NCBI RefSeq assembly: GCF_007754155.1
Contig: NZ_CP037423.1
Span: forward strand, 5,238,865 to 5,302,864
DNA length: 64,000 nucleotides
Source: Stieleria neptunia
GTDB taxonomy: Bacteria; Planctomycetota; Planctomycetia; Pirellulales; Pirellulaceae
Direction: 5' to 3'
Positions 1-64,000 of this stretch are shown piece by piece. Position 1 is the stretch's first letter; each line of letters starts with the position of its first letter. Below the pieces are notes generated by a model. It had not been told where the DNA came from. It saw only the letters and a list, made by a program, of their open reading frames with translations, and searched no databases. The translations under genes were made by a program, and so were the position numbers.

Positions 1-180
1 GAGGCGAAGAAGGGCGTCTCCAGAGTAGGAGTCTGAGTTCTTGACTCCGTCGTCTGTTCGGTACTTCCTGCTGAAGGTGGTTGAGTAGAACGAACCGTTC
101 TTTGAGTCGTTCACCCAGATCGCCGCTTCGACATTTCCAACTCGGACGGTGTGGACGGGTGCTTTCTTTTCGTTTGTCAT
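1..180 (-). CDS. Small hypothetical protein, C-terminus cut by window edge
   Basis: Reading the minus strand from the ATG at 178-180 gives an open frame of 60 codons running off the left edge, beginning MTNEKKAPVHTVRVGNVEAA. A GGAG sequence lies about ten bases upstream of the ATG and supports this start. The style (VRVGNVEAAIW..., then an aromatic/Ser-rich stretch and GDALLRL) resembles short conserved proteins of unknown function that I associate with planctomycete mobile elements; that association is recollection and not shown here. No domain or catalytic motif can be named. It belongs to the integrated element that ends at the tRNA near 5.85 kb. Confidence 0.6.
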   Translation of the reverse strand, partial: MTNEKKAPVHTVRVGNVEAAIWVNDSKNGSFYSTTFSRKYRTDDGVKNSDSYSGDALLRL

Positions 181-698
181 TTTCATTTCTCCAGTGTTAA
201 GCGGGCTTCCTACTTTGGAAGCCCTTGTCTTGTTTACGGAGCGTGAAAAAGCGAGCGGAAAAGAGAGCCGGTCAAGGAGGAACGCGAAGCGGCAAATCCT
301 TTACCTGCTCTCGAGTGAGCCAAAATCACGTGCAGGAAATCAGACAGAAGGGCGTAAAGTCAGGGGGAGACCGCATTGGAGAAGTGAAAGAAGAAGAGGA
401 AAGCAACTGTTCCATTCAAGTTGGAAAGAAGATGCGTCTGGGTGTCCGGAGAAGTCGATATCGTTCTCGAAGTTATCAACCGAATCGTAAGAGAAGATGG
501 AAGAAAGAACGTTTTCCGTATTCAGCATTGGAGACGCCCTTCTTCGCGCTGATATGCGACCGGCAAGATGCAGGCAGCAGAAATCACGGTGACCAGGCAT
601 GACGATAGGCAGCAGCCAGCCCGCCCCCGGTGCCAACCGGGGACAATTTTGCGGCACGCCCTTTCAACTCTCAAGTTCGCCGCTCCGTGGCTCATTCC
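181..698. other. Non-coding stretch inside the integrated element
   Basis: I find no convincing gene. Two hairpins are visible: 203-224 (8-bp stem GGGCTTCC/GGAAGCCC followed on the plus strand by a T-rich run) and 625-642 (7-bp stem CCCCGGT/ACCGGGG followed by ACAATTTT on the plus strand). Short open frames here have no recognisable composition or start signals. Bases 531-548 repeat in inverted orientation the GGAGACGCCCTTCTTCGC found at 4-21 inside the left-edge gene, so a fragment of a related gene may survive here. Confidence 0.4.
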
Positions 699-1136
699 CT
701 ACTGCGCGGCATTAGGCATCTTGCCTTTTGCCTGCTCGAACGCTTCCCAAAAAAGCTTCGCGACTTCGCTCACGTCAATATCTTTTGATTGGTCTGGAAG
801 AAGCGACTGATGGTTCTGGAAAAGCAAGCTGAAGATCGCCCACACTTCGCGCTGAAAGTCGCTCCTCATTGAGTTCTGAGTCTCCTCGAGCTTTAGCTGC
901 TCGTTGTAGAGGTTTCTCATTCCTCGTTTGAGCTCATCAAGCGAATCAAGAACTTGGGACATCCCTTCTTCGAGCGGTGCGGGCTCGGGGGAGCCAGATT
1001 CCGGAACACCATCAAGTGATGCTTTGATCAACTGCTGTATCTTCTGGCTCTTGTTGGTTCCCTCGGCCCTGCATTGCGCAGAGAACTGTTTTTCAAGATC
1101 CGCTGTGATTCGCGAATGGACGAGTCGATTGCTCAT
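699..1136 (-). CDS. Hypothetical protein with RHH-like N-terminus and coiled coil
   Basis: A 145-residue protein. Residues 1-42 (MSNRLVHSRITADLEKQF then a segment ending KIQQLIKASL) have the size and pattern of a ribbon-helix-helix DNA-binding fold: a short strand, then two helices. The middle (about residues 65-105) is rich in Leu, Glu and Gln in heptad-like spacing and probably forms a coiled coil; the C-terminal third is helical. RHH proteins are usually dimeric repressors or relaxosome components, so a DNA-binding role within the element is possible, but this is inference. It is the last of three same-strand genes (1771-2508, 1174-1725, 699-1136) with gaps of 37-45 bases, so probably one transcript. 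Confidence 0.6.
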   Translation of the reverse strand: MSNRLVHSRITADLEKQFSAQCRAEGTNKSQKIQQLIKASLDGVPESGSPEPAPLEEGMSQVLDSLDELKRGMRNLYNEQLKLEETQNSMRSDFQREVWAIFSLLFQNHQSLLPDQSKDIDVSEVAKLFWEAFEQAKGKMPNAAQ

Positions 1137-1173
1137 GGTTCCGTGAAATGTCGAGTATGCGAGTCTCTCAGTA

Positions 1174-1725
1174 TTACAGCTTTGGCTTCCGGATGCGGAT
1201 GCCCTCGCTTTCTTGCTGGCGTTCGGCGAGAGTTTCCTTTTCCAGCTTCTGCTCCAGCTCTCTCATTCGTTTTTCAACAGGAAATCGATTGTTGAGAACC
1301 CAAGCCTTCGCGGCAGTGAGGTCGTCCTTGAACTCTTTTGGAAAATCTCGCTTCATCTCTCGGTGCTCTTCCAGTTGATCGACGTCAATCGTAACCTCGT
1401 TTCTTTCCGAGAAGAGCTCTCGGGCCTTTTCTGCGATTGCGACCTCTTTAAAATCGACATGGAGCGTCGTATCGCGAATTGGGGTATCCGCAAAATCTAG
1501 CTTTGCGTTTTCGCGCAGGTACGATTCGATCTTGTAGGAGATGGTTGCAGATCCATCGTCGTAGTCGACATGTGTGTTCTCAAGCAGTTTAAACTTCGCG
1601 TTGTCGCCGATTGCGAACTCGTGGATGACAGTTGGTTCATCCTCGAAAGCGAAGAGGTCTTTTTGAGGAGACAAGGAATCGCCTGGGTTGAAGATCGAAG
1701 GGCATCGTGTGGCGTCAAACGCCAC
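1174..1725 (-). CDS. Hypothetical protein, element cargo
   Basis: A 183-residue acidic protein without a recognised family. The first two thirds look like alternating beta strands (for example FAIGDNAKFKLLENTHVDYD and SATISYKIESYL), the last third (from about residue 130) is highly charged and helical, ending in RIRKPKL. No signal peptide, membrane segment or catalytic motif is visible. It sits between two other unknown genes on the same strand with short gaps and is transcribed away from the divergent excisionase operon. Its role may be in element maintenance or defence, but nothing in the sequence shows which. Confidence 0.55.
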   Translation of the reverse strand: MAFDATRCPSIFNPGDSLSPQKDLFAFEDEPTVIHEFAIGDNAKFKLLENTHVDYDDGSATISYKIESYLRENAKLDFADTPIRDTTLHVDFKEVAIAEKARELFSERNEVTIDVDQLEEHREMKRDFPKEFKDDLTAAKAWVLNNRFPVEKRMRELEQKLEKETLAERQQESEGIRIRKPKL

Positions 1726-1770
1726 TAGCTATTGAGCACGCGTGCGATTGTCGCGGCTCATGTATTGTAG

Positions 1771-2508
1771 CTATTTGCAACGTTTTTGTCCCCATTCCCG
1801 GATGAGTTCGCGAAAACGTTGTTCTAACTCCTGATGCTCGGACGCCGGAGCCTGTTTCAGCACGACCGCGAAAACAAGGTTTCTGATGCCCATGTGAAGC
1901 CTGCGCAGGTCAGATTCTACCCGACTTAGCTCTTTGCATTGCTCACGGATCGCACTCTCGTCTCGAAAGTTGTGGAGTAAATGCAACGCAAGCTCTTCAG
2001 CCGAGAAATTCATCTTCCTGGCCTCAATCGAAAGAAGGCCAAAGGTGATTCCGTCGATTTCGATGGTTACCTCGTGAAACGCTGTGTCCTGGACCGGAAC
2101 TAAAGCGTTTGGACGCGGAGCGCGTCCTCGTGGCTCAAGTGAAAAACATGGCAAGACCTCAGCACTGCTAGGAATGCGAGATTCGCAACCGGGAAGGTGC
2201 GTGTCGATCATTTCCATGATTTCGGCGTCGACGTCATTCGTAAGTGCAACGAGCAAGATTTGCATTAGTTCTGCAACAATCTCGTGACGCCACTGAACGT
2301 GACGGCGAACACGTTGAATTCCAAGTTTGACACTCTCAAGTGATCCATCATGAAGCTGCGACTCGATGATAAATGGCAGATGTTGGGGGAGTGACCTCGT
2401 TCCGCTCAGACGAGAAAGAACGATCGCCTGGTTCAGGTAGTCATAGATTCCCTGGTCAAGTTCAAGTGTCAACCTTTTTTTCTGTGCATGGATGTCAATT
2501 GGGTCCAT
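1771..2508 (-). CDS. Hypothetical protein, element cargo
   Basis: About 245 residues from the ATG at 2508 (MDPIDIHAQKKRLTLELDQG). A TTG six codons upstream would also be in frame, but no good ribosome-binding site decides between them. The protein is mostly helical: residues 10-100 read as an all-alpha region, and the tail from about residue 195 contains charged helices ending EWGQKRCK. The N-terminal LTLELDQGIYDYLNQAI recalls the first helix-pair of CopG/RHH-type proteins, but the match is weak. It is the first gene of the three-gene minus-strand group and starts next to a palindromic intergenic region shared with the divergent plus-strand operon. Confidence 0.55.
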   Translation of the reverse strand: MDPIDIHAQKKRLTLELDQGIYDYLNQAIVLSRLSGTRSLPQHLPFIIESQLHDGSLESVKLGIQRVRRHVQWRHEIVAELMQILLVALTNDVDAEIMEMIDTHLPGCESRIPSSAEVLPCFSLEPRGRAPRPNALVPVQDTAFHEVTIEIDGITFGLLSIEARKMNFSAEELALHLLHNFRDESAIREQCKELSRVESDLRRLHMGIRNLVFAVVLKQAPASEHQELEQRFRELIREWGQKRCK

Positions 2509-2567
2509 CCACGCAGTTTCACACAATCGTCGTTGCCAACCAAACTCTTTTTTGCCGTCGCCGCTCT

Positions 2568-2603
2568 GTATACGAAGTAGACACCGTATACCGACGTAGA
2601 CGG
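2568..2603. promoter_or_regulatory. Tandem direct repeat in divergent intergenic region
   Basis: Two adjacent copies of the pattern GTATAC-n(3-4)-GTAGAC lie at 2568-2585 and 2586-2603, between the divergent genes starting at 2508 (minus) and 2717 (plus). Adjacent direct repeats of this size in such a position are typical binding sites for a small DNA-binding regulator. The regulator is not identified. Confidence 0.4.
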
Positions 2604-2632
2604 TGAAAAGAGCCTTCTATTCAGCAACTTGG

Positions 2633-2650
2633 ATGTTTCAATTGAAACAT
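2633..2650. promoter_or_regulatory. Perfect 18-bp palindrome, candidate operator
   Basis: The sequence ATGTTTCAATTGAAACAT is a perfect 18-bp inverted repeat located 67 bp upstream of the start at 2717 and 125 bp upstream of the divergent start at 2508. A dimeric repressor of the element is the natural expectation for such a site. This is inference from position and symmetry. Confidence 0.45.
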
Positions 2651-2716
2651 TCAGGTAGCTGATACCTGTTTGCAAATCGAAGATAGGCCAAGTCGAGAAG
2701 CGCGAGGAGTTGAACG

Positions 2717-3145
2717 ATGCCGCAAACCGAAGTTGTCGAAGGTTCATTGATTGAGGTTGTCAAAAGTCTCAAGCAAGAAAAGCAAAGACTTAGCTCAGAG
2801 CTCGAAGCGGTGCAAACGACAGCACGCGAAAAGGAAAATGGACTGAAACGGGTCAACGCTGCCTTGGCTGCATTGGAAGGAACGCCGACGGGAAAAGGAA
2901 AGAAGAGAAGAAGCAATGGAAAGCCAAGTGCCACCAAGGAACAAGTCAAGAGCATCGTGAATGACCTTGTGGCGGGTGGCATGACAATTGAAGCCGAACA
3001 AGAGTTGCGCCAAGCGGTCGAAAAGCAGCTCGTCGAACAGGGCTATTCCCTCAGTGGAGTAGCATTGCGGTTTCGTGGCGTCTTGCAGGCATTTCAAACT
3101 CGACAAAGAACAGATTCGACTTCCAGTAGCACGGAGTCAATCTGA
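2717..3145 (+). CDS. Hypothetical coiled-coil protein
   Basis: A 142-residue protein preceded by a GAGGAG ribosome-binding site about ten bases before the ATG. Residues 8-55 form an obvious coiled coil rich in Glu, Lys, Leu and Gln; a basic linker (KGKKRRSNGK) follows, then a predicted helical domain (residues 70-130). The tail is Ser/Thr-rich. No enzyme motif is visible. Its stop TGA shares a base with the ATG of the excisionase-like gene, which implies translational coupling and a common role in control or excision of the element. Function unknown. Confidence 0.6.
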   Translation: MPQTEVVEGSLIEVVKSLKQEKQRLSSELEAVQTTAREKENGLKRVNAALAALEGTPTGKGKKRRSNGKPSATKEQVKSIVNDLVAGGMTIEAEQELRQAVEKQLVEQGYSLSGVALRFRGVLQAFQTRQRTDSTSSSTESI

Positions 3146-3414
3146 TGAACAGCAACGAACAGGACCGCAAGTCTGATCTATATACGGTGAAGCAGGCCGC
3201 GAGCTATCTGCAAGTCTCGGTAGCGACTGTTTATACGCTAGTCAGTTCAGGAAAACTCGGCTGTCATCGCGTCGGAAGCGGTCGCGGTGTGATTCGAATC
3301 TCCGGTGAGCAACTGAGCTCCTTTCTTGAAGGCGCGGCCCAGGTTGAAGTTCGCGCGGTGTTTCCCGGAGCTTCTCGAAGGAACAGGAAGCCGCTGAAGC
3401 ACATCAAGGTTTGA
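3145..3414 (+). CDS. Excisionase-family helix-turn-helix protein
   Basis: An 89-residue protein. Residues 12-62 match the winged-helix/MerR-like HTH_17 pattern of excisionases: LYTVKQAASYLQVSVATVYT, then a segment SSGKLGCHRVGSG and a final helix with the ISGEQLSSFLE signature. In integrated elements such proteins bend DNA near the attachment site and set the direction of recombination by the tyrosine integrase; one is encoded at 4521-5690. The ATG overlaps the previous stop by one base (TGATG). The basic C-terminus (SRRNRKPLKHIKV) fits DNA binding. The family call is firm; a directionality role is inferred from the neighbouring integrase. Confidence 0.85.
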   Translation: MNSNEQDRKSDLYTVKQAASYLQVSVATVYTLVSSGKLGCHRVGSGRGVIRISGEQLSSFLEGAAQVEVRAVFPGASRRNRKPLKHIKV

Positions 3415-3424
3415 TGTCATCAAC

Positions 3425-3482
3425 ACCCAAGAGCGAGCCGAATTCGGTTTGCCAGAAGCCCTGGAGGGTGCGACCTCCAGGG
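3425..3482 (+). repeat. Conserved motif plus hairpin, copy 1
   Basis: Begins with an 18-base block ACCCAAGAGCGAGCCGAA that recurs exactly at 5723-5740, and ends in a hairpin whose apical part GGGTGCGACC is also identical in the second copy (5761-5770). The stems around it differ in sequence in the two copies but still pair (here CCCTGGAGG with CCTCCAGGG). A short internal hairpin CCGAATTCGG lies between the two blocks. Constant loops on changed but complementary stems suggest a structured RNA or a structured DNA site. Confidence 0.5.
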
Positions 3483-3492
3483 TTTCTTTTCA
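3459..3492 (+). terminator. Rho-independent terminator after excisionase gene
   Basis: A 9-bp GC-rich stem (3459-3467 with 3474-3482, six-base loop) is followed directly by TTTCTTTTC. It lies 45 bases after the stop of the excisionase-like gene and before the zinc-ribbon gene, so it can end or attenuate the upstream transcript. It is also the hairpin part of the repeated motif at 3425-3482. Confidence 0.6.
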
Positions 3493-3536
3493 ATTGTGAT
3501 CGTTTGTGGGCGGAGCGATTGAGGATTCAGGTTGGA

Positions 3537-3758
3537 ATGACTGAGATGAACAACATCGAATTAGTAGACGAAAATTTTCGTTGGTACTTCGTCTGTGATT
3601 GTTGCGAAGCGAAGTTCTTTTCGATTCAGCAAAGTGCCAATTGCCCTCGATGTTCAAGGGTGGCTGAATCACGCGAAAAGCTGGTCCCGCCCTGGCTGAC
3701 GCACCGTGGTTGGTCGACGACGGAAACTTCCGGAAAGCGAACGGAGGGCTGTGAGTGA
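3537..3758 (+). CDS. Small zinc-ribbon protein
   Basis: From the ATG at 3537 (MTEMNNIELVDENFRWYFVC) the product is 73 residues. The open frame extends further upstream, but that part crosses the terminator hairpin and does not look coding. Two CxxC knuckles are visible (CDCC, and CPRC 17 residues after it), giving a four-cysteine zinc ribbon, followed by a short conserved-looking tail PPWLTHRGW. Its TGA overlaps the ATG of the methyltransferase gene by one base, so the two are probably co-translated. It may be an accessory to the methyltransferase or a small regulator; the sequence does not say. Confidence 0.55.
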   Translation: MTEMNNIELVDENFRWYFVCDCCEAKFFSIQQSANCPRCSRVAESREKLVPPWLTHRGWSTTETSGKRTEGCE

Positions 3759-4453
3759 TGGAACCGTACTACAGTGAGGATGGGATCCGGATCTATCACG
3801 GCGATTGCCGAGATGTGATTCCTCGTCTCGATGTCGAGCAGTTTGACCTAGTTCTAACTGACCCGCCGTATTCAGGGCGGACACACGATGGAGCAAGAAC
3901 GAATCGCGAAGGTGATCGGCAGCGACCATTTATCAAGTTCGCATCGATGACCGGAGCAGAGGTAGCATCGGTGTTCGAGCTTTGTGCGGTGAGACTTAGA
4001 AGCTGGCTAATTTCTTTCGTCGACTGGCGGCATATGCTGCTTTTGGAGTCAACGCCGCCGTCTGGTCTTCGATTTGTTCGATTTGGAATCTGGGACAAGC
4101 CGAACGGAACTCCTCAGATCAGCGGCGACCGCCCAGCGATGGGTTGGGAAGCAATTGCAATCCTCCACCGGCAAGGCGGGAGGATGGTGTGGAATGGCGG
4201 AGGCCACCGGGCCGTTTGGAGCTCACTTCGGGAGTCGAACGTGGTCCACCGAACCCAGAAGCCTCTTCGATTGATCAAACAGCTTGCTGCCGAATTCACG
4301 CAACCTGGCGATTTGATCTTGGACCCATTTATGGGGAGTGGTACTACGTTGCGTGCGGCAAAAGACGTCGGTTGTCGGGCTATTGGGATTGAACTCGACG
4401 AACGCTACTGCGAGGCCGCAGCCAATCGCCTGCGGCAGGGCGTGCTATTCTAA
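3758..4453 (+). CDS. Site-specific DNA methyltransferase (N4/N6, beta class order)
   Basis: About 231 residues from ATG 3758, with GGAGG ten bases upstream; a GTG one codon earlier is possible. The catalytic motif DPPY comes first (VLTDPPYSG, near residue 37) and the AdoMet-binding motif near the C-terminus (LILDPFMGSGTTLRAA, near residue 195, then GIELDERYCEAAANRL). This order is that of the beta-type amino-methyltransferases related to the D12/N6_N4_Mtase family. The enzyme should transfer a methyl group to an exocyclic amino group of A or C. No cognate restriction gene is seen nearby, so it is probably an orphan methylase of the mobile element, protecting it or altering host gene control. 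Confidence 0.88.
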   Translation: MEPYYSEDGIRIYHGDCRDVIPRLDVEQFDLVLTDPPYSGRTHDGARTNREGDRQRPFIKFASMTGAEVASVFELCAVRLRSWLISFVDWRHMLLLESTPPSGLRFVRFGIWDKPNGTPQISGDRPAMGWEAIAILHRQGGRMVWNGGGHRAVWSSLRESNVVHRTQKPLRLIKQLAAEFTQPGDLILDPFMGSGTTLRAAKDVGCRAIGIELDERYCEAAANRLRQGVLF

Positions 4454-4473
4454 GCTAAGCAGGCAAGGCAGGA

Positions 4474-4504
4474 CGCCCTGGAGGTCAACGTAACCTCCAG
4501 GGCG
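4474..4504. terminator. Bidirectional terminator-like hairpin
   Basis: A perfect 12-bp stem (4474-4485 with 4493-4504, seven-base loop) sits between the convergent methyltransferase (ends 4453) and integrase (ends 4521) genes. No strong T-run follows on either side, so termination efficiency is uncertain. The inner arms CCCTGGAGG/CCTCCAGGG are the same as in the hairpin at 3459-3482. Confidence 0.5.
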
Positions 4505-4520
4505 TAAATTGCATGATGAC

Positions 4521-5690
4521 CTACCCTACTGCACGCCTCAGCTGCTCAGCGAGGTGAGCAGGGTTCTGGCCAAGGTGCTGGTAGACACGTCCGAGCATGC
4601 TCGGGTCTTTGTGGCCAAGAAGGATCGAAACCGTCATCGAATCGATTTTCTTTAACGCCGCAGTAGCGAATGTGTGCCGCAAGCAGTACAGCGAGAATCT
4701 CGGGTAGTTCTTGCTGATGTAACGCAGGGTAAGCTTCTGCTTGGCTTCGCAGCGAAGTTCGGCGTTCGTCTTCTCCCTGACCAAACCCTTTACCGTCTTG
4801 GTGGGTTTGAGCGATGGGATAAACAATTTGATCTCCTTTTCTGGAATCGAAATTCCCTCTCGTTTCATCTCTGCTTTCCCGTGCCGAACGCGGATGCGGT
4901 CGATCGCGCAATTGGCAGAGTCTGATGTCCAGGCGTCGCCTCGTGAATTGCGAAACAGCTTGCCCTCCGGATAAGTCAAGATCAGCCGCTTGGTGATCTC
5001 CAGAGCTTTTTCGGTGAGGTAGACCACACGTTGCGTCTTCTTCCCCTTTGACTCCTCTTTGGGGAACACCCATCGTGAATACTCTAGATCAACGTGGCGG
5101 GCTTCCAATCGAAGCGACTCTTGCGGACGACAACCGGTTTCACGAGTGACAACAAGCAAATCGCGAAACGACTCCGTCGTACAGTTGTCCAGTAGCATCT
5201 GATACTGCTCGTCTGTCAGGACGAGCTCTTTTCGGTCGCTGCCAGGGACATCTAAGTGCACCAGCGGGTCTGAATCGGTGTAGCCCTGTTTCATCGCCCA
5301 CTTTGTGCACCGCTTTATGGAACGAACGTAGTTCCGTTGCGTTGTGCATTTAAAGTCAGGGTAGCTATCTACCCACTGCTGCACGTGGTACGGACGAAGC
5401 TCTTCAAGGGAGAGATCGGGGTAGCAATCAATGAACCGCTGAAGCCGGTATCGGTACCACTCGTAGGTGGCTTCAGATCGGTGTTTGGAATTCCACTCGA
5501 GAAAGGAGTCGATAATCTCGGCCAGCGGCCTGTGGATCGCGACTCGCTTCTTTTTGGGCTGCTGCATCAGCAGCTTGAAATTCTTGTCCGCTTCGGTCTT
5601 GGTCGAGCCAATTTTGTGTCTGGTGCCGTCGATGGTGACGTACCAGGCCTTTCGTGACTTCCAGTACCACGGTTTGGGGCGACGTGCCAT
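4521..5690 (-). CDS. Tyrosine recombinase / phage-type integrase
   Basis: 389 residues from the ATG at 5690, which has a strong GGAGG about ten bases upstream; the frame extends further but into the repeat and tRNA. Residues 1-60 form an AP2-like arm-binding domain (KPWYWKSRKAWYVTIDG), residues about 65-160 a SAM-like core-binding domain, and residues about 180-380 the catalytic domain. Visible catalytic parts are the first Arg (ETGCRPQESLRL), the LRHTFATAAL box, LLGHKDPSM, and the nucleophile Tyr near residue 370 (RVYQHL). The first His of the usual HxxR box is Tyr here (YCLRH). It lies beside the 3' end of tRNA-Arg, the usual integration target. It should catalyse integration and excision of the element. 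Confidence 0.92.
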   Translation of the reverse strand: MARRPKPWYWKSRKAWYVTIDGTRHKIGSTKTEADKNFKLLMQQPKKKRVAIHRPLAEIIDSFLEWNSKHRSEATYEWYRYRLQRFIDCYPDLSLEELRPYHVQQWVDSYPDFKCTTQRNYVRSIKRCTKWAMKQGYTDSDPLVHLDVPGSDRKELVLTDEQYQMLLDNCTTESFRDLLVVTRETGCRPQESLRLEARHVDLEYSRWVFPKEESKGKKTQRVVYLTEKALEITKRLILTYPEGKLFRNSRGDAWTSDSANCAIDRIRVRHGKAEMKREGISIPEKEIKLFIPSLKPTKTVKGLVREKTNAELRCEAKQKLTLRYISKNYPRFSLYCLRHTFATAALKKIDSMTVSILLGHKDPSMLGRVYQHLGQNPAHLAEQLRRAVG

Positions 5691-5722
5691 GAGAAAACCC
5701 TCCAGCTCAAAAGTTGTGAAAA

Positions 5723-5782
5723 ACCCAAGAGCGAGCCGAAAGGCGACAGCAGCTTCAGGCGGGTGCGACCGCATGAAGCCTG
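5723..5782 (+). repeat. Conserved motif plus hairpin, copy 2
   Basis: Second copy of the motif at 3425-3482: exact 18-base block (5723-5740), then a GCCGAAAGGC mini-hairpin, then a hairpin with stem GCTTCA/TGAAGC (5752-5757 with 5774-5779) carrying the same apical GGGTGCGACC. It lies 33 bases upstream of the integrase start, in antisense orientation to that gene, between integrase and the tRNA/attachment site. Confidence 0.5.
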
Positions 5783-5844
5783 ATTCAACCGACAGAATTC
5801 TGTACCGAATTCTGTACCACGAGAGATTGTAATCGTCGTAAGTC

Positions 5845-5921
<77 letters not shown>

Positions 5922-6158
5922 GGTGGCTTGAGAGGGGGAAGTTTAACGAACCAAAAATGTTTTGCAAGGCCGACTCTGTCTAGACTTTCTTGGCCCGCGG
6001 CAGGTTCATCGGGCGGCTTCGGAATCTTGCGCCCGGAGGGCGTGGCGCCCGGCCAGATGCTTCTTTTCGGACGTTCAGCTCCGGTTCTCCAGCCCGATTT
6101 TTTGGGGCTTCGATTTTGCCCCGGTCCGCTCGCAGACACGCGGGGTCTGGGCCGGCGA

Positions 6159-6340
6159 GACCGTCCAGCTTAAGACTAGCACGAAACGCGACAAATCTGA
6201 ATGATCTGTCCGAATGGGTCAGAGGTGGTCGGCGGAGGGGTGTACGACGTCCTTTTTAGGTCGTCGCGCAGAGCCCCACGGGCGATGGCCCGGAAGGGCC
6301 ATCGTACATCAGAAATGCGATCGCCTTAAGCTGGACGGTC
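6159..6340. repeat. MITE-like inverted-repeat element, copy 1
   Basis: Bounded by perfect 16-bp inverted ends GACCGTCCAGCTTAAG (6159-6174) and its complement (6325-6340). The interior contains further hairpins, including GATGGCCC/GGGCCATC around 6282-6305. A diverged second copy with the same internal blocks lies at about 22888-23062. No coding capacity. The rest of 5922-6504 contains nothing I can support as a gene. Confidence 0.65.
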
Positions 6341-6504
6341 TCCGGCGCCGGGGGCCCGTTCGCCGATCGGGGGTGGGAGGCTTCACCATAACGTGCAGGG
6401 AGGTGCACGGGAGGAATCGCTGGGTAGGAGGCGGGGTGATGGCATTTTGAACACGGCGGCATCCGGTTGGGGTATCATCTCTCGATGGCGGCTTCACTTT
6501 TTTT

Positions 6505-7173
6505 GTGAATGATTCGGAATCGGGTGACGCAATGCAATTCCACCACCGGCAGAGATCGGGGCCTGGCACGAGACGCTTTGGCAGTAGGAGACCGGGTGCG
6601 GTGAAGCGGTCGCTGGCGGCGGCGACCGCGATGACTGTCCTGGCCGGCTCCGGCGGCTGCCTGCCGGAAGCGCCGCCGCTGGACGGCATGCTCTCGTTTC
6701 GCGAGGCCAACGAGTTGCTGTTCGAAGAGCACGCCAACCACGGTGCGATCTACAACATCGACCACACCTGGGACGGCAAACCGTTCAAGGCCGAATGGCG
6801 GTTGGCGAACTATCTGAAGAAGAGCGCTCAGCTGCAAATCAAGCCGCCGACGGAAACGTTCGACGAAGTGGACTTGTGCATGGCCCTGGAAACGGCACTC
6901 GCCGATGAGTCCTCCAACCCTTGGCACAACGTCGCCGACGACGCGATCCTGCGCGGGTTTCGCCACGCGCTGGCCAACGACGACACGCACATCGCGGCGG
7001 CCTACTGCCCCGACGCGCCCTACGACATCACCGTCAAGGTCAAGAACAACGGGTCGGAATGGTTTTGCGAAGTGAAGGTCCAGAACCTGATCGACCCGAA
7101 AAAGCTGGAAGAGGCGCAGAAATACGCCCAGGAGCAACTGGACCGACTCGAGAAACAACATGCTCACGATTAA
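6505..7173 (+). CDS. Hypothetical exported protein, possible lipoprotein
   Basis: Up to 222 residues from a GTG at 6505; other possible starts are ATG 6532 and GTG 6601. The last would give a short signal KRSLAAATAMTVLAGSGGC, in which the Cys could be lipidated although the lipobox is not canonical. The mature part (LDGMLSFREANELLFEEHAN... to ...VKVQNLIDPKKLEEAQKYAQ) has no family I recognise: mixed alpha/beta, with a charged coiled-coil C-terminus. It overlaps the next gene by 14 bases, so the two are probably translated together and may act together at the cell envelope. A long antisense open frame over both genes is a high-GC artefact. Confidence 0.6.
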   Translation: MNDSESGDAMQFHHRQRSGPGTRRFGSRRPGAVKRSLAAATAMTVLAGSGGCLPEAPPLDGMLSFREANELLFEEHANHGAIYNIDHTWDGKPFKAEWRLANYLKKSAQLQIKPPTETFDEVDLCMALETALADESSNPWHNVADDAILRGFRHALANDDTHIAAAYCPDAPYDITVKVKNNGSEWFCEVKVQNLIDPKKLEEAQKYAQEQLDRLEKQHAHD

Positions 7174-8446
7174 GTGCCCCAAGTGCGCGACGCTGATGAA
7201 GCTGGAACAGCAGGCGGTCGCCGTGAAAGTCAAATGCCCCAAGTGCCAGACGGTGCTGAAGGTGCCCGGGAAAGAACCGGCGCCGAAGCCGTCCGAACAA
7301 GCGGCAACGCCCACTGCCAAACAGCCGGCTCGCAAGCAGCCGGCACGTGAGCAACCTGCACGCCAGCAGCCGGCACGCCAGAAATCTGCCCGCCAGCAAC
7401 CTGCCGCCCAAGCGGCGGCGAAGCGGAAGCCGGCCGCGAAAAAGGTCACCACTCCGGCTCCGGCTGAGTCTCCGTTTGCCGACGACAATCCTTTTGAAAA
7501 CCTGCCCAGCGGAGGCTTTGACACGGCCGACGCCGCGACAGCGGGGGCGGACCCGTTTGCAGCCGACCCGTTCGCCGAAGCCCCGGCGGCGGGTGGATCA
7601 TCGTCGGGCGGATTTGATTTCGGCAACCTGGATCTGCCCGCGGCTGCACCGGCGGCCGGCGGGTTTCCCGCAGCCGGTGTTCCCGCAGCCGGTGGGAACG
7701 CGTTTCCGGCAGCCACGGGACCACTCGCTGGGCCACTCGCTGCTGCGGCGCCTGCGGCCGCTCCGTCGGCCACGAAACCATCGGCCGGTTCGTCGGGGGC
7801 TGGCCCCAAACGGCCGATCAACAAAAAGCTGTTGTGGATCGGGATCGGTTCGGGGGCGGTCGTCGTCTTGGGACTGGTGATCGGCCTGGTCGTGATGGCG
7901 GTCCAGTCAAAGGGATCGAAGCAGGCCAGGTCGAGCGGGGCGAGTTCGTCGGGAGCGGTCCAGGTTCCCGCGGGTTTCCAAGCCGGCTCGGTCAGCGGTG
8001 TCTCCTTCGTGGTCCCGGAAGGCAAGTCCGTCGAAAGGCCTCCGACATCGATCGAGGCCCAGGTTTTCGAGAGTTCGGCCACCGGCGCGACGTTTTTTGT
8101 CGGGATTGATACCTACGAATTTTTGAACCCCAGTCAGATGCAATTGTCGTTGCGTGCCGGCCGGATGATCATGTCGGATGTGTATGGGGGCGCGAGCGTG
8201 GAGCGCGATGGACACACCGGGGCCAAGGGCAGCAGCAGCGGTGGGATGACGCTGACCGACATGACGGTCGAGTATTACCTGGTCGGTGATCAAGTCATCT
8301 TGATCGGTTGCGGCATGCCGCGGGTGGAGTGGACCGAAGAGGATTTGGAGGAAGGCCGACCGCCTGAACCGAGCGAAGAGGAGACGGCGAAGAGGGAAGC
8401 GTTTGAGGGAGAGAAGGCGACGTTCTTCGAATCGGTGCGGATCTGA
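7160..8446 (+). CDS. MJ0042-type zinc-ribbon membrane protein
   Basis: 428 residues. Residues 1-35 carry two CPKC knuckles (IKCPKCATLM and KCPKCQTVLKVPGK), the MJ0042/zinc-ribbon pattern very common in planctomycetes. Residues 36-215 are a long low-complexity linker of Ala, Pro, Gln, Lys and Arg with QPAR repeats and later AAG/PAAG runs. One membrane helix follows (about residues 226-250, LLWIGIGSGAVVVLGLVIGL). The C-terminal 170 residues form a probable extracytoplasmic beta-rich domain of unknown type. The topology would place the zinc ribbon inside and the C-domain outside. Function unknown; the arrangement resembles other planctomycete envelope proteins that pair a cytoplasmic ribbon with an exported domain. 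Confidence 0.7.
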   Translation: MLTIKCPKCATLMKLEQQAVAVKVKCPKCQTVLKVPGKEPAPKPSEQAATPTAKQPARKQPAREQPARQQPARQKSARQQPAAQAAAKRKPAAKKVTTPAPAESPFADDNPFENLPSGGFDTADAATAGADPFAADPFAEAPAAGGSSSGGFDFGNLDLPAAAPAAGGFPAAGVPAAGGNAFPAATGPLAGPLAAAAPAAAPSATKPSAGSSGAGPKRPINKKLLWIGIGSGAVVVLGLVIGLVVMAVQSKGSKQARSSGASSSGAVQVPAGFQAGSVSGVSFVVPEGKSVERPPTSIEAQVFESSATGATFFVGIDTYEFLNPSQMQLSLRAGRMIMSDVYGGASVERDGHTGAKGSSSGGMTLTDMTVEYYLVGDQVILIGCGMPRVEWTEEDLEEGRPPEPSEEETAKREAFEGEKATFFESVRI

Positions 8447-8537
8447 GAGTTTGATCGTTTGCGAATCGTTCCGCGTCGCCGAAGGCATCGCTCGGCGGCG
8501 GATGAGAACCGAACGGAAAAGAAGTGGCGGACTTTTT

Positions 8538-8598
8538 AAGTGGGATAGGCTTCCAGCCTGTCATTCCGGAGTCGACAGGCTGGAAGCCTCTCCCACTT
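8538..8598. repeat. Dispersed inverted repeat type 1 (GGATAGGCTTCCAGCC)
   Basis: Arms 8538-8562 and 8574-8598, 25 bases each, pair almost perfectly around an 11-base loop and are followed by GTTTT. It lies between convergent genes (ends 8446 and 8722), so it can act as a bidirectional terminator. Related copies are at 17462, 22818, 29625 (one arm), 34493 (arm remnant) and 49096. The rest of 8447-8721 holds a second hairpin near 8640-8690 built from CTCTCCC/GGGAGAG blocks. Confidence 0.75.
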
Positions 8599-8721
8599 GT
8601 TTTCGGTGCGTTGCGACGTCTTTCGCAGCGCCGGCCCTCTCTGGCGTTTGCTTGCTGCGCAAACGCCGTCTCTCCCAGAGGGAGAGAATCTAAATCGGCG
8701 AGTTCCCACGGGGTGCCTGGG

Positions 8722-9537
8722 TCATTCGTCCAGGATCATCAGTTCGACCGAGCGGAAGTCGCAGGGGTGACTTTCGCTTTGCAATGAAATCGTGCCTTGG
8801 TCGAGCAGGTTGCCGCCTTGTTTGTCGGCCAGCATCGCTGCGTGGGCGTCTCGATCATCCAGTTGTGGTTGGGTGTATTCGAGCACCGTCTCGCCATCGA
8901 TGAGGTGCCGGACCAGCTTGGAGCCGCGGACTTCGACTTCGGCGGTCACCCATTGTTCGCCGTGATAGGTTTTGGAGCTTGACGAGGTGCAGTGGGGCAG
9001 GAACAGTTTTCCGTTCATGACCACGTTGGTGCCGGGGGTGCAGAGATTCAAGGTCGTCCGTTCGTCTTTGCCGTTGCCTCCCAGCAGTTGGACTTCGATG
9101 GAAGTCGGAAAGTCTTGATCGATCGTCATCATCTTGGGGTCTTCGCCGTGAAGCATCAGGCCGCTGTTGCGGGTCGCCCAGCCGGGACCGCCCTTGACCT
9201 GGTCGCCGACAAAACGATAGACGACGCGCAACCGGTAGTGCGAAAACGGCTTGTTGTAAAACAGATGGCCGAAGCGTTCGTCGAAGGTGGGGTAGGCCGA
9301 TTCGTCATATCGAACCTTCAGCAGCCCGTCTTCCACGCGAAAGGTGTTGCCATAGTTTTCGCCGACGGCGTGGTGGCGAATCTTGGGGGTCCAGCCGTCA
9401 AGGTTTTTGCCGTTGAACAGTTGAATCCATTCGGACTTGCCATCCTGGCCCGTCGCCGGTTCGTCGCCGTGCACGCTGGACACCACGCAGAGGCAAGCGA
9501 TGGCGAGGGCAAATCGATAGATTGGGAGAGTTTTCAT
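8722..9537 (-). CDS. DUF1080 (3-keto-disaccharide hydrolase family) exported protein
   Basis: 271 residues from ATG 9537, chosen because a signal peptide follows at once (MKTLPIYRFALAIACLCVVS, cleavage near SVHGDE). The mature protein begins WIQLFNGKNLDGWTPK, the typical opening of DUF1080, a concanavalin-like beta-sandwich abundant in planctomycetes. Characterised members hydrolyse 3-keto-glycosides; most are unassigned. Other typical elements are the NSGLMLHG and SIEVQLLGG strands. It is exported, probably to the periplasm. No sugar operon surrounds it; the neighbour downstream on the same strand is a signalling operon transcribed toward it with a 168-base gap. Function in polysaccharide breakdown is inferred from family. 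Confidence 0.87.
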   Translation of the reverse strand: MKTLPIYRFALAIACLCVVSSVHGDEPATGQDGKSEWIQLFNGKNLDGWTPKIRHHAVGENYGNTFRVEDGLLKVRYDESAYPTFDERFGHLFYNKPFSHYRLRVVYRFVGDQVKGGPGWATRNSGLMLHGEDPKMMTIDQDFPTSIEVQLLGGNGKDERTTLNLCTPGTNVVMNGKLFLPHCTSSSSKTYHGEQWVTAEVEVRGSKLVRHLIDGETVLEYTQPQLDDRDAHAAMLADKQGGNLLDQGTISLQSESHPCDFRSVELMILDE

Positions 9538-9705
9538 CGTGTCGTGTCGGTCAAGGTAGAGGTTGGTCGATTGATGACTGTCATGTCGCGACTCGTTGAC
9601 AGGTTTCGCCATAGGGACGCAACGTGTCGCCGATTCCGCCGGCCGACTTGGGCCGGCGGAGTCTGGATAGTATAGAGTCAACGGTTGCGATTGTCGGCGA
9701 CCGTT

Positions 9706-11247
9706 TCATGAGAACGAGTGTTCTTGTGGGACGTCGGCTTGGGGGCTGTCGGTGGACAGCGGCAGGGTGATGTAGAACGTGGATCCGGCGGCTGAGGAAT
9801 CGTACGACAAATTTCCTCCGTGGGCTTCGACGATCGATTTGCTGATCGCCAACCCCATTCCGATGCCTTCCTGCTTGGTGGTGTAGAAGGCGTCAAAAAC
9901 TTTTGCCTGTTGTTCGGGCGAGATCCCGGTGCCGTTGTCACGGATCGACAAACGGGCGTGTTCGCCACCGACGGCGACATTGATGTCGATCGTGGGCTGA
10001 TCGCGCTGGCGGGTCGCATCGCAAGCATTCTGCAGCAGGTTGACCACAACTTGTCGCAACTGGACGGGGTTACCGAAGACCATCGGTGGGGCGTCGGGGT
10101 GGGTGCAAATGAACTCGGCGAATTGGTTGTGCGGGTTGCACTCGATCAGGTTGACCGAATCGCGAACGATTTGATTCAGGTCGATCCATTGTTGGTCGGC
10201 ATGGCCACGCTTGGCAAAACTGCGGAGTCCGCGAATGATCTGTCCGCAGTTTTCGGTTTGGTCACAGATGGTTTCCAGCCACGATTCGACGGGCACGGAG
10301 TGTTCGCAGTTGTCGTTGGCGATCGCGACTTTGGCCGCCACGGCAAAATTGGCGATCGCGGCGAGCGGCTGATTGATTTCGTGGGCGATGCCGGCGACCA
10401 TTTCCCCCAGGGTGGTCAGTCGAGAGACGTGTTCGAGCTGGATTTCCATGTCCCGAATTTGCTGCTCGGAAACTTTCTGGTGGGTCACATCAAACATCGC
10501 CCCGCGGAGCATCAGGGGATTGCCGCCGGCGTCCAGGACCAGATGTGTGACGATGTGCAGCCAGACGATGCTGCCGTCGGACGCGACGACTCGCAGTTCC
10601 AGTTCACCGTCGCGGGCGGCCTCGGCCCCTGAGGCGCAGGCGCCGCAAAACGTTTCATAGCGTGCTCGGTCTTCGGCAACAATCCGCTCGTCCCAAAACG
10701 TCGGTTCTTCGATCCAGCGTCGGACGGGGTATCCCAAGATCGTTTCGGCCTGTTGGCTGACGAAGGTAAAGCGATGATGGGGCAGGCGACATTCCCAGAC
10801 GATCGCTTTGACGTCATCGAGAAGCTCGCGAAACTTTTGTTCGGTGCGCGAGAGCGTCTCGGAGAGCAGATCCTTGACCGCGCGGTGCACCCAGAGAATC
10901 AGTTCGGCGGGGTCAAACGATTTTTCGACGTAGGCAAAGGCCCCCAAATTGACGGCGTCCTTGGCGGAGTGGAACGACCCGTATCCGGTGTGGATGATGA
11001 CGCGCATCGCGGGTTGAAGCTGCTGCATCTGACGAAACAGGTCGATCCCGTCTTGTCCGTGCAGTTGCAAATCAAGGATTGCGACGGCGAAGGCGTGATT
11101 GTCACATTGCTGGCGTGCTTCTTCGCAGGAGCTGCACGTGATCACTTGAAACCCTTCGCTTTCGAAGATGTCGCGCAGCGTCAACAGCTGGTTGGGTTCG
11201 TCGTCGACGATCAGCAAATTCGATTGTGCGGTAACCACTTTGCTCAC
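9706..11247 (-). CDS. Receiver-PAS-histidine kinase hybrid
   Basis: 513 residues. Receiver domain at 10-125 with acidic pair D15 D16, phosphoacceptor D59 (VAILDLQ), T87 and K109. A PAS domain occupies about 138-262 (ILGYPVRRW...), ending in the usual D-V-T-H-Q segment. The dimerisation helix carries H289 (GIAHEINQPLAAI, the FixL/HPK4-like HxxNQPL form). The ATPase domain has the N box (N407), DNGTGI at 438-443 and GIGMGLAISK. No membrane segment, so cytoplasmic. It is the third gene of an operon with a binding lipoprotein and a membrane kinase; the receiver may accept phosphate from that kinase. No DNA-binding output is encoded nearby. Confidence 0.9.
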   Translation of the reverse strand: MSKVVTAQSNLLIVDDEPNQLLTLRDIFESEGFQVITCSSCEEARQQCDNHAFAVAILDLQLHGQDGIDLFRQMQQLQPAMRVIIHTGYGSFHSAKDAVNLGAFAYVEKSFDPAELILWVHRAVKDLLSETLSRTEQKFRELLDDVKAIVWECRLPHHRFTFVSQQAETILGYPVRRWIEEPTFWDERIVAEDRARYETFCGACASGAEAARDGELELRVVASDGSIVWLHIVTHLVLDAGGNPLMLRGAMFDVTHQKVSEQQIRDMEIQLEHVSRLTTLGEMVAGIAHEINQPLAAIANFAVAAKVAIANDNCEHSVPVESWLETICDQTENCGQIIRGLRSFAKRGHADQQWIDLNQIVRDSVNLIECNPHNQFAEFICTHPDAPPMVFGNPVQLRQVVVNLLQNACDATRQRDQPTIDINVAVGGEHARLSIRDNGTGISPEQQAKVFDAFYTTKQEGIGMGLAISKSIVEAHGGNLSYDSSAAGSTFYITLPLSTDSPQADVPQEHSFS

Positions 11248-11382
11248 GATCTTTTCCTAGACTCCATCACAATTGGACGGCGGGATCTTTGCCACGTTAA
11301 CACACTTCCAAAAACATCGCGTCGTGCGGGGACGTCATCGGTAATCATGACGGGCTGTTTGGGGCACGGGAGCATCTTTGGT

Positions 11383-13338
11383 TCAGTGCGTCGGGGAGGG
11401 GATTGAGTTTGAAGTTGTCGGCACGCAGGGGAGGCAGATTTGGAACTCCGTCCCCTCCGATTCGCCGTCGGCGACGCGGATCGTGCCGCCGTGTTGTTCG
11501 ACGATTTGTTTGCAAATGGCAAGCCCTAATCCGGTTCCGGTGGATTTTGTGGTGAACAACACGTCGAACACCGAGCCACGGTCTGGCATCGGAATGCCGG
11601 GACCGGAATCGCGAACGATGATGACGTCGCGACCGTCGCCCCGCCGTGCAGTGATCCGAATCTGTCCGCCTGTCTCCTGCAATGAATCCAGCGAATTATT
11701 GAGCAGGTTTTGGAGCACCTGAACGAATTGGTCTTCGTCGACGAAACACTCGAAGGTGTCCGGAATACAATGTAGCTGAAGATCAATATTCTGTGGCATC
11801 TGCGATCTGGAAAGTACCCTCTCCATCAGGTCGGCAAGTCGGGTCGGTTGGCGATCGAGCTTTCTGCGACGGGTGATATCCAGCAATTCGTTGATGAATT
11901 CGTTGCAAGTCGCGATCTCGTGATTCATCAGATCCAGATACTGCGTTTTTTTCTGTTGGTCAATTCGGGGGCTGCGTTTGAGGTAATAGATGGCATTGCT
12001 GATGGCTCCCAAGGGGTTTCGAATTTCGTGTGCGACCTGCGCGGAAACTTGACCGATCGCTGCCAACCGGGTTTTGACGACCAATTCTTTTTTGGCTTCA
12101 TTGAGTTCCGCTTCGACACGTTCGTGATGGCGGCGCTGCAGTTCTTTGACTTGGATACGTTCTAAAACGCGTCCGACTTGTTCGCCGACACTGCGGGCCA
12201 TCAACAGCATCACTTCGTCGGCTTGGATCGTACGTTCACTAAAAAATTCCAGAACCGCCACGACCTGGCCGTCGATCACCAGCGGAAAACCGAGGGCACT
12301 GCGGAGCCCATGGGATTCACACAATGTTTTTCGGATGAAGTTCGGATCCTGTTGGATATTTTCGATCCAAGCCGGTTGGCCGGTTTCCCAGATCCGACCG
12401 GGCAGGCAATCTCCTGTGACAAAGAACGTGTTTTCGACTGCCTGACGAAAACTTTCCAAGCGTTCCGGATCGGGGAAGTGCCAAATGTCCGCCGACACCA
12501 GTCGTGACGGCTCAGACGGGGACGGCCAATACGCATGTCCGACGCTCCAATCGGTCATTTGGCAAACAATTTTGACGCATTTCTCTAAGGCGTCGGGGTA
12601 CGACTGGGTGTCCTCGGACATCATCACGGCCCGATAGAGCAATTCGGCTTGCATCGCCCGCTGGGCCAGTTTTCGTTCCATTTCATCGCGACGGGTGACG
12701 GCGCGTTTGGCGACCACCAGCACGGCGACGATCGCCGCAAGTCCGAGCCCGGAAAGGCTGAACACCGATGCCAGGAACATCCGCGAATCCTCCAGGCTCT
12801 GCATCACGCGAGCGTCGTCGCGAAAGGCGTGGGCGTGGAGTCGATCGAGTTGAATCCAGCGAACTCCGATCCTGTCCAAGGCGTCCGTTTGCGAAAGCGG
12901 TGACGTCGGAGCCCGCTGGACGGCTTGGTTCAGCGCGGCAACGGCATCGGCGAGACGTCGGGTGCTGGCTTCGAATTCCGGCTCGTCGAACTGGCGTTGG
13001 ATACGCTGGACCCGACGCAGACGTTGGTTGATCATGTACGCCGACCGCCCCGTTTCCCGTCGCGCTTCGTCGGCCAGCGTGGCGTCGGAAGGATCGAGCA
13101 AGGCGCGGTAGCGATGCTGCCGAATCAGGCTCAATTCCGACTGAATTCTCGACAGCGACATCCGCGTGGTCGAGTGATAGCTGTTGGATTTTCGGCTCAG
13201 ACGATTGACCTCAATCCGCCGTTGGATCAAGGCACCGGCGATCGCCCAGCTGACGAGAATCGTGATCACGACCAGCAGGACGATGTAGGAAAAAATCGAC
13301 CGCGATGACGCTCGGGGTGAAGCGTGAACCAGTTTCAT
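11383..13338 (-). CDS. Membrane sensor histidine kinase with GAF domain
   Basis: 651 residues. A first membrane helix at about 15-38 and a second at about 190-212 enclose a helical extracytoplasmic domain of some 150 residues (four-helix-bundle style, rich in Arg, Leu, Gln). A GAF domain follows (about 235-395, with GRIWETGQPAWIENI and SALGFPLVIDGQVVAVLEFF). The kinase core has phosphoacceptor H437 (QVAHEIRNPLGAI) and a complete ATPase domain (N box LLNNSLDSL, DSGPGIP, GTGLGLAICKQIVEQHGG). Its ATG overlaps the stop of the upstream PhnD-like gene by four bases, indicating a coupled pair: the lipoprotein probably presents a ligand to the sensor domain. Confidence 0.92.
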   Translation of the reverse strand: MKLVHASPRASSRSIFSYIVLLVVITILVSWAIAGALIQRRIEVNRLSRKSNSYHSTTRMSLSRIQSELSLIRQHRYRALLDPSDATLADEARRETGRSAYMINQRLRRVQRIQRQFDEPEFEASTRRLADAVAALNQAVQRAPTSPLSQTDALDRIGVRWIQLDRLHAHAFRDDARVMQSLEDSRMFLASVFSLSGLGLAAIVAVLVVAKRAVTRRDEMERKLAQRAMQAELLYRAVMMSEDTQSYPDALEKCVKIVCQMTDWSVGHAYWPSPSEPSRLVSADIWHFPDPERLESFRQAVENTFFVTGDCLPGRIWETGQPAWIENIQQDPNFIRKTLCESHGLRSALGFPLVIDGQVVAVLEFFSERTIQADEVMLLMARSVGEQVGRVLERIQVKELQRRHHERVEAELNEAKKELVVKTRLAAIGQVSAQVAHEIRNPLGAISNAIYYLKRSPRIDQQKKTQYLDLMNHEIATCNEFINELLDITRRRKLDRQPTRLADLMERVLSRSQMPQNIDLQLHCIPDTFECFVDEDQFVQVLQNLLNNSLDSLQETGGQIRITARRGDGRDVIIVRDSGPGIPMPDRGSVFDVLFTTKSTGTGLGLAICKQIVEQHGGTIRVADGESEGTEFQICLPCVPTTSNSIPSPTH

Positions 13339-14246
13339 CGGGATTCTCCGGACCGGTCGATCTCGTCAACAATGCTCCGCAACGCATCAAAATCGTCGGA
13401 GTGGACGGGGACGAAGTACTTGGCCAGCAGGTGATTCAAGATGTCGGCGTGTTCGGGATCGGCCTCGGACAAGTCCAGGAAGGCGTCGCGGAGCTGCGTT
13501 CGCAGCGCCGCCGGAAGCCTGGATTGACACGCCCAGACGTAATCCACATAGGGCGGCGTTTCTTGCATGACGCGGATTTCGTCTCGGCCGATCCGGTTGG
13601 AAGCGAACATGGATTCAATGATGGGCCCGTTCGCCACCCCCAGATCGACGTCGCCGTCTCGAACCGCGTTGGCCGTTGCGTCATGGGCTCCGGTATAGAC
13701 GACCGATTCAAAAAACGTTTCCGGATCGATGCCCGATTCCCGCATGAAATATCGGGGCATCAGATGCCCCGAGGTGGACAGACGCGAGCCGAAAGCAAAT
13801 CGTCGGCCGCGAAACTCCTCCAACTCCGTCGCCGTTTCCTCCGTCCCGGTCAGGTAGTAGCTGGTAAAACGCAAGTCACAGTCGCGCGAAACCAAGGGGA
13901 CGGCGTGATGCGAACGGTTCAGTTTGACAAAGGTGTAACCGCCCAGCCATGCCACTTCCACCTCTCCCTGTTCGAAGGCGGCCTGCAATTCTTCGTAGGA
14001 TCCATGCAGCACCAACTGGCACGACAGACCGGTGCTGTGTTCCAGGTAGGCCACCAACGGCAAGTACCGCTCTTCCAGCATGCTGCGACTCTCATCGGGC
14101 AGCACGCCGAAGCGAAGCACTCGGAGCGTCGACCCAGTCGGTGCCGGAGTCGCGCACCCGATCAACCCGATGGCGACGACGGCCAGGATCGCGGCCAAGC
14201 GGCATGCATGCCCGGAGTGTTTGCACCAATTTGCCTTCGACATCAA
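13335..14246 (-). CDS. PhnD-like substrate-binding lipoprotein
   Basis: 303 residues. The N-terminus has a basic region, a hydrophobic stretch and the lipobox LIGC (C31), so it should be anchored in a membrane facing the periplasm. The mature protein is a type 2 periplasmic-binding fold of the phosphate/phosphite/phosphonate (PhnD/SsuA) class: RFGVLPDESRSM..., YLEHSTGLSCQLVLHGSYEE, VEVAWLGGYTFV, the SRLSTSGHLMPRYFM block and DVDLGVANG. No ABC permease or ATPase genes are near. Instead it is coupled to a histidine kinase by a four-base overlap, so it more likely works as a sensor subunit than in transport. The ligand cannot be read from sequence. Confidence 0.85.
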   Translation of the reverse strand: MMSKANWCKHSGHACRLAAILAVVAIGLIGCATPAPTGSTLRVLRFGVLPDESRSMLEERYLPLVAYLEHSTGLSCQLVLHGSYEELQAAFEQGEVEVAWLGGYTFVKLNRSHHAVPLVSRDCDLRFTSYYLTGTEETATELEEFRGRRFAFGSRLSTSGHLMPRYFMRESGIDPETFFESVVYTGAHDATANAVRDGDVDLGVANGPIIESMFASNRIGRDEIRVMQETPPYVDYVWACQSRLPAALRTQLRDAFLDLSEADPEHADILNHLLAKYFVPVHSDDFDALRSIVDEIDRSGESR

Positions 14247-14407
14247 TGTCCTGCGATCCTTCGGGTCATCGTGGATTTCGTGGTGGATTCGGCGATTGAG
14301 GTGTCAACCTGCTCGACCCGCTCGGCCTCGTTTCGCTCGCCCCGCTCCCCGCCGGGAGGGTGACGCGGGGAACCAGCACTCGTTCGCTGAACACATCGCG
14401 ACAGGGT

Positions 14408-15148
14408 TCATCTGGCGGCTTGTTGTAATAGCTGCATCACTTCTGTCCAGTCGAGCGATCGGGCGTAATCCAGCGCCGTCCAACCGCGATCGCAGGTTGC
14501 ATGGACGTTGGCGTTGTTTTCCAGCAGTACTTTTACCGACGGGCCTCGACCGAACAGTGATACCATGTGCAGCAGCGTTCGGCCGCCGTCAAACACTTCG
14601 TCGACGGTGGCGGGGTCGGCTGCGATCTGTTGGGCGAGCACCGAAGCGATCATGTTTTCGAAAGCATCGCAGGTTTCGGGGATGTTGACGGTTTCCGGCG
14701 GCGGAAAATCCAATTCCCAGGCCTCGTCATGACGCGGACGCTCAACGGCGTCCATCCGCGAACGGATCACTTGCACGGTGAAACCGCCGTAGACGACGCC
14801 GTCGATCACGCACAGCCAATCATCCAGTTGGGGCAGCGGAAATTCGACATCGTCACCCTCGCTGACCGAACGCAGTTTGTTCGGAGCGTTGAGCAGCACG
14901 CCGGTGACGTTGATGCCATCAAAATCAACCTGCTCCACCCACATGTGCTCCAGGTCCGAGTCGGGATCCGAAAAGTCATCGCAGAACGGTACCTTCACGC
15001 ACGAGAGTTCGCATGCCGGGACGATGCGGTTGAAGTCCTGGCTGACACAATTGAAAAAATGACGAAACGATTCCCGTGCGGCCTTCGACGCACGGAGCAT
15101 CTGTGGGTCGTCGCCGAGGTGATAGGTGACTGGATTGGAATGAGTCAT
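14408..15148 (-). CDS. DUF2314 (YegJ-like) plus ankyrin-repeat protein
   Basis: 246 residues. Residues 15-135 match DUF2314: ASKAARESFRHFF, then EHMWVEQVDFDGINVTGVLL with N-A-P and GDDVEFPLPQLDDWLCVIDG. Proteins of this type (for example Escherichia coli YegJ) are small and of unknown function. Here a second part follows: residues 165-246 contain ankyrin-like repeats (GGRTLLHMVSLFGRGPSVKV, then DRGWTALDYARSLDWTEVMQ), normally used for protein binding. No signal or membrane segment. It stands alone between the PhnD-like gene and a divergent PEP-CTERM gene. The fusion suggests that the DUF2314 part is delivered to, or controlled by, a protein partner; inference only. Confidence 0.75.
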   Translation of the reverse strand: MTHSNPVTYHLGDDPQMLRASKAARESFRHFFNCVSQDFNRIVPACELSCVKVPFCDDFSDPDSDLEHMWVEQVDFDGINVTGVLLNAPNKLRSVSEGDDVEFPLPQLDDWLCVIDGVVYGGFTVQVIRSRMDAVERPRHDEAWELDFPPPETVNIPETCDAFENMIASVLAQQIAADPATVDEVFDGGRTLLHMVSLFGRGPSVKVLLENNANVHATCDRGWTALDYARSLDWTEVMQLLQQAAR

Positions 15149-15391
15149 GCTGGGTTTCCGTCATCCCTGGTGATCGTCGGGCGTACTGCATTGTACCCGT
15201 TTGGGTGCCGTCACATTGTTGATACCGGCACGAATCGGGATTAGAGTGGCAAAGCTGAGATCGAAGGGGTGCGGGGAATCTGCACCCAGGCACACCATCA
15301 TCCTCATCGATTGATCAGATCGTTTTGGGGGGGAAGCTTTGCCGTTCCTGCTACTGGACGCGCCCGCTATTGGATCAGGACAGCCATCGAG

Positions 15392-16222
15392 ATGAATCAA
15401 TACTTTATGCGTCGGATCAGTTGTGTCGTTGCTCTGTGTGTTCTTTCACCGATCGCCTTGTATGCCGAGCCCGTGCTGTTTTTGGCTGATGGCAATTCGT
15501 CCAGCCTGTGGACGATCAATACGACGACTGGAAATGCGACCCGCGTCGGAAGCTTGGGGCTGACGCCCAGCCTGATCGGGCTTGCCTACGATTCGGTCGG
15601 CGGCGACCTGTTGATGACCAGCAGCAACGGTGACAATAGTCAACTCTTTCGGCTAGACCAATCGACCGGTCAGGCCAGCTTGGTCGGCGATACCGGTTCC
15701 CAAGCAATTTCAGGATTGGCGTTTGATCCCCATTCACAAGTGCTCTACGGCGGAAGCGGCGCGACCAATTCGTTGTTCACCATTGACCGTGGCACCGGAG
15801 CGGCCACGTTGGTCGGCGGCTACGGAGTGGAGGTCGGCGGTCATGGGCTGGGATTTGACAGCCAGAATCAACAACTTCTGATGACCGACGTTGTCCAGGA
15901 CACGCTCTACTCGGTGGACAGGAATACGGGCGCTGCCACCGCGATCGGCGGCACCGGTTTAACCAGTGTCGCGGGATTGGCGTTTCACTCGGGCGAAAAT
16001 CGACTCTACGGCATCAACGCCAACGACGACACACTCGTTCGACTGAACACGTCAACGGGTGTGGGTGAAGTCGTCGGCGACCTGGGATTTGATGCCTTTA
16101 ATGTAGGGCTCGCGTTCCGCCCGTCGGCGATCCCCGAGCCTTCTTCCGGTATTCTGCTGTTGGCGGTAGGCTGCGTGGCGGTCGTGCGGTCACGTCGGCG
16201 GCGCGCGGGCTGTCGGTTTTAG
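15392..16222 (+). CDS. PEP-CTERM exported protein with beta-propeller-like repeats
   Basis: 276 residues from ATG 15392, chosen because a signal peptide follows (MRRISCVVALCVLSPIALYA). The body contains about six repeats of roughly 42 residues with the pattern L-x-x-I-D/N-x-x-T-G-x-A-T-x-V-G and ISGLAFD, consistent with a beta-propeller (DUF4394/NHL-like). The C-terminus is a PEP-CTERM sorting signal: AIPEPSSG, a hydrophobic helix and a cluster of Arg (RSRRRRAG). Such proteins are cut and anchored or released by exosortase. The last two codons and the stop run into a long hairpin repeat (16221-16276); the TAG stop is formed by the repeat's first bases. No partner gene is adjacent. Confidence 0.85.
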   Translation: MNQYFMRRISCVVALCVLSPIALYAEPVLFLADGNSSSLWTINTTTGNATRVGSLGLTPSLIGLAYDSVGGDLLMTSSNGDNSQLFRLDQSTGQASLVGDTGSQAISGLAFDPHSQVLYGGSGATNSLFTIDRGTGAATLVGGYGVEVGGHGLGFDSQNQQLLMTDVVQDTLYSVDRNTGAATAIGGTGLTSVAGLAFHSGENRLYGINANDDTLVRLNTSTGVGEVVGDLGFDAFNVGLAFRPSAIPEPSSGILLLAVGCVAVVRSRRRRAGCRF

Positions 16223-16276
16223 CCCGCACGCGTTAGCGAGGGGCCACGCAGCGCCCCTCGCTTACGCGTTCGGGCT
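16221..16276. repeat. Long hairpin repeat overlapping a stop codon
   Basis: AGCCCG-ACGCGT-AGCGAGGGGC pairs with its complement across a short loop, giving a nearly perfect 24-bp stem. The first two bases complete the TAG stop of the PEP-CTERM gene. It is a strong candidate for a transcription terminator or a dispersed palindrome of the genome. Confidence 0.7.
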
Positions 16277-16376
16277 ATCATCATGGCGTTCATTCCGAAA
16301 CATCGACGAAACCGACAGCCCGGCGTGAATCGGCCGACAGTTCTCTGACGATTCCCCAAGTATAAAAGTCACCTCG

Positions 16377-17432
16377 ATGCGCGCCGTCTGCTTCCAATCC
16401 GTGCAAGAAGTTTCCGTGCAAAGCATTCCGGATGCGAAACTCGATGCGTCAACCGATGCGGTGGTGGAAGTTGAGTTGGCGGGACTTTGCGGCAGCGATC
16501 TGCACCCGTATTTCGGCCGCGAAGTCGGCTTGGATCGCGGCACGGTGATGGGCCACGAATTCGTCGGCCGCGTGGTCGAAGTGGGCGAAGCGGTGCGGGA
16601 GATTGCGATCGGAGACCGTGTTTGCAGTCCGTTCACGACGAATTGCGGAACGTGCTTCTATTGCCGGCGTGGCTTGACGTCGCGATGCCCCAGTGGGCAA
16701 CTGTTCGGGTGGCGGCAAAACGCGGACGGGCTGCACGGCGGCCAGGCTGAACGGGTCCGCGTGCCGCTGGCCGATGGCACGCTGATGAAAGTCCCCGAGG
16801 GGTTGCATGGCGAGGCGGCGTTGTTGCTCGGTGACAACTTGAGTACCGGGTATTTCGGTGCCTCGATGGCCATTGATCCGCAGTCTGTCCAGGAAGATGT
16901 TTTTGCGATCGTCGGATGTGGAACGGTCGGGTTGCTGGCGATCGAGTCCGCACGCCGGATGGGCGCGCGCAACCTGTTCGCGGTCGATCCCAATGCCGCA
17001 CGTTTGCGAATTGCCGAACAACTCGGCGCCACCGTGTTTGAAAGTGCCGAGGATGTCGTGTCGGCGGTCCACTCGGCGACCGATGGACGCGGCGCCGATG
17101 GGGTGATGGAGTTTGTCGGTTTGCCCAAGGCCCAAGCGTTGGCGTACCAGTTGATTCGCCCCGGAGGTCGCATGTCGGTGATCGGTTGTCATTGCACGCC
17201 GGGGTTCGCCTTCAGCCCCGCCCAAGCGTATGACAAAAACCTGACCTATCGCACCGGACGCTGTCCCGCACGGAGCTACATGGATGTCTTGCCGGAATTG
17301 CTGTTGAACGAGCCGATGGATCTGTCGTGGTGTTTTACCCATCGGTTCGGCGTGGAAGATGCCGAAGAAGCCTATCAGACGTTTGCCGGCGGAAAAGACG
17401 GATGCGTGAAGGCGGTTCTGGAGTTCTGCTGA
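16377..17432 (+). CDS. Zinc-dependent medium-chain alcohol dehydrogenase
   Basis: 351 residues, full length for the family. Catalytic zinc ligands C38 (AGLCGSDLHP), H60 and E61 (GHEFVGRV); structural zinc cysteines C90, C93, C96 and C104 (CGTCFYCRRGLTSRC). The Rossmann part starts near residue 178 with VGCGTVGLLAIESARRMGA, and an acidic residue at the end of the second strand (FAVDPN) suggests NAD over NADP. The C-terminal segment (YMDVLPELLLN...) is typical. It should oxidise an alcohol or polyol to the carbonyl; substrate unknown. It stands alone, and its downstream intergenic region carries an inverted repeat shared with the convergent Rof-like gene. Confidence 0.9.
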   Translation: MRAVCFQSVQEVSVQSIPDAKLDASTDAVVEVELAGLCGSDLHPYFGREVGLDRGTVMGHEFVGRVVEVGEAVREIAIGDRVCSPFTTNCGTCFYCRRGLTSRCPSGQLFGWRQNADGLHGGQAERVRVPLADGTLMKVPEGLHGEAALLLGDNLSTGYFGASMAIDPQSVQEDVFAIVGCGTVGLLAIESARRMGARNLFAVDPNAARLRIAEQLGATVFESAEDVVSAVHSATDGRGADGVMEFVGLPKAQALAYQLIRPGGRMSVIGCHCTPGFAFSPAQAYDKNLTYRTGRCPARSYMDVLPELLLNEPMDLSWCFTHRFGVEDAEEAYQTFAGGKDGCVKAVLEFC

Positions 17433-17461
17433 CGCCAACGAAATCGGTGTGTGTCGTCGTG

Positions 17462-17530
17462 AGTGGCGTAAGCTTCCAGCTTGCGTTTCACGAGTGAAAC
17501 GAGATGACAGGCTGGAAGCCTATCCCACTT
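17462..17530. repeat. Chimeric dispersed inverted repeat
   Basis: Left arm AGTGGCGTAAGCTTCCAGC (17462-17480) is of the type seen at 20375, while the right arm GCTGGAAGCCTATCCCACTT (17511-17530) is of the type seen at 8574-8598. It lies between convergent genes ending at 17432 and 17548. A mosaic of two repeat subtypes suggests recombination between copies. Confidence 0.65.
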
Positions 17531-17547
17531 TCATGCTCGACAAAGCA

Positions 17548-17799
17548 CTAGGACTGACATTCACCGGACAACGGATGGCCGTCGGCGCTGATCAGGCGAT
17601 CCAGGCGAATGATCGTCCCGTCGTCGAGCTTCACCCATTCCTGTTTGTCTTTGGAATAAACATCGACCACCACCGCCGTGGTCTGTTGCTCGTGTTCTTC
17701 GGCGTCTCGGTAGCGGATCGTGGTCGGCGATTTGCGCATCGCCAAGATTTCGAGTTGATCGTAGAAGGTACAGCTGATCGGAGTGTAGGGTTCGTCCAT
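17548..17799 (-). CDS. rof: Rof-like protein (Rho-binding antiterminator family)
   Basis: 83 residues from the ATG at 17799 (MDEPYTPISCTFYDQLEILA); an upstream ATG/GTG at 17832 would add eleven residues. The pattern Y-x-P-I-S-C-x-x-Y-D-x-L-E at the start, followed by a small Sm-like beta-barrel (VVVDVYSKDKQEWVKLDDG and IIRLDRLISADG), is that of Rof/YaeO, which in Escherichia coli binds Rho and blocks RNA loading, and of related proteins of unknown role. The family match is by motif memory; the Rho-inhibiting role is inference. The TAG stop lies inside a short repeat (CTAGTGCTTTGTC) that recurs at the edges of the element at 17866-18021. Confidence 0.7.
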   Translation of the reverse strand: MDEPYTPISCTFYDQLEILAMRKSPTTIRYRDAEEHEQQTTAVVVDVYSKDKQEWVKLDDGTIIRLDRLISADGHPLSGECQS

Positions 17800-17865
17800 C
17801 GTTTCGACCGGAGCGTGTGAGATCAGGCGCACGAGATCATGCGGGGGCCACTGCCATTGGATATA

Positions 17866-18021
17866 CTAGTGCTTCGTCAACTTTTATTCTTAGGGTACCG
17901 CGGAAAAGGGGTCAGGTACCAAAAATGCGAAGCACCCTGCGGGCCATTTGGTTTTTGGTACCTGACCCCTTTTCCGCTCGACAAACGCAGGCTCGAAAAT
18001 TGAAAGCTGACAAAGCACTAG
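17866..18021. repeat. Nested inverted-repeat element (REPIN-like)
   Basis: Outer imperfect ends of about 20 bases start CTAGTGCTT (17866) and end AAGCACTAG (18021). Inside them are perfect 26-bp arms (17900-17925 and 17952-17977) containing GGAAAAGGGGTCAGGTACC, with a 26-base spacer. GGGGTCAGG-type palindromes are the kind recognised by REP-associated tyrosine transposases (RAYT). No transposase gene is in the window, so this would be a non-autonomous copy. It fills most of the gap between the Rof-like gene and the divergent oxidoreductase gene. Confidence 0.75.
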
Positions 18022-18096
18022 CCGATCCACAGCAGACCGAGAGTGACGCTGGGACGACCACGACGAATTCTTCCCCACAGAAAGGCGGTTCGGGAA

Positions 18097-19467
18097 ATGA
18101 ATGATGAACCCAGCAGAGAGTCTTCATCCACCGGCCTGACGCGGCGGCGGGCGATCACGTCGACACTGGCGGCCGGTGTGGTTCCCTCGGCGCTCGCATC
18201 CCGGGCGTATGCCGCGGGATCGGATCGCATCAAGATCGGATTGATCGGTTGTGGGGGCCGCGGCACCGGTGCCGCGGCGCACTCCCTGTCCACCGGTCGC
18301 GACGCGGTGCTGTGGGCGATGGCGGACGCCTTCCCCGACCGCTTGCGGATCAGCCACAGTTCGCTGATGCGTGGGAAAGCCGGCAAGTCGAATGTCGAAC
18401 AGGGCAGCGGTTTTGGCAACGCCATCGATGTCCCGCCGGAGCGTCAGTACGTCGGCTTGGATGCCTACCGAAAGATCATCGATTCCGACGTCGATCTGGT
18501 CATCTTGACCGGGCCTCCCGGATACCGGCCCCTGCATTTCGAAGCCGCGGTCAATGCGGGCAAGCACGTGTTCATGGAAAAGCCCCTGGCCAGCGACGCC
18601 CACGGCGTGCGACGGATTCTGGCCTCGGGCGAAAAAGCTCGGCAAGCGAATCTGAAGGTCGGCGTCGGTTTACAGCGGCACCATCAAGACATCTACCTGG
18701 AAGCGATGAAGCGGATTCACGGTGGCGAAATCGGACGCATCGTTTCGATGCGCTGTTTTTGGAACACCGGCTTTCCCGCCAAAACCGCGCTGCCGCGTGA
18801 AGACATGACCGAGTTGCAATACCAGGTCCGCAACTGGTACTTCTTTGACTGGTTGAGCGGCGATCACATTTGCGAACAGCACATCCATAATCTGGACGTC
18901 TGTAACTGGGCCTTCGGTGATCACCCCGTTCGGGCCGAAGGGATGGGAGGGCGTCAGGTTCGCACCGATAAAAAGTACGGCAACATCTTTGACCACCATG
19001 CCGTCAACTACGAATACGCCGATGGAACGATTCTGCACAGCTACTGTCGCCAAATCCCGGGCTGCAGCAAGTTGGTTGCCGAACAGATCGTCGGCACCAA
19101 AGGCGTTGCGGAACTGAGTACGACCCGTTGCGCGTTGAGCGGCGGAGACAAAACGATTTGGGAATCACCGCGGAGGCGTGGCAAGGATTACCAAAGCCCG
19201 TATCAAGTCGAATGGAACGCGTTGATGAAAGCGGTGGTCGAAGACACGCCGCATCACGAAGTTGACTATAGCGCCAGCAGCACAATGACGGCGATCCTGG
19301 GGCGACTGGCGACCTATTCCGGCAAGACCGTTGGCTGGGACGACGCGATGGCCAGTGAAAAGGTGTTGACGACCGATGCGGAATCCTGGGACGCGCCCGC
19401 GCCGATCCAACCGCTGGACGACGGTTCTTATGCGATTGCGAAACCCGGTGAAACGAAGGTGCTGTGA
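18097..19467 (+). CDS. Gfo/Idh/MocA family oxidoreductase, Tat-exported
   Basis: 456 residues from ATG 18097. The N-terminus has a twin-arginine signal (LTRRRAITSTLAAG...ALASRAYA), common for this family in planctomycetes. The NAD-binding domain begins IKIGLIGCGGRGTGAAAHSL. The family's EKP motif is present (VFMEKPLASD), and the substrate domain contains DHICEQHIHNLDVCNWAFG with the expected paired His/Asp residues. Members oxidise or isomerise sugars and inositols with bound NAD. The next gene, a xylose-isomerase-like TIM barrel, starts on the last base of this stop codon (TGATG), so the two probably act in one periplasmic sugar pathway. The substrate is unknown. Confidence 0.9.
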   Translation: MNDEPSRESSSTGLTRRRAITSTLAAGVVPSALASRAYAAGSDRIKIGLIGCGGRGTGAAAHSLSTGRDAVLWAMADAFPDRLRISHSSLMRGKAGKSNVEQGSGFGNAIDVPPERQYVGLDAYRKIIDSDVDLVILTGPPGYRPLHFEAAVNAGKHVFMEKPLASDAHGVRRILASGEKARQANLKVGVGLQRHHQDIYLEAMKRIHGGEIGRIVSMRCFWNTGFPAKTALPREDMTELQYQVRNWYFFDWLSGDHICEQHIHNLDVCNWAFGDHPVRAEGMGGRQVRTDKKYGNIFDHHAVNYEYADGTILHSYCRQIPGCSKLVAEQIVGTKGVAELSTTRCALSGGDKTIWESPRRRGKDYQSPYQVEWNALMKAVVEDTPHHEVDYSASSTMTAILGRLATYSGKTVGWDDAMASEKVLTTDAESWDAPAPIQPLDDGSYAIAKPGETKVL

Positions 19468-20384
19468 TGGATCGACGAAAATTTATGAAAGCGACCGTCG
19501 CCGCCACGCTCGCGGCGACCCTGCACGGACAACAGGCCGCTGCCGCAGAGCGATTGCGGCCGTTCACGCTCAACTACGCGCCGCATTTTGGCATGTTTGC
19601 CAATTCGGCCGGTGATGATTTGCTGGACCAGCTTCGCTTTGCGGCCGACCAGGGATTCCGTTCCTGGGAAGACAATCCGATGAAGGATCGTCCGGTCGAG
19701 CAGCAGGCAGCGATCGCAAAAGAAATGGAACGGTTAGAGATGAAGATGGGCGTCATCTCGGCCCTCAAGGGCGTCTGGAAAACGGTAAATTTTGCCGGCG
19801 ACAACCAAGCCGCCCGCGACGAGGTTTTGACCACGATGCGGGGGATCGTCGATGTGGCAAGACGCATCAATGCAACGTACTTGACCGTCGTTCCCGGATT
19901 GGTCGACCCCAAACTGCCGCGCGACTACCAGATGGCCAATTGCATCGATCTGTTGAAGCGCTGCTGCGACGTGGTCGAACCACATGGCTTGGTGATGGTG
20001 CTGGAACCCCTGAATCGAAAGACAAACCATCCAGGCGTGTTGTTGCACGAATCACCGCAAGCCTATTTGATCTGCAAAGCGGTGGCCCGTGATTCGTGTA
20101 AGATTCTGTACGACATTTATCACCAACAGATCACCGAAGGCAATTTGATTCCGAACATCGATCGCTGTTGGGACCAGATCGCCTATTTTCAATGCGGCGA
20201 TAACCCGGGACGACGCGAACCGGGCACGGGTGAGATCAATTACCGCAACGTGTTTGCGCATCTCCATGAGCGCGGCTATGCCGGCATCATGGGGATGGAA
20301 CACAAGAACGCCGGCAAGGGCGTCGAAGGCGAAGCCGCGGTGATCCAGGCCTACCGAGACGTGGATCCAGAACCAGTGGCGTAA
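19467..20384 (+). CDS. Hydroxypyruvate isomerase-like TIM-barrel protein, Tat signal
   Basis: 305 residues. The start ATG at 19467 overlaps the previous stop by one base; a twin-arginine-like signal follows (MDRRKFMKATVAATLAATLH). The mature protein is an AP-endonuclease-2/xylose-isomerase-like barrel of the hydroxypyruvate isomerase type: VIEPHGLVMVLEPLN-like strand with the metal ligand Glu (LEPLN), YDIYHQQITEGNL, IAYFQCGDNPGRREPGTGEI and the closing GMEHKN Glu. Such enzymes isomerise keto/aldo sugars using a divalent metal. The last residues and the TAA stop are encoded by the left arm of a dispersed inverted repeat (20375-20398). Confidence 0.87.
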   Translation: MDRRKFMKATVAATLAATLHGQQAAAAERLRPFTLNYAPHFGMFANSAGDDLLDQLRFAADQGFRSWEDNPMKDRPVEQQAAIAKEMERLEMKMGVISALKGVWKTVNFAGDNQAARDEVLTTMRGIVDVARRINATYLTVVPGLVDPKLPRDYQMANCIDLLKRCCDVVEPHGLVMVLEPLNRKTNHPGVLLHESPQAYLICKAVARDSCKILYDIYHQQITEGNLIPNIDRCWDQIAYFQCGDNPGRREPGTGEINYRNVFAHLHERGYAGIMGMEHKNAGKGVEGEAAVIQAYRDVDPEPVA

Positions 20385-20491
20385 GCTTCCAGCTTGCGTT
20401 TCCCCCCTGGCGCAAGCCAGAACCTTGGCTGGAATCGCAAGCTGGAAGCTTACGCCACTTTTGGATCGCAAGCTGGAAGCTTACGCCACTT
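20375..20491. repeat. Dispersed inverted repeat type 2 with duplicated right arm
   Basis: Left arm AGTGGCGTAAGCTTCCAGC... (20375-20398) pairs with a right arm at 20436-20460, and the right arm is repeated in direct orientation at 20467-20491. The left arm contains the TAA stop of the isomerase gene. It separates convergent genes (ends 20384 and 20498) and is a plausible bidirectional terminator. Confidence 0.75.
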
Positions 20492-20497
20492 GGTGAG

Positions 20498-22669
20498 CTA
20501 TTTTGTCGGTCGGACGTAGACTCGCAGGCGCTTGGTGGTGTAGGCGTTGGCGGTGAAGGTCCAATCGCGATGCTGGCCGGGGCTGTTGCCGATGCCCAGA
20601 TCGGCGCCCGCGGCGGCACTCCAGTGGTTGATGGCAAACACGGTTTGCCGTTCACCAAAGTTGTGCACCTGCATCGATCCGTAACCCGCCGTCGGGGACG
20701 ACGGTTCGTCGCCGAAGTCATACTGGGTGTTCGATGCGTTTTTAACGCCGGCTTTGTTGGCCGGGCCGTAGTTGCTGGGCCAAAATTCCAGATTGCCGGT
20801 GGCGATCGAACGGCCTTCGGTCACGGATTCGACCGACGAAAACACGTCCATCGCTTCGACGGGTTGTTGAAACTGGGCCCCCGAAGAAGCCGTCGGGATA
20901 CCAATCTTCTTTGCATCGTCGGTAAACGCCTTCATCGTGACGAACACGGCCTGATCACTACCGGCCCCCGAGCCGAGTTCCAGCAGGTAGCCGATTCGAT
21001 CGAAACCGGAGACGTTGTCGCTGTCGTCCACGTCGTATTCAATCCGTTCCTTCAGCTTGTTCAAATCGAGGTCATAAACGAGCTGATACTCGCGATCGAT
21101 CGCCAGCGTGCTGACGAAATCGGGTTCTTCCCCGCCGCGGAACGCACCGACCGGCAATCCGGTGCCCCCGGTCAGATTGGGTTCGGCCAATTTGTCCCAG
21201 GCGAATCGGAACGCGACCGGTTTTTCGACGTCGTCAGACGAAAGGATCACGGCGTCTCCGTCGAGGGTCGCGACGGCCGGCTGGTAACCGCCGGAACCGA
21301 CGCCGATCACCTCGAAATGGCTTGGTGGTTGCCCATCACGCGTTTTCAACCCGCCGCCGGTATGGCGGAACGTGATCTTCAGTCGGTCGCCCAGGATTTC
21401 CAGTGAATCCATTTCGGGACTGCTGGCGACAAGGTCCTCTTTTCCGTAATCGTTTTTCAAGGCCAGCAGCGCCAATCGGTCGCCGACGTCTTGTTTGTTC
21501 GGCGGGTGAATGTTGCCGAGCGTGGCGATGTCATTGATGACGACCATGCCGGTGTTGGGAAGTTGCTCGACGGCCGCTTGCGCCTCCCAGAATCGCGGCA
21601 GAATCGTGGGGTCTTCATTGCCGTATTGAAAGGGAGCGATTTGGACATAGTAGAACGGGAAATCACCTTGACCCCACAACGTTCGCCAGCCGCCGATCAA
21701 CGCCTTTTTCTTTTCGAAATACAGCATGCCTTCGGCGTGGTTGGATTCACCCTGATACCAGATCGCACCGCGGATCGGGAAACCGACCAACGCGTGGATC
21801 ATACCGTTGTAGAGCATCGTCGGGTCTTGGTGACTTTGGAACGGCACCAGTCCGGCCGGGAACGCGGGACTTGGCTGGACGGCGGTTCCCGCATTCAGGG
21901 CTTCGGCGGCTGCGGTGGTCCATGCTTCGGTCGCCTTGACATGGTTCTCCAGCGTCGCGCGGTATGATTCTGATCCCGGCGTTTTTTGGACAACCGACTG
22001 GTAGATGTCGCTCAACGCGTCGACTTGACGAAACCCGACCGGCGGCGTCCAGGGTTCGACACGCGTGCCGCCCCAAGACGAATTGACCAATCCGATCGGC
22101 ACCCCTAGGTCTTGGTGCAGCCGACGCGCCATGAAGTACCCACAGGCGGTGAAGGCTCCGACGGTCTCCGGCGAACAAACTTGCCACGGGGCGCTGACAT
22201 CATCCAGCGGCGTGGTCGATGGTTTGCGGGGGATCTTGATGTGGCGAATCATCGGATACGTCGCCGCCGCGATTTCGGCTTTGGCATTGGCGCTTGCCGC
22301 CACCGACCATTCCATGTTGGATTGTCCCGAGCACAGCCACACTTCGCCGATCAGAAGATCCTTCACCTCGACCGTGTTGTTTCCCTTGACAGAAAGCGTC
22401 TGGGGTTGGTCGTTCGCGTTCATGGCGGGCAATTCCACCCGCCACCGTCCGTCTTCGTCTGCCGTCGCGGTGGCTTGCTGTCCGGCCAAGGTGACTGTCA
22501 CGGATTCTCCGACGTCGGCCCAGCCCCACAGGCGGATCGGCGTTTGTTGCTGAAGCACCATGTGGTCGCCGATGAAGCCCGGCAAGCGCACGTCGGCCCT
22601 CAACGGTGAGCACGACAACACTCCGATCAACGCTAAACCGATCATTTTCAACACGGCCGATAGTCTCAT
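20498..22669 (-). CDS. Sialate O-acetylesterase (SASA family)
   Basis: 723 residues from ATG 22669, preceded by AGGAGA and followed by a signal peptide ([20 protein letters not shown]...RAD). An N-terminal beta-sandwich ([20 protein letters not shown]...[16 protein letters not shown]) precedes the SGNH-hydrolase domain with the nucleophile motif [11 protein letters not shown] (Ser near residue 110), [23 protein letters not shown] and the late [15 protein letters not shown] His-region. The family removes O-acetyl groups from sialic acids or, in environmental bacteria, from other acetylated glycans. The last ~170 residues form an extra beta-domain of unknown type. It is exported and likely helps degrade acetylated polysaccharide. 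Confidence 0.88.
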
Positions 22670-22817
22670 GCGATTCTCCTTTGCTGCTTTGTCAACGTTA
22701 AACCTAAGGTGCCAATCGTACCTGATTTCTGTTCCGCATTTCCAGCAACCGTCAGTGTTTCGCCTTTCGGGACCGCGCAGCTTAGGATCGAACGGAAAAT
22801 AAGTGTCGGATCCTGCG

Positions 22818-22877
22818 AGTGGGATAGGCTTCCAGCCTGTCATTCCGGCGTCGACAGGCTAGAAGCCTATCCCACTT
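22818..22877. repeat. Dispersed inverted repeat type 1, second copy
   Basis: Arms 22818-22841 and 22853-22877 match the copy at 8538-8598 almost base for base, and the outer flanks (GAACGGAAAA before, TTTCCGTGC after) are also shared. Here it sits upstream of the acetylesterase gene, between tandem minus-strand genes, directly next to the second MITE-like copy. Confidence 0.75.
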
Positions 22878-22887
22878 AATTTCCGTG

Positions 22888-23062
22888 CCTAGCTTAAGTG
22901 AGACGCGGAACGCGACAACGACCAACGATCTGGTCGATGGAGTGTCATGCGGTCCGCGGATCGTTGTACGAGGTCCTTTCGAGGTCGTCGGCGAAAGTCC
23001 TACGGACGACGGCCCGGAAGGGTCGTCGTACTCGAAAAGCGGTCGCCTAAAGCTGGACGGTT
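22888..23062. repeat. MITE-like element, copy 2 (diverged ends)
   Basis: Shares with 6159-6340 the end AGCTTAAG, the GGAACGCGAC block, GTACGA-GTCCT, AGGTCGTCG, GGCCCGGAAGGG and the closing AAGCTGGACGGT. The terminal inverted repeat is degenerate here (AGCTTAAG versus CTAAAGCTGG). It lies upstream of the histidine kinase's 3' end. Confidence 0.6.
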
Positions 23063-23106
23063 TGCACACCAACCCTTGTACCGGTGCCAGATGGGAGTCG
23101 CAGATT

Positions 23107-25626
23107 CTACTCGCTCTGCTGCTCGGCGGTGTCGAGCGTGAAAGAAAAGACGGCGCCGTGCTCGGGCCCGTTCTTCGCTTGAAGGATCCCCCCGTGTGCC
23201 TTGGCGATGGTGGTGCCGATGGCCAGCCCTAAGCCGAGGGCATTGGTTTTAGTGGAACAAAATGCTTCGAAAAACGGGATACCGTCCGGCAGGCCGGGGC
23301 CGTTATCGGCCACGGTCACGGCCACCCTGTCCGCTTGTGATTCAGCGGAAACTCGAACCATCGGGTCACCGTGCGATTGTTCCAAGACTGCGTCAATGGC
23401 ATTTCGAACCAGGTTGACGAGGATTTGTTGAATTTGGACCGAATCGGCTTTGACCGCCGGCAGTTGCGGGGCCGGTGTGTACTCGACGCGGATGCCGGCG
23501 ACTTGCGCATCGTGTTTGGTCAGCATCAGCGCCGTCTTGATGATTTCATCCAGATCACACGTCGTCTTGTGGATCGGTTCACGCGACACGAACCTTCGCA
23601 ATCGCAACAAGATTTCACCGGCGTATTGTGCGGTGGAGGTGATTCGGTCGAGCCATTGATGCAGCCGATCGCGATCGACGTCTCCCTCGGCGGCGAGGAG
23701 ATTGCCGCAGGCTTTGCCGAAGTTTTGAATCGCGTACAGCGGTTGATTCAACTCGTGTGCCAGACCGCCAACCATTTCGCCCATGGTCGAAACGCGTGCG
23801 ACGTGTGCTAAATCGGACTCCAGCCTCTTGAGTGATTCTTCGGCCCGTTTCTTATCCGTCACATCGGTGACGCTGCCACGAATGATCGTCCGCCCGTTTT
23901 CTTCGAGTGACAGGAGACGGATTTCGCACGGGACCTCCAATCCTTCGGCATCGCGGTGTGTCCATTCGAAAATCGGCGTTTCACCGGCGCAAGCTCTGGA
24001 GATCACTTCGCGGCTCTTGTCCGCAGAGGGCTGACCATCGGGCTGGATTTCGGGGCTGATATCAAGCGGTCCCATTTGGAGAAGCTGCTCGGCGGAGTAC
24101 TTGTAGAGTTTTTCCGCCGCCTGATTCACCATCACAAAGCGTCCGGTTTGGGTATCCAGTAACACGACGGCTTCGGGCGCGTGTTGAATCATCCGGCGAA
24201 ATCGTTCTTCGCTCTGGACCAGCGATCGTTCGACGCGTTTGATTTCACTGATGTCCTGTGCCAGCCCGATCGTGCCGATGATGGTGCCACAGGGATCACG
24301 CAACGGTTCCACGTAAACCTGAAACACGCGGCCGGACCACTCGATTTCAGAAGAGCCGGAGACGCCTTGGAGTGCCTCAAAATGGATCGCGATGGGCCCA
24401 AAGCTCTCATCGTCGGTCTGGAAATATTCGAACAGTGTGTGGCCGACAACTTGATTGGGCTTCTGGTTCATGCTCTTCAGCCCCGCGCCGGTGGAGTGCG
24501 TGAAGCGAAGCTGGAGATCGGTGGTCCATAAGACCGTCGGCATCTGTTCGGTCAGGATACGCAACCGCATTCTGCTGGCGTGCTGTGCCGCTTCGGCGAT
24601 GGAACGTTCGATCTCGATCGCCGTTCGATCGCCAAACAATGCGATCATCTCACGAATGTCCGCGCGGTCCTCCATCGGCTTGTCGTCCAAGACCGCCAGA
24701 ATGCCCAGGACCTCTCCCGTGGAACTGACCAGCGGTGTGCCGAGGTAGCTTTCCGCTTGAAACCGCGCCAACGTGATGTCATTTGGATAGCGTTGTTGAA
24801 GGTGTTCGGCACAGAATTCCATGGAATGGTTGACCACGTTCGCTGCCGGCGTTCCGGCGAGGTCGAATTCGAAATCGTCTTCGAGTTGTCCGTCGGCCCA
24901 AAAGGCGATGGTCCGCGCCCGTAGTGGCGAGTCTTTGTCAATGCGTGCGACGAACACGTAGCGAAAGCCAAGGGATTCGGAGATGTATCGGACGAGCGAT
25001 TCAAAAAATGCCAGACCGGTCGAACGCGCGGTGCCGACCGTGATCATCCGCATTGCGTTTTGAATGTGCAGCATGTGACTTTCGACACGCACCCGCTCGG
25101 TCACGTCGTGGGGCAGCGAAATCACAGCGGTGATCCGCCCCTCATCGTCGCGACGGACGGCGTTGAACCACTCGCAGTTGAGAACGGTTCCGTCCTTTCG
25201 GTAATTTCGGTGGAAGCAACTGTTGAAGTCGACGTTTCCTGCCAGCAATTCTCGACCGACCTGTTGAACCAGGGCGATATCTTGTTCATGCACCAATGGG
25301 AATTCGTCCCAGCGCTTGCCCAGAACCTCGTCGGCTTTCCAACCGAAGATCTGTTCCGCCTGCGGGGTCCACCGGCGGATGGCAATGTCTGCGTCCCATT
25401 CGATCAAGGCCACATCGGCATGCCGGCGCCAGTCGGCACCCTGGTGGACGCCGGCATGTTGCCAATGGCGCGACGCGATGAAATAAGATTCCGCGGAATC
25501 CGTGTTCCCCCGCGGCGGATCCTGCTCGCACTCGGGCGGTTCGAGGTCGCCCAAAGCCTCGAGTTTCGCCTGTATCTCCGCGAGTTGTGCCAGCAGTTCA
25601 GCGCGAGTCTCATCGACTCTGGGCAT
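23107..25626 (-). CDS. Cytoplasmic multi-PAS/GAF histidine kinase
   Basis: 839 residues from ATG 25626; the open frame extends upstream through an inverted repeat that does not look coding. A short coiled coil (residues 1-25) is followed by a PAS domain (about 60-190, ALIEWDADIAIRRWTPQAEQ), a GAF domain (about 195-355), then two more PAS units (about 360-485 and 490-610, ending in ...VTDVTDKKRAEESLKRLE). The kinase core has H624 (GGLAHELNQPLYAI) and the ATPase boxes LVRNAIDAV, DNGPGLP and LGLGLAIGTTIAKAHGG. No membrane helix, no receiver. It is an orphan kinase; no response regulator is adjacent, so its partner is encoded elsewhere. Signals are probably small cytoplasmic ligands or redox. Confidence 0.9.
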   Translation of the reverse strand: MPRVDETRAELLAQLAEIQAKLEALGDLEPPECEQDPPRGNTDSAESYFIASRHWQHAGVHQGADWRRHADVALIEWDADIAIRRWTPQAEQIFGWKADEVLGKRWDEFPLVHEQDIALVQQVGRELLAGNVDFNSCFHRNYRKDGTVLNCEWFNAVRRDDEGRITAVISLPHDVTERVRVESHMLHIQNAMRMITVGTARSTGLAFFESLVRYISESLGFRYVFVARIDKDSPLRARTIAFWADGQLEDDFEFDLAGTPAANVVNHSMEFCAEHLQQRYPNDITLARFQAESYLGTPLVSSTGEVLGILAVLDDKPMEDRADIREMIALFGDRTAIEIERSIAEAAQHASRMRLRILTEQMPTVLWTTDLQLRFTHSTGAGLKSMNQKPNQVVGHTLFEYFQTDDESFGPIAIHFEALQGVSGSSEIEWSGRVFQVYVEPLRDPCGTIIGTIGLAQDISEIKRVERSLVQSEERFRRMIQHAPEAVVLLDTQTGRFVMVNQAAEKLYKYSAEQLLQMGPLDISPEIQPDGQPSADKSREVISRACAGETPIFEWTHRDAEGLEVPCEIRLLSLEENGRTIIRGSVTDVTDKKRAEESLKRLESDLAHVARVSTMGEMVGGLAHELNQPLYAIQNFGKACGNLLAAEGDVDRDRLHQWLDRITSTAQYAGEILLRLRRFVSREPIHKTTCDLDEIIKTALMLTKHDAQVAGIRVEYTPAPQLPAVKADSVQIQQILVNLVRNAIDAVLEQSHGDPMVRVSAESQADRVAVTVADNGPGLPDGIPFFEAFCSTKTNALGLGLAIGTTIAKAHGGILQAKNGPEHGAVFSFTLDTAEQQSE

Positions 25627-25762
25627 CTCCCGTCTCCCGTCGTTTCGTGATCCGGTCGTGTTCCGATCCTGACGTACCGCCTGACTCGCGCCGACTCGCG
25701 CGAACGTCGCAGGAATCAGTTTACAGTTTTTTTTGCCGAAGCGGTTCGTTCCTGCATGGCTA

Positions 25763-25888
25763 CGCTGTGAAGCATTTTTTAGCGGCAGGGCGCGATCCCT
25801 CCGGTGTTTTGGCAGAGAGGAAGAACCGGAGGGCTCGCGCCCTTCCGCTAAAACCTCAAGAAACACCTGGGAAAAATGCTTCACAGCG
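25763..25888. repeat. Nested inverted-repeat element
   Basis: Outer perfect arms CGCTGTGAAGCATTTTT (25763-25779) and complement (25872-25888); inner arms 25780-25805 and 25825-25850 (AGCGG-AGGGCGCGA-CCCTCCGGT) pair with two mismatches. CTGCATGG occurs just outside both ends in direct orientation. No coding capacity. Confidence 0.65.
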
Positions 25889-26314
25889 TTACCTGCATGG
25901 GTGGGGCTGCGCAGGGTGTTCCCACCGGCGGCGTTCCGAGCAGGCGCCGCGGTGCCAGGAAGTCGAGTATCCTATAGCATTTTGGGCCGCTACGCGACGA
26001 AGACCTTTGGGCAAACGGCCGACGAAGCAAGAGGCAGGCAAAGGCGTTCACACGGGTCAAAGACGGGCGTTGTTTCGTCGAATTCGTGCCCAAAGAAACA
26101 GAATCGAGACCGACGCGAGCCCGCCGTACTGCTGACGCACCTGCATCCGGAGTGCGCTGTCCCGCAACTTTCGGTTTCAATCGGTTCCATCTCGCCGTGT
26201 CGCAGCACCCCGAGGCGAAGCGGACGGATTAGAATCATGCGTTCATTCACTGGAGGCCGCCGAAAGAACGGCCCGATTGTTTCCCCCCGCCCCATCCCCT
26301 CCAGCGGTCCATCC
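25889..26314. other. Intergenic region upstream of sulfatase
   Basis: The open frame of the sulfatase extends through this stretch without a stop, but the encoded sequence is rich in Arg, Pro and Ser without domain character and precedes a clear signal peptide at 26315. I see no gene and no confident promoter. It probably contains the sulfatase promoter and a degraded copy of dispersed sequence. Confidence 0.4.
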
Positions 26315-28183
26315 ATGCTTCATCGCGTTCTCTTGAATCTAGGTTTGGTCGTCGCCACCTTCGTCGGACTGTTCGTCGGCCTGTTCGTCGGCGGAACCGC
26401 GCCGGCAGCCGAGCGTCCCAACATCCTTTGGCTGACTTGTGAAGACAATAACGTCAACTGGGTCGGGTGTTACGGCAACCCACACGCTGACACTCCCAAC
26501 ATCGATGCCCTGGCGGCCGAGGGGTTTCAGTACATGCATTGCTATGCCAATGCCCCCGTTTGCGCCCCCTCACGCAGCACCTGGATCACCGGTGTCCACG
26601 CGATTTCCATGGGGACGCATCCGATGCGGAGTCGTTATCCGATTCCACACGACCGGATCCGGTACTACCCCGACCTGCTGAAGGATGCGGGCTATTTCGT
26701 CGGCAACGAAAAGAAGACGGACTACAACATCGGCGGACGCGACGACAAGAGTGCCTGGGACACCAACAAAGCGGATTGGGACCAGCTCAAGCAGCAGCAA
26801 CCGTTTTTCATGGTCATCAACAGCACCAAGTCTCATGAGTCCAAGGCGTTCGGCGATGTCAACCAAACCGAACACGATCCCGATGACGTTCGGCTGGCGA
26901 AGTACCATCCAGACATTCCCGACATTCGCAAAAATTACGCCCATTACCATGACCAGATGAAAAAGATGGACGCCGACATCGGTCATGCACTACGGCAATT
27001 GGAACAGGCCGGGTTGGCAGAGAACACCATCGTGATCCACAACTCGGACCATGGCGGAGTGATTGCCCGCAGCAAACGTTTCCTGTTCAACAGCGGCACG
27101 CACTGTCCGCTGATCATTCGCATCCCCGAAAAATTCAAACACCTGCGTCCCGCCGAACCGGGCGCCAAGGTCGACGATCTGGTCAGTTTCGTCGACATGA
27201 CCAAGACCTGGCTGGACCTGTGCGGTGCGGCGAAACCCGACTACTTGCAAGGCAAGGTGTTCTTGGGGCCGAACAAGGAGTCGCGCGATTACCACGTCAG
27301 TTTTCGGACCCGGATGGACGAACGCTGTGACAACGTCCGCGCGATTCGCGACCGACGGTTCTTGTACATCCGAAACTACATGCCCTACGCACCGTGGGGA
27401 CAACACCTCAATTACCTGTGGATCATGCGGGCGACTCAGGCGTGGGAGCAACATCACCAGGCCGGCAAGACCGATGCCGTGACCGGCCGATTCTTCGGCA
27501 CCAAACCGATGGAAGAGCTTTATGACACCTCGGTTGATCCGGACAACGTCAACAACTTGATCGACGATCCCCGCTACGCTGCCGACGTCAAACGATTGAG
27601 TGGGGCGCTCGACCGTTGGCAACTCGACCACTTTGACAGCGGCTTGTTGCCCGAAAGCGAAGTGGTTCGGCGTAGCGAAGTGAGCGGCAAAACGATCTTT
27701 GACATGGTGCGAACCCCCTCACTGTACGATCTGCCCGCATTGCAACAGGCCTCCGCGCGGGCCTTGGCACAAGATCCCAAGAACATCGATCGACTGTACG
27801 AGGACTTGGCCGCGAAAGACTCCGGCGTGCGTTACTGGGCCATCGTGGGTTGTTTCAATCTACAAGAATCGACCCCGTTGGACATGAACCTCGTCCGCAA
27901 GGCACTCCAGGATGAATCACACCACGTGCGTGCGATGGCGGCCTGGATCCTGTATCGGGCAGGCGATCGAGCGGCCGCGCAACGATGCTGGAACCAGTTG
28001 TTGCAACAAAGTTCCTATGCCTCGTTGAAAGTGTTCAACATCATCGATTGGATCGGAGACGACATCGAGCCCTATGCGGAGTCGATGAAACAGTGCAATT
28101 TCGATCACGGCGGCTACGTCGGCCGGATGAAGGAGTACATGGGCGTTGCCGAGAAGCCCAAAAAGAAGAAGCGGGCGAAGTAA
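26315..28183 (+). CDS. Type I sulfatase with C-terminal HEAT-like extension
   Basis: 622 residues from ATG 26315, followed by a hydrophobic signal (LLNLGLVVATFVGLFVGLFV, cleavage near APAAE). The catalytic signature is C83 in PVCAPSRSTW, which must be converted to formylglycine. Metal-site residues are at the start of the mature domain (ILWLTCEDNN; the first acidic pair is E-D here instead of D-D) and in HNSDHGGVIARSKR. The sulfatase core ends near residue 440; residues 455-600 are helical and repeat-like (PALQQASARALAQ, VRYWAIVGCFNL, VRAMAAWILYRAGDRAA), as in HEAT repeats. It should hydrolyse sulfate esters of polysaccharides in the periplasm. Substrate unknown. Planctomycetes encode many such enzymes. 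Confidence 0.92.
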   Translation: MLHRVLLNLGLVVATFVGLFVGLFVGGTAPAAERPNILWLTCEDNNVNWVGCYGNPHADTPNIDALAAEGFQYMHCYANAPVCAPSRSTWITGVHAISMGTHPMRSRYPIPHDRIRYYPDLLKDAGYFVGNEKKTDYNIGGRDDKSAWDTNKADWDQLKQQQPFFMVINSTKSHESKAFGDVNQTEHDPDDVRLAKYHPDIPDIRKNYAHYHDQMKKMDADIGHALRQLEQAGLAENTIVIHNSDHGGVIARSKRFLFNSGTHCPLIIRIPEKFKHLRPAEPGAKVDDLVSFVDMTKTWLDLCGAAKPDYLQGKVFLGPNKESRDYHVSFRTRMDERCDNVRAIRDRRFLYIRNYMPYAPWGQHLNYLWIMRATQAWEQHHQAGKTDAVTGRFFGTKPMEELYDTSVDPDNVNNLIDDPRYAADVKRLSGALDRWQLDHFDSGLLPESEVVRRSEVSGKTIFDMVRTPSLYDLPALQQASARALAQDPKNIDRLYEDLAAKDSGVRYWAIVGCFNLQESTPLDMNLVRKALQDESHHVRAMAAWILYRAGDRAAAQRCWNQLLQQSSYASLKVFNIIDWIGDDIEPYAESMKQCNFDHGGYVGRMKEYMGVAEKPKKKKRAK

Positions 28184-28518
28184 AGCCGCGGAATGTCCGC
28201 TTTGGCATCCCGACCTACCCGAAAACCACGGTGCAACGTAATCTGAGGCCGATTGAGTTTGCTGCAAAGCAATTGATCGTTATCCGACCTGGGGTCGTGT
28301 AGTTTTTAAGTCGTTGATAGTAAAGGGTTTTCGTCACTCTCCCTCTGGGAGAGTCGAGCGCAGCGAGGAGAGGGTTCGGATTGTTGCTTGGGGCGCGCCT
28401 ATCAATATTGAAATGAGCGCCGCGTTTCACCGTTCGACCTCCCCTCGCTTCGCTCGACCCTCCTGCCAGGAGGGTGACTTGAGATGTGTAGACACCAACT
28501 GCCTGGGGAGAGAATTTG
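28184..28518. other. Intergenic region with inverted CTCTCCC / CCCCTCGC repeats
   Basis: No gene. Two dispersed blocks in opposite orientation are visible: CTCTCCCTCTGGGAGAGTCG with GAGCGCAGCGAGGAGAGGG (about 28337-28376) and CCCCTCGCTTCGCTCGACCC with TCCTGCCAGGAGGGTGA (about 28440-28480). Each can fold locally, and they can pair with each other. A GGGGAGAG ribosome-binding site for the next gene lies at the end. Confidence 0.5.
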
Positions 28519-29334
28519 ATGAAGACCGGTTTTGTGGGTCTTTTGTCGGGCGTCGTGCTTGTTTGGACGTTCTGGATCGGGCCGGTTGCCGGCGCCCGTG
28601 GCGAGGAGGAGAGCCGGAAACCGGGCGAGGTGTCCCCCGCCAATCCGGGGCCGAAGCGAGTCGCCCAGTGGATCCGGAGCAACGATCCCCGGGCCGCGGT
28701 GCCGGGATACGTGTCGCGGGCCGTCGAAGGCTGGCCGGTCCGCGTCAGCGAAGCATTGATGCATTCGCACCCCGAAGCCACCGATCGCGCGATCGAATTG
28801 CTTGCCGAACAATTGCAGACGGTCAAGCGGGTGCTGCCGGAATCGGCGGTTGCCAAGCTGATCGATGTTCCGATTTGGTTCTCACCGAAGTACGACGGTT
28901 TTGGCCATTCGGGCGAGTATCACCCGGGCGCCGACTGGTTGCAGAAACAAGGGCGTCATCCAAAACTGCACCGCTGTGTCGAATTCACGAACATCCCGAT
29001 TTTTGAACGTGAAGTCGAGCGGATGCCGGTGCTGGTCATTCACGAACTCGCCCACGCCTATCACCACCAAGTGCTGGGATTCGACAACAGCGAAGTGCGC
29101 ACGTTGTACGAAGTCGCCAAAAACAATGGCAGCTACGATGCCGTGTTGCGAGGGAACGGCAAGACCGAGAAAGCGTACGCGATGTCCAATGACCGCGAGT
29201 ACTTTGCCGAGACGTCCGAAGCGTATTTTGGTCGCAATGATTTTTATCCCTTCGACCGCGCCGAGCTGGAAGCGCACGACCCCAGAATGGTGAAGCTGTT
29301 GGGGAAATTGTGGCAGGACCGCAGCGAGCCGTAA
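28519..29334 (+). CDS. Exported putative zinc metalloprotease
   Basis: 271 residues from ATG 28519 (GGGGAGAG upstream). Signal peptide at 1-28 (MKTGFVGLLSGVVLVWTFWI). The motif HELAHAYHH gives H175, E176 and H179 of a HExxH zincin, and FAETSEAYFG (E231) about 52 residues later supplies the likely third zinc ligand, the gluzincin-type spacing. The rest (WFSPKYDGFGHSGEYHPGADW) is not from a family I can name; similar exported proteins with lethal-factor-like folds exist in planctomycetes. It is probably a periplasmic or secreted peptidase. Its 3' end abuts the broken end of an antisense WD40 gene, so a rearrangement took place at its terminus. Confidence 0.72.
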   Translation: MKTGFVGLLSGVVLVWTFWIGPVAGARGEEESRKPGEVSPANPGPKRVAQWIRSNDPRAAVPGYVSRAVEGWPVRVSEALMHSHPEATDRAIELLAEQLQTVKRVLPESAVAKLIDVPIWFSPKYDGFGHSGEYHPGADWLQKQGRHPKLHRCVEFTNIPIFEREVERMPVLVIHELAHAYHHQVLGFDNSEVRTLYEVAKNNGSYDAVLRGNGKTEKAYAMSNDREYFAETSEAYFGRNDFYPFDRAELEAHDPRMVKLLGKLWQDRSEP

Positions 29335-29530
29335 TCGTGTTGTCATAGCTACCCGATGCCAATAGTTTTCCGTCGGGGGAGAAGGCAACGTCGTAAACGG
29401 CGTCGGTGTGCCCCAGCAGCACAGTTGGCTCCGCCGCGCCGCAGTGCGCACGGTTGAAGATGCCACTGGCAAAGACAATCAGGCACACCGCCATGATTTG
29501 CGGTCGGTCGCGTGCATCGATCATGGTCAT
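29335..29530 (-). pseudogene. Truncated WD40-repeat protein, N-terminal fragment
   Basis: On the minus strand from ATG 29530, with GGAGGA directly upstream, the frame reads a signal peptide (MTMIDARDRPQIMAVCLIVF...GAAEP) and then one classic WD40 unit (VLLGHTDAVYDVAFSPDGKL, ASGSYDNT). At about 29334 the similarity ends exactly where the 3' end of the opposite-strand metalloprotease gene begins, and the frame continues only as antisense of that gene. A WD40 protein needs several blades, so this is a remnant. The intact start region suggests a recent break. Confidence 0.7.
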
Positions 29531-29848
29531 TCCTCCACACAATGCGGGGCGGCATTTTCTGTGCCGTTCCAATCGAGGCCGGCCGGCTGACGATGGATTG
29601 GGGAAGAAGTGTCGGATTGATTGGAGTGGGATAGGCTTCCAGCCTGTCACGTGGGCATCGATGCGCCTGGCGTGGGATTTGCACCCTGCGAATCGACGCG
29701 AGACGCAGTGACGCATCGTCACACGCGTCCGTTGGCGACGTTGCGGAGCGGGCACACCGGGGCGTTTTCAAACTGAATCCAGCAGGACGCGACACATCGA
29801 AGGGAGTTCTGACGTTGAGCAGCACCTTGAACAAGCGAGAACGATGCC
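29531..29848. other. Intergenic region with single repeat arm
   Basis: Contains one arm (29625-29648) of the type 1 dispersed inverted repeat with its usual left flank (GAAGAAGTGTCGGA), but no second arm. The region upstream of glgX (29700-29848) shows no clear promoter or ribosome-binding site. Confidence 0.5.
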
Positions 29849-31996
29849 GTGGGAGCGATTGGCAACACGACGGTCACGACCAGTTGGTATAGCCGTGAAG
29901 GCAGCCCGAACCCGCTGGGCGTGGTTTGGCTGGAAGAAGAACGCGCCTTTAATTTTGCCCTCTATTCCAACCATGCCACCGGCGTGTCCTTGTTGTTTTT
30001 TAAACCGGATCAACTCGCCCAGCCCTGTCGGCGGATCGATCTGGACTATCTGGTCAACAAATCGGGACGGATCTGGCATTGCCGCGTGCCGGAGTCCGAT
30101 TTGGCCGGTGCGGTTTATTATGGCTATCAGGTTCAAGGTCCGCATGGCGGTCGCAAGTACGACCTTCATGCGTTTGACGAACAGAAACTGCTGATCGATC
30201 CCTACGCGACCGAAATCTACTTTCCCGAGACCTTTGATCGCTTGGCGGCGATTCGGCCGGGATCCAACGTCGGCAAAGCACCCCTGGGTGTGCTTCCCAG
30301 CGTCAAAGAGCAGGAGGCGTATCCATGGAAAGGCGATCGGGTTCGGTTCCACGAGCACGATCTGGTGATTTATGAACTGCACGTCCGCGGGTTCACACGG
30401 AATTGCAATAGCGGTGTCGAATCGTCTCGCCGCGGCAGCTATCTGGGCGCGATCGACAAGATTCCGTATTTGGTCGAACTGGGAATCACCGCGGTCGAAC
30501 TGATGCCGGTTTTTCAGTTCGACCCTCAAGAAGACAACTTCTGGGGCTACATGCCACTGAACTTTTTCGCGCCGCATTCCCAATACGCCAGTCAACAACG
30601 CAACGCCGCCCGCGAGTTTCGCCAGATGGTCAGCGCGTTTCATCAAGCGGGCATCGAAGTGATTTTGGACGTCGTGTTCAATCACACGACCGAAGGCGAC
30701 GAGCACGGTCCCTGCTATAGTTTCAAGGGAATCGACAATAGCAGCTATTACATCACCAGCGGCGATCCGGAACATCCCTTCGCGAATTTTTCGGGCACCG
30801 GCAATACGCTTCACACCAAGAATCGTCACTGTGTTCGCATGATCTTGGACAGCATGCGCAACTGGGTCAATCAGTACCATGTCGACGGATTCCGATTCGA
30901 CCTCGCTTCCGTCTTCAACCGACGCGGCGACGGTTCGGTCTCCTCCAGCCAGTCACGATTGGTCGCGGCCATTCGCGCCGACCCGGTGTTGGGGAAGGTG
31001 CGATTGATCGCCGAACCCTGGGACGCCGCGGGTCTGAATCAGCTCGGACGCGAATTTCCGGGCAAACGTTGGTTGCAATGGAACGGGCTGTTTCGCGACG
31101 ACGTTCGCCGCTTCGTCAAGGGCGACGCAGGATTGGTGCCCAACATGGTTCGCCGCTTGTACGGCAGCGATGATCTGTTCCCCGACTCGATTCACGAAGC
31201 GTGCCATCCCTACCAAAGCGTCAACTACGTCAATTCGCACGACGGGTTCACACTGTATGATCAAGTCTCGTACAACCAACGACACAACTGGATCAACGGA
31301 GAACAAAACCGCGACGGACATCGTGACAACCACAGTTGGAACTGCGGCACCGAAGGCGATGCCGGTGTGACCGACGAAATCATGCAACTGAGGGTGCAGC
31401 AGGCCAAGAACTTTTGTTGCCTGTTGATGCTCTCCAACGGCACCCCGATGTTTCGCGCCGGCGACGAATTTCTGCAGACCCAACATGGCAACAACAATCC
31501 ATTCAACCAAGACAACCAATTCAGCTGGCTGGACTGGGACCGTCTTGAAGAACACGCTGCGTTTCATCGCTTCTTTCGCATGATGATCGCGTTTCGCAAG
31601 TCACACCCGACGATCGCGCGAAGCCGGTTTTGGCGTGACGACGTGCGCTGGTACGGAACGGGACCGAACGTCGACTGGTCGAGTGAATCACGACAGTTCG
31701 CGTATTTCCTGCGAGGCGCCTCGCAATACGATGTCGATCTGTACGTGATGGTCAACGCCGACTGGCGCCCACATCTGTTTTCGATCCAGGAGTATGATGC
31801 AGTCGATTGGGAAGTCGCCGTCGATACCGCCGCACTGTCGCCGGAAGACATCCATGCCCCCGGTCACGGCCCACATGTCCGGTCGTCACAATTCCGGGTC
31901 TCCGACCGCTCCGTCGTCGTGCTCGTTTCACGCCCACCGGGAAGCCGGGACAAAGCGGGTTCAGCCCCCGAAGGCCCGCCACTGAAACCCCGCTAG
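29849..31996 (+). CDS. glgX: Glycogen debranching enzyme (isoamylase type)
   Basis: 715 residues from a GTG at 29849; a stop lies seven codons upstream in frame, so this is close to the only possible start although no good ribosome-binding site is seen. Domain order: CBM48/isoamylase N-domain (GSPNPLGVVWLEEERAFNFA), GH13 barrel and a C-terminal beta domain. Catalytic residues: nucleophile D351 (DGFRFDLAS), acid/base E389 (LIAEPWDA) and D465 (NSHDGFT). The barrel also shows VVFNHTTEG and the GlgX-typical HNWINGEQNRDGHRDN segment. It should cleave alpha-1,6 branches of phosphorylase-trimmed glycogen in the cytoplasm. No other glycogen genes are adjacent. The last 20 residues are Pro/Gly-rich and probably non-essential. 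Confidence 0.92.
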   Translation: MGAIGNTTVTTSWYSREGSPNPLGVVWLEEERAFNFALYSNHATGVSLLFFKPDQLAQPCRRIDLDYLVNKSGRIWHCRVPESDLAGAVYYGYQVQGPHGGRKYDLHAFDEQKLLIDPYATEIYFPETFDRLAAIRPGSNVGKAPLGVLPSVKEQEAYPWKGDRVRFHEHDLVIYELHVRGFTRNCNSGVESSRRGSYLGAIDKIPYLVELGITAVELMPVFQFDPQEDNFWGYMPLNFFAPHSQYASQQRNAAREFRQMVSAFHQAGIEVILDVVFNHTTEGDEHGPCYSFKGIDNSSYYITSGDPEHPFANFSGTGNTLHTKNRHCVRMILDSMRNWVNQYHVDGFRFDLASVFNRRGDGSVSSSQSRLVAAIRADPVLGKVRLIAEPWDAAGLNQLGREFPGKRWLQWNGLFRDDVRRFVKGDAGLVPNMVRRLYGSDDLFPDSIHEACHPYQSVNYVNSHDGFTLYDQVSYNQRHNWINGEQNRDGHRDNHSWNCGTEGDAGVTDEIMQLRVQQAKNFCCLLMLSNGTPMFRAGDEFLQTQHGNNNPFNQDNQFSWLDWDRLEEHAAFHRFFRMMIAFRKSHPTIARSRFWRDDVRWYGTGPNVDWSSESRQFAYFLRGASQYDVDLYVMVNADWRPHLFSIQEYDAVDWEVAVDTAALSPEDIHAPGHGPHVRSSQFRVSDRSVVVLVSRPPGSRDKAGSAPEGPPLKPR

Positions 31997-32247
31997 CAAC
32001 CGCCCGGCCATCGCTCGTGGGCAGCGAGTGCAGCAAGCCAATCGCACAACCCGATACGGGACGCCCCCAGCCATTCGAAGCGATCCAGGTTTCGGCGAGG
32101 AGGATTGAAATACCGATGCGCTTTAGAAAAAACAGTGCAGCGCGGCGGTTGGTCCAACCGAAGCGGTGAAGGAACGTTCGAAACTGGCTTCGGTGTCTGT
32201 TAGAGTACGAAATTGCGGTCTCCATTCTATGGCCTGCCTACTTTATA

Positions 32248-32329
32248 CTGGCTCCCTTCTCCCCCTGCGATGAAAGCGAGTCGTGCTCGCTTTCATCGCA
32301 GGGGGAGAAGGGCTGGGGATGAGGGGGCA
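32248..32329. repeat. Left palindromic unit flanking DUF559 gene
   Basis: Reads CTGGCTCCCTTCTCCCCC, then a 15-bp hairpin (TGCGATGAAAGCGAG and complement), then GGGGGAGAAGGGCTGGGGATGAGGGGGCA. It is the inverted counterpart of 32736-32815; the outer 18 and inner 29 bases match exactly in inverted orientation, while the central hairpin differs in sequence but is still a perfect palindrome. The surrounding 31997-32361 otherwise shows no gene; a TTGGTCCAACCGAAG palindrome is at 32151-32165. Confidence 0.75.
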
Positions 32330-32361
32330 CGCAGACGGCACCAACGAATCTTAGGGGCATC

Positions 32362-32730
32362 ATGAACAGACGACCTCGACGGGATCCAGAGGCGATTTCA
32401 TTCGCCCGCGATCAACGTGCCGGCGCAAATGAGTTCGCCCGAGATGTCTGGCAGATGTTGCGCAATCGCCGTTGTCGAAATCAGAAGTTTCGGCGCGAAT
32501 ACCCGATTGCACCGTACACCGTTGACTTCTGTTGTGTGGACTTGAAGTTGATCATTGAAGTTGATGGTAAACCTCATCAGACCAATGAGGGCCGTCAGCA
32601 TGATCAGCGCCGCGACCAGTATTTGGCCGAGCGAGGATACCAAGTCGTGCGGATCCCGGGTTACGAGGCCTTGCAAAATCCAGTTGCGGTGCGGCACCAG
32701 ATCGAACATGCAATTGATGCACTTCTGTAG
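32362..32730 (+). CDS. DUF559 (VSR/MutH-like) endonuclease-domain protein
   Basis: 122 residues, typical length for stand-alone DUF559 proteins. The core is a PD-(D/E)xK-like fold related to the very-short-patch-repair endonuclease: FARDVWQMLRNRRCRNQKFR, then YTVDFCCVDLKLIIEVDGKP (the Asp of VDF and the E-x-D of IEVDG are the expected metal ligands), HDQRRDQYLAERGYQVVRIP and the closing helix. It should be a nuclease or nickase, but no member I know has a firm biological role. The gene begins 33 bases after one 80-bp palindromic unit and ends 6 bases before its inverted copy, so gene plus palindromes look like one mobile unit. Confidence 0.85.
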   Translation: MNRRPRRDPEAISFARDQRAGANEFARDVWQMLRNRRCRNQKFRREYPIAPYTVDFCCVDLKLIIEVDGKPHQTNEGRQHDQRRDQYLAERGYQVVRIPGYEALQNPVAVRHQIEHAIDALL

Positions 32731-32735
32731 CACAT

Positions 32736-32815
32736 TGCCCCCTCATCCCCAGCCCTTCTCCCCCGCGGCAAGAGCGAGCACCACTCGCTCTCGCCGCGGG
32801 GGAGAAGGGAGCCAG
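32736..32815. repeat. Right palindromic unit flanking DUF559 gene
   Basis: TGCCCCCTCATCCCCAGCCC leads into TTCTCCCCC, a hairpin (GCGGCAAGAGCGAG with CTCGCTCTCGCCGC), and GGGGGAGAAGGGAGCCAG. It is the reverse complement of 32248-32329 except for the sequence of the central hairpin. Confidence 0.75.
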
Positions 32816-33218
32816 AATGAATGAGTGCGATCGCACTGAAGAGAGGAAACGCGAGTCCTCCGTGCCGGCGGGTGCATCGAACTCAGCGTCGTAGCGAAAT
32901 TCTTTCGTTGCACTCTTCTCGCAATCCCGGACCAAATCGTGGCGAAAGTGCGCCGAGGCCGCTAATCTGCATCGGTGTCGGGACCGAAGCGTCCCAGCGG
33001 CCAGGTTTCCTGCGTTCGGTTGGTCCAACCGAAGTCATGAAAAAGAAGCTGAAAGTCGCGTCGGTGTGGCGGCCGGTTGCGCCTCAAACATTCTCTCTTC
33101 TCGGGCATCAGAGGTCTTGTAGGAGTTGCATGGTCTCTGCTCGAAACGCCATCAGGCCTTCGCACTCAGGAGCATGCTCTTCCCTCGTCGGCAGATCGCA
33201 TCGTGCTGACGCGATCGA
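32816..33218. other. Intergenic region with degenerate dispersed repeat
   Basis: Bases 32861-33000 align with 43671-43810 (shared GTGCATCG/TTGCATCG, TCTTCTCG/TTTTCTCG and CTGCATCGGTGTCGG-ACCGAAGCG). A TTGGTCCAACCGAAG palindrome at 33019-33033 also occurs at 32151-32165, so the DUF559 unit lies between two copies. I see no gene. Confidence 0.45.
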
Positions 33219-34505
33219 TCACTCAGATGCAGGCTCCTCCTCGACAACGCGAAATGGTTCATGAGACTCGTACAGGGACAGCCGCTCCTTCAAAGACGGG
33301 TCGAACGCCAATTCGATCGATCTTTCTTGCCAACGGACCGCTTCATCAAAATTGCCATCCGCTGCGTAGGCTGCGGCGAGCGTATCCACGTATTGCCAGT
33401 TCTTCCAATCAGTCGCGTCACAGACCTTTGTCGCCAGATCGAGTGCGAGATCCGCGTTGCGGAATTCAGCGGCCGGTGAGGTGGCCATTCGCCAGGCCAC
33501 GTTGTTGAGCACGACCAGGTCTTCCGGTGCCAGCTCTACCGCAGCCAGCATTGTCTCGCGAGCGCGTTCGTACTGCCCAAGCCGATGGAAAAAGTCACCG
33601 ATCGCGACACGAGCCTTGCCAGTTCGATTCACGGGCAATTCAGAAATACGGTCCACCAACAAAATCAAACGCTCGTGCAAGGCGCTGTCCGGTTGGGCGG
33701 CCACCTCGTCCAGGGGGAGCCACGTCAGGTGACGACTATTCTCTTGCAACAGCTCCATTGCCTTTTCCCAGTCTGCCACAGACGCCTCGTACATCTGCAG
33801 TTCTTCGTATGTTCGGGCTCGATGCGTGTAGCCCCCGGGACTATCAGGCCTCAACGCAATCGCCCGGTCGTAGTCCGCGATTGCTTCACGATGCCGGCCC
33901 AGCTTGGAATAAAGACCGCCTCGTTCCATATAGGGAGGCGTTTGCATCGGTTCCAATTCAATCGCCGCGCTGTAGTCGCGGATAGCGTTTGTGTTGTCGC
34001 CTAACGCTCGGAGGAAGTCCGCGCGTTCCAGGTATTGGCTATAGCTGCTGAGCAATTCAGTAGCCTCGTGATTGCTGATTGAAACCGGTCGATATTTCCG
34101 CAACTCGCGTTGTGTCTGGCGCAGCGCGCTTTCAACTTTCGCCAGCAGGAACGCGGACGTCGCCTGATCAGACTCGAACTCAGCTCCAGGTTCTTCATTT
34201 GCGAAGACCTCCTCAATACCAATCGAGGTCTGAGAAAGGCGTTGATTTTCGCGGGCTTTGGCCACGGCAGCTTCCAACGCGGCCACTGTCCGTACCAGAA
34301 TTTGCTCGGCTTGCTCTCCGCTAGTATCACCCGGTAGTGACCAGGTCAGCCGCTTGCCAACCGAAGCCAACTTCTGCGAATGTTCCGGCACGTTCGCTAC
34401 GCCGGAAAGGAGTTTCATCCACAAGTTGCGGTAGACCACCGACACGTCCTTCGGCCTGCCTTGCTTTCCCAGAACTCGCCCACTGATTCTGGGAGCCTCT
34501 CCCAC
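33219..34505 (-). CDS. TPR-repeat protein, probably N-terminally truncated
   Basis: Open frame of 428 residues from a GTG at 34505. Residues about 155-260 contain clear TPR units (YSQYLERADFLRALGDNTNA, PPYMERGGLYSKLGRHREAI, GGYTHRARTYEELQMYEASV) and another pair at about 300-410 (GDFFHRLGQYERARETMLAA, YVDTLAAAYAADGNFDEAVR). This layout is that of the C-terminal half of planctomycete Ser/Thr-kinase-TPR proteins; the kinase is missing. The apparent start lies inside an arm of a dispersed repeat (34493-34506, AGCCTCTCCCACTT), so the first dozen residues are repeat-derived. It is either a truncated remnant or a stand-alone TPR protein with a later start. TPRs bind proteins. Confidence 0.6.
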   Translation of the reverse strand: MGEAPRISGRVLGKQGRPKDVSVVYRNLWMKLLSGVANVPEHSQKLASVGKRLTWSLPGDTSGEQAEQILVRTVAALEAAVAKARENQRLSQTSIGIEEVFANEEPGAEFESDQATSAFLLAKVESALRQTQRELRKYRPVSISNHEATELLSSYSQYLERADFLRALGDNTNAIRDYSAAIELEPMQTPPYMERGGLYSKLGRHREAIADYDRAIALRPDSPGGYTHRARTYEELQMYEASVADWEKAMELLQENSRHLTWLPLDEVAAQPDSALHERLILLVDRISELPVNRTGKARVAIGDFFHRLGQYERARETMLAAVELAPEDLVVLNNVAWRMATSPAAEFRNADLALDLATKVCDATDWKNWQYVDTLAAAYAADGNFDEAVRWQERSIELAFDPSLKERLSLYESHEPFRVVEEEPASE

Positions 34506-34786
34506 TTATTTCGCTCCATCTGACAAAACGTGACCTTTTTCCTGTGACGTTCTCGATCGCTTTTCCCGGATCAGTCCTGGGGCCATTGCATTCCAGCGGT
34601 CCGGTGCGTTTTGGGGATCCAAGCATGTCGGCATGCTCGATGCCGGAAGTTCTCGATCGATGCCGCAAAACATTAACTCTGGCCGGCTGTTCTTGGACTC
34701 CGGCGGGTTGTCGACGCTCGCGGTGTATTTATCCCTGAACTGCAGATTCTCGCGACGCGTTCCAGTTCACTTGTAGGAGGTGTTCG
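34506..34786. other. Upstream region of the giant surface-protein gene
   Basis: No gene. A GTAGGAGGTG ribosome-binding site lies about ten bases before the ATG at 34787. Hairpin-forming GGCATGCTCGATGCC is seen near 34630-34645. The promoter is presumably in this stretch but I cannot point to it. Confidence 0.45.
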
Positions 34787-37700
34787 ATGTTTCACGCCCG
34801 CCGAAAGTTACAGCGTCTATTGAGCAAACCGCAGCGACGCCGGCTGGCCGCCGGTCTGCAAACACTGGAGCGACGACAACTGTTGGCGGCCGAGGTGTTG
34901 CTGGCCGACAGTTTTGAATCGGGACAGTGGGCCGGCAATTGGGTCGAGGACAGCCAGAATGACTGGTTCACGTCATCTCAGCGATCGACCGACGGTTCGC
35001 GTTCGGCAGAAATCGATGGATGGGCCAGTAACGCGACGTTGACGACCAGCACGCCGATCGATCTGAGCGGGTACAGCTCGACGGAGCTGACCTTCGATTG
35101 GCTGATCGAACGCGGGTTTGACGGCGGGGAATATTTGTCGCTCGATCTTTCGACCGACGGCGGAACAAGCTGGCAAACCGACGTGCGTCGACTCAACGGT
35201 AACGTGGACGCCGAAAACACTTGGCACAACGAAACAGTTGATCTCAGTTCCTATACGACTTCACAGCTGCTGGTCCGATTTCGCAGTAAGGTTAGCCGAT
35301 CCAACGAAGACGCCAACGTCGACAACGTGAAGATCACCGCTGTTCCTCAGACGCCGGCGTTTCCACCGAGCATCGACTACGCGGATTTTTCCGATGCGAG
35401 CGAGTTGAATCTTGTCGGCCACGCCGCCACCACGCCCGACCGGCTACGCCTCACGCCGGCCGAGTCGAGTCGGATCGGTGCGGCCTGGCATCATGGCAAA
35501 CAGTTCGTTTCGGTCGGCTTCGAGACAACATTTCAATTCCAGATAACGGAACCGGACGCAGGGGGCGGCGCCGACGCGTTTGCCTTTGTGATTCAAAACA
35601 CGTCAGACACGATCATCGGTGCCGGTGGTGGGCACAGTGGATTCCACCAGATCCCCAACTCCTTGGCAGTTGAATTTGATACCACTCAAGGAACGGACGA
35701 ATCGAGTGACAGTCACGTCAGTATTCACACGCGCGGGACCGAGCGGAACTCGTCCAAGCAGGAGTTCTCGCTCGGCTCGTTCGACACGTCTGGATTCAAG
35801 CTGAACGACGGCAACGTTCACACTGCGAAAATCGCTTACACGCCCGGGACGATGTCAGTGTTTCTCGATAACCTGGCCAGCCCCGCGCTGACGATTCCGC
35901 TCGACCTGGACAGCATGCTGAACTTGGATCTGGGGAGCGCCTATGTCGGCTTCACCGCCGCGACCGGAGGCGGCTGGCAGAACCATGATATCTTGAATTG
36001 GAGTTTTGCCAATCTGACCGATACGACGACCACCATCGGGATCGAGGATTCTGCTTCGGCTGAGGGTAACGCCGGCCAGAGCGGCCTTGATTTTGTGGTC
36101 AAACGGTTTGGGGATCTCTCTGGATCCCATACCGTCGACTGGGTGACCAGCACAGGTTCCGCGACCGCGGGCGTTGACTACGCGGCAGCCAGCGGACAAG
36201 TCACTTTCGCAGCGGGCGCAGCGGAGAAGATCATCACCGTTGCGATCATCGGTGACACAACGGAAGAAGAGCACGAGACTTTTGAAGTCGACATCCTGCT
36301 GAGTCAAGGCTCGGCGGCGATTGTGGACGGCCAGGCGACGGGGACCATCCAAAACGATGAGACAAGTCTTTCGGTCGGCGATGCAACGGCATCCGAAGGG
36401 GGAACTGATTTTCAGTTCGTCGAGACTTACATTCAGTCCAGCGCAACGGGATTGAATGCGACACGATCCCTGCATCTCAGTCCGGACGGATTCTTGTACG
36501 CCGGTGCAAGTGTTCCCCCGAGCGTCCGCAAGTATCACTATGACACCGGAGCATTTGTCGGCCTGGTTGCTGAAGACGTCAATCTCGCAAGTTCCACGTA
36601 CAGGGGTTTCGTCTTCGGTCCTGACGGCGATATCTATGTTGCCGACGTCATGTACGAACGCGTGCTGCGATTCGATGCTTCCACCGGTATGTCCAAGGGA
36701 GCATTCGTGACCAGCGGGCTGGGCGGCCTGGACACTCCCAAAGACTTGGCGTTTGGCTCGGACCTGAATCTGTACGTCGCCAGCGCAAACTCGGGTGAGG
36801 TCCTTCGCTATCAAGGACCGTTTGCAGCGGAACCAGGCGCGTTCATGGGCGTTGTCGCCTCTGCTGCTAACGGAGGCTTAGGCAGCCCGGACGCTCTGAC
36901 GTTCGGACCTGGCGGGGATCTCTATATCTCCGACGGCTCGAACGACAGTGTGCTTCGCGTCGACGCCGTCACCGGAGTGGTCGACACGTTCGTTCAACCG
37001 GCCGCGGGAATATACGACGCATCGACTGCCGGCGGGCTCCAGTTCGGCCCCGATCGAACGGGCGATGGAATTCCAGACCTTTACGCCAGCAGCTACAACA
37101 CCGATAGTCTGCTTGTTTTTGACGGTGTCGACGGAAGCCTGGCGCAGGAACTGCTACCAACTGGCCTGGGCGGACTCTACCGACCAACCGGCTTCGTCAT
37201 TGAACCAGACGGCAATCTGCTCGTTGCCAGCATCGGCGGCCCCGACAAGGTACTGCGATTCGCAGAGAGCTCCAAGGCTGTCTTCACGGTGACGCTTTCC
37301 AAACCGTCGGCGTTTCCGGTCAGTGTCGACTACACGACACAGGACCAAACCGCGACGACGGCCAATGGAGACTACACCACGCACAGCGGAACGCTGACCT
37401 TCCCGCCGGGCGTCACTTCACGAACGATTTCGATTCAAACCAATGACGACGGAAGTTTTGAGTCCGACGAAACCTTCAAACTTGTGCTCTCGAATCCCGT
37501 CTCGGCCTCGATCACAGACAGCACCGGCGTCGGCACGATTGTCAACGATGATGTCGTTCCGATCTACCCACCGACCATCGACTACGTGAATTTCTCCGAT
37601 GTCAGTGACCTGAACCTCGTCGGCCACGCAACCAAAACGACAGACAATCGGATCCAATTAACTGACGCGGGTCTTCGGCAGGGAAGTGTATGGCACAAGA

Positions 37701-40700
37701 CGAAGCAGTCGGTTTCGACGTCGTTTGAAACTCAGTTTGACTTTGTATTGGATCCGAATGCGCATGGACTTGTCTTTGTCATTCAGAACACGCGACCTGA
37801 GATGCTTGGCGGCGGCGCTGGATTCGATGGGATTCCGAACAGTCTTGCCGTTGAGTTCGACACCAAAATGCAGTCGAACCAAAATGACCCGAACGACAAC
37901 CATGTCAGCATTCAATCGCGAGGGCTTGAGCACAATTCCGCTGACCACGAGTTTTTACTCGGCACCGCGACCAGTCTGTCGGACCTGAACGACGGCCAAT
38001 CGCACACCGCAATGATTCGCTACGCATCCGGTGTCCTGAGTGTCTTTGTTGACGACCTCGCGTCACCAATACTGTCCGCAAGCGTCGACATCAATGAATT
38101 GCTCGATTTGGATTTCGGTCAGGCCTGGGTTGGATTCACTTCGGGAAACAATCGACACGAAATCTTGAGCTGGCAGTTCCGTCCTTTGGTAGACCTGAGC
38201 ACGAGGATTGGGATCCACGATGCGGAGATTCTGGAAGGCGACAACGGAACACAGCAACTGGTTTTTCAGGTCCAGCGAATTGGGACTGCAGCAGCGGGAA
38301 TTCATTGGAATACCGCGGACGACTCGGCGATCGCCGGCAGTGATTACACCGCCGCATCGGGAAGCATCCAATTTGCCGCGGGAGGCCCCGACATCCAGCA
38401 GGTCGCAGTGCCGATCCTGGGTGACACATCGGAAGAAGCCTTTGAAGACTTCTTCGTTGACCTAAGTGTCACATCGGGCCAAGTAACGGTCGTGGATGAT
38501 CGCGCGACCGGTACGATCTTGAATGACGATGCGGTGATTTCCATCAGTGATGCATCGGCCGTCGAGGGAGACCCAGGATTCACATTTTCAGATGAATTTG
38601 TCGCTCCGGCGATTGATGGTCTCTGGACCATGTCTCGCGGGCTGGATGTCGGACCAGACGGCAATCTGTACGTCACGGTGGAACAAGGACCCTATCCCGG
38701 CGCCGTGTTGCGTTACAACGCTGACACGGGGGAATTCATGGGAGCGTTTGCCACACACCATGAACTCGATGGCGCCAAGGATCTGGAGTTTGGTCCCGAT
38801 GGAAATCTTTACGTGACCAACAACCGAACCGACAAGATTCTGAGGTTCGATGGCACGACTGGTAACTTCATCGACGTGTTCGTTGCAGCGGGAGGCGCCC
38901 TCAACGTTCCCCGCGCAATCGTCTTTGGAACGGACAACAACCTGTATGTTGCCAACGCGAACTCCGACGAGATCCTGCGTTATCAAGGCCCGACGGGCCC
39001 AAATCCCGGTCAACTGATCGACGTGTTCGTTTCCGCGGGCGAAGGAGGAATGGATAGCCCAACTACACTCACCTTCGGTCCCGATGGCACGCTCTATGTC
39101 GCCAGTGGAGCCCACGCGACCTACAACAACAGCATTCTTAGATTCGATGGCGCGACCGGCGACTTCATCGACGCGTTTGACGCCTCAGGAACCTCGACGC
39201 TGGCGTTGGTGCCAACCGCCGGGCTGATCTTTGGTCCTGACCTGAATGGCGACGGCATTGGAGAGTTGTACGCCAGTAATGGTGATGGTCCCGCCGAGGT
39301 GTTGGCATTCGACCCCACGACCGGCGCTCTGCTGGAGAAGGTCGTGGAGTCGGGGACAGGAGGATTGGTCGATCCCAAAGGCCTGGCATTCACATCCGAA
39401 GGTGACTTGCTGGTTGTAAGCTCCGGAACACGCAACATTCTTCGGTACTCCGGCAGCGATCGCGCGGCATTCACGGCAACCCTCTCATCGCCTATCGGTC
39501 AGACAGTCACGGTTGACTTCAGCACGACGAATGGAACGGCGATTTCAGCCAGCGATTACCTTTCCGCCAGCGGCACGTTGACTTTTGCTGCGGGAGTCAC
39601 AAACCAAACGATACTGGTATCGAGTATCGATGACTCGCAATTCGAGTTGGACGAAACATTCCAAGTGACGCTCGACAATCCGAATGGCGTCGCGATCGCC
39701 GACGACACAGGTGTCGGTACCCTCATTGACAACGATCCCATGCCGGTCAACAACCTGCCGGTCGCGGATGACGATGCCTATGCAATTGCTGAAGACGGCG
39801 TATTGAGCGTCCCCGTGTCAGGCGTGCTCGACGGTGATACCGATGCCGACAACGATCCGTTGACCGCGTCATTGGTTTCTCAGGCGTCGAGTGGTGTCGT
39901 CGTCCTCAGCCCGGATGGGTCATTCACCTACACGCCCGACGCCAACTTCAACGGCAGCGATAGCTTTACTTACACCGCTTTCGACGGCATCGGCAACTCG
40001 AACGTGGCCACGGTGAACCTGACCGTCAGTACTGTTAACGACGCGCCTGTCGCCAACAGTCAAAGCGTATCAACCAAGGAGAACACGCCCAAAACGGTCA
40101 CCCTGTCTGGAAGCGACGTCGAAGGCGATTCGCTCTCGTTCGCTGTGCTGGCCGGACCGACCTCCGGCAACCTCAGCGGTACGGCGCCCAACCTGATCTA
40201 TACGCCGGACACTGGATTTACCGGCAGCGACAGCTTTACCTTTGTCGCCAATGATGGGACCGCCGACAGTGCGACCGCGACGATCACTATCAACGTGACG
40301 GACAACAACGCACCGGTTGCCGATCCGCAAGCGATCGCCGTCAACGAGGACAGTAGCGTCGCGATCGGGTTGACCGGATCGGACCAGGACTCGGATCCGA
40401 TCACGTTTCAGATCGTTGCTGCCCCGCTGCACGGCACGTTGTCCGGAACGGCACCCAACCTCGCTTATACGCCCGATGCAAATTACAACGGTAACGAAAG
40501 CTTTACCTTCCAAGTCAACGACGGAACAGACGATAGCGGTCTGGCGACTGTCTCATTGACCGTCAATCCGATCAACGATGCTCCAACCGCCAATGCTCAA
40601 TCGGTCAGCACGGCCGAGGACAGTCCTTTAGGGATAGCGCTCAGCGGCAACGACATCGACGGTGATTCGCTCGGCTACATCCTTGTCGCTGGTCCCGCCA

Positions 40701-42262
40701 ATGGAACACTGGTCGGAAGTGGTGCGAATCGCACGTACACACCGGATGCGAACTTCCACGGCGAAGATAGCTTTACCTTCAAAGTCAACGACGGCCAAGT
40801 CGATAGCCCCGCAGTGACCGTTTCGATTGATGTCACGGCCGTCAACGATGCACCGGTTGCGACCGCCGATTCTCATCCGCTTGACCAGGACACCACGCTT
40901 TCCGTCCCCGCGTCTGGAGTGCTGGGTAACGACGTCGATGTGGACGGTGATTCGATCACGGCCGTGCTGGTGACAACAACCGGTAACGGTTCGTTGACAC
41001 TCGGCAGTGATGGATCATTCGACTATACGCCAGATCCCGGCTTCGTCGGCAGCGACAGTTTCAGTTACCAAGTGGACGACGGCTCGATCGCGGGCAACAC
41101 GGTGACCGTCACGTTGACCGTCAACGCCGTCAGTGTCGGCCCCAATCTTTCGCATGGCGAAGTCGTCAGCGTCGGTGATAGCTGGCAGACCGTGAACCTG
41201 GCGGCCTCGTACACGTCGATGGTCGTGATCGCAACGCCGAGATACAACAGCGGTTCGGGGCCGGGTGTGGTGCGAATTCGCGACGCGGCCGGCAGTCGTT
41301 TTCAAGTTCGCGTCGACAACGTCGGGGCGAGTGCCTTCAGTGGCGGTGTTCACTACGTCGTTGTTGAGGAGGGCGTGTACGACGAAGCCGGTTTCAAGTT
41401 GGAGGCGGTGAAATACTCCGAGGATCAAACCAGTCGCAAGAGCGGTTGGTTGATCGATACGGTCGGCTATCAACAGTCCTACATTTCGCCCGTCGTCGTT
41501 GGCCAAGTGATGACTGCCAACGACGAAGACTGGTCGGTCTTTTGGGCCAGTAGCGGCAGTCGAACCAGTCCGCCGTCGTCCACCGCCCTGAATGTCGGCA
41601 AGCACGTGGCGGAGGATCCGGACACGACTCGAGCCAGCGAAACGATCGGCTACCTGGTCATCGAAGCCACGCAAAGTGGCACGATCGAAGGCCTGCCGTT
41701 CGTGGCCGGTGTGGGAGGTGACTCGATTCGCGGCGTCGGCAACGGAACCTACCAATACAGCTACGACGCAATGCCCAATGCGAAGACGGCCGTGCTGAGT
41801 AGCGCCGGCATGGACGGCGGCGACGGAGGCTGGGCCGTCCTTCGCGGCAACAATCCGGTGCCAGCAACCAGCGGTGCGATCAGCCTGTCGATCGATGAAG
41901 ATCAACAGCGCGATTCCGAACGCAACCACACGACCGAACAAGTCGCCTACTTCGTGATCGATCCGCCGATCGAGACAGCGTCCGAAGCGTCGATTGCCGC
42001 TCCGGTTGTTTTCAATCTCAGCACGCGCACCGAATCCGATGTCAGCCAGAACAGCAAAGACACCGAAGACCGGCCGATACTCCAGTCGGTTCCGCAAAAG
42101 CTGGCCTTGGCGGCAAGCGGCCCAATCTCCGCGATTTTGACCGGCCGCATTCGAGCGATCGATTCCGTGATCGCCGACCAGCGCGAGTCCAAAGAGCACC
42201 TGTCCGACAACTTACTCGAACTGCTCGCCGCGACCACGTCGCTGAAACACTCGAAATCGTAA
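34787..42262 (+). CDS. Giant modular surface protein (lectin, Calx-beta, NHL, cadherin-like)
   Basis: 2,491 residues. The N-terminus is the planctomycete surface-protein type (RRLAAGLQTLERRQLLAA), not a normal signal peptide. Approximate modules: 37-190 MAM-like sandwich; 195-405 legume-lectin-like; 413-525 Calx-beta; 540-825 NHL-type propeller; 830-922 Calx-beta; 925-1135 lectin-like; 1137-1248 Calx-beta; 1258-1558 propeller; 1559-1650 Calx-beta; 1650-2115 five cadherin/VCBS-like units each ending NDAP or similar; 2115-2410 a beta-rich module; 2410-2491 a charged tail. The lectin/Calx/propeller/Calx block is clearly duplicated. Asp-rich Calx and cadherin units should bind calcium. It is probably a cell-surface or secreted adhesin; no transporter gene is adjacent. 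Confidence 0.88.
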   Translation: MFHARRKLQRLLSKPQRRRLAAGLQTLERRQLLAAEVLLADSFESGQWAGNWVEDSQNDWFTSSQRSTDGSRSAEIDGWASNATLTTSTPIDLSGYSSTELTFDWLIERGFDGGEYLSLDLSTDGGTSWQTDVRRLNGNVDAENTWHNETVDLSSYTTSQLLVRFRSKVSRSNEDANVDNVKITAVPQTPAFPPSIDYADFSDASELNLVGHAATTPDRLRLTPAESSRIGAAWHHGKQFVSVGFETTFQFQITEPDAGGGADAFAFVIQNTSDTIIGAGGGHSGFHQIPNSLAVEFDTTQGTDESSDSHVSIHTRGTERNSSKQEFSLGSFDTSGFKLNDGNVHTAKIAYTPGTMSVFLDNLASPALTIPLDLDSMLNLDLGSAYVGFTAATGGGWQNHDILNWSFANLTDTTTTIGIEDSASAEGNAGQSGLDFVVKRFGDLSGSHTVDWVTSTGSATAGVDYAAASGQVTFAAGAAEKIITVAIIGDTTEEEHETFEVDILLSQGSAAIVDGQATGTIQNDETSLSVGDATASEGGTDFQFVETYIQSSATGLNATRSLHLSPDGFLYAGASVPPSVRKYHYDTGAFVGLVAEDVNLASSTYRGFVFGPDGDIYVADVMYERVLRFDASTGMSKGAFVTSGLGGLDTPKDLAFGSDLNLYVASANSGEVLRYQGPFAAEPGAFMGVVASAANGGLGSPDALTFGPGGDLYISDGSNDSVLRVDAVTGVVDTFVQPAAGIYDASTAGGLQFGPDRTGDGIPDLYASSYNTDSLLVFDGVDGSLAQELLPTGLGGLYRPTGFVIEPDGNLLVASIGGPDKVLRFAESSKAVFTVTLSKPSAFPVSVDYTTQDQTATTANGDYTTHSGTLTFPPGVTSRTISIQTNDDGSFESDETFKLVLSNPVSASITDSTGVGTIVNDDVVPIYPPTIDYVNFSDVSDLNLVGHATKTTDNRIQLTDAGLRQGSVWHKTKQSVSTSFETQFDFVLDPNAHGLVFVIQNTRPEMLGGGAGFDGIPNSLAVEFDTKMQSNQNDPNDNHVSIQSRGLEHNSADHEFLLGTATSLSDLNDGQSHTAMIRYASGVLSVFVDDLASPILSASVDINELLDLDFGQAWVGFTSGNNRHEILSWQFRPLVDLSTRIGIHDAEILEGDNGTQQLVFQVQRIGTAAAGIHWNTADDSAIAGSDYTAASGSIQFAAGGPDIQQVAVPILGDTSEEAFEDFFVDLSVTSGQVTVVDDRATGTILNDDAVISISDASAVEGDPGFTFSDEFVAPAIDGLWTMSRGLDVGPDGNLYVTVEQGPYPGAVLRYNADTGEFMGAFATHHELDGAKDLEFGPDGNLYVTNNRTDKILRFDGTTGNFIDVFVAAGGALNVPRAIVFGTDNNLYVANANSDEILRYQGPTGPNPGQLIDVFVSAGEGGMDSPTTLTFGPDGTLYVASGAHATYNNSILRFDGATGDFIDAFDASGTSTLALVPTAGLIFGPDLNGDGIGELYASNGDGPAEVLAFDPTTGALLEKVVESGTGGLVDPKGLAFTSEGDLLVVSSGTRNILRYSGSDRAAFTATLSSPIGQTVTVDFSTTNGTAISASDYLSASGTLTFAAGVTNQTILVSSIDDSQFELDETFQVTLDNPNGVAIADDTGVGTLIDNDPMPVNNLPVADDDAYAIAEDGVLSVPVSGVLDGDTDADNDPLTASLVSQASSGVVVLSPDGSFTYTPDANFNGSDSFTYTAFDGIGNSNVATVNLTVSTVNDAPVANSQSVSTKENTPKTVTLSGSDVEGDSLSFAVLAGPTSGNLSGTAPNLIYTPDTGFTGSDSFTFVANDGTADSATATITINVTDNNAPVADPQAIAVNEDSSVAIGLTGSDQDSDPITFQIVAAPLHGTLSGTAPNLAYTPDANYNGNESFTFQVNDGTDDSGLATVSLTVNPINDAPTANAQSVSTAEDSPLGIALSGNDIDGDSLGYILVAGPANGTLVGSGANRTYTPDANFHGEDSFTFKVNDGQVDSPAVTVSIDVTAVNDAPVATADSHPLDQDTTLSVPASGVLGNDVDVDGDSITAVLVTTTGNGSLTLGSDGSFDYTPDPGFVGSDSFSYQVDDGSIAGNTVTVTLTVNAVSVGPNLSHGEVVSVGDSWQTVNLAASYTSMVVIATPRYNSGSGPGVVRIRDAAGSRFQVRVDNVGASAFSGGVHYVVVEEGVYDEAGFKLEAVKYSEDQTSRKSGWLIDTVGYQQSYISPVVVGQVMTANDEDWSVFWASSGSRTSPPSSTALNVGKHVAEDPDTTRASETIGYLVIEATQSGTIEGLPFVAGVGGDSIRGVGNGTYQYSYDAMPNAKTAVLSSAGMDGGDGGWAVLRGNNPVPATSGAISLSIDEDQQRDSERNHTTEQVAYFVIDPPIETASEASIAAPVVFNLSTRTESDVSQNSKDTEDRPILQSVPQKLALAASGPISAILTGRIRAIDSVIADQRESKEHLSDNLLELLAATTSLKHSKS

Positions 42263-42389
42263 CCCATCGCCTTCTCGACCATGCCTCTCGCAGACCGCAG
42301 ACCACTCGATACAGAGCACCCAAGTATACACGGCGGGGGAGGGCGTTATCCCTGAGGGCTCCTTCGGGAGGTACGGCGGGGGAACTTCT

Positions 42390-42458
42390 ATCGCTGGAAT
42401 AGGTGACATTGATGGAGACCTGATTCCCGATCTGGCTGTCGGTCACCGTCACTCGTGA
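42390..42458 (+). pseudogene. FG-GAP repeat fragment
   Basis: The plus frame from 42390 reads IAGIGDIDGDLIPDLAVGHR, a textbook FG-GAP/integrin-like calcium-binding unit, then stops. A second frame downstream (42460-42690) reads a beta-rich stretch (STDLSNASGAMDFNDYGIGF) ending in a hydrophobic segment and a stop. Neither is long enough to function. They look like leftover pieces of another large surface-protein gene beside the intact one. The rest of 42263-42998 shows nothing else I can support. Confidence 0.5.
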
Positions 42459-42998
42459 ATCCGGTAACGACCCGGAACTCATTTACTCGTCGACGGACCT
42501 TTCCAATGCGTCCGGCGCGATGGACTTCAATGACTACGGAATCGGTTTCTACATTCAAAACTCGGCAGTTGCGGGAGCCGGTCTGGTGATTCTGGTTCAC
42601 GCCTTGATTGCTACCCTCATCATAGCCGTCGAAGATCGACGTTCGGCCAAACCTCCCGCGTGGGGCGACACCGCTTCCGAAATAATGTAAGCAGCGTTGA
42701 CCTTAGTTTTTCAAATCACAAGAGGTACGCGCATCAAAAATTTATGCATCGTGAAATTCCGCGATCGTGGGGGAGAACATTGCTCATTGCGACTTGCACC
42801 TCCATCGGATTCGTGGCCGCTCCTGCTTGAGACATGGACTACAATGGATAAAGTCACGTTGCCGTGTGTAAGGCGACTACTCAGCGGTGATTGACGACCG
42901 TGCTACGTCGCCATTGTTTGAGTTTGCAGAGCGAGTCGGATGGGGGTCGTCGCACCGTGCCACCGAGTTGGACGATAGGATTCTATAAGTGGCGTCAC

Positions 42999-43629
42999 AT
43001 GCGTTTCGACGACAATATCTCAGCAGACTCGGACCAAACTTCGACGCTTGCCTTTGACCAGATTCAAGCGACCTGCACGGCATTCTTGGCCCAGTGCCGC
43101 GCGAATTCAGCGCCCGCCATCCCGCAACTCGTGCGAAAGATTGAGCCTTCGGGACAACCTGCTCTGCTCCGGAATCTTCTGCACATTGATTTACGCCACA
43201 GGAGGGGCCGAGGCGAGGTCCCGCAGACGGAGGACTACATTCGGGAAATGCCAGAGCATTCGGCCGTCATCCGTGGTGTGTTTTACGAGACCGTCTCGAT
43301 CGCACAGCCGCCAGACGCGGGTTTCGCGTCGACTCACATGGCCGACCGCTCCGCGACCGAAGAAATGCCGAGCGGTGATCTTCTGGGGAAGTACCGTTTG
43401 CTGCGGAAGCTCGCTGAGAATGCTTTGGGCTCACCTCAAAGGTTTCAAGCTTGCCGAGGAACACGGCGACCAATGGGAAAAGACCCTCTCTGAGATCGCG
43501 CTCGGGCAGGTCCAAGAAGAATTTGGTGCGTCGAGACGCTCGGAGCAAACGACGGAAGCAAAGGAGTTTCTGGATCGCCTGGAAGCAGAGATCAAAGCCG
43601 AGATGGTCGATCGCACTCGGTTTCGCTAA
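42999..43629 (+). pseudogene. Ser/Thr protein kinase remnant, deleted and frameshifted
   Basis: From ATG 42999 the frame reads the N-terminal region typical of planctomycete Ser/Thr kinases (PALLRNLLHIDLRHRRGRGE, then YIREMPEHSAVIRGVF) and reaches the start of the kinase fold (GDLLGKYRLLRKLAENALG), but the Gly loop is already damaged and no catalytic part follows. Near 43420-43440 the coding sense moves to another frame that reads FKLAEEHGDQWEKTLSEIAL and a helical tail (LGQVQEEFGAS...RLEAEI) to a stop at 43629. That tail resembles the end of planctomycete ECF sigma factors, a weak impression. So the kinase core was deleted and two gene ends were joined. Confidence 0.55.
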
Positions 43630-43670
43630 TTGCAGAGGTGTGATGACCTCCTGTATTTCCCTGCCAATCG

Positions 43671-43810
43671 AACTTGCGGCGGTTGCATCGTCCGCTCGCA
43701 TTTCGAAAATTCGGCTCGCTGCAGTTTTCTCGAAATATGGGACCGGAACTTGGGCAAACCACGCGGAAGACGATAACCTGCATCGGTGTCGGTACCGAAG
43801 CGGCGGAGCG
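43671..43810. repeat. Degenerate dispersed repeat, second copy
   Basis: Aligns over about 140 bases with 32861-33000; best-conserved block is CTGCATCGGTGTCGG-ACCGAAGCG near its end (43779-43802). The region 43630-43962 contains no gene apart from this. Confidence 0.45.
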
Positions 43811-43962
43811 GATCTTGTTTGTGACAGCGAGCGGCCCAACAACTGTCACTTGGAATCGGTCCCTCCGGATTTGGCAACGTTGCCGAACGTACGGTTGCAA
43901 CCGCTGCCTAATCGCGGGCTCGACATTTGTAGACATTCGGTCGAAGTGACAATTTCACCTGA

Positions 43963-44802
43963 TCAGCGTTTGCGACGCCGTCTGCGAAGAGCCATCACAC
44001 CGGAAACGACGCATAACGCGAGGGGTGTCCCGGGTTCCGGAATCGCTGTGGAGAAAGCCGTGATCTGAATGTTGTCGATCGCCATCTCGTCGAATCCATT
44101 CAACGCATCAAAACTACCGCCTCCGGACCATTCGACGAGCATCGAATCACCATCAGCAAGCGGTTGGAGTACACCGCCAAAGAGACCGTTTTCCGGTAAC
44201 AGCAGATCGTATTGGAGAGTCGTCTGGACCCATTCTGGCGTTCCGTCCGCCGCTGACGGTGTGTCGAGAAAGACGGGATCGATGAATGCCGAACCATTGC
44301 TGAATTCGAGGTCGAAGTAATTGCTGTTATTACTGTCGTTGTAGACCCAAACGTCGTAGCGTACGGTCAGGGCATCGACGACCTGTCCCGTCTGATTTCG
44401 TATTCGCAGAGATGGAATGCCAAAGGAAAAGCCGGCGTCACCCAGCTGTATTCCCAGTGCTCGGTTTCCGCCGCCAGTTTCAAAACTGTAGTAACCAGAA
44501 TCGCTGACACCTCCGCTGCTCATCCCACGCCCAAAGACACCGACACCGACCGTGTCGCCGAAACTTGTTTGCAGACTGCCGTTATCGTCACCAATCACGA
44601 GTTCCCAGTCGTTCGAATCCAATGCTCCCCCACCACCTCCAGACGCCAACCCTGCGCCGGTGTAGTCCTGGAAGTCGATCGTCTGAGTTTCACCCAGCAG
44701 CGTGAACGTCAACTCAGCTTGGACCGGACGGCCGCTCATGAAAAGAAAAAATGCAGCAAACAAGACAAGGATGATGCGACGAAAGGGTGTCGGACCGCTC
44801 AT
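43963..44802 (-). CDS. PEP-CTERM exported protein
   Basis: 279 residues from ATG 44802, where a signal peptide begins (FRRIILVLFAAFFLFMSGRP, cleavage near VQAEL). The body is a beta-rich Gly/Ser/Asp protein (FQDYTGAGLASGGGGGALDS, then LRIRNQTGQVVDALTVRYDV), perhaps a jelly-roll/LamG-like domain. The C-terminus is a PEP-CTERM tail: AIPEPGTPLAL, a hydrophobic helix and RRRRRKR. It should be exported and processed by exosortase. An in-frame extension upstream crosses repeats and is unlikely to be coding. Function unknown; PEP-CTERM proteins are often linked to extracellular matrix. Confidence 0.85.
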   Translation of the reverse strand: MSGPTPFRRIILVLFAAFFLFMSGRPVQAELTFTLLGETQTIDFQDYTGAGLASGGGGGALDSNDWELVIGDDNGSLQTSFGDTVGVGVFGRGMSSGGVSDSGYYSFETGGGNRALGIQLGDAGFSFGIPSLRIRNQTGQVVDALTVRYDVWVYNDSNNSNYFDLEFSNGSAFIDPVFLDTPSAADGTPEWVQTTLQYDLLLPENGLFGGVLQPLADGDSMLVEWSGGGSFDALNGFDEMAIDNIQITAFSTAIPEPGTPLALCVVSGVMALRRRRRKR

Positions 44803-44955
44803 GGTTGTTTCTTTCAAAGATGGACGTTCGCCCCAGTTCCGTCTTGTACAGTAAACGATCCTACCTAGCGAGCGGTGGAGAAACAGGAAAATCACTGCAA
44901 AAACGCTATGCGAGTTTTTTCCAGAAATCTGAGGCATGGCGCGATTTGGCGCGAT

Positions 44956-45052
44956 TTGGTGCCACCCACCAAACCTGTGGGGCAACGAAATCATTGCCCT
45001 TGCTCGCAGAGCAGCAGGCTGGTCGCACAGACTGCACGCGGTGGGTGGCGCC
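44956..45052. repeat. Inverted repeat GGTGCCACCCACCAA, copy A
   Basis: TTGGTGCCACCCACCAAA (44956-44973) is matched by GTGGGTGGCGCCA (41 bases short of the end, 45041-45053 region) in inverted orientation. A related pair is at 50945-51045. The remainder of 44803-45389 contains short AT-rich repeats (CCTATAAGTCCTATTTGTCC around 45091) and GGCAAAACAA duplications, with no gene I can support. Confidence 0.5.
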
Positions 45053-45389
45053 ATTCATCAATTCATCCATAGGACGAATAGGACAGATGCGACCTATAAG
45101 TCCTATTTGTCCAATTGGTCCCATTGCACGATTGTTCCCCCATCCTCGGAGCAACGGCAAAACAATGGTGGCAAAACAATTCTCGGCTCTGATCGTTTTG
45201 CCCCCATCGTCTTGCCCATCGTTCGCTGTCCAGTCGAGCAACAAAGACTGACAACTGATGGTGCGGCGGTTGCATCGACCGAGGCGAGTTTGCAGCATCG
45301 GTTAGGCGGTGTCTCCGGCGGGCACACACCTCGGCCGTTGGCCGGCGTTGGTTGCCCACCGCGGTTTCTTGCGGACGACGCGGCCCGGG

Positions 45390-46073
45390 CTAATCGTCCG
45401 CCAACAACCAGTTGTAATTCCAGACCGGGTTGCCGCATTCGACACAGGTTTCCCCGTTGTCCAACACGCCGCCTTGGCAGCTGCCACAATCCAGGATGCC
45501 GGGTAGCAAGAACGCTTGATGGTCACGTTGTTTGGCCGCCTGCTGGGTCGCACCAAACGCGACCGCGACGACGATCCGAACCGCGGACGGCATCAGTTGA
45601 TAAAGCACCAACGGGGACTTGCGGGCTTCCGGATAAACCTTTTCCAGGCAGCTTGCGAAATGACGCCGACGGCCATCTTCGTCCAGTTGCATGTACTGCC
45701 CCACACGCTCGGTAATCGGGCCGTTGCCGAAGCTGCCGCCCAGCCGTAGTTCACCAAGCCAACTGCGGATCCAGTCGACATCGGTGATAAAGCCCGACGC
45801 AGCGGCAAACTCGGCCGCCTCGATGATCTGCCAAATGTCGATCTCCGCCTTGGCGTTGTATTCGCTTTGATCAAGCGAGAGCGGAATGCACATCGAGTCC
45901 ATCCCGAAATAACGCTCCACGTCCAGATGAATCCGGTGAAAAACCAAGTCGCGAACGGTGTTCAAACCGGCCGAAAGACTTTCGACAATCTGAATCCCAC
46001 GACCCGATCCGACGAGCTGATCCAAGACGGCCGCAGATTGAAGATGTCGGGATGAATGATGTGCACTGGACAT
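45390..46073 (-). CDS. Hypothetical protein with C-terminal zinc knuckle
   Basis: 227 residues from ATG 46073, which has GGAGG about twelve bases upstream; a GTG ten codons earlier is less likely. Residues 1-185 are mostly helical (QIVESLSAGLNTVRDLVFHR, IIEAAEFAAASGFITDVDWI) with no known domain. The C-terminus has CGSCQGG and CVECG, a four-cysteine knuckle of the DnaJ/rubredoxin-like type, followed by NPVWNYNWLL. No signal peptide or membrane segment. I do not recognise the family; the intact frame and ribosome-binding site argue for a real gene. Neighbours (PEP-CTERM, sulfatase) give no clue. Confidence 0.65.
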   Translation of the reverse strand: MSSAHHSSRHLQSAAVLDQLVGSGRGIQIVESLSAGLNTVRDLVFHRIHLDVERYFGMDSMCIPLSLDQSEYNAKAEIDIWQIIEAAEFAAASGFITDVDWIRSWLGELRLGGSFGNGPITERVGQYMQLDEDGRRRHFASCLEKVYPEARKSPLVLYQLMPSAVRIVVAVAFGATQQAAKQRDHQAFLLPGILDCGSCQGGVLDNGETCVECGNPVWNYNWLLADD

Positions 46074-46229
46074 GTTCGCTTCGTCCTCCTTCGTTGACCC
46101 CACTATAGCGTTCCGAAAACGCTTCGACGATCACGATTCGAAGTGAAATGAAGGCGAACCGAAGAAAGCGTTCAAACCGCACACGCGAGTGTCCGGTTCC
46201 GCACGGTACAGGCCGCGCGCGCCGGCCGG

Positions 46230-47999
46230 TCAGGGTTTCTCCGCATCAATCACGGCGTGCGCCGTGCGATCGCCGACGACAAAGTAACCGAGTGGGTTTT
46301 CCGCTTTGTCGGTGATCAACCACACGGCTCCGGGGCGCGATTGCAGGGGCTTTCGCCAACCGGATTCCAACGTCCCAAACGACTTCGGTTTGCCATCGCG
46401 ATCCATCCAGAACACTTTCACCGGTTGGTCGCGACGATTGGTGAACACGACGCTGAAGGGATTGCCGTCGGGCTTCGACGCAGGCACGGCCGATTCCGTT
46501 GCCGGATGCCACCTCAGCTTCGCCAGCGCCGCGTCACTGGGCGCGACATAGGGGGCAAACTCGGCGGGCGCGAGCGCTCGCAAGCGGTCGAGGTGTGCGG
46601 CGTGCTGGGGATCCTCGGCAAGATTCGTCCACTCGTAAGGGTCGGCGTCGGTGTCGTACAACTCCTGGTCGCCGTTGTCGTACTGGACCAATCGCCATCG
46701 TCGTCCGCTCAGTCCATAGTTGCCGGGCCGATTGAGATGGGTGATCGAGACGTGCGGCCACTCGGCTTCCGCGTTCTCCAGCAGCGGAATCAGCGAGGGT
46801 CCGTCGTTGGACGCTTTCGGCGGCAAACCGGCCAATTGGGCCAGCGTCGGGTACAGGCTGAGTAGATTGACCGGCGCGTCGCAAACGGTGTTTGCCTTGG
46901 TACCGGCCATCAAACCCGGCGTCCCTGGGGGAACCCGGATCATCAGCGGGACACGGGTGCAAGCTCGCCAACCCGTGTACTTTTGCCAATGCTGCTTTTC
47001 ACCCAAGTGCCAACCGTGATCGCTCCACAGCACGACGACCGTGTTGTCTCGGTGCGGTCCGTGCTGCAGTGCATCGATGACCCGCCCGAGCATCTCGTCG
47101 GCAAACGAAATCGATGCCAGATACCCCTGCAACGCTTGCTTCCATTGGTCGTGTTTCAGGATGTGTTCGAAGTATCGGTTGGGGCCGCGTCGCTTTCCCG
47201 CCGGGGGCAAGTCTTCCAAATCGTCTTCGCGATAACCCGGCGGCAATTCAATGCTCTCCAGGGGAAAGCGATCAAAGTATTTCTTGGGGACGAACCAAGG
47301 CTCATGCGGACGATAAATGCCGCACGCCAAAAAGAACGGCTGGTCATGTTGTTTGCCCAGTTGCTCGCCGACCCACTGCGACACCAAATAGTCTCCGCCG
47401 AATTCCCGGTCCGAAACATCCAGCGGCCCCCAATCGGTTTCTCGGTACTGCCAAGGCCCACCGACGGGCAGGCTGACGGGACGTTTTTCGGGATACAGCG
47501 TGCGGGGGAACGGGTCTTCGGTTTCCTTGGGCGGGAAATACTGGTCCCAAGATTGTTGATCAATGAAGTAGTGAAGCAGCTTTCCCGATCCGGCAGACCA
47601 ATAGCCGTGCCGGGAGAAATACTTGGGCAGCAATTCCGCTTCGGGCAACAACTCGCGCATCTTTTGGCCGTTGTCGTACAGCCCCGACACGTGCGGCGAG
47701 ATCCCGGTCATGATTGCGGTCCGCGACGGATTACAGGCCGGCGCGGGACAGTGGGCGTTGGTGAACAAGACCCCGCTTTCGGCCAACCGATCGAGGTTCG
47801 GGGTTTTCGATTGCGGGTGCCCGCCCATGCACCCGATCCAATCGTTCAGGTCATCGACGGCGATAAACAGAACATTGGGGTGCTCATTCTGCGGCACATT
47901 CGGCGGCACATTCGGCGGCGCGGCGACGCAGCGGTTCGGCACGCCCCCAACCGCGGTGGCGACCAGCGAGAGTGCCGTGATCAAAAAGCGATGCATCAT
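46230..47999 (-). CDS. Type I sulfatase with VHL-like C-terminal domain
   Basis: 589 residues from the double ATG at 47999/47996. Signal peptide (HRFLITALSLVATAVGGVPN), then the sulfatase core: VLFIAVDDLNDWIGCMGGHP with the metal-binding D pair, formylglycine cysteine C89 (APACNPSRTAI) and LWSDHGWHLGEKQHW. The whole resembles the iduronate-2-sulfatase group. Residues about 512-589 form an extra domain: FSVVFTNRRDQPVKVFWMDR, then FGTLESGWRKPLQSRPGAVW and NPLGYFVVG, which matches the beta domain of the von Hippel-Lindau protein. The sulfatase part should desulfate a glycan outside the cytoplasm; the VHL-like part may bind ligand or protein. Transcribed divergently from a PEP-CTERM gene. Confidence 0.9.
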   Translation of the reverse strand: MMHRFLITALSLVATAVGGVPNRCVAAPPNVPPNVPQNEHPNVLFIAVDDLNDWIGCMGGHPQSKTPNLDRLAESGVLFTNAHCPAPACNPSRTAIMTGISPHVSGLYDNGQKMRELLPEAELLPKYFSRHGYWSAGSGKLLHYFIDQQSWDQYFPPKETEDPFPRTLYPEKRPVSLPVGGPWQYRETDWGPLDVSDREFGGDYLVSQWVGEQLGKQHDQPFFLACGIYRPHEPWFVPKKYFDRFPLESIELPPGYREDDLEDLPPAGKRRGPNRYFEHILKHDQWKQALQGYLASISFADEMLGRVIDALQHGPHRDNTVVVLWSDHGWHLGEKQHWQKYTGWRACTRVPLMIRVPPGTPGLMAGTKANTVCDAPVNLLSLYPTLAQLAGLPPKASNDGPSLIPLLENAEAEWPHVSITHLNRPGNYGLSGRRWRLVQYDNGDQELYDTDADPYEWTNLAEDPQHAAHLDRLRALAPAEFAPYVAPSDAALAKLRWHPATESAVPASKPDGNPFSVVFTNRRDQPVKVFWMDRDGKPKSFGTLESGWRKPLQSRPGAVWLITDKAENPLGYFVVGDRTAHAVIDAEKP

Positions 48000-48362
48000 C
48001 GTAGCGTTCGTCCAATTCAGTGATTTCGACGTGTTGGCGTGCCCGCAAAAATTCGTCCGCGGAATCGGTGGATCGGATTCATCGCACGACGGGGACCGAG
48101 ACGGCATCTTACTACGTTTTTCGCGAAGCAAACGGTTTGAATAATCGCCGTCCATTCAGATCGCGTTGCGGTCTACTTAAGGGCGGGGCCTTCAATCGAT
48201 TCGGCGAATATTGGTGTCGCGTGCGTTGTCTGCGATTCGTTTTTGACGATCGGCGAGGTCCATTTCGATCCCGAGATCCCCGGCGTGCGGAAAGTTGCAC
48301 TGGCGTGATCTCGCCTTGTATACTGGGTGGTCTCTAACTGGTTCACCCGAGGATTTACATCA
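48000..48362. other. Divergent promoter region, sulfatase / PEP-CTERM gene
   Basis: The 363 bases between the divergent starts must hold both promoters. I see no gene and no strong palindrome; TTGCAC...TATACT near 48294-48320 (TTGCACTGGCGTG..., TATACTGG) has the right look for a plus-strand sigma-70 promoter 45 bases before the PEP-CTERM start. Confidence 0.4.
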
Positions 48363-49061
48363 ATGAGAAAGTTTGCTTTTGTGACGAGTCTGTTGTTCGC
48401 GCTGACCCAGGGAGCGTCTTCGCACGGCGCCCGGGTCAGTACCATTTTGACGCTTGATGCGGCGACACCGACCGTGAACACGCTGGATTTATCGTTGTCG
48501 GCAATGGGCTTCCCACTCGGCGCTTCCGCGACGGAGTTGTCGGGCACGATGAACGCCGAGATCGAAATCGATTTTGCGACCGGAGTGATCTCGTCGCTGA
48601 ATTTCACCGGCGGCACGATGTTCGGCAGCGAGTGGAGCATGGCTGGCGTTCCGACCGGGAACCCCACTAATCCCACCGAGACGATGACGTTGGTGGGGGC
48701 GGGGACGACTGCGACAGCCGACACGATTCCCGCATCGAGCGACGTTGACGGGGGTAACTTCGATGGAACCGAACACTTGATTCCGCTGACCGGAGGAACG
48801 GTCTCACCGGTGGGCGTGACGCTGGCCGGGACCGACATCAACGGGGGCGGAACCGGGACGCTGACGGCCACCAAGAACGGCGATCAGTACGATTTGTTCT
48901 TCAGCATGGACATCGTGGATTCCGAAACGCTTGACGCTGGTGACTTGGACATCACCGGAACGCTCGTCGCTCGCGGCACCGTGACAGCGATCCCCGAGCC
49001 GACCGGTGCGTTCGCACTGATGGTCGTGGTCGGCGGCGTCCTGGTTCGTCGCCGACGCTAA
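48363..49061 (+). CDS. PEP-CTERM exported protein
   Basis: 232 residues from ATG 48363; signal peptide MRKFAFVTSLLFALTQGASS. The body is a beta-rich, Thr/Gly/Asp-rich domain (LSGTMNAEIEIDFATGVISS, IPLTGGTVSPVGVTLAGTDI) without a family I can name. The C-terminus is a compact PEP-CTERM tail (AIPEPTGAFALMVVVGGVLV then RRRR), one of the shortest anchors in the window. Export and exosortase processing are expected. An inverted repeat (49096-49154) follows the stop, between this gene and the convergent DUF1559 gene. Confidence 0.85.
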   Translation: MRKFAFVTSLLFALTQGASSHGARVSTILTLDAATPTVNTLDLSLSAMGFPLGASATELSGTMNAEIEIDFATGVISSLNFTGGTMFGSEWSMAGVPTGNPTNPTETMTLVGAGTTATADTIPASSDVDGGNFDGTEHLIPLTGGTVSPVGVTLAGTDINGGGTGTLTATKNGDQYDLFFSMDIVDSETLDAGDLDITGTLVARGTVTAIPEPTGAFALMVVVGGVLVRRRR

Positions 49062-49095
49062 GGAACTTCGGAACAATCAGTGACGGGAATTGAGT

Positions 49096-49154
49096 GTGGG
49101 ATAGGCTTCCAGCCTGTCGTTTTCGCCATGACAGGCTGGAAGCCTATCCCACTT
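49096..49154. repeat. Dispersed inverted repeat type 1, between convergent genes
   Basis: Arms 49096-49118 and 49130-49154 (GTGGGATAGGCTTCCAGCC... and complement) pair perfectly. Same family as 8538 and 22818. Position between stops at 49061 and 49248 fits a bidirectional terminator. Confidence 0.75.
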
Positions 49155-49247
49155 CTTGTTCCGACGACGCTTTCGCTTCCAGGCAAAAAGAAACCTCGCC
49201 CGCTGATGGCGGACGAGGTTGTGAAGATCGATCGGTTGCTTTCACCG

Positions 49248-50510
49248 TTACTGGTTCAGCTGTTCCTCGATGGTTTCGCTGGCGTCACGTGTGCCCAGAG
49301 CACCCCACAATCCGTAGTTGCTCTCGCTGCCGGGAAGCGAGGAGATGGGGAACGAATTCCCGCTACGCTGGACACAGACCGTTGGCAGCTCGGGATTACC
49401 GCCGTCGACGCTATCGGTCATGAAGATCACGGCACCGTCGCCCATCAACACGTGAGCACCACCGGTATGACGACTCCCCGCGGTTGAGATCACTCCGGAG
49501 TGATTCCCATCGCTGCCGGTGTTCACGCAATTGGCATTGTTGGGTGGCAGCATGGTGTGCATCGCGGAGTAATAGGCTCGTGAATCCGCCCAACGAGCGT
49601 GCTTTGACTGCGACAAGGAGGAGCGAACGTTTGCAGTTTCATCGTAAAACTGGGGGCGTTCCGGATCGATGTGAACCCCCTCTTTGCAACGCGCCGGAAT
49701 CAGGATGGTGTTGTTGGGATTCGCCATGTCACTGATATTCCGGACGAAGTCTGCTTTGACCTCACGTTTGCCGCCCGAAGTGCAAACTTCAGCGGCAGCA
49801 ATGGTGTTGGAGAGACCATCCAGAACGTCGCGGAACTTCATCTCATTCCGATTCCAGAAGAATCCACGCTGCGCGGCACGTGCACGTTCAACCGCCCAGT
49901 TTTCGTCCCGGTTATTGCGGTTGCCGAAGAAACCATAGTCGTTGACACCACCGTTGTGAGACCGGTCGGCCGCGTCGCCGAGTGAAGCAGCGTAGTTCGT
50001 CCGTGCCAGCTGGCCGGGGCCGCGAGCCTGCCCCGGGTCACTCGGGCAACGGAATGCCGGAACCTGGGTCACCCAAGGAACGTACCGCGTTTCCCAGGGG
50101 CAGGGTCCCATCGGAAACCAAACGCCGCCGGTCGCTTGCACGCTCTGGCCGGGAGTCGCCTGGGTGCTGGGGTTCGAGATCGAATCCCACAACGCTTGCT
50201 GCTCCATGTAGGGAAGGATGGGAACCAACCAGCTGAGGAAAAGTCGGTTGCAGTCTTGCGTTCCGTTGGGAGTGGACGGAGTCCGCGCCGTACCCGTTCC
50301 GTTTGTCGGAATCTGCTTGAACGCGGTGTGATAGTTGTGAATCGCAAGCCCAATCTGCTTGAAATTGTTGCTGCACGACATTCGCCGTGCTGCCTCGCGG
50401 GCTGCCTGAACAGCCGGAAGTAATAAGCCAACCAAAATGCCAATGATGGCGATGACGACCAACAGCTCCACCAATGTGAAACCCTGTCGCGTAGAACGAC
50501 GCATCTGCAT
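49248..50510 (-). CDS. DUF1559 prepilin-like protein
   Basis: 420 residues from ATG 50510, with GGAG about seven bases upstream. The N-terminus is a type IV prepilin-like methylation/cleavage site and helix (RQGFTLVELLVVIAIIGILV), then the DUF1559 signature (LLPAVQAAREAARRMSCSNN...KQIGLAIHNYH). Later typical blocks are FRCPSDP, TNYAASLGD and the C-terminal H-x-G-G-A-H-V-L-M-G-D-G-A-V element. DUF1559 proteins are expanded to many copies in planctomycetes and have been linked to surface or pilus-like structures; the exact role is unknown. The gene stands alone with its own upstream region. Confidence 0.93.
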   Translation of the reverse strand: MQMRRSTRQGFTLVELLVVIAIIGILVGLLLPAVQAAREAARRMSCSNNFKQIGLAIHNYHTAFKQIPTNGTGTARTPSTPNGTQDCNRLFLSWLVPILPYMEQQALWDSISNPSTQATPGQSVQATGGVWFPMGPCPWETRYVPWVTQVPAFRCPSDPGQARGPGQLARTNYAASLGDAADRSHNGGVNDYGFFGNRNNRDENWAVERARAAQRGFFWNRNEMKFRDVLDGLSNTIAAAEVCTSGGKREVKADFVRNISDMANPNNTILIPARCKEGVHIDPERPQFYDETANVRSSLSQSKHARWADSRAYYSAMHTMLPPNNANCVNTGSDGNHSGVISTAGSRHTGGAHVLMGDGAVIFMTDSVDGGNPELPTVCVQRSGNSFPISSLPGSESNYGLWGALGTRDASETIEEQLNQ

Positions 50511-51343
50511 ACCAGACTCCAGAGAAAAGAACATTACATAGAATAGAGGAAGAGTTTCCCCCGCAAGAGCGATGCTAACCGTTTTCTCACCTCCTGTGGC
50601 CAAAAACTTGCCAAAATCTTCATTTTTAACGATACCTGACCACTCCACTCCTACGGCCACCCCCGAATCCGCCGCTTTGGTGAGTGTCGATGGAAGGGGT
50701 GCATGCGGAACGCCTCGTTTTCCGGCCGCACAGCTCGCCAAGCGTTTCTCCGCGGCCGCGCAGCAGCGGAGAACCGAAAGCCGGTGGCGGTTTCCGCGTC
50801 AGGCCCGAAATGAGGATGGGGGCAAAGCACGAGTGGATTCGGCTCAGCGATTCCTTGGCTCGTGACATCCAGCAATGGAGAGAATTCGCGGGCGGCCAGC
50901 TGGTCGCCGACTGCCGATCGGGCTGACGATTGGTGCCACCGACGATTGGTGCCACCCACCAATTGCAGTCTCTTCGAGGCACCGCCTAATTTGCTAGCGG
51001 CACAATCCGCGTCGCCCCCGCCACGTTTAGTGGGTGGCACCAATTGGGAGTCACGGGCACGTCGCTTCCGCAGCACGAGTCGGTTGTTTCCGACGCGGCA
51101 GATTCATCAAGCGCAGAAAAAAAGCGAGCATGCGAATGCTCGCCGGAAAAGTGAATTGCCCGTCAGGAGAAGTGTACCGAGAGCCGGATTTGCAAACGCG
51201 GTGGCTGCAGACTCAGCTTCCGCCGCCGCCGCCGGCGCTTGGCGGGCGCTTGGCGGGCTGCTTGGCGGGCTGTGCGTCAATGGTTTCTTCGCCGCGCCAC
51301 CAGGAAACGGCGTGCGTCGCACAAAACCATCCGCGATGGCGGA
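50511..51343. other. Intergenic region with repeats
   Basis: No gene supported. It holds TCTCCGC/GCGGAGA palindromic blocks (about 50738-50772), the inverted GGTGCCACC repeat (50925-51045), and a short tandem array of GCGCTTGGCGG-like 11-12-mers (51235-51268). Several long open frames here overlap on both strands and are GC artefacts. Confidence 0.45.
50925..51045. repeat. Inverted repeat GGTGCCACCCACCAA, copy B
   Basis: GACGATTGGTGCCACC is tandemly duplicated (50925-50940 and 50941-50956) and continues as CCACCAATT; the inverted partner GTGGGTGGCACCAATT is at 51030-51045. Same arms as 44956-45052, different spacer. Confidence 0.55.
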
Positions 51344-51529
51344 CTATTCCGTGACGTCCGAATCCATGTCTTCTTCCATCTGTGCTTCGTAATCTTCTGC
51401 TTCTTGCTCAATTTCAGCTTCCGAGCGAGTGTCTTCGATGACGGTGTTTGTCTCGCCGCAGCCGACCGCTGAGATCGAAAGGATGGAGGCGCAGAAGGCA
51501 AACATGAATGAATAAATCAGGCGTGACAT
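51344..51529 (-). CDS. Small acidic lipoprotein
   Basis: 61 residues. Basic start and hydrophobic stretch (MSRLIYSFMFAFCASILSIS) followed by the lipobox AVGC with C24 as the lipidated cysteine. The mature part is only 38 residues and extremely acidic (TRSEAEIEQEAEDYEAQMEE then DMDSD), probably one helix. Small acidic lipoproteins like this are frequent in planctomycetes and lack known function. It is isolated, 249 bases from the end of amt on the same strand. Confidence 0.7.
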   Translation of the reverse strand: MSRLIYSFMFAFCASILSISAVGCGETNTVIEDTRSEAEIEQEAEDYEAQMEEDMDSDVTE

Positions 51530-51679
51530 TGCGATTGCTCGTTCGTGAGAGAAGGAAGTGTAGGGCTGATTTGAAACCCTACTCTCTCTCGAATTGTCCT
51601 GTCATGCAAGTAGTCGGTCATCAATTTCTACCTCGAACGGTCGACATTGACCCACCACCTACCCCCATAAAATACCCAG

Positions 51680-51706
51680 ACCCGGGCATGTAAAACACGC
51701 CCGGGT
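51680..51706 (-). terminator. Terminator of amt
   Basis: ACCCGGGC / GCCCGGGT form an 8-bp stem that can extend inward through TGT/ACA, about 70 bases past the amt stop on the minus strand, followed there by CTGGGTATTTTAT. The AT-rich tail is imperfect but the hairpin is strong. Confidence 0.6.
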
Positions 51707-51777
51707 AACTGGGATCTTCTGGCCCAGGCAAGAGCCGAGAAGTTTCAATAGGTCACGACGGTGTCGTTACAGCAGTC

Positions 51778-53148
51778 TCACGCAGTTTCGAAACCGTTGT
51801 AAGCCGCCATACCGTGCTCGCTGATATCCAACCCGAGGGTTTCTTCTTCCAAGCTGACTCGCACACCAAGGGTGACTTTGAGCAGTCCGAAGACGATTGC
51901 GGAGAAGGCGAAGGCAAACCCGCCGATGGCCAAGGTGCCGATCAGTTGGGTCATGAAGCTGTGACTTGAATCGAGGGAGAAGATGCCGACGGCGATGGTG
52001 CCCCAGATGCCGCACACACCGTGGACGGAAATCGCACCGACCGGATCGTCGATCTTGATCTTGTCGAATCCGAGGATCGCGACGACCACCAACAGTCCGG
52101 CGATGGCACCGATCACGATCGCCGATCCTTCGCCGACGGTGTCGGCACCGGCCGTGATTCCGACCAGACCGGCCAGGATACCGTTGAGAGCCATCGACAC
52201 GTCGGGCTTCTTCAACAACACGTAGGAGGCAACGATCGAGGTGATTGCACCCGTGGCGGCTGCAAGGCTGGTCGTCACGAACACGTAAGAGACTGCTTTG
52301 GGGTCAGCCGAAAGAGCCGAACCGCCGTTGAACCCGAACCAACCGAGCCACAGCAAGAACACACCGATGACGGCCAAGGGCATGCTGTGACCGACGATCG
52401 GCTTGATGCCGCTTTCGGTGTACTTGCCCGTTCGCGGGCCAAGGATCAGGACGCAAGCCAACGCCGCGAAGCCGCCGAAGGCGTGCACGATGCTGGATCC
52501 GGCGAAATCGTAGAAGCCCATTTGATCCAACCAGCCGCCGCCCCACTTCCAGCTACCGATGATCGGGTAGGCGAAACCGACCAACAGGGTCGAGAACAAC
52601 ATGAAGACGGGAAGCTTGACACGTTCGGCAACGGCACCCGAAACGATCGTTGCAGCGGTCGCCGCGAACATCGCTTGGAAGATGAAGTCACCCCACCAGG
52701 TGTAACCGGCGTTGTAGTCCGCGGTGGTCATGCTGACGTCGTTGAGCGATTGCCCAAACCAGCTGCCCATCGCGAAGTAGCCATTGAAGTCGCCGGGGTA
52801 CATCGCGTTGAAGCCCCAGCAGGCGTACAGCAGGATTCCTGTGCAGACGATCCAGACGTTCTTGAAGATAATGTTGACCGCGTTTTTCTTCTGCGTCAGA
52901 CCCGCTTCCAGTGTGGTGAAGCCGAGGTGCATGATGAACACCAGGGCGGCCGAAATGCAAATCCACAAGTTGTTCACTGCGAAGACGGCATAGCCATCCG
53001 AGGCGACGTACTCTTCAGACGAATAGGCGCTTTCCGCTGCGACCTCTTCGGCTTGTGCCAGGACCTCGGGAGTGAACGCGGCGCCAAGGCATAACGCCCC
53101 GGCAAAAAACAGACCCGTGAGCAATGGTGCTCGCATTAACTTAGACAT
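51778..53148 (-). CDS. amt: Ammonium transporter
   Basis: 456 residues from ATG 53148, with a cleavable signal (MRAPLLTGLFFAGALCLGAA). Eleven further hydrophobic segments follow with Amt-family landmarks: GDFIFQAMFAATAATIVSGA, FAGSSIVHAFGGFAALACVL (first pore His), LLWLGWFGFNGGSALSADP, and DPVGAISVHGVCGIWGTIAV (second pore His). The C-terminal tail (LEEETLGLDISEHGMAAYNG) is the regulatory segment that contacts PII proteins. It conducts ammonium across the inner membrane. No glnK gene is next to it in this window. A minisatellite lies about 460 bases upstream of its start. Confidence 0.95.
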   Translation of the reverse strand: MSKLMRAPLLTGLFFAGALCLGAAFTPEVLAQAEEVAAESAYSSEEYVASDGYAVFAVNNLWICISAALVFIMHLGFTTLEAGLTQKKNAVNIIFKNVWIVCTGILLYACWGFNAMYPGDFNGYFAMGSWFGQSLNDVSMTTADYNAGYTWWGDFIFQAMFAATAATIVSGAVAERVKLPVFMLFSTLLVGFAYPIIGSWKWGGGWLDQMGFYDFAGSSIVHAFGGFAALACVLILGPRTGKYTESGIKPIVGHSMPLAVIGVFLLWLGWFGFNGGSALSADPKAVSYVFVTTSLAAATGAITSIVASYVLLKKPDVSMALNGILAGLVGITAGADTVGEGSAIVIGAIAGLLVVVAILGFDKIKIDDPVGAISVHGVCGIWGTIAVGIFSLDSSHSFMTQLIGTLAIGGFAFAFSAIVFGLLKVTLGVRVSLEEETLGLDISEHGMAAYNGFETA

Positions 53149-53605
53149 TCGATTCCAAACCTTCTCGAAATTAGGAAATTTGCTGAGCGGTCCCGGGGGA
53201 TTGGGGACTCTCACTCACTTGTTCAGCCAGTGACCAGACCGAGACGCCGGGAACTCCTACCTGGGCCATCTTTCACGATGCTCAAGAGTCGAAAGCGTTC
53301 TCAAATCTGTGGCATGCACATCGGAAGCACCGAGTTGGCAACTGGCGGACCAATGCCTAAAGTGACCGTCTGACCAGAAGCGCAAACCCTTTGATGGCAA
53401 ATACTTAAAAAACTTTCAAAAACGCGGAAAATCATTCAAGCCAACTAAACACATGTTTCAATGCTCATCCCGTGTGCAGACGGCCCGGCGGATGCCAGTT
53501 TTGTGAGCACGTCCGTGGAGGCGTGTTTGCGACTCCAGGTCGGGGCCATTCCTGTCGAGCCCAGGCGTCGCTGCAGGCACCAGACGGCGGCCTCGACGAG
53601 ACGGT
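53149..53605. other. Upstream region of amt
   Basis: No gene supported. The part next to amt should contain its promoter; I looked for a sigma-54 -24/-12 element on the minus strand and did not find a convincing one. AT-rich sequence at 53395-53450 is the most promoter-like stretch. Confidence 0.35.
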
Positions 53606-54174
53606 GATGGCTGAACGATGGGTGGCAGAACGATGGGTGGCAGAACGATGGGATGGCAGAACGAAGGGATGGCAGAACGATGGGATGGCAGAACGATGGG
53701 ATGGCAGAACGATGGGATGGCAGAACGATGGGATGGCAGAACGATGGGATGGCAGAACGATGGGGTGGCAGAACGATGGGATGGCAGAACGATGGGACGG
53801 CGGAACGATGGGACGGCGGAACGATGGGACGGCGGAACGATGGGACGGCGGAACGATGGGACGGCGGAACGATGGGACGGCGGAACGATGGGACGGCGGA
53901 ACGATGGGACGGCGGAACGATGGGACGGCGGAACGATGGGACGGCGGAACGATGGGACGGCGGAACGATGGGACGGCGGAACGATGGGACGGCGGAACGA
54001 TGGGACGGCGGAACGATGGGATGGCAGAATGATGGGATGGCAGAATGATGGGATGGCAGAATGATGGGACGGCAGAATGATGGGACGGCAGAATGATGGG
54101 ACGGCAGAATGATGGGACGGCAGAATGATGGGACGGCAGAATGATGGGACGGCAGAATGATGGGACGGCGGAAT
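53606..54174. repeat. 36-unit minisatellite, 16-bp period
   Basis: Unit GATGGGAYGGCRGAAY. By direct count: one 11-base and two 15-base units at the start, then 33 units of 16 bases. Variants occur in blocks: GATGGGATGGCAGAAC (with two single-base variants, 53647-53790), fourteen identical GATGGGACGGCGGAAC (53791-54014), three GATGGGATGGCAGAAT (54015-54062), six GATGGGACGGCAGAAT (54063-54158) and a last GACGGCGGAAT unit. All three plus frames and two minus frames are open because the unit has no stops; none has a plausible start signal. Partial inverted units follow at about 54206-54246. Confidence 0.95.
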
Positions 54175-54566
54175 GATTCTGGCTCCAAGACCGGAGCGGT
54201 CAGAACATGATTCTGCCACTTCCAATCATCCTGCCGTTCCGCCATCGAGAACGCCGTCTTCTCCAGCGGACGGTGACTGTCTGCTGCTGCGTCGCTGCAA
54301 ACGCCAGATGGCGGTCAGGTTCATGGATGTAACCTGTCGCAACGGCTCTACCGGCCGCGGCGAATGACGCGACGATATGTAGACGCGAACTCGCTTTTTG
54401 GCGATGATCCCGCAATCACGCGCTGCGCCGCAGTGGAGCGATCTCGGTAGAATGCCCGACGCTGGAAAGTTTTTTTCCACTGGTCGGAGGTCGCTTTCTC
54501 GGTTCGGACGGCTACCCTTGTCGTCGCTCATCAAAAGCCGAACCTTCATCACACTCATCAATTCGC
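54175..54566. other. Upstream region of CNNM/CorC gene
   Basis: Begins with decayed and inverted fragments of the minisatellite unit (CCTGCCGTTCCGCCATC near 54230-54246). No gene supported. The promoter of the following gene is presumably in the last 150 bases. Confidence 0.35.
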
Positions 54567-55952
54567 ATGATCGGATCACTCTGTTGTTTTTGTCTGGCGC
54601 TGGTCGCCGAAGTCGAACCGGTCATCGAGGGCAGCGAGGCGGGGGGCAGCGGTCGGACGCTGCTGTATCTGACCATCGCAGTGTTTCTGATCATTTTGAA
54701 CGGCTTTTTTGTGGCCGCGGAATTTGCGCTCGTCAAAGTGCGTGTGTCGCGGATTGAGCAACTCGCCCGCGAAGGCAAGCTCTTTGCCAACACCGCCCGC
54801 TGGCTCGCCGAGCGTTTGGACGAATCGCTGTCGGCATGCCAGCTCGGGATCACCATGGCCTCCCTGGCGCTCGGCTGGGTCGGTGAGCCGGCGTTTTCCA
54901 AACTGGTCGAACCGTTGCTGGGCTGGGTGGGCGTGACCGATGAAGCAGTCGTCAAGGTGATCGGATTTGCGATCGCGTTTTCGGTGATCACCGGGTTGCA
55001 TTTGGTGACCGGCGAACAGTTCCCAAAGATCTTTGCCATTCGCCGCCCCGAACAGGTGTTGTTGTGGTGTGCGATTCCGCTCAAGTTCTTCTACGTCATC
55101 CTGTATCCGTTTCTCACGGTTCTGAATATCGTCACGACGTATCTGTTGAAATTGGTGGGTATCCGCGGGGCGTCGGATCACGAATCGGTCAGCACGGAAG
55201 ACGAGATCCGCGCGTTGCTGACGGAGGCCCATGTGCATGGCAATCTGACGCGCAGCGAACATCGTCTGATTAACAACGTCTTTGAATTCGATGATCTGAT
55301 CGTGCGTCGCGTGATGTTGCCCCGCGGCGACGTCATTTTCTTTGATGTCAACGAACCGATTTCGGTCCTTCGCGACCTGGTTCGGACGACCATGCACACG
55401 CGCTACCCCGTCTGTGACCGATCGTTGGACAAGGTGCTCGGCGTGGTGCACATCAAGGACTTGTTGACGGTTCCCGAGGCGGATTCGGATTTCGATGTCC
55501 GGACCATCATTCGTCCTCCCAAGAAAGTCCACGAGACGATGCCGATCAGCAAGGTGCTGAGACATTTTCAGGCGACGCATCAGTTGTTGGCGTTTGTGAT
55601 CGACGAATACGGCACGATCACGGGGATGGTGACGCTGGAAAATGTGCTGGAGCGGATCGTCGGTGAAGTCGACGATGAGTTTGACAACGCCGATCCGAAC
55701 ATCGTTCCCGAAGGCAAAGCTGAATTTGTGGTCAACGGCACGACACCGATCGATGAGGTGCGACGGCGACTGGCCATTCCGCTGAACGAATCCGACGAGG
55801 CGGACACGATCAGCGGCATGCTGATGGATTTTCATCAGAAGATTCTGACCCAGGGTGATCGCATCGAATTGGAAGGAGCGGTCGCGGAGGTTTTGGAGAT
55901 GAAGAACGATAGCGCCACCAAGATCCGTTTCCGGCTGACGACCGCGGAGTGA
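54567..55952 (+). CDS. CNNM/CorC-family transporter (DUF21, CBS pair, CorC_HlyC)
   Basis: 461 residues. Residues 1-20 may be an extra hydrophobic leader. DUF21 (CNNM transmembrane domain) spans about 30-205 with LIILNGFFVAAEFALVKVRV and SLALGWVGEPAF; the family's usual GE-x-x-PK motif reads TGEQFPK. Two CBS domains (about 225-345) include RVMLPRGDVIFFDVNEPIS and YPVCDRSLDKVLGVVHIKDL, then FVIDEYGTITGMVTLENVLE. The C-terminal CorC/HlyC domain (about 365-455) reads EFVVNGTTPIDEVRRRLAIP. Members are linked to magnesium/cobalt efflux or resistance, regulated by nucleotide at the CBS pair. Old annotations as hemolysin are not functional evidence. It stands alone upstream of the ATP-grasp operon, 290 bases away. 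Confidence 0.9.
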   Translation: MIGSLCCFCLALVAEVEPVIEGSEAGGSGRTLLYLTIAVFLIILNGFFVAAEFALVKVRVSRIEQLAREGKLFANTARWLAERLDESLSACQLGITMASLALGWVGEPAFSKLVEPLLGWVGVTDEAVVKVIGFAIAFSVITGLHLVTGEQFPKIFAIRRPEQVLLWCAIPLKFFYVILYPFLTVLNIVTTYLLKLVGIRGASDHESVSTEDEIRALLTEAHVHGNLTRSEHRLINNVFEFDDLIVRRVMLPRGDVIFFDVNEPISVLRDLVRTTMHTRYPVCDRSLDKVLGVVHIKDLLTVPEADSDFDVRTIIRPPKKVHETMPISKVLRHFQATHQLLAFVIDEYGTITGMVTLENVLERIVGEVDDEFDNADPNIVPEGKAEFVVNGTTPIDEVRRRLAIPLNESDEADTISGMLMDFHQKILTQGDRIELEGAVAEVLEMKNDSATKIRFRLTTAE

Positions 55953-56242
55953 ACGGTTCGGTCACCGGGGGGGAGGTGGAAAAAAATTTGCCGCCGGCTG
56001 AAAAGGATTTCCCAGCATGCCGCACCCCGCCCGCTTTCGGCCGGTAAATTCCCGGCTGAGAGCATTGATCAACGCTCTGGCATGCGCTCTGGCATGCATT
56101 GTGCGTCGCGTCAGCATCGGATGTTAGCGGTGCAGTCTCCGCACATCGATCCGATCCTTGCAGCTGTTGTTTGATCGTTCGATCGTGTTGAATCCCGCAC
56201 GATGTCAGCACGAAGACGACAACCGACCGGGGGAGGTGTGGA

Positions 56243-57034
56243 ATGAGCGACGCGATTTGGCGAGTTCAGCGAGGCGAAGGCCCGTTGGTGGCGACCGCGG
56301 TCCACGACGGACACGCGATGCGCGACGACGTGTTGTCGCAGGTCAAACTCGATGACCGTGGTCGGCTCCGTGAAGAAGACCCGTTCACCGGACTCTGGAC
56401 CAAGTGTGCGCCCACACGGGTCATCGGATTGCGGTCACGGTTCGAAGTCGATTTGAACCGCCCTCGCGACAAAGCGGTTTACCGGACGCCTGAGGATGCG
56501 TGGGGGTTGACGGTTTGGAAGGACCATCCGGCCGATGAAATGTTTGCAACATCATTGGACCAGTACGATGCGTTCTATGCTGCGATGCAAGCGATGCTGA
56601 GCGGCATCGTGGCGGAGCAGGGACACTTCGTCCTCTACGATTTGCACACCTACAATCACCGACGGACCGGGCCGACCGGAGCAATCGCCGATCCACTGGA
56701 AAACCCACAGGTCAACATCGGCACGGGAACGATGGACCGCCGGCGTTGGGGGCACGTGGTGGACGCCTTGATCGAAGGGTTGCGAGAGTTCGACTTCCCG
56801 GGCGGCAAACTGGATGTCCGAGAGAACGTCAAGTTTCGTGGCGGCAATTGGCCGCGTTGGATTCATGAAACGTTTCCGACGTCCGGTGTCGCGATCGCGA
56901 TCGAATTCAAAAAGTTCTTCATGGACGAGTGGAGCGGCCAGCCGGATCCCGCCGCCGTCGACGCGATTTCGGATGCCCTTCAATACTCGGTGCCCTTTGT
57001 CATGGACGCCTTCAACCACCCGCGGCTTGTTTAG
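56243..57034 (+). CDS. N-formylglutamate amidohydrolase family protein
   Basis: 263 residues, with GGGAGGTG ten bases before the ATG. Family elements: VATAVHDGHAMR (metal-binding His/Asp near residue 20), DLNRPRDKAVYR, the LYDLHTYNHRR segment (second metal His), DPLENPQVNIGTGTMDRRRW and VAIAIEFKKFFMDEW with the catalytic/metal Glu. The family hydrolyses N-formyl or related amides of acidic amino acids in histidine breakdown, but no hut genes are here. It is the first gene of a tight operon with DUF1704 and ATP-grasp proteins (4-base gap to the next gene), so its real substrate is probably an amide or peptide product of those ligases. Confidence 0.88.
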   Translation: MSDAIWRVQRGEGPLVATAVHDGHAMRDDVLSQVKLDDRGRLREEDPFTGLWTKCAPTRVIGLRSRFEVDLNRPRDKAVYRTPEDAWGLTVWKDHPADEMFATSLDQYDAFYAAMQAMLSGIVAEQGHFVLYDLHTYNHRRTGPTGAIADPLENPQVNIGTGTMDRRRWGHVVDALIEGLREFDFPGGKLDVRENVKFRGGNWPRWIHETFPTSGVAIAIEFKKFFMDEWSGQPDPAAVDAISDALQYSVPFVMDAFNHPRLV

Positions 57035-57038
57035 AACG

Positions 57039-58997
57039 ATGACCACCACCACACACGGAAAACGAACGATTGCCAAGGCCGAAACGAACCGCGTCCCGGA
57101 ATCGTTGATCGCGGCGGTTCGCGATCGATTGTCACGGAACGAACGCGTGCGTCGGACGTTGCCGCACAAGGGGCGCCTGCACATCGACCGACAAGTTCCG
57201 TTTCTGTGCGTTTATCGCCAACCGCCGGAATACGATGATGCCGGAACCGAGCAGCTGGTGCGGGGCGAGGCCTCGTACTTGATCGGGTCGGGAGCGTCAG
57301 AGTTTCATGACAGTCTGTCGAAGCTGGTGGGGACGGTCGTCAAGACGCTGTCGGCGGAATTTGGCGCGTTTCTGATCGTCGAAATCTGGTCGTCGCCCGA
57401 CGGTGGCAAGGCCAACGATCCCGCGGTGCCATCGGTGTTGCCGACGTTTACGATTCAAGCACCCGGCACCGCCAAACTGGACAACGCCGTCGAGTCACTT
57501 CGCAAACGTCTTCAGAAAATGAAGATTCTGAAACACGGAGTTGAGGTCCAAGTGGTTCGCGGCGGCACGATCTGTCCGCCGGGAATGAAGCCGCTGATCG
57601 ATTCGCCACGTGCGCGTGAAATGAACTGTTGGAAGATCGGTTTGATGGTCCCACCCGTGTTCCGCAAAGCGAACACCTCCGTCGAGTTTCCGCTCCTAAT
57701 GGGCCAGTTGCGGAGAAGTCTCAGTCATGCGCTTCGACACGCTTATTTTCAGTTTGCTTGTGACCGGACGACGCACAGCCCTGATCACTTCCATACGCTG
57801 GGTCGAAAAGCGGTGGTCAAAGCGGTTTGGGACATCGACCGGCAACTCGCCGAAGTCAGTAATCAATTCGATTATTTGCTTCAATTAACGCCGGTCAATC
57901 CGACCAGCGCTTGGAAAGAGTTCGAAGCCGGTCAGTGCAAGCATCCGCCCGAGTTTCATTATCGTCCGCTGCCGGTCGATCCGGCGCTGTTGAAACGACA
58001 ACTCTATAAGATTCCGATCGAACGTGTCGAAGATCCCTCATTGCAGCGACTTTTTGAAGAGAAGCAGGAAGAGCTGGAATTGAAGCTCACCATGCTGAGG
58101 GACCGAGACACGCCGCGATTCAAGCACCTCAGTATGGCGCTGTTCGGCGGAGTCAACGATGCCGTGCTCCGCATTGCCAAAGAGTTATTGACGACACTGC
58201 CGGCGAAGTCTTCCCCGAGCAAGGCGAACCTGTTTTCAGCCAAGCAGTTTGCCGCGTGTGTTCAGAAGGAGATTGACCACTACCGTGGCGTTTGTCCGGA
58301 TTTCAAAGCCAAAGTCGTCATTTCGGATGACGCCAGCGGGTTGATCGTCTCTCGCGGCAGGCTGATGGTGAACTCCGATTTGATGCTCGCAGAGGACCGA
58401 GTGGCGGCCTTGCTGGCACACGAAGTCGGAACACACCTGGTGACCTATTACAACGGCCGATTGCAACCGTTTCAGCAACTCTATTCGGGGCTGGCTGGAT
58501 ATGAAGAGTTACAGGAAGGTCTGGCGGTGTTGTCGGAGTACTTGGTCGGCGGATTGACCACCTCGCGGATCCGGCAGCTCGGCGCCCGTGTCGTCGCGGT
58601 CCGTCAGATGGTCGACGGCGCGTCCTTCGTCGAGAATTTTCATTCGATCCACGACGATTTTGGCTTGAGCAAGCGCGCGGCCTACAATGTCGTGATGCGG
58701 GTCTATCGCGGCGGCGGATTGACGAAAGACTGCGTTTATCTACGCGGGCTGATCGCGATTTTGAAATACGTGCAAAAGGGCGGCGACTTGAATCCGCTGC
58801 TGGTCGGCAAGATGGCGGTTAAGCACATACCGATCATCAAAGAATTGCAATATCGCGGCGTGCTCAGCAAGGCGCCGATCACGCCACGATTCATGCAAGA
58901 CCCGCTAGCGATCGGGCGGCTGGCAAAGCTACGGGGCGGCGTCGGCTCTGTCGTCGATTTGGTGTCGGAACTCAAGACAAATGGAAGTGTCGGATGA
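57039..58997 (+). CDS. DUF1704 (QEGLA-motif) zincin, paralogue A
   Basis: 652 residues from ATG 57039. The N-terminal ~300 residues are an alpha/beta region (HIDRQVPFLCVYRQPPEYDD, FGAFLIVEIWSSP); the C-terminal half is the DUF1704 metallopeptidase-like domain. Zinc motif H461-E462-V-G-T-H466 (LLAHEVGTHLVTYYNG) and, 27 residues on, E493 in LQEGLAVLSEYLVGG, the expected third ligand. This HExxxH...E pattern is shared with the eukaryotic tubulin carboxypeptidase MATCAP, a member of the same family. Bacterial members are often called flavohemoglobin-expression-modulating QEGLA protein, a name with little functional basis. It overlaps the following ATP-grasp gene by four bases. A peptidase or amidase acting on a ligase product is inferred. 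Confidence 0.9.
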   Translation: MTTTTHGKRTIAKAETNRVPESLIAAVRDRLSRNERVRRTLPHKGRLHIDRQVPFLCVYRQPPEYDDAGTEQLVRGEASYLIGSGASEFHDSLSKLVGTVVKTLSAEFGAFLIVEIWSSPDGGKANDPAVPSVLPTFTIQAPGTAKLDNAVESLRKRLQKMKILKHGVEVQVVRGGTICPPGMKPLIDSPRAREMNCWKIGLMVPPVFRKANTSVEFPLLMGQLRRSLSHALRHAYFQFACDRTTHSPDHFHTLGRKAVVKAVWDIDRQLAEVSNQFDYLLQLTPVNPTSAWKEFEAGQCKHPPEFHYRPLPVDPALLKRQLYKIPIERVEDPSLQRLFEEKQEELELKLTMLRDRDTPRFKHLSMALFGGVNDAVLRIAKELLTTLPAKSSPSKANLFSAKQFAACVQKEIDHYRGVCPDFKAKVVISDDASGLIVSRGRLMVNSDLMLAEDRVAALLAHEVGTHLVTYYNGRLQPFQQLYSGLAGYEELQEGLAVLSEYLVGGLTTSRIRQLGARVVAVRQMVDGASFVENFHSIHDDFGLSKRAAYNVVMRVYRGGGLTKDCVYLRGLIAILKYVQKGGDLNPLLVGKMAVKHIPIIKELQYRGVLSKAPITPRFMQDPLAIGRLAKLRGGVGSVVDLVSELKTNGSVG

Positions 58998-60025
58998 GAT
59001 TGGGAATCGTCGTCAATGTGATGGGCAGCGAAGAAGCCGGTGCGACCACGTATCGTTTGGCCGCCGAAGCGACCAGCCTGGGGCATGAGGTCTGGATCGT
59101 CAGTACGGGAAATCTGTCCTACGACGCCAACGACACGATCGGTGCGTTCGCCCGGATGGTGCCGCCAGGGAAATACAGTTCGCAAAAGTACCTAACGCTG
59201 CTCAAAGGCCCCAAGGCGATCAACGAATGGATCACGGTCGACGATTTGGACGTGTTGCTATTGCGCAGCAATCCATCGGTTCAGCGTGCCTGGGCTCAAT
59301 CCGCCGGCATCCACTTCGGTCGACTCGCCATGCGTCATGGCGTGATCGTGTTGAACGATCCCAACGGATTGTCCAAAGCGATGAACAAGTTGTATTTGCA
59401 GACCTTTCCCGAACCGGTTCGTCCACGAACGGTGGTCACCCGCAGTCTGAGTCGCGTGACGGCGTTTCTTAAAGCGGAAAAAACGATCATTCTGAAACCG
59501 TTGCAGGGTTCCGGTGGGACGGGGGTTTTTATCGCGCGGAGCGATGAAAACCACAACATGGAGGACATCTTTGAATCGGTCAGCCGTGACGGTTACGTGA
59601 TTGCCCAACAGTACCTGCCGGCTGCGGCGGAAGGCGACACACGGTTGTTTTTGATGAACGGGCTGCCGCTGCGTCACAAGGGAAAATACGCCGCGTTCCG
59701 ACGCGTTCGCACCGGCGACGACATACGCAGCAACATTCACGCCGGCGGTCGGCTCCGTAGGGCCGTTGTCAACGACACGATGTTCGAACTGGCCGAAATG
59801 GTCCGTCCGCGATTGGTCGAGGACGGCATGTTCTTGGTCGGGCTGGACATCGTGGGCGACAAGCTGATGGAGATCAACGTTTTCTCCCCGGGCGGTTTGG
59901 GCAGTGCCCAGAAATTCGAAAAAGTCAACTTCACCCACGCGGTGCTCGACGCTTTGGAACGAAAGGTCGACTACATGCGGTACTACCGGCGCAACTTTAG
60001 CAACGTTGAGCTGGCTACTCTTTGA
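58994..60025 (+). CDS. Glutathione-synthetase-like ATP-grasp ligase 1
   Basis: 343 residues; ATG overlaps the previous stop (ATGA). N-terminal pre-ATP-grasp domain (LGIVVNVMGSEEAGATTYRL), ATP-grasp core from about residue 115 (VLNDPNGLSKAMNKLYLQTF, KPLQGSGGTGVFIAR), then KGKYAAFRRV-RSNIHAGGR and the metal-binding end VGLDIVGDKLMEINVFSPGG, which parallels the GshB signature around EINVTSPTG. Such enzymes form amide or peptide bonds through an acyl phosphate. It is the most divergent of the three copies: the VPSDDYL-RPWA segment of copies 2 and 3 is replaced by SNPSVQRAWAQS. Substrates unknown. Confidence 0.92.
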   Translation: MRLGIVVNVMGSEEAGATTYRLAAEATSLGHEVWIVSTGNLSYDANDTIGAFARMVPPGKYSSQKYLTLLKGPKAINEWITVDDLDVLLLRSNPSVQRAWAQSAGIHFGRLAMRHGVIVLNDPNGLSKAMNKLYLQTFPEPVRPRTVVTRSLSRVTAFLKAEKTIILKPLQGSGGTGVFIARSDENHNMEDIFESVSRDGYVIAQQYLPAAAEGDTRLFLMNGLPLRHKGKYAAFRRVRTGDDIRSNIHAGGRLRRAVVNDTMFELAEMVRPRLVEDGMFLVGLDIVGDKLMEINVFSPGGLGSAQKFEKVNFTHAVLDALERKVDYMRYYRRNFSNVELATL

Positions 60026-60062
60026 TGCTGTTTTACTACTCTCGTGACCCCAAGGCGGATCG

Positions 60063-61106
60063 ATGAAAATTGGATTTGTAGTCAACGATGTTTTGACCGA
60101 AGAGGCGGGCTATTCCACCACGCGTCTGGGCTGTGAAGCCGTCAATCAAGGCCACGAGGTGTTTGTCATCGGTGTCGGCGATTTCGCCTACGACCCGGAC
60201 GAATCGATCCGCGCCCGGGCCCGCAGCGTGCCGCAAAAAAAGTACGGCAACCACGAAGCGTATTTGAAGGATTTGCAGGGCCAGAAGTCCGTCAAATCGC
60301 GAGTCACGGTGGATGATCTGGATGTGCTGATGCTTCGCAACGTGCCCTCGGACGACTATCTGAAACGCCCCTGGGCATCCTCGTCGGCCGCCGAGTTCGG
60401 CCGCGTGGCGATGCGGCACGGTGTGATCGTGGTCAACGATCCGAACGGATTGTCCAAAGCGTCGACCAAGATGTACTTTCAACTGTTTCCCGAAGAAGTC
60501 CGTCCGCGAACGCTGATCACCCGTGATCGCGACGAGATCAAGGACTTTGCCAAATCCGAAGGCCGCTGCGTGCTCAAGCCGCTGCAGGGTTCGGGCGGGG
60601 CGAGCGTGTTTCTGGTCACCGAGAGCGACATCCCGAACTTGAACCAAATGATCGACGCGGTCAGCCGAGACGGATTTGTGATCGCCCAAGAGTATTTGCC
60701 GGCGGCTGCCGATGGCGACATGCGGTTGTTCATCATGAACGGCCGACCGCTGCAGGTGAAAGGAAAATACGCCGCGTTTCGACGTGTCCGCAGCGGCGGC
60801 GACATGCGCAGCAACATCCACGCCGGCGGCAAGCTGGCGGCGGCAGAGATCGGCGAGTTGGAACTGAAGATTGCCGAGATCGTGCGTCCAAAACTGGTCC
60901 AAGACGGGATGTTCCTGGTCGGCTTGGACATCGTCGGTGACAAATTAATGGAGATCAACGTGTTCAGCCCCGGTGGGCTGGGCAGCGCCCAGAAGTTTAC
61001 AAAAATCAATTTCAACAAGTACGTGATCGCGGCGTTGGAACGCAAAGTGAACTACATGCAGTACTACGGACGCAACTTCGACAACGTCGACATGTGCACG
61101 CTGTGA
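60063..61106 (+). CDS. Glutathione-synthetase-like ATP-grasp ligase 2
   Basis: 347 residues; starts 37 bases after copy 1, with AAGGCGG upstream. Same architecture: IGFVVNDVLTEEAGYSTTRL, the VPSDDYLKRPWASSSAAEFG block, DPNGLSKASTKMYFQLFPEE, KPLQGSGGASVFLVTESDIP, KGKYAAFRRVRSGGDMRSNI and VGLDIVGDKLMEINVFSPGG. It resembles copy 3 more closely than copy 1 over most of its length. The nucleotide loop and the Glu/Asn metal ligands are intact, so it should be active. Stop and next start share a base (TGATG). Probably adds a different unit from copy 1, or forms a heteromer with it; neither is shown. Confidence 0.92.
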   Translation: MKIGFVVNDVLTEEAGYSTTRLGCEAVNQGHEVFVIGVGDFAYDPDESIRARARSVPQKKYGNHEAYLKDLQGQKSVKSRVTVDDLDVLMLRNVPSDDYLKRPWASSSAAEFGRVAMRHGVIVVNDPNGLSKASTKMYFQLFPEEVRPRTLITRDRDEIKDFAKSEGRCVLKPLQGSGGASVFLVTESDIPNLNQMIDAVSRDGFVIAQEYLPAAADGDMRLFIMNGRPLQVKGKYAAFRRVRSGGDMRSNIHAGGKLAAAEIGELELKIAEIVRPKLVQDGMFLVGLDIVGDKLMEINVFSPGGLGSAQKFTKINFNKYVIAALERKVNYMQYYGRNFDNVDMCTL

Positions 61107-63043
61107 TGTTGACGTCCCAGGTTAGCGAAGACCACGAGGCGATTTCCGACGCGGTGATCGAAGGGATTTGTGTGCGTTTGGCCGAAGACAAGCGGATTCG
61201 GCAGCGGCTGCCCGGCGGCGGGATCCTGCAGATGGATCGGTTGTTGCCATTTCTGTGCGTCTATCGCCGCAACCCTCGACGACGTGATGAAGGCACGGCG
61301 CGGCTGGTGATGTCCGAGGCGTCGTTCCTGTGCGCCCCCGGCACAGCTCCCGTCCGCACGGGTTTGAAGCGTCTGGTGCTCCGGATTGCCGAAACCGCGA
61401 TCGAGCGTCTCGGTTCGTTTTTGATCCTCGAAGTCTGGTCCGGCGAAGATCGCCCCCAGTACGATCCGTCGACCGGGGAGATCGAATTGCCGCGTCCCGA
61501 GTTTCAGTTGTTGACACGGCGTCCGCACCGACCCGAAGGCACGGTGGCGACGTTGCAGTTCGCGCTGCAGCAGATCAGTCTTCATCGCAAGAAGGCCGCG
61601 GTGCGAGTCAACATGCATGCCCAGAATCATCCACCCGGCATGACGGCGTTGATTCCCGAATCGATCGAAACAAAGATCGGATGCCATGTGTTGGGACTGG
61701 AGGTCCGACCGGTCTATCGCGACCCGGAATCCGGCGAAGTCTACGACCGTGTGGCGACCTCGTTTGTTCGCGACGTGTCTCATTCGTTGAAAAAAGGCTT
61801 CTTCGCCTTCGCGCTCCATCGAACAGAGGTTCGCCCGCAGCACTATTTCTCACTCGGCGTCAGTCGTTTGTCCAAGCAAGTGCTGGTCATCGATCGGCAG
61901 TTGGCCGACCTGAGCCGACAATTCAAATTTCTGCTGTTGGTCACTCCGATCAATGCCGAACGCGCCTGGGAGAAGTTTTCCGAATCGGGGTTCCGCAAAA
62001 CCCCGGTCTTTCAGTACCGGCCGTTGGATGTTGACCCGTTGCTGCTGAAGCGGCGGCTGATGAAGATTCCCACCGAACGTGTGACCGATCCGACGTTGGC
62101 GTATGTGCTCAGGCAAGCCCAGTCCGAACTGGATCGGCAGATTTCGATGCTGGCCGATATCGGAACCCGTCGCTTTTTGCCGGGCAGTTTGCAAGTCTTT
62201 GAAGGCGTCAAACCGAAGCTTCGTGAGCTGTCCCTGGAGATTCTGAAAACGCTGAGCCATCGCGAGTCGGCGTCCAAGGAATTGCCGCTGCTCGACGCAA
62301 CCGCCTTTGCCCAACGGGCGAATGCCGAAATCCAATACTATCGGGATCAATCCCCCGCGTTTCTGGCCCAGGCCAGCGTCCGCGACGACATGTTTTCGGG
62401 GTTGATGGTGGCCGGCGCGGAACTGTTGATCGGTCGCGAAACTCGGATCGCCGAACGACGCGCCGACGCGCTGCTGCAACATGAAGTCGGAACGCATTTG
62501 GTCACTTACTTCAACGGAGCGAGTCAGCCGCTGCGATTGTTACAGGTCGGGTTGTCGGGTTATGACGCGTTGCAGGAGGGGCTGGCCGTGCTGGCGGAGT
62601 ACCTGGTCGGCGGATTGAGTGGTGCGCGAATGCGAACGCTGGCCGCACGCGTGATCGCCGTCGGCGATATGATTCGGGGCGAGACGTTCGCGAGTGTCTT
62701 TGCGCAACTCGTCGACGGATTCGGTTTCGAACCGCGGACGGCCTACACGATCACGATGCGAGTGTTTCGTGGCGGCGGCTTGACGAAAGATGCGTTGTAC
62801 CTGCAGGGCTTGGTCGAAATCTTGGACTATTTGGGCGGCGGTGGTGAAGTCGAGCCGCTGTTGACCGGCAAGATCGCCGTCGAACATGTTCCGGTCGTCC
62901 GTGAACTGCTGTTCCGAGGCATCCTGCGTCCACCGGCGCTGCGCCCCAAATACCTGGACTCGCCCGAGGCGCAGGTGCGACTCGACGGTATCCATTCCCG
63001 GACCACGGTTCTTGATCTCATCGACAACGAAAAGGGTTTATGA
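61106..63043 (+). CDS. DUF1704 (QEGLA-motif) zincin, paralogue B
   Basis: 645 residues from ATG 61106. It matches paralogue A through its whole length (LQMDRLLPFLCVYRRNPRRR; FLILEVWSGEDRP; LLKRRLMKIPTERVTDPTLA) and keeps the zinc motif H459-E460-V-G-T-H464 (LLQHEVGTHLVTYFNG) and E491 (LQEGLAVLAEYLVGGLSGAR). The two copies differ most in the N-terminal half, where specificity may lie. Its start overlaps the ligase 2 stop and its stop overlaps the ligase 3 start (TGATG at both ends), so the block is translationally coupled. With paralogue A it would give the pathway two different trimming or transfer activities; inference. Confidence 0.9.
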   Translation: MLTSQVSEDHEAISDAVIEGICVRLAEDKRIRQRLPGGGILQMDRLLPFLCVYRRNPRRRDEGTARLVMSEASFLCAPGTAPVRTGLKRLVLRIAETAIERLGSFLILEVWSGEDRPQYDPSTGEIELPRPEFQLLTRRPHRPEGTVATLQFALQQISLHRKKAAVRVNMHAQNHPPGMTALIPESIETKIGCHVLGLEVRPVYRDPESGEVYDRVATSFVRDVSHSLKKGFFAFALHRTEVRPQHYFSLGVSRLSKQVLVIDRQLADLSRQFKFLLLVTPINAERAWEKFSESGFRKTPVFQYRPLDVDPLLLKRRLMKIPTERVTDPTLAYVLRQAQSELDRQISMLADIGTRRFLPGSLQVFEGVKPKLRELSLEILKTLSHRESASKELPLLDATAFAQRANAEIQYYRDQSPAFLAQASVRDDMFSGLMVAGAELLIGRETRIAERRADALLQHEVGTHLVTYFNGASQPLRLLQVGLSGYDALQEGLAVLAEYLVGGLSGARMRTLAARVIAVGDMIRGETFASVFAQLVDGFGFEPRTAYTITMRVFRGGGLTKDALYLQGLVEILDYLGGGGEVEPLLTGKIAVEHVPVVRELLFRGILRPPALRPKYLDSPEAQVRLDGIHSRTTVLDLIDNEKGL

Positions 63044-64000
63044 TGCGCATCGGCTTTCTCGTCAACGACGTCACCACAGAAGCGGGCAATTTCACCACCA
63101 GTCGGTTAGGCCAGTCGGCGGTCAATCTCGGACATGAAGTCTGGGTGATGGGCGTGGGCGATTTAGCATACGACCCCGACGGCATGATTCGCGCTCGAGC
63201 CTGCTCGGTTCCCAAGAAACGCTATAGCAATTCGGAGACTTACACGGCGGAGCTGCAAGGCAAGAAGGGCGTCCGCAGTCGCATCACCGTCGACGAGTTG
63301 GATGTGTTGATGCTGCGCAACGTCCCCTCGGACGACTATCTGTCACGCCCTTGGGCGGCGACCACAGCCAGCGAATTTGCACGGACCGCGATGCGACACG
63401 GGGTGATCGTGCTGAGCGACCCGACAGGTTTGTCGCAAGCGTCAAGCAAGATGTATTTTCAACTGTTTCCCGAAGAGGTGCGGCCCAAGACGCTGATCAC
63501 CCGCGACCGCGATGACATCAAGCATTTCGCCAAAGAGGAGGGAAAGATCGTCATCAAACCGCTGCAGGGTTCCGGGGGCGCGAGCGTCTTCTTGGTGCGT
63601 CCGGAGGACATTCCCAACCTGAACCAGATGATCGACGCGGTCAGCCGAGACGGGTTTGTGATCGCCCAGGAGTTTCTGCCCGCGGCCGAGCAGGGCGATA
63701 CTCGATTGTTCGTGATGAACGGTCGACCGCTCCGCGTCAAAGGCAAGTACGCCGCATTTCGACGCGTCCGCAGCGGTGGCGACATGCGCAGTAACATTCA
63801 TGCGGGGGGGCAAAAGGCGGCAGCCGAAATCGACCACACCGCGCTGCGAATCGCTGAGATTGTGCGTCCCAAGTTGGTTCAAGACGGCATGTTTTTGGTC
63901 GGTTTGGACATCGTGGGTGACAAATTGATGGAAATCAATGTGTTCAGCCCCGGCGGGTTGGGGAGCGCCCAACAGTTCGAAAAGGTCAACTTCTCGGCAC
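63043..64000 (+). CDS. Glutathione-synthetase-like ATP-grasp ligase 3, cut by window edge
   Basis: Open from ATG 63043 to the end of the window (319 codons), with no stop. It reads MRIGFLVNDVTTEAGNFTTS, the VPSDDYLSRPWAATTASEFA block, DPTGLSQASSKMYFQLFPEE, KPLQGSGGASVFLVRPEDIP, KGKYAAFRRVRSGGDMRSNI and VGLDIVGDKLMEINVFSPGG. By comparison with copies 1 and 2 only about 25 residues are missing. The ATP-grasp motifs are intact. The start overlaps the paralogue B stop. It is the last visible gene of the operon, which may continue beyond the window. Confidence 0.92.
   Translation, partial: MRIGFLVNDVTTEAGNFTTSRLGQSAVNLGHEVWVMGVGDLAYDPDGMIRARACSVPKKRYSNSETYTAELQGKKGVRSRITVDELDVLMLRNVPSDDYLSRPWAATTASEFARTAMRHGVIVLSDPTGLSQASSKMYFQLFPEEVRPKTLITRDRDDIKHFAKEEGKIVIKPLQGSGGASVFLVRPEDIPNLNQMIDAVSRDGFVIAQEFLPAAEQGDTRLFVMNGRPLRVKGKYAAFRRVRSGGDMRSNIHAGGQKAAAEIDHTALRIAEIVRPKLVQDGMFLVGLDIVGDKLMEINVFSPGGLGSAQQFEKVNFSA

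Follow-up and report, generated by a model that had tools for sequence, protein, structure and literature searches.

A six-gene operon of Stieleria neptunia as a probable duplicated form of a widespread FGase-MATCAP-ligase cassette

What might six closely packed genes for amide-bond enzymes do together in a planctomycete? The window analyzed here (64,000 nucleotides of Stieleria neptunia contig NZ_CP037423.1) ends in a run of plus-strand genes, in the order FGase, MATCAP1, GRASP1, GRASP2, MATCAP2, GRASP3. An earlier note, made from the letters alone, had taken them for one operon of an N-formylglutamate-amidohydrolase-like protein (FGase), two MATCAP-like zincins and three ATP-grasp ligases (GRASP1–3), and all six reading frames and their Pfam matches (one FGase, two MATCAP, three GSH-S_ATP) bear this out (Table 1). 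FGase and MATCAP1 are separated by 4 bases with the MATCAP1 start set at 57039; MATCAP1 and GRASP1 overlap by 4, GRASP2 and MATCAP2 by 13, and MATCAP2 and GRASP3 by 4, with a gap of 37 between GRASP1 and GRASP2. We thus count three stop/start overlaps rather than the four claimed, the fourth of which needs an upstream MATCAP1 start at 56814. Extension of the contig, as the note had proposed, places the GRASP3 stop at window coordinate 64086, 86 bases beyond the window, giving a protein of 348 aa, after which chemosensory genes follow. We lean, a little past even, toward reading this operon as the duplicated version of a three-gene amide-bond cassette of wide distribution, one that runs an add-and-trim amide cycle tied to ion or osmotic balance.

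Table 1. Operon genes and the upstream neighbor, in window coordinates
Feature	Coordinates	Strand	Description
CNNM/CorC-family transporter with CBS domains (neighbor)	54567..55952	+	PF01595 E 9e-51
FGase	56243..57034	+	stand-alone N-formylglutamate-amidohydrolase-family (M14-like) hydrolase, 263 aa; active-site motifs intact
MATCAP1	57039..58997	+	652 aa; degenerate FGase-type N-terminal domain and C-terminal MATCAP zincin
GRASP1 (ligase 1)	58994..60025	+	GshB-like ATP-grasp ligase, 343 aa; PF02955 E 2.7e-48, NF009110 426 bits
GRASP2 (ligase 2)	60063..61106	+	GshB-like ATP-grasp ligase, 347 aa; PF02955 E 2.6e-51; 1gsa E 6.2e-39
MATCAP2	61094..63043	+	degenerate FGase-type domain ~40-243, MATCAP zincin ~280-644, HEVGTH 463-468, E495
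GRASP3 (ligase 3)	63040..64000 (window end)	+	GshB-like ATP-grasp ligase; L003:11905-12951, PF02955 E 6.4e-52

The window operon has all three gene types adjacent on one strand, which is how we defined the cassette. To see how far this arrangement is kept, we used 78 loci drawn from the best 80 of 566 confirmed matches, a choice that biases the set toward the window's MATCAP type; leaving aside three loci of the window's genus (L088–L090) and one with a split MATCAP frame (L122) gave 74, of which 56 had full context (1.3 kb on both sides). Within this best-80 set the core FGase-MATCAP-ligase trio is present in 46 of the 56 full-context loci, spanning 14 named phyla, so the genes stay together in the very neighborhood survey that the earlier note had offered as a means of refutation. 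In seven loci a ligase is present with no FGase close by, and three lack both by the ORF selection used; one of these three, L125, is an artifact of that selection, being the same stretch as L061, where both genes show. More than one MATCAP or ligase occurs in 17 of the 56 by ORF count (14 once L111, L131 and L140, each with just a short fragment as its additional ligase ORF, are set aside), so the view that doubling or tripling is unusual finds no support. Three same-genus genomes (G150, G153 and G160) and a metagenome-assembled genome named Rhodopirellula sp. carry the identical six genes in identical order, and a further genome (G149) has lost GRASP1. Because the order recurs in relatives and the core trio is kept across phyla, the operon is not a chance arrangement.

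A survey of 149 planctomycete genomes, which shares some contigs with the locus set (for example those of L125 and L061), yielded the same association. FGase was found in all nine genomes with a long-type MATCAP, as a stand-alone gene in eight and fused in one (G036, of the intact fusion type), and in none of the other 140; long type was judged by BLAST alignment length and identity, and G022, G086 and G136 were counted as short from frames of 407–453 aa. In G132, FGase and MATCAP lie on different contigs and MATCAP is truncated by the contig end. The ligase is linked more loosely than FGase, since six of the 149 genomes (G018, G065, G071, G107, G118 and G147) match the ligase more weakly (E 2e-25 to 1.9e-65) and have no long MATCAP. 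At 24 loci of short MATCAPs (~440 aa) no FGase match was found, and one alone (L079) has a ligase, 40% identical and ~1 kb off; around these loci no nameable partner gene recurs, except within a set of three related genomes and within a second set of three that is unannotated. Phage records gave no match.

Outside the planctomycetes, the trio is annotated on rhizobial megaplasmids, among them pSymB of Sinorhizobium meliloti, and in strain 1021 (L170:5943-9744) we read it in sequence: FGase, QEGLA (DUF1704) and "glutathione synthase" genes of the same families and in the same order, overlapping or adjacent. The window differs in having two MATCAPs and three ligases. A literature search of titles and abstract openings turned up no paper that we recognized as treating the cassette; the 2009 study of amidoligases by Iyer et al., which lay outside that search, reportedly surveyed such gene neighborhoods.

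New here is that each operon MATCAP has two domains. By Pfam and TIGRFAM profiles both proteins exceed the curated family cut-offs for MATCAP and QEGLA (MATCAP1, PF08014 E 1.9e-93 and TIGR02421 349.6 bits against 338.65; MATCAP2, PF08014 E 9.3e-91). The C-terminal half has the fold of human tubulin carboxypeptidase, with HExxxH, the third-ligand Glu and a KDxVYLxG segment conserved, which upholds the zinc site that had been proposed as shared with the eukaryotic enzyme; among 83 MATCAP proteins, literal HE[VI]GTH occurs in 78 and EG[LI]A in 81, the rest having near-variants. MATCAP1 and MATCAP2 are predicted carboxypeptidases by family, motif and fold. The bacterial proteins differ from human MATCAP/TMCP (KIAA0895L) in their extra FGase-type front domain and in adjoining ligases. 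A sequence search with MATCAP2 alone against solved structures gave no match.

The N-terminal half keeps the FGase fold and lacks the active-site His/Glu motifs of a working FGase. All four motifs were absent from this domain in 110 close relatives (those of at least 600 aa among the best 120 of 1800 matches) and in 83 proteins from many phyla, both window copies included; looser patterns gave 4 further matches among 86 proteins, none with DxH[STG][YFH]. Another alignment has 67 rows, to which the 120 listed proteins contribute 58. A second family, represented in Photobacterium and elsewhere, has an intact FGase as this domain in 110 of the 120 proteins scored (the best 120 of 807 matches), and at both loci of this type that we read a separate FGase is absent. 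That intact fusions exist, and do without a separate FGase at two loci, points to FGase and MATCAP acting as one functional unit. Compared as profiles, the two FGase-type families match weakly (E 4.6e-4 but probability 33%), and in Vibrio sp. HDW18 the fusion has a decayed FGase site and no ligase annotated beside it. The earlier note had passed over both the motif-less half and the intact fusions, as it had two matters taken up below, the absence of the operon as a block from a sister genome and a lead from low salinity.

The stand-alone FGase, by contrast with the fused domain, matches its family by profile (PF05013 E 5.9e-19), fold and conserved active-site motifs. It shares family and fold with HutG, yet scores far under the HutG equivalog cut-off (TIGR02017, 23.8 against 278.75 bits), which leaves a strict N-formylglutamate deformylase role unsupported. 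The FGase alignment has 48 rows, the window and 47 of the 52 loci listed. The FGase profile found no solved structure at E 0.01 by sequence search. In the earlier interpretation, then, the families, their association, the ligase residues and the zinc motif are supported, and a strict deformylase role and the rarity of doubling or tripling are not.

All three ligases contain GSH-S_ATP (PF02955, E 2.7e-48 to 6.4e-52) and keep the GshB-type N-terminal domain, PF02951. Aligned with E. coli GshB (1gsa, E 6e-39), with which they share catalytic and phosphate-binding residues, they are intact at the positions that we take to serve ATP and Mg and at the substrate arginine; active sites predicted unable to bind ATP or an amino acid, which would have counted against the pathway, were thus not what we found. 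GRASP1 is an old paralog in a clade of its own (11 rows, support 100/100). With two ligase types (GRASP1 versus GRASP2 and GRASP3) and two MATCAP types, the operon may carry out two successive or alternative ligations.

From these families, folds, intact and lost motifs, linkage and old paralogy we infer a substrate, a docking arrangement, a cycle direction and an osmotic role. A ligase of GshB fold would add an amino acid, via an acyl-phosphate, to a carboxylate of a small peptide or protein tail; MATCAP, as a zinc carboxypeptidase, would remove C-terminal residues again; and FGase, an M14-like metal hydrolase, would cut a second kind of amide within the same substrate. FGase and MATCAP would work as one physical unit, in one branch as a single polypeptide whose two active sites are both intact; in the window's branch the fused motif-less domain is probably a base that docks the separate intact FGase or holds the substrate. 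Its probable purpose is to adjust ion or osmotic balance. The first suggestion, that a small peptide or conjugate is made and then trimmed at its C terminus, is still plausible. This gives a widespread gene set a form that can be tested, with one ligase plus a two-headed hydrolase that is either an intact fusion or two separate proteins with a dead twin domain, and it offers a bacterial setting for the family of enzymes responsible for trimming human tubulin.

RimABK glutamylates S6 and trims the product, and its RimK and RimB form a write-and-erase pair of an ATP-grasp amide ligase and a protease, as in the window. The operon could likewise modify protein tails, a ligase extending a C terminus in the manner of RimK on S6 and MATCAP trimming it, as a bacterial counterpart of the tubulin tyrosination/glutamylation cycle. 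We regard this as a serious though rather doubtful option. The fold and conserved motifs of the MATCAP half suit it, and after GshB the solved ligase closest to the window's in sequence is the one that adds glutamate to S6. However, the window's ligases are GshB-like and fall widely short of the RimK-family cut-off (TIGR00768, 58–66 against 143.4 bits), its peptidases belong to families other than RimB's, PF02951 is typical of small-molecule ligases, and no target protein travels with the cassette among the neighbor genes surveyed. Eukaryotic TMCPs remove C-terminal residues and polyglutamate (PMC10499314), and RimK rises 52-fold at low salt in Photobacterium damselae; both would be consistent with a tail substrate.

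Public labels for the set are glutathione synthase, QEGLA protein and N-formylglutamate amidohydrolase. Were the ligases glutathione synthetases as annotated, the operon would make and recycle glutathione. Their fold and most of their active-site residues are those of GshB, all three exceed NF009110 (the PRK12458 subfamily, named glutathione synthetase; 426, 453 and 440 bits, cut-off 408), and the genome encodes GCS2 proteins, a possible first step. All three nevertheless fall under both glutathione synthase equivalog cut-offs (TIGR01380, 195–205 against 299.05 bits; NF003573, 211–216 against 272); Photobacterium and L068 ligases exceed NF003573 (291.7 and 274.4) and fall under TIGR01380. The E. 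coli acceptor loop SPTC is SPGG or TPGG, with G-G in place of T288-C289, in all 75 aligned relatives, an alignment to which 68 of the 76 rows listed and 7 further ones contributed. Of 30 near relatives, none has a close ligase unless it also has a long-type MATCAP, whereas GCS2 is present in 23, with or without that type. The two hydrolases would also go unexplained. Given the cut-offs, the G-G loop and the GCS2 distribution, we dropped glutathione biosynthesis as the main reading and hold it to be quite improbable.

A CheW-CheR-CheW-MCP-CheA-CheB cluster lies downstream, beyond the window, and its first four genes follow the cassette in this genome (G000), where alone CheA and CheB were read, and in G149, G150, G153 and G160. 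That the operon modifies receptor or methyl-transfer proteins of this cluster is very improbable indeed. We rejected it on the arrangement in sister genome G161, which has the chemosensory genes without the cassette (the aligned CNNM and CheW blocks lie 178 bases apart, against 8255 in G000). The 75 loci outside the genus, many of them short, also show no such cluster; L149, L157 and L160 each have one isolated match resembling CheR or MCP.

For the add-and-trim cycle, the hint of a low-salinity role comes from the fish bacterium P. damselae, in which genes named GshB and QEGLA rise 38-fold and 27-fold at low salinity (PMC10308900); the paper gives genes by name, and we take the pair as neighbors from their locus tags, RS17020 and RS17025. 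These data concern a two-gene form. Its ligase, going by that of a sister species, shares 31% identity with GRASP1, and carrying the response over to the Stieleria cassette is our inference. A bolder version, which we think unlikely, makes the set an osmotic amide sink, with the fused FGase domain a dead docking base in the split branch. A fall in salinity would lead the ligase to tie free glutamate-type amino acids into short chains or onto tails, leaving fewer dissolved particles with nitrogen retained, and the FGase-MATCAP unit would free them once salt returns. If so, an unnamed salt-response system of many phyla would be hidden behind the name glutathione synthetase. Low salinity is in any case a condition under which the product may be sought, and the 38-fold induced "GshB" of P. 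damselae may concern something other than glutathione.

Ion transporters recur beside the cassette. Outside the genus, 10 of the 75 loci have CNNM or MgtE, both Mg-transporter families, next to the cassette or, in L107, within it; 10 such genes were near and none far (P 3.6e-5), these families having been picked post hoc and related genomes counted separately, and the far control held one CorA. MscS channels, suspected from clustering, were not enriched (8 near, 7 far, P 0.13; by measured distances, 7 near and 8 far at 2.5 kb). The Pfam censuses compared 90 of 101 same-strand neighbors with 90 of 100 sampled distal genes, under differing strand and length rules. TrkA_C occurred in 4 of the 90 near neighbors and was absent from the 25 displayed of 182 control families.

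The operon runs along one strand as an N-formylglutamate-amidohydrolase-family hydrolase (FGase), MATCAP1, GRASP1, GRASP2, MATCAP2 and the start of GRASP3, as assigned from open reading frames (ORFs) and profile matches. The two operon MATCAPs are zincins with a degenerate FGase-type N-terminal domain, and the GRASP proteins are GshB-like ATP-grasp ligases. Neighbouring genes are separated by gaps of 4 and 37 bases or overlap by 4, 13 and 4. The genome is a single contig of 10,975,817 bases, and among named organisms Stieleria has the closest protein relatives. The operon end, which the earlier note had proposed to locate by extending the contig, lies at the GRASP3 stop, 86 bases past the window end.

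We compared 67 MATCAP relatives with genome contigs, yielding 78 loci (from the best 80 of 566 confirmed matches). Excluding three that belong to the same genus as the window and a fourth whose frame is broken left 74, 56 of which had enough flanking sequence on both sides. Among these best-matching loci, an FGase and a ligase together accompany MATCAP in 46, representing 14 named phyla; a ligase is nearby in 53 and an FGase in 46, with the FGase ≤200 bases from MATCAP in 43 and the ligase ≤100 bases away in 47. The trio counts hinge on a rule against overlapping ORFs: one locus (L125) was scored without partners, yet both are present in the same stretch (L061). When 149 planctomycete genomes were searched whole, FGase matches at E 1e-20 occurred in nine, the same nine that carry this long, two-domain MATCAP type. 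A stand-alone FGase was found in 8/9 of these versus 0/140 others (Fisher P 1.8e-12); in genome G036 it was the fused domain that matched, and no separate gene was counted. Close ligases (E<1e-100) occur in eight of the nine, that of G036 being divergent, and six further genomes of the 149 have weaker matches. Among 30 near relatives, all six genomes with this MATCAP type have a close ligase and no others do. At the loci examined, short MATCAPs (~440 aa) do not share the trio neighbourhood. The gene linkage for which the earlier note wanted a neighbourhood survey is thus borne out, both across loci and in planctomycete co-occurrence.

In Photobacterium sp. DA100, the ligase gene overlaps a MATCAP gene whose N-terminal domain is an FGase by Pfam (E 3.4e-14) and keeps the active-site motifs in alignment. 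The planctomycete locus L068 has the same ligase and intact-fusion arrangement, and a search of both stretches for a second FGase match found none. Among the best 120 of 807 matches to an intact-fusion query, named relatives were mostly Photobacterium and other Gammaproteobacteria; 113 carry DxH[ASTG]Y, 110 also ExKK and EEDP, and two none of the four FGase motifs. On rhizobial megaplasmids, the fused protein aligns over two neighbouring genes, FGase then MATCAP. One lineage thus has FGase and MATCAP as a single protein, and the other has them as separate proteins while retaining a degenerate FGase twin domain within MATCAP. An exception is Vibrio sp. HDW18, where the FGase site of the fusion has decayed and the annotation shows no ligase alongside. 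A DUF413 (maoP) gene and a divergent regulator-type gene, LysR by annotation in Vibrio and LysR-like by eye in Photobacterium, precede fusions in both genera.

The earlier note had considered that the ligases might be unable to bind ATP or an amino acid; mapping onto E. coli GshB instead revealed intact ATP, Mg and arginine positions, whose roles we take to be as in that enzyme, in all three window ligases. The acceptor loop differs: SPTC in E. coli GshB, SPGG or TPGG in 75/75 aligned relatives, with PGG also in the Photobacterium and S. meliloti ligases. GRASP1 belongs to a clade of 11 sequences (support 100/100) from Planctomycetota, Verrucomicrobiota and Gemmatimonadota. Because this type stands beside other ligase types at L136 and L133, its duplication looks old; GRASP2 and GRASP3 split later in the ligase tree. 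GRASP1 changes near the conserved acceptor-side arginine (D9 to V9, D98 to Q97) suggest a different acceptor. MATCAP1 and MATCAP2 fall in separate clades of a quick tree. Three Scalindua/Brocadiaceae loci each carry two ligases, of which the first sits on a long branch, has the substitutions E281 to G, N283 to D and R225 to W (GshB numbering), and is likely a pseudo-ligase adjoining an intact copy. The doubled and tripled form, earlier thought unusual, proves common: 17/56 loci have more than one MATCAP or ligase by ORF count, or 14 if three loci are omitted in which the additional ligase ORF is a short fragment. One Verrucomicrobiota locus, with a single FGase and three copies each of MATCAP and ligase, exceeds the window's multiplication.

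CNNM or MgtE, both Mg-transporter families, adjoins the cassette in 10/75 loci outside the genus, and at L107 lies inside it. Outside the core trio, ten such genes were near and none far (P 3.6e-5, for families picked post hoc). In a Pfam census of 90 near versus 90 far neighbours, MgtE_N (5), TrkA_C (4) and CNNM (3) occurred near and were not among the 25 far-set families listed of 182; the far set held one CorA, and mechanosensitive channels numbered two in each. In published expression data for Photobacterium damselae at 1% versus 3% NaCl, 'GshB' RS17020 rose 38.4-fold, 'QEGLA' RS17025 27.5-fold, RimK (another ATP-grasp amide ligase) 52-fold and MgtE 5.35-fold (PMC10308900). The authors took RS17020 as glutathione synthetase (PMC10308900); from neighbouring locus tags, we infer that it is the cassette ligase. 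The P. damselae protein P0142 is an intact FGase-MATCAP fusion, and in a sister species the ligase and fusion genes are adjacent.

Linkage, folds and fusion are established, and by sequence the ligase and hydrolase sites are intact. In the cycle we propose, the ligase would add residues, MATCAP, as a carboxypeptidase, would remove them, and the FGase, docking when free on MATCAP's degenerate twin domain, would cut a second amide, the whole being coupled to ionic conditions. Candidate substrates are a small peptide and a protein tail; we lean slightly toward the former because the GshB N-terminal domain is retained.

Sister genome G161 lacks the cassette but keeps the ammonium transporter region, CNNM and the chemosensory genes in unchanged order, its aligned CNNM and CheW blocks lying 178 bases apart versus 8255 in the window's genome. 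The cassette was gained or lost as one unit, and it is dispensable for the presence of the chemosensory genes. A close relative without GRASP1 (G149) retains a 32-residue match to it, and its MATCAP1 and GRASP2 are 155 bases apart. The gene order of the chemosensory cluster is similar to that of the Wsp type, and the first sizeable ORF beyond its CheB is on the minus strand. Its CheR translation contains, by eye, a run of NSLPA units, and three relatives align in two pieces flanking this run. Because of the 16-base tandem array, both strands show long reading frames that are probably spurious.

Coordinates of features in the window and in fetched stretches (L numbers)
Feature	Location	Remarks
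Six-gene operon	window 56243-64000	
Tandem array, 16-base unit GGCAGAACGATGGGAC	window 53609-54177	35.7 copies, 97% match; between ammonium transporter and CNNM genes
Chemosensory cluster CheW-CheR-CheW-MCP(PAS)-CheA(2 Hpt, receiver)-CheB	L003:13033-20000 and L004:277-4306	just past window end, after GRASP3
Short-repeat run in CheR gene	L003 ~14430-14550	
Region where GRASP1 is missing, G149	L049:12480-12914	
Divergent first ligase, Scalindua/Brocadiaceae	L117:11909-12955, L120:3041-4087, L123:7251-8297	
Multi-copy Verrucomicrobiota locus	L133:9211-20466	
DUF413 (maoP) gene, Photobacterium	L171:5781-6185	before ligase-fusion pair
DUF413 (maoP) gene, Vibrio	L172:5530-5889	before fusion
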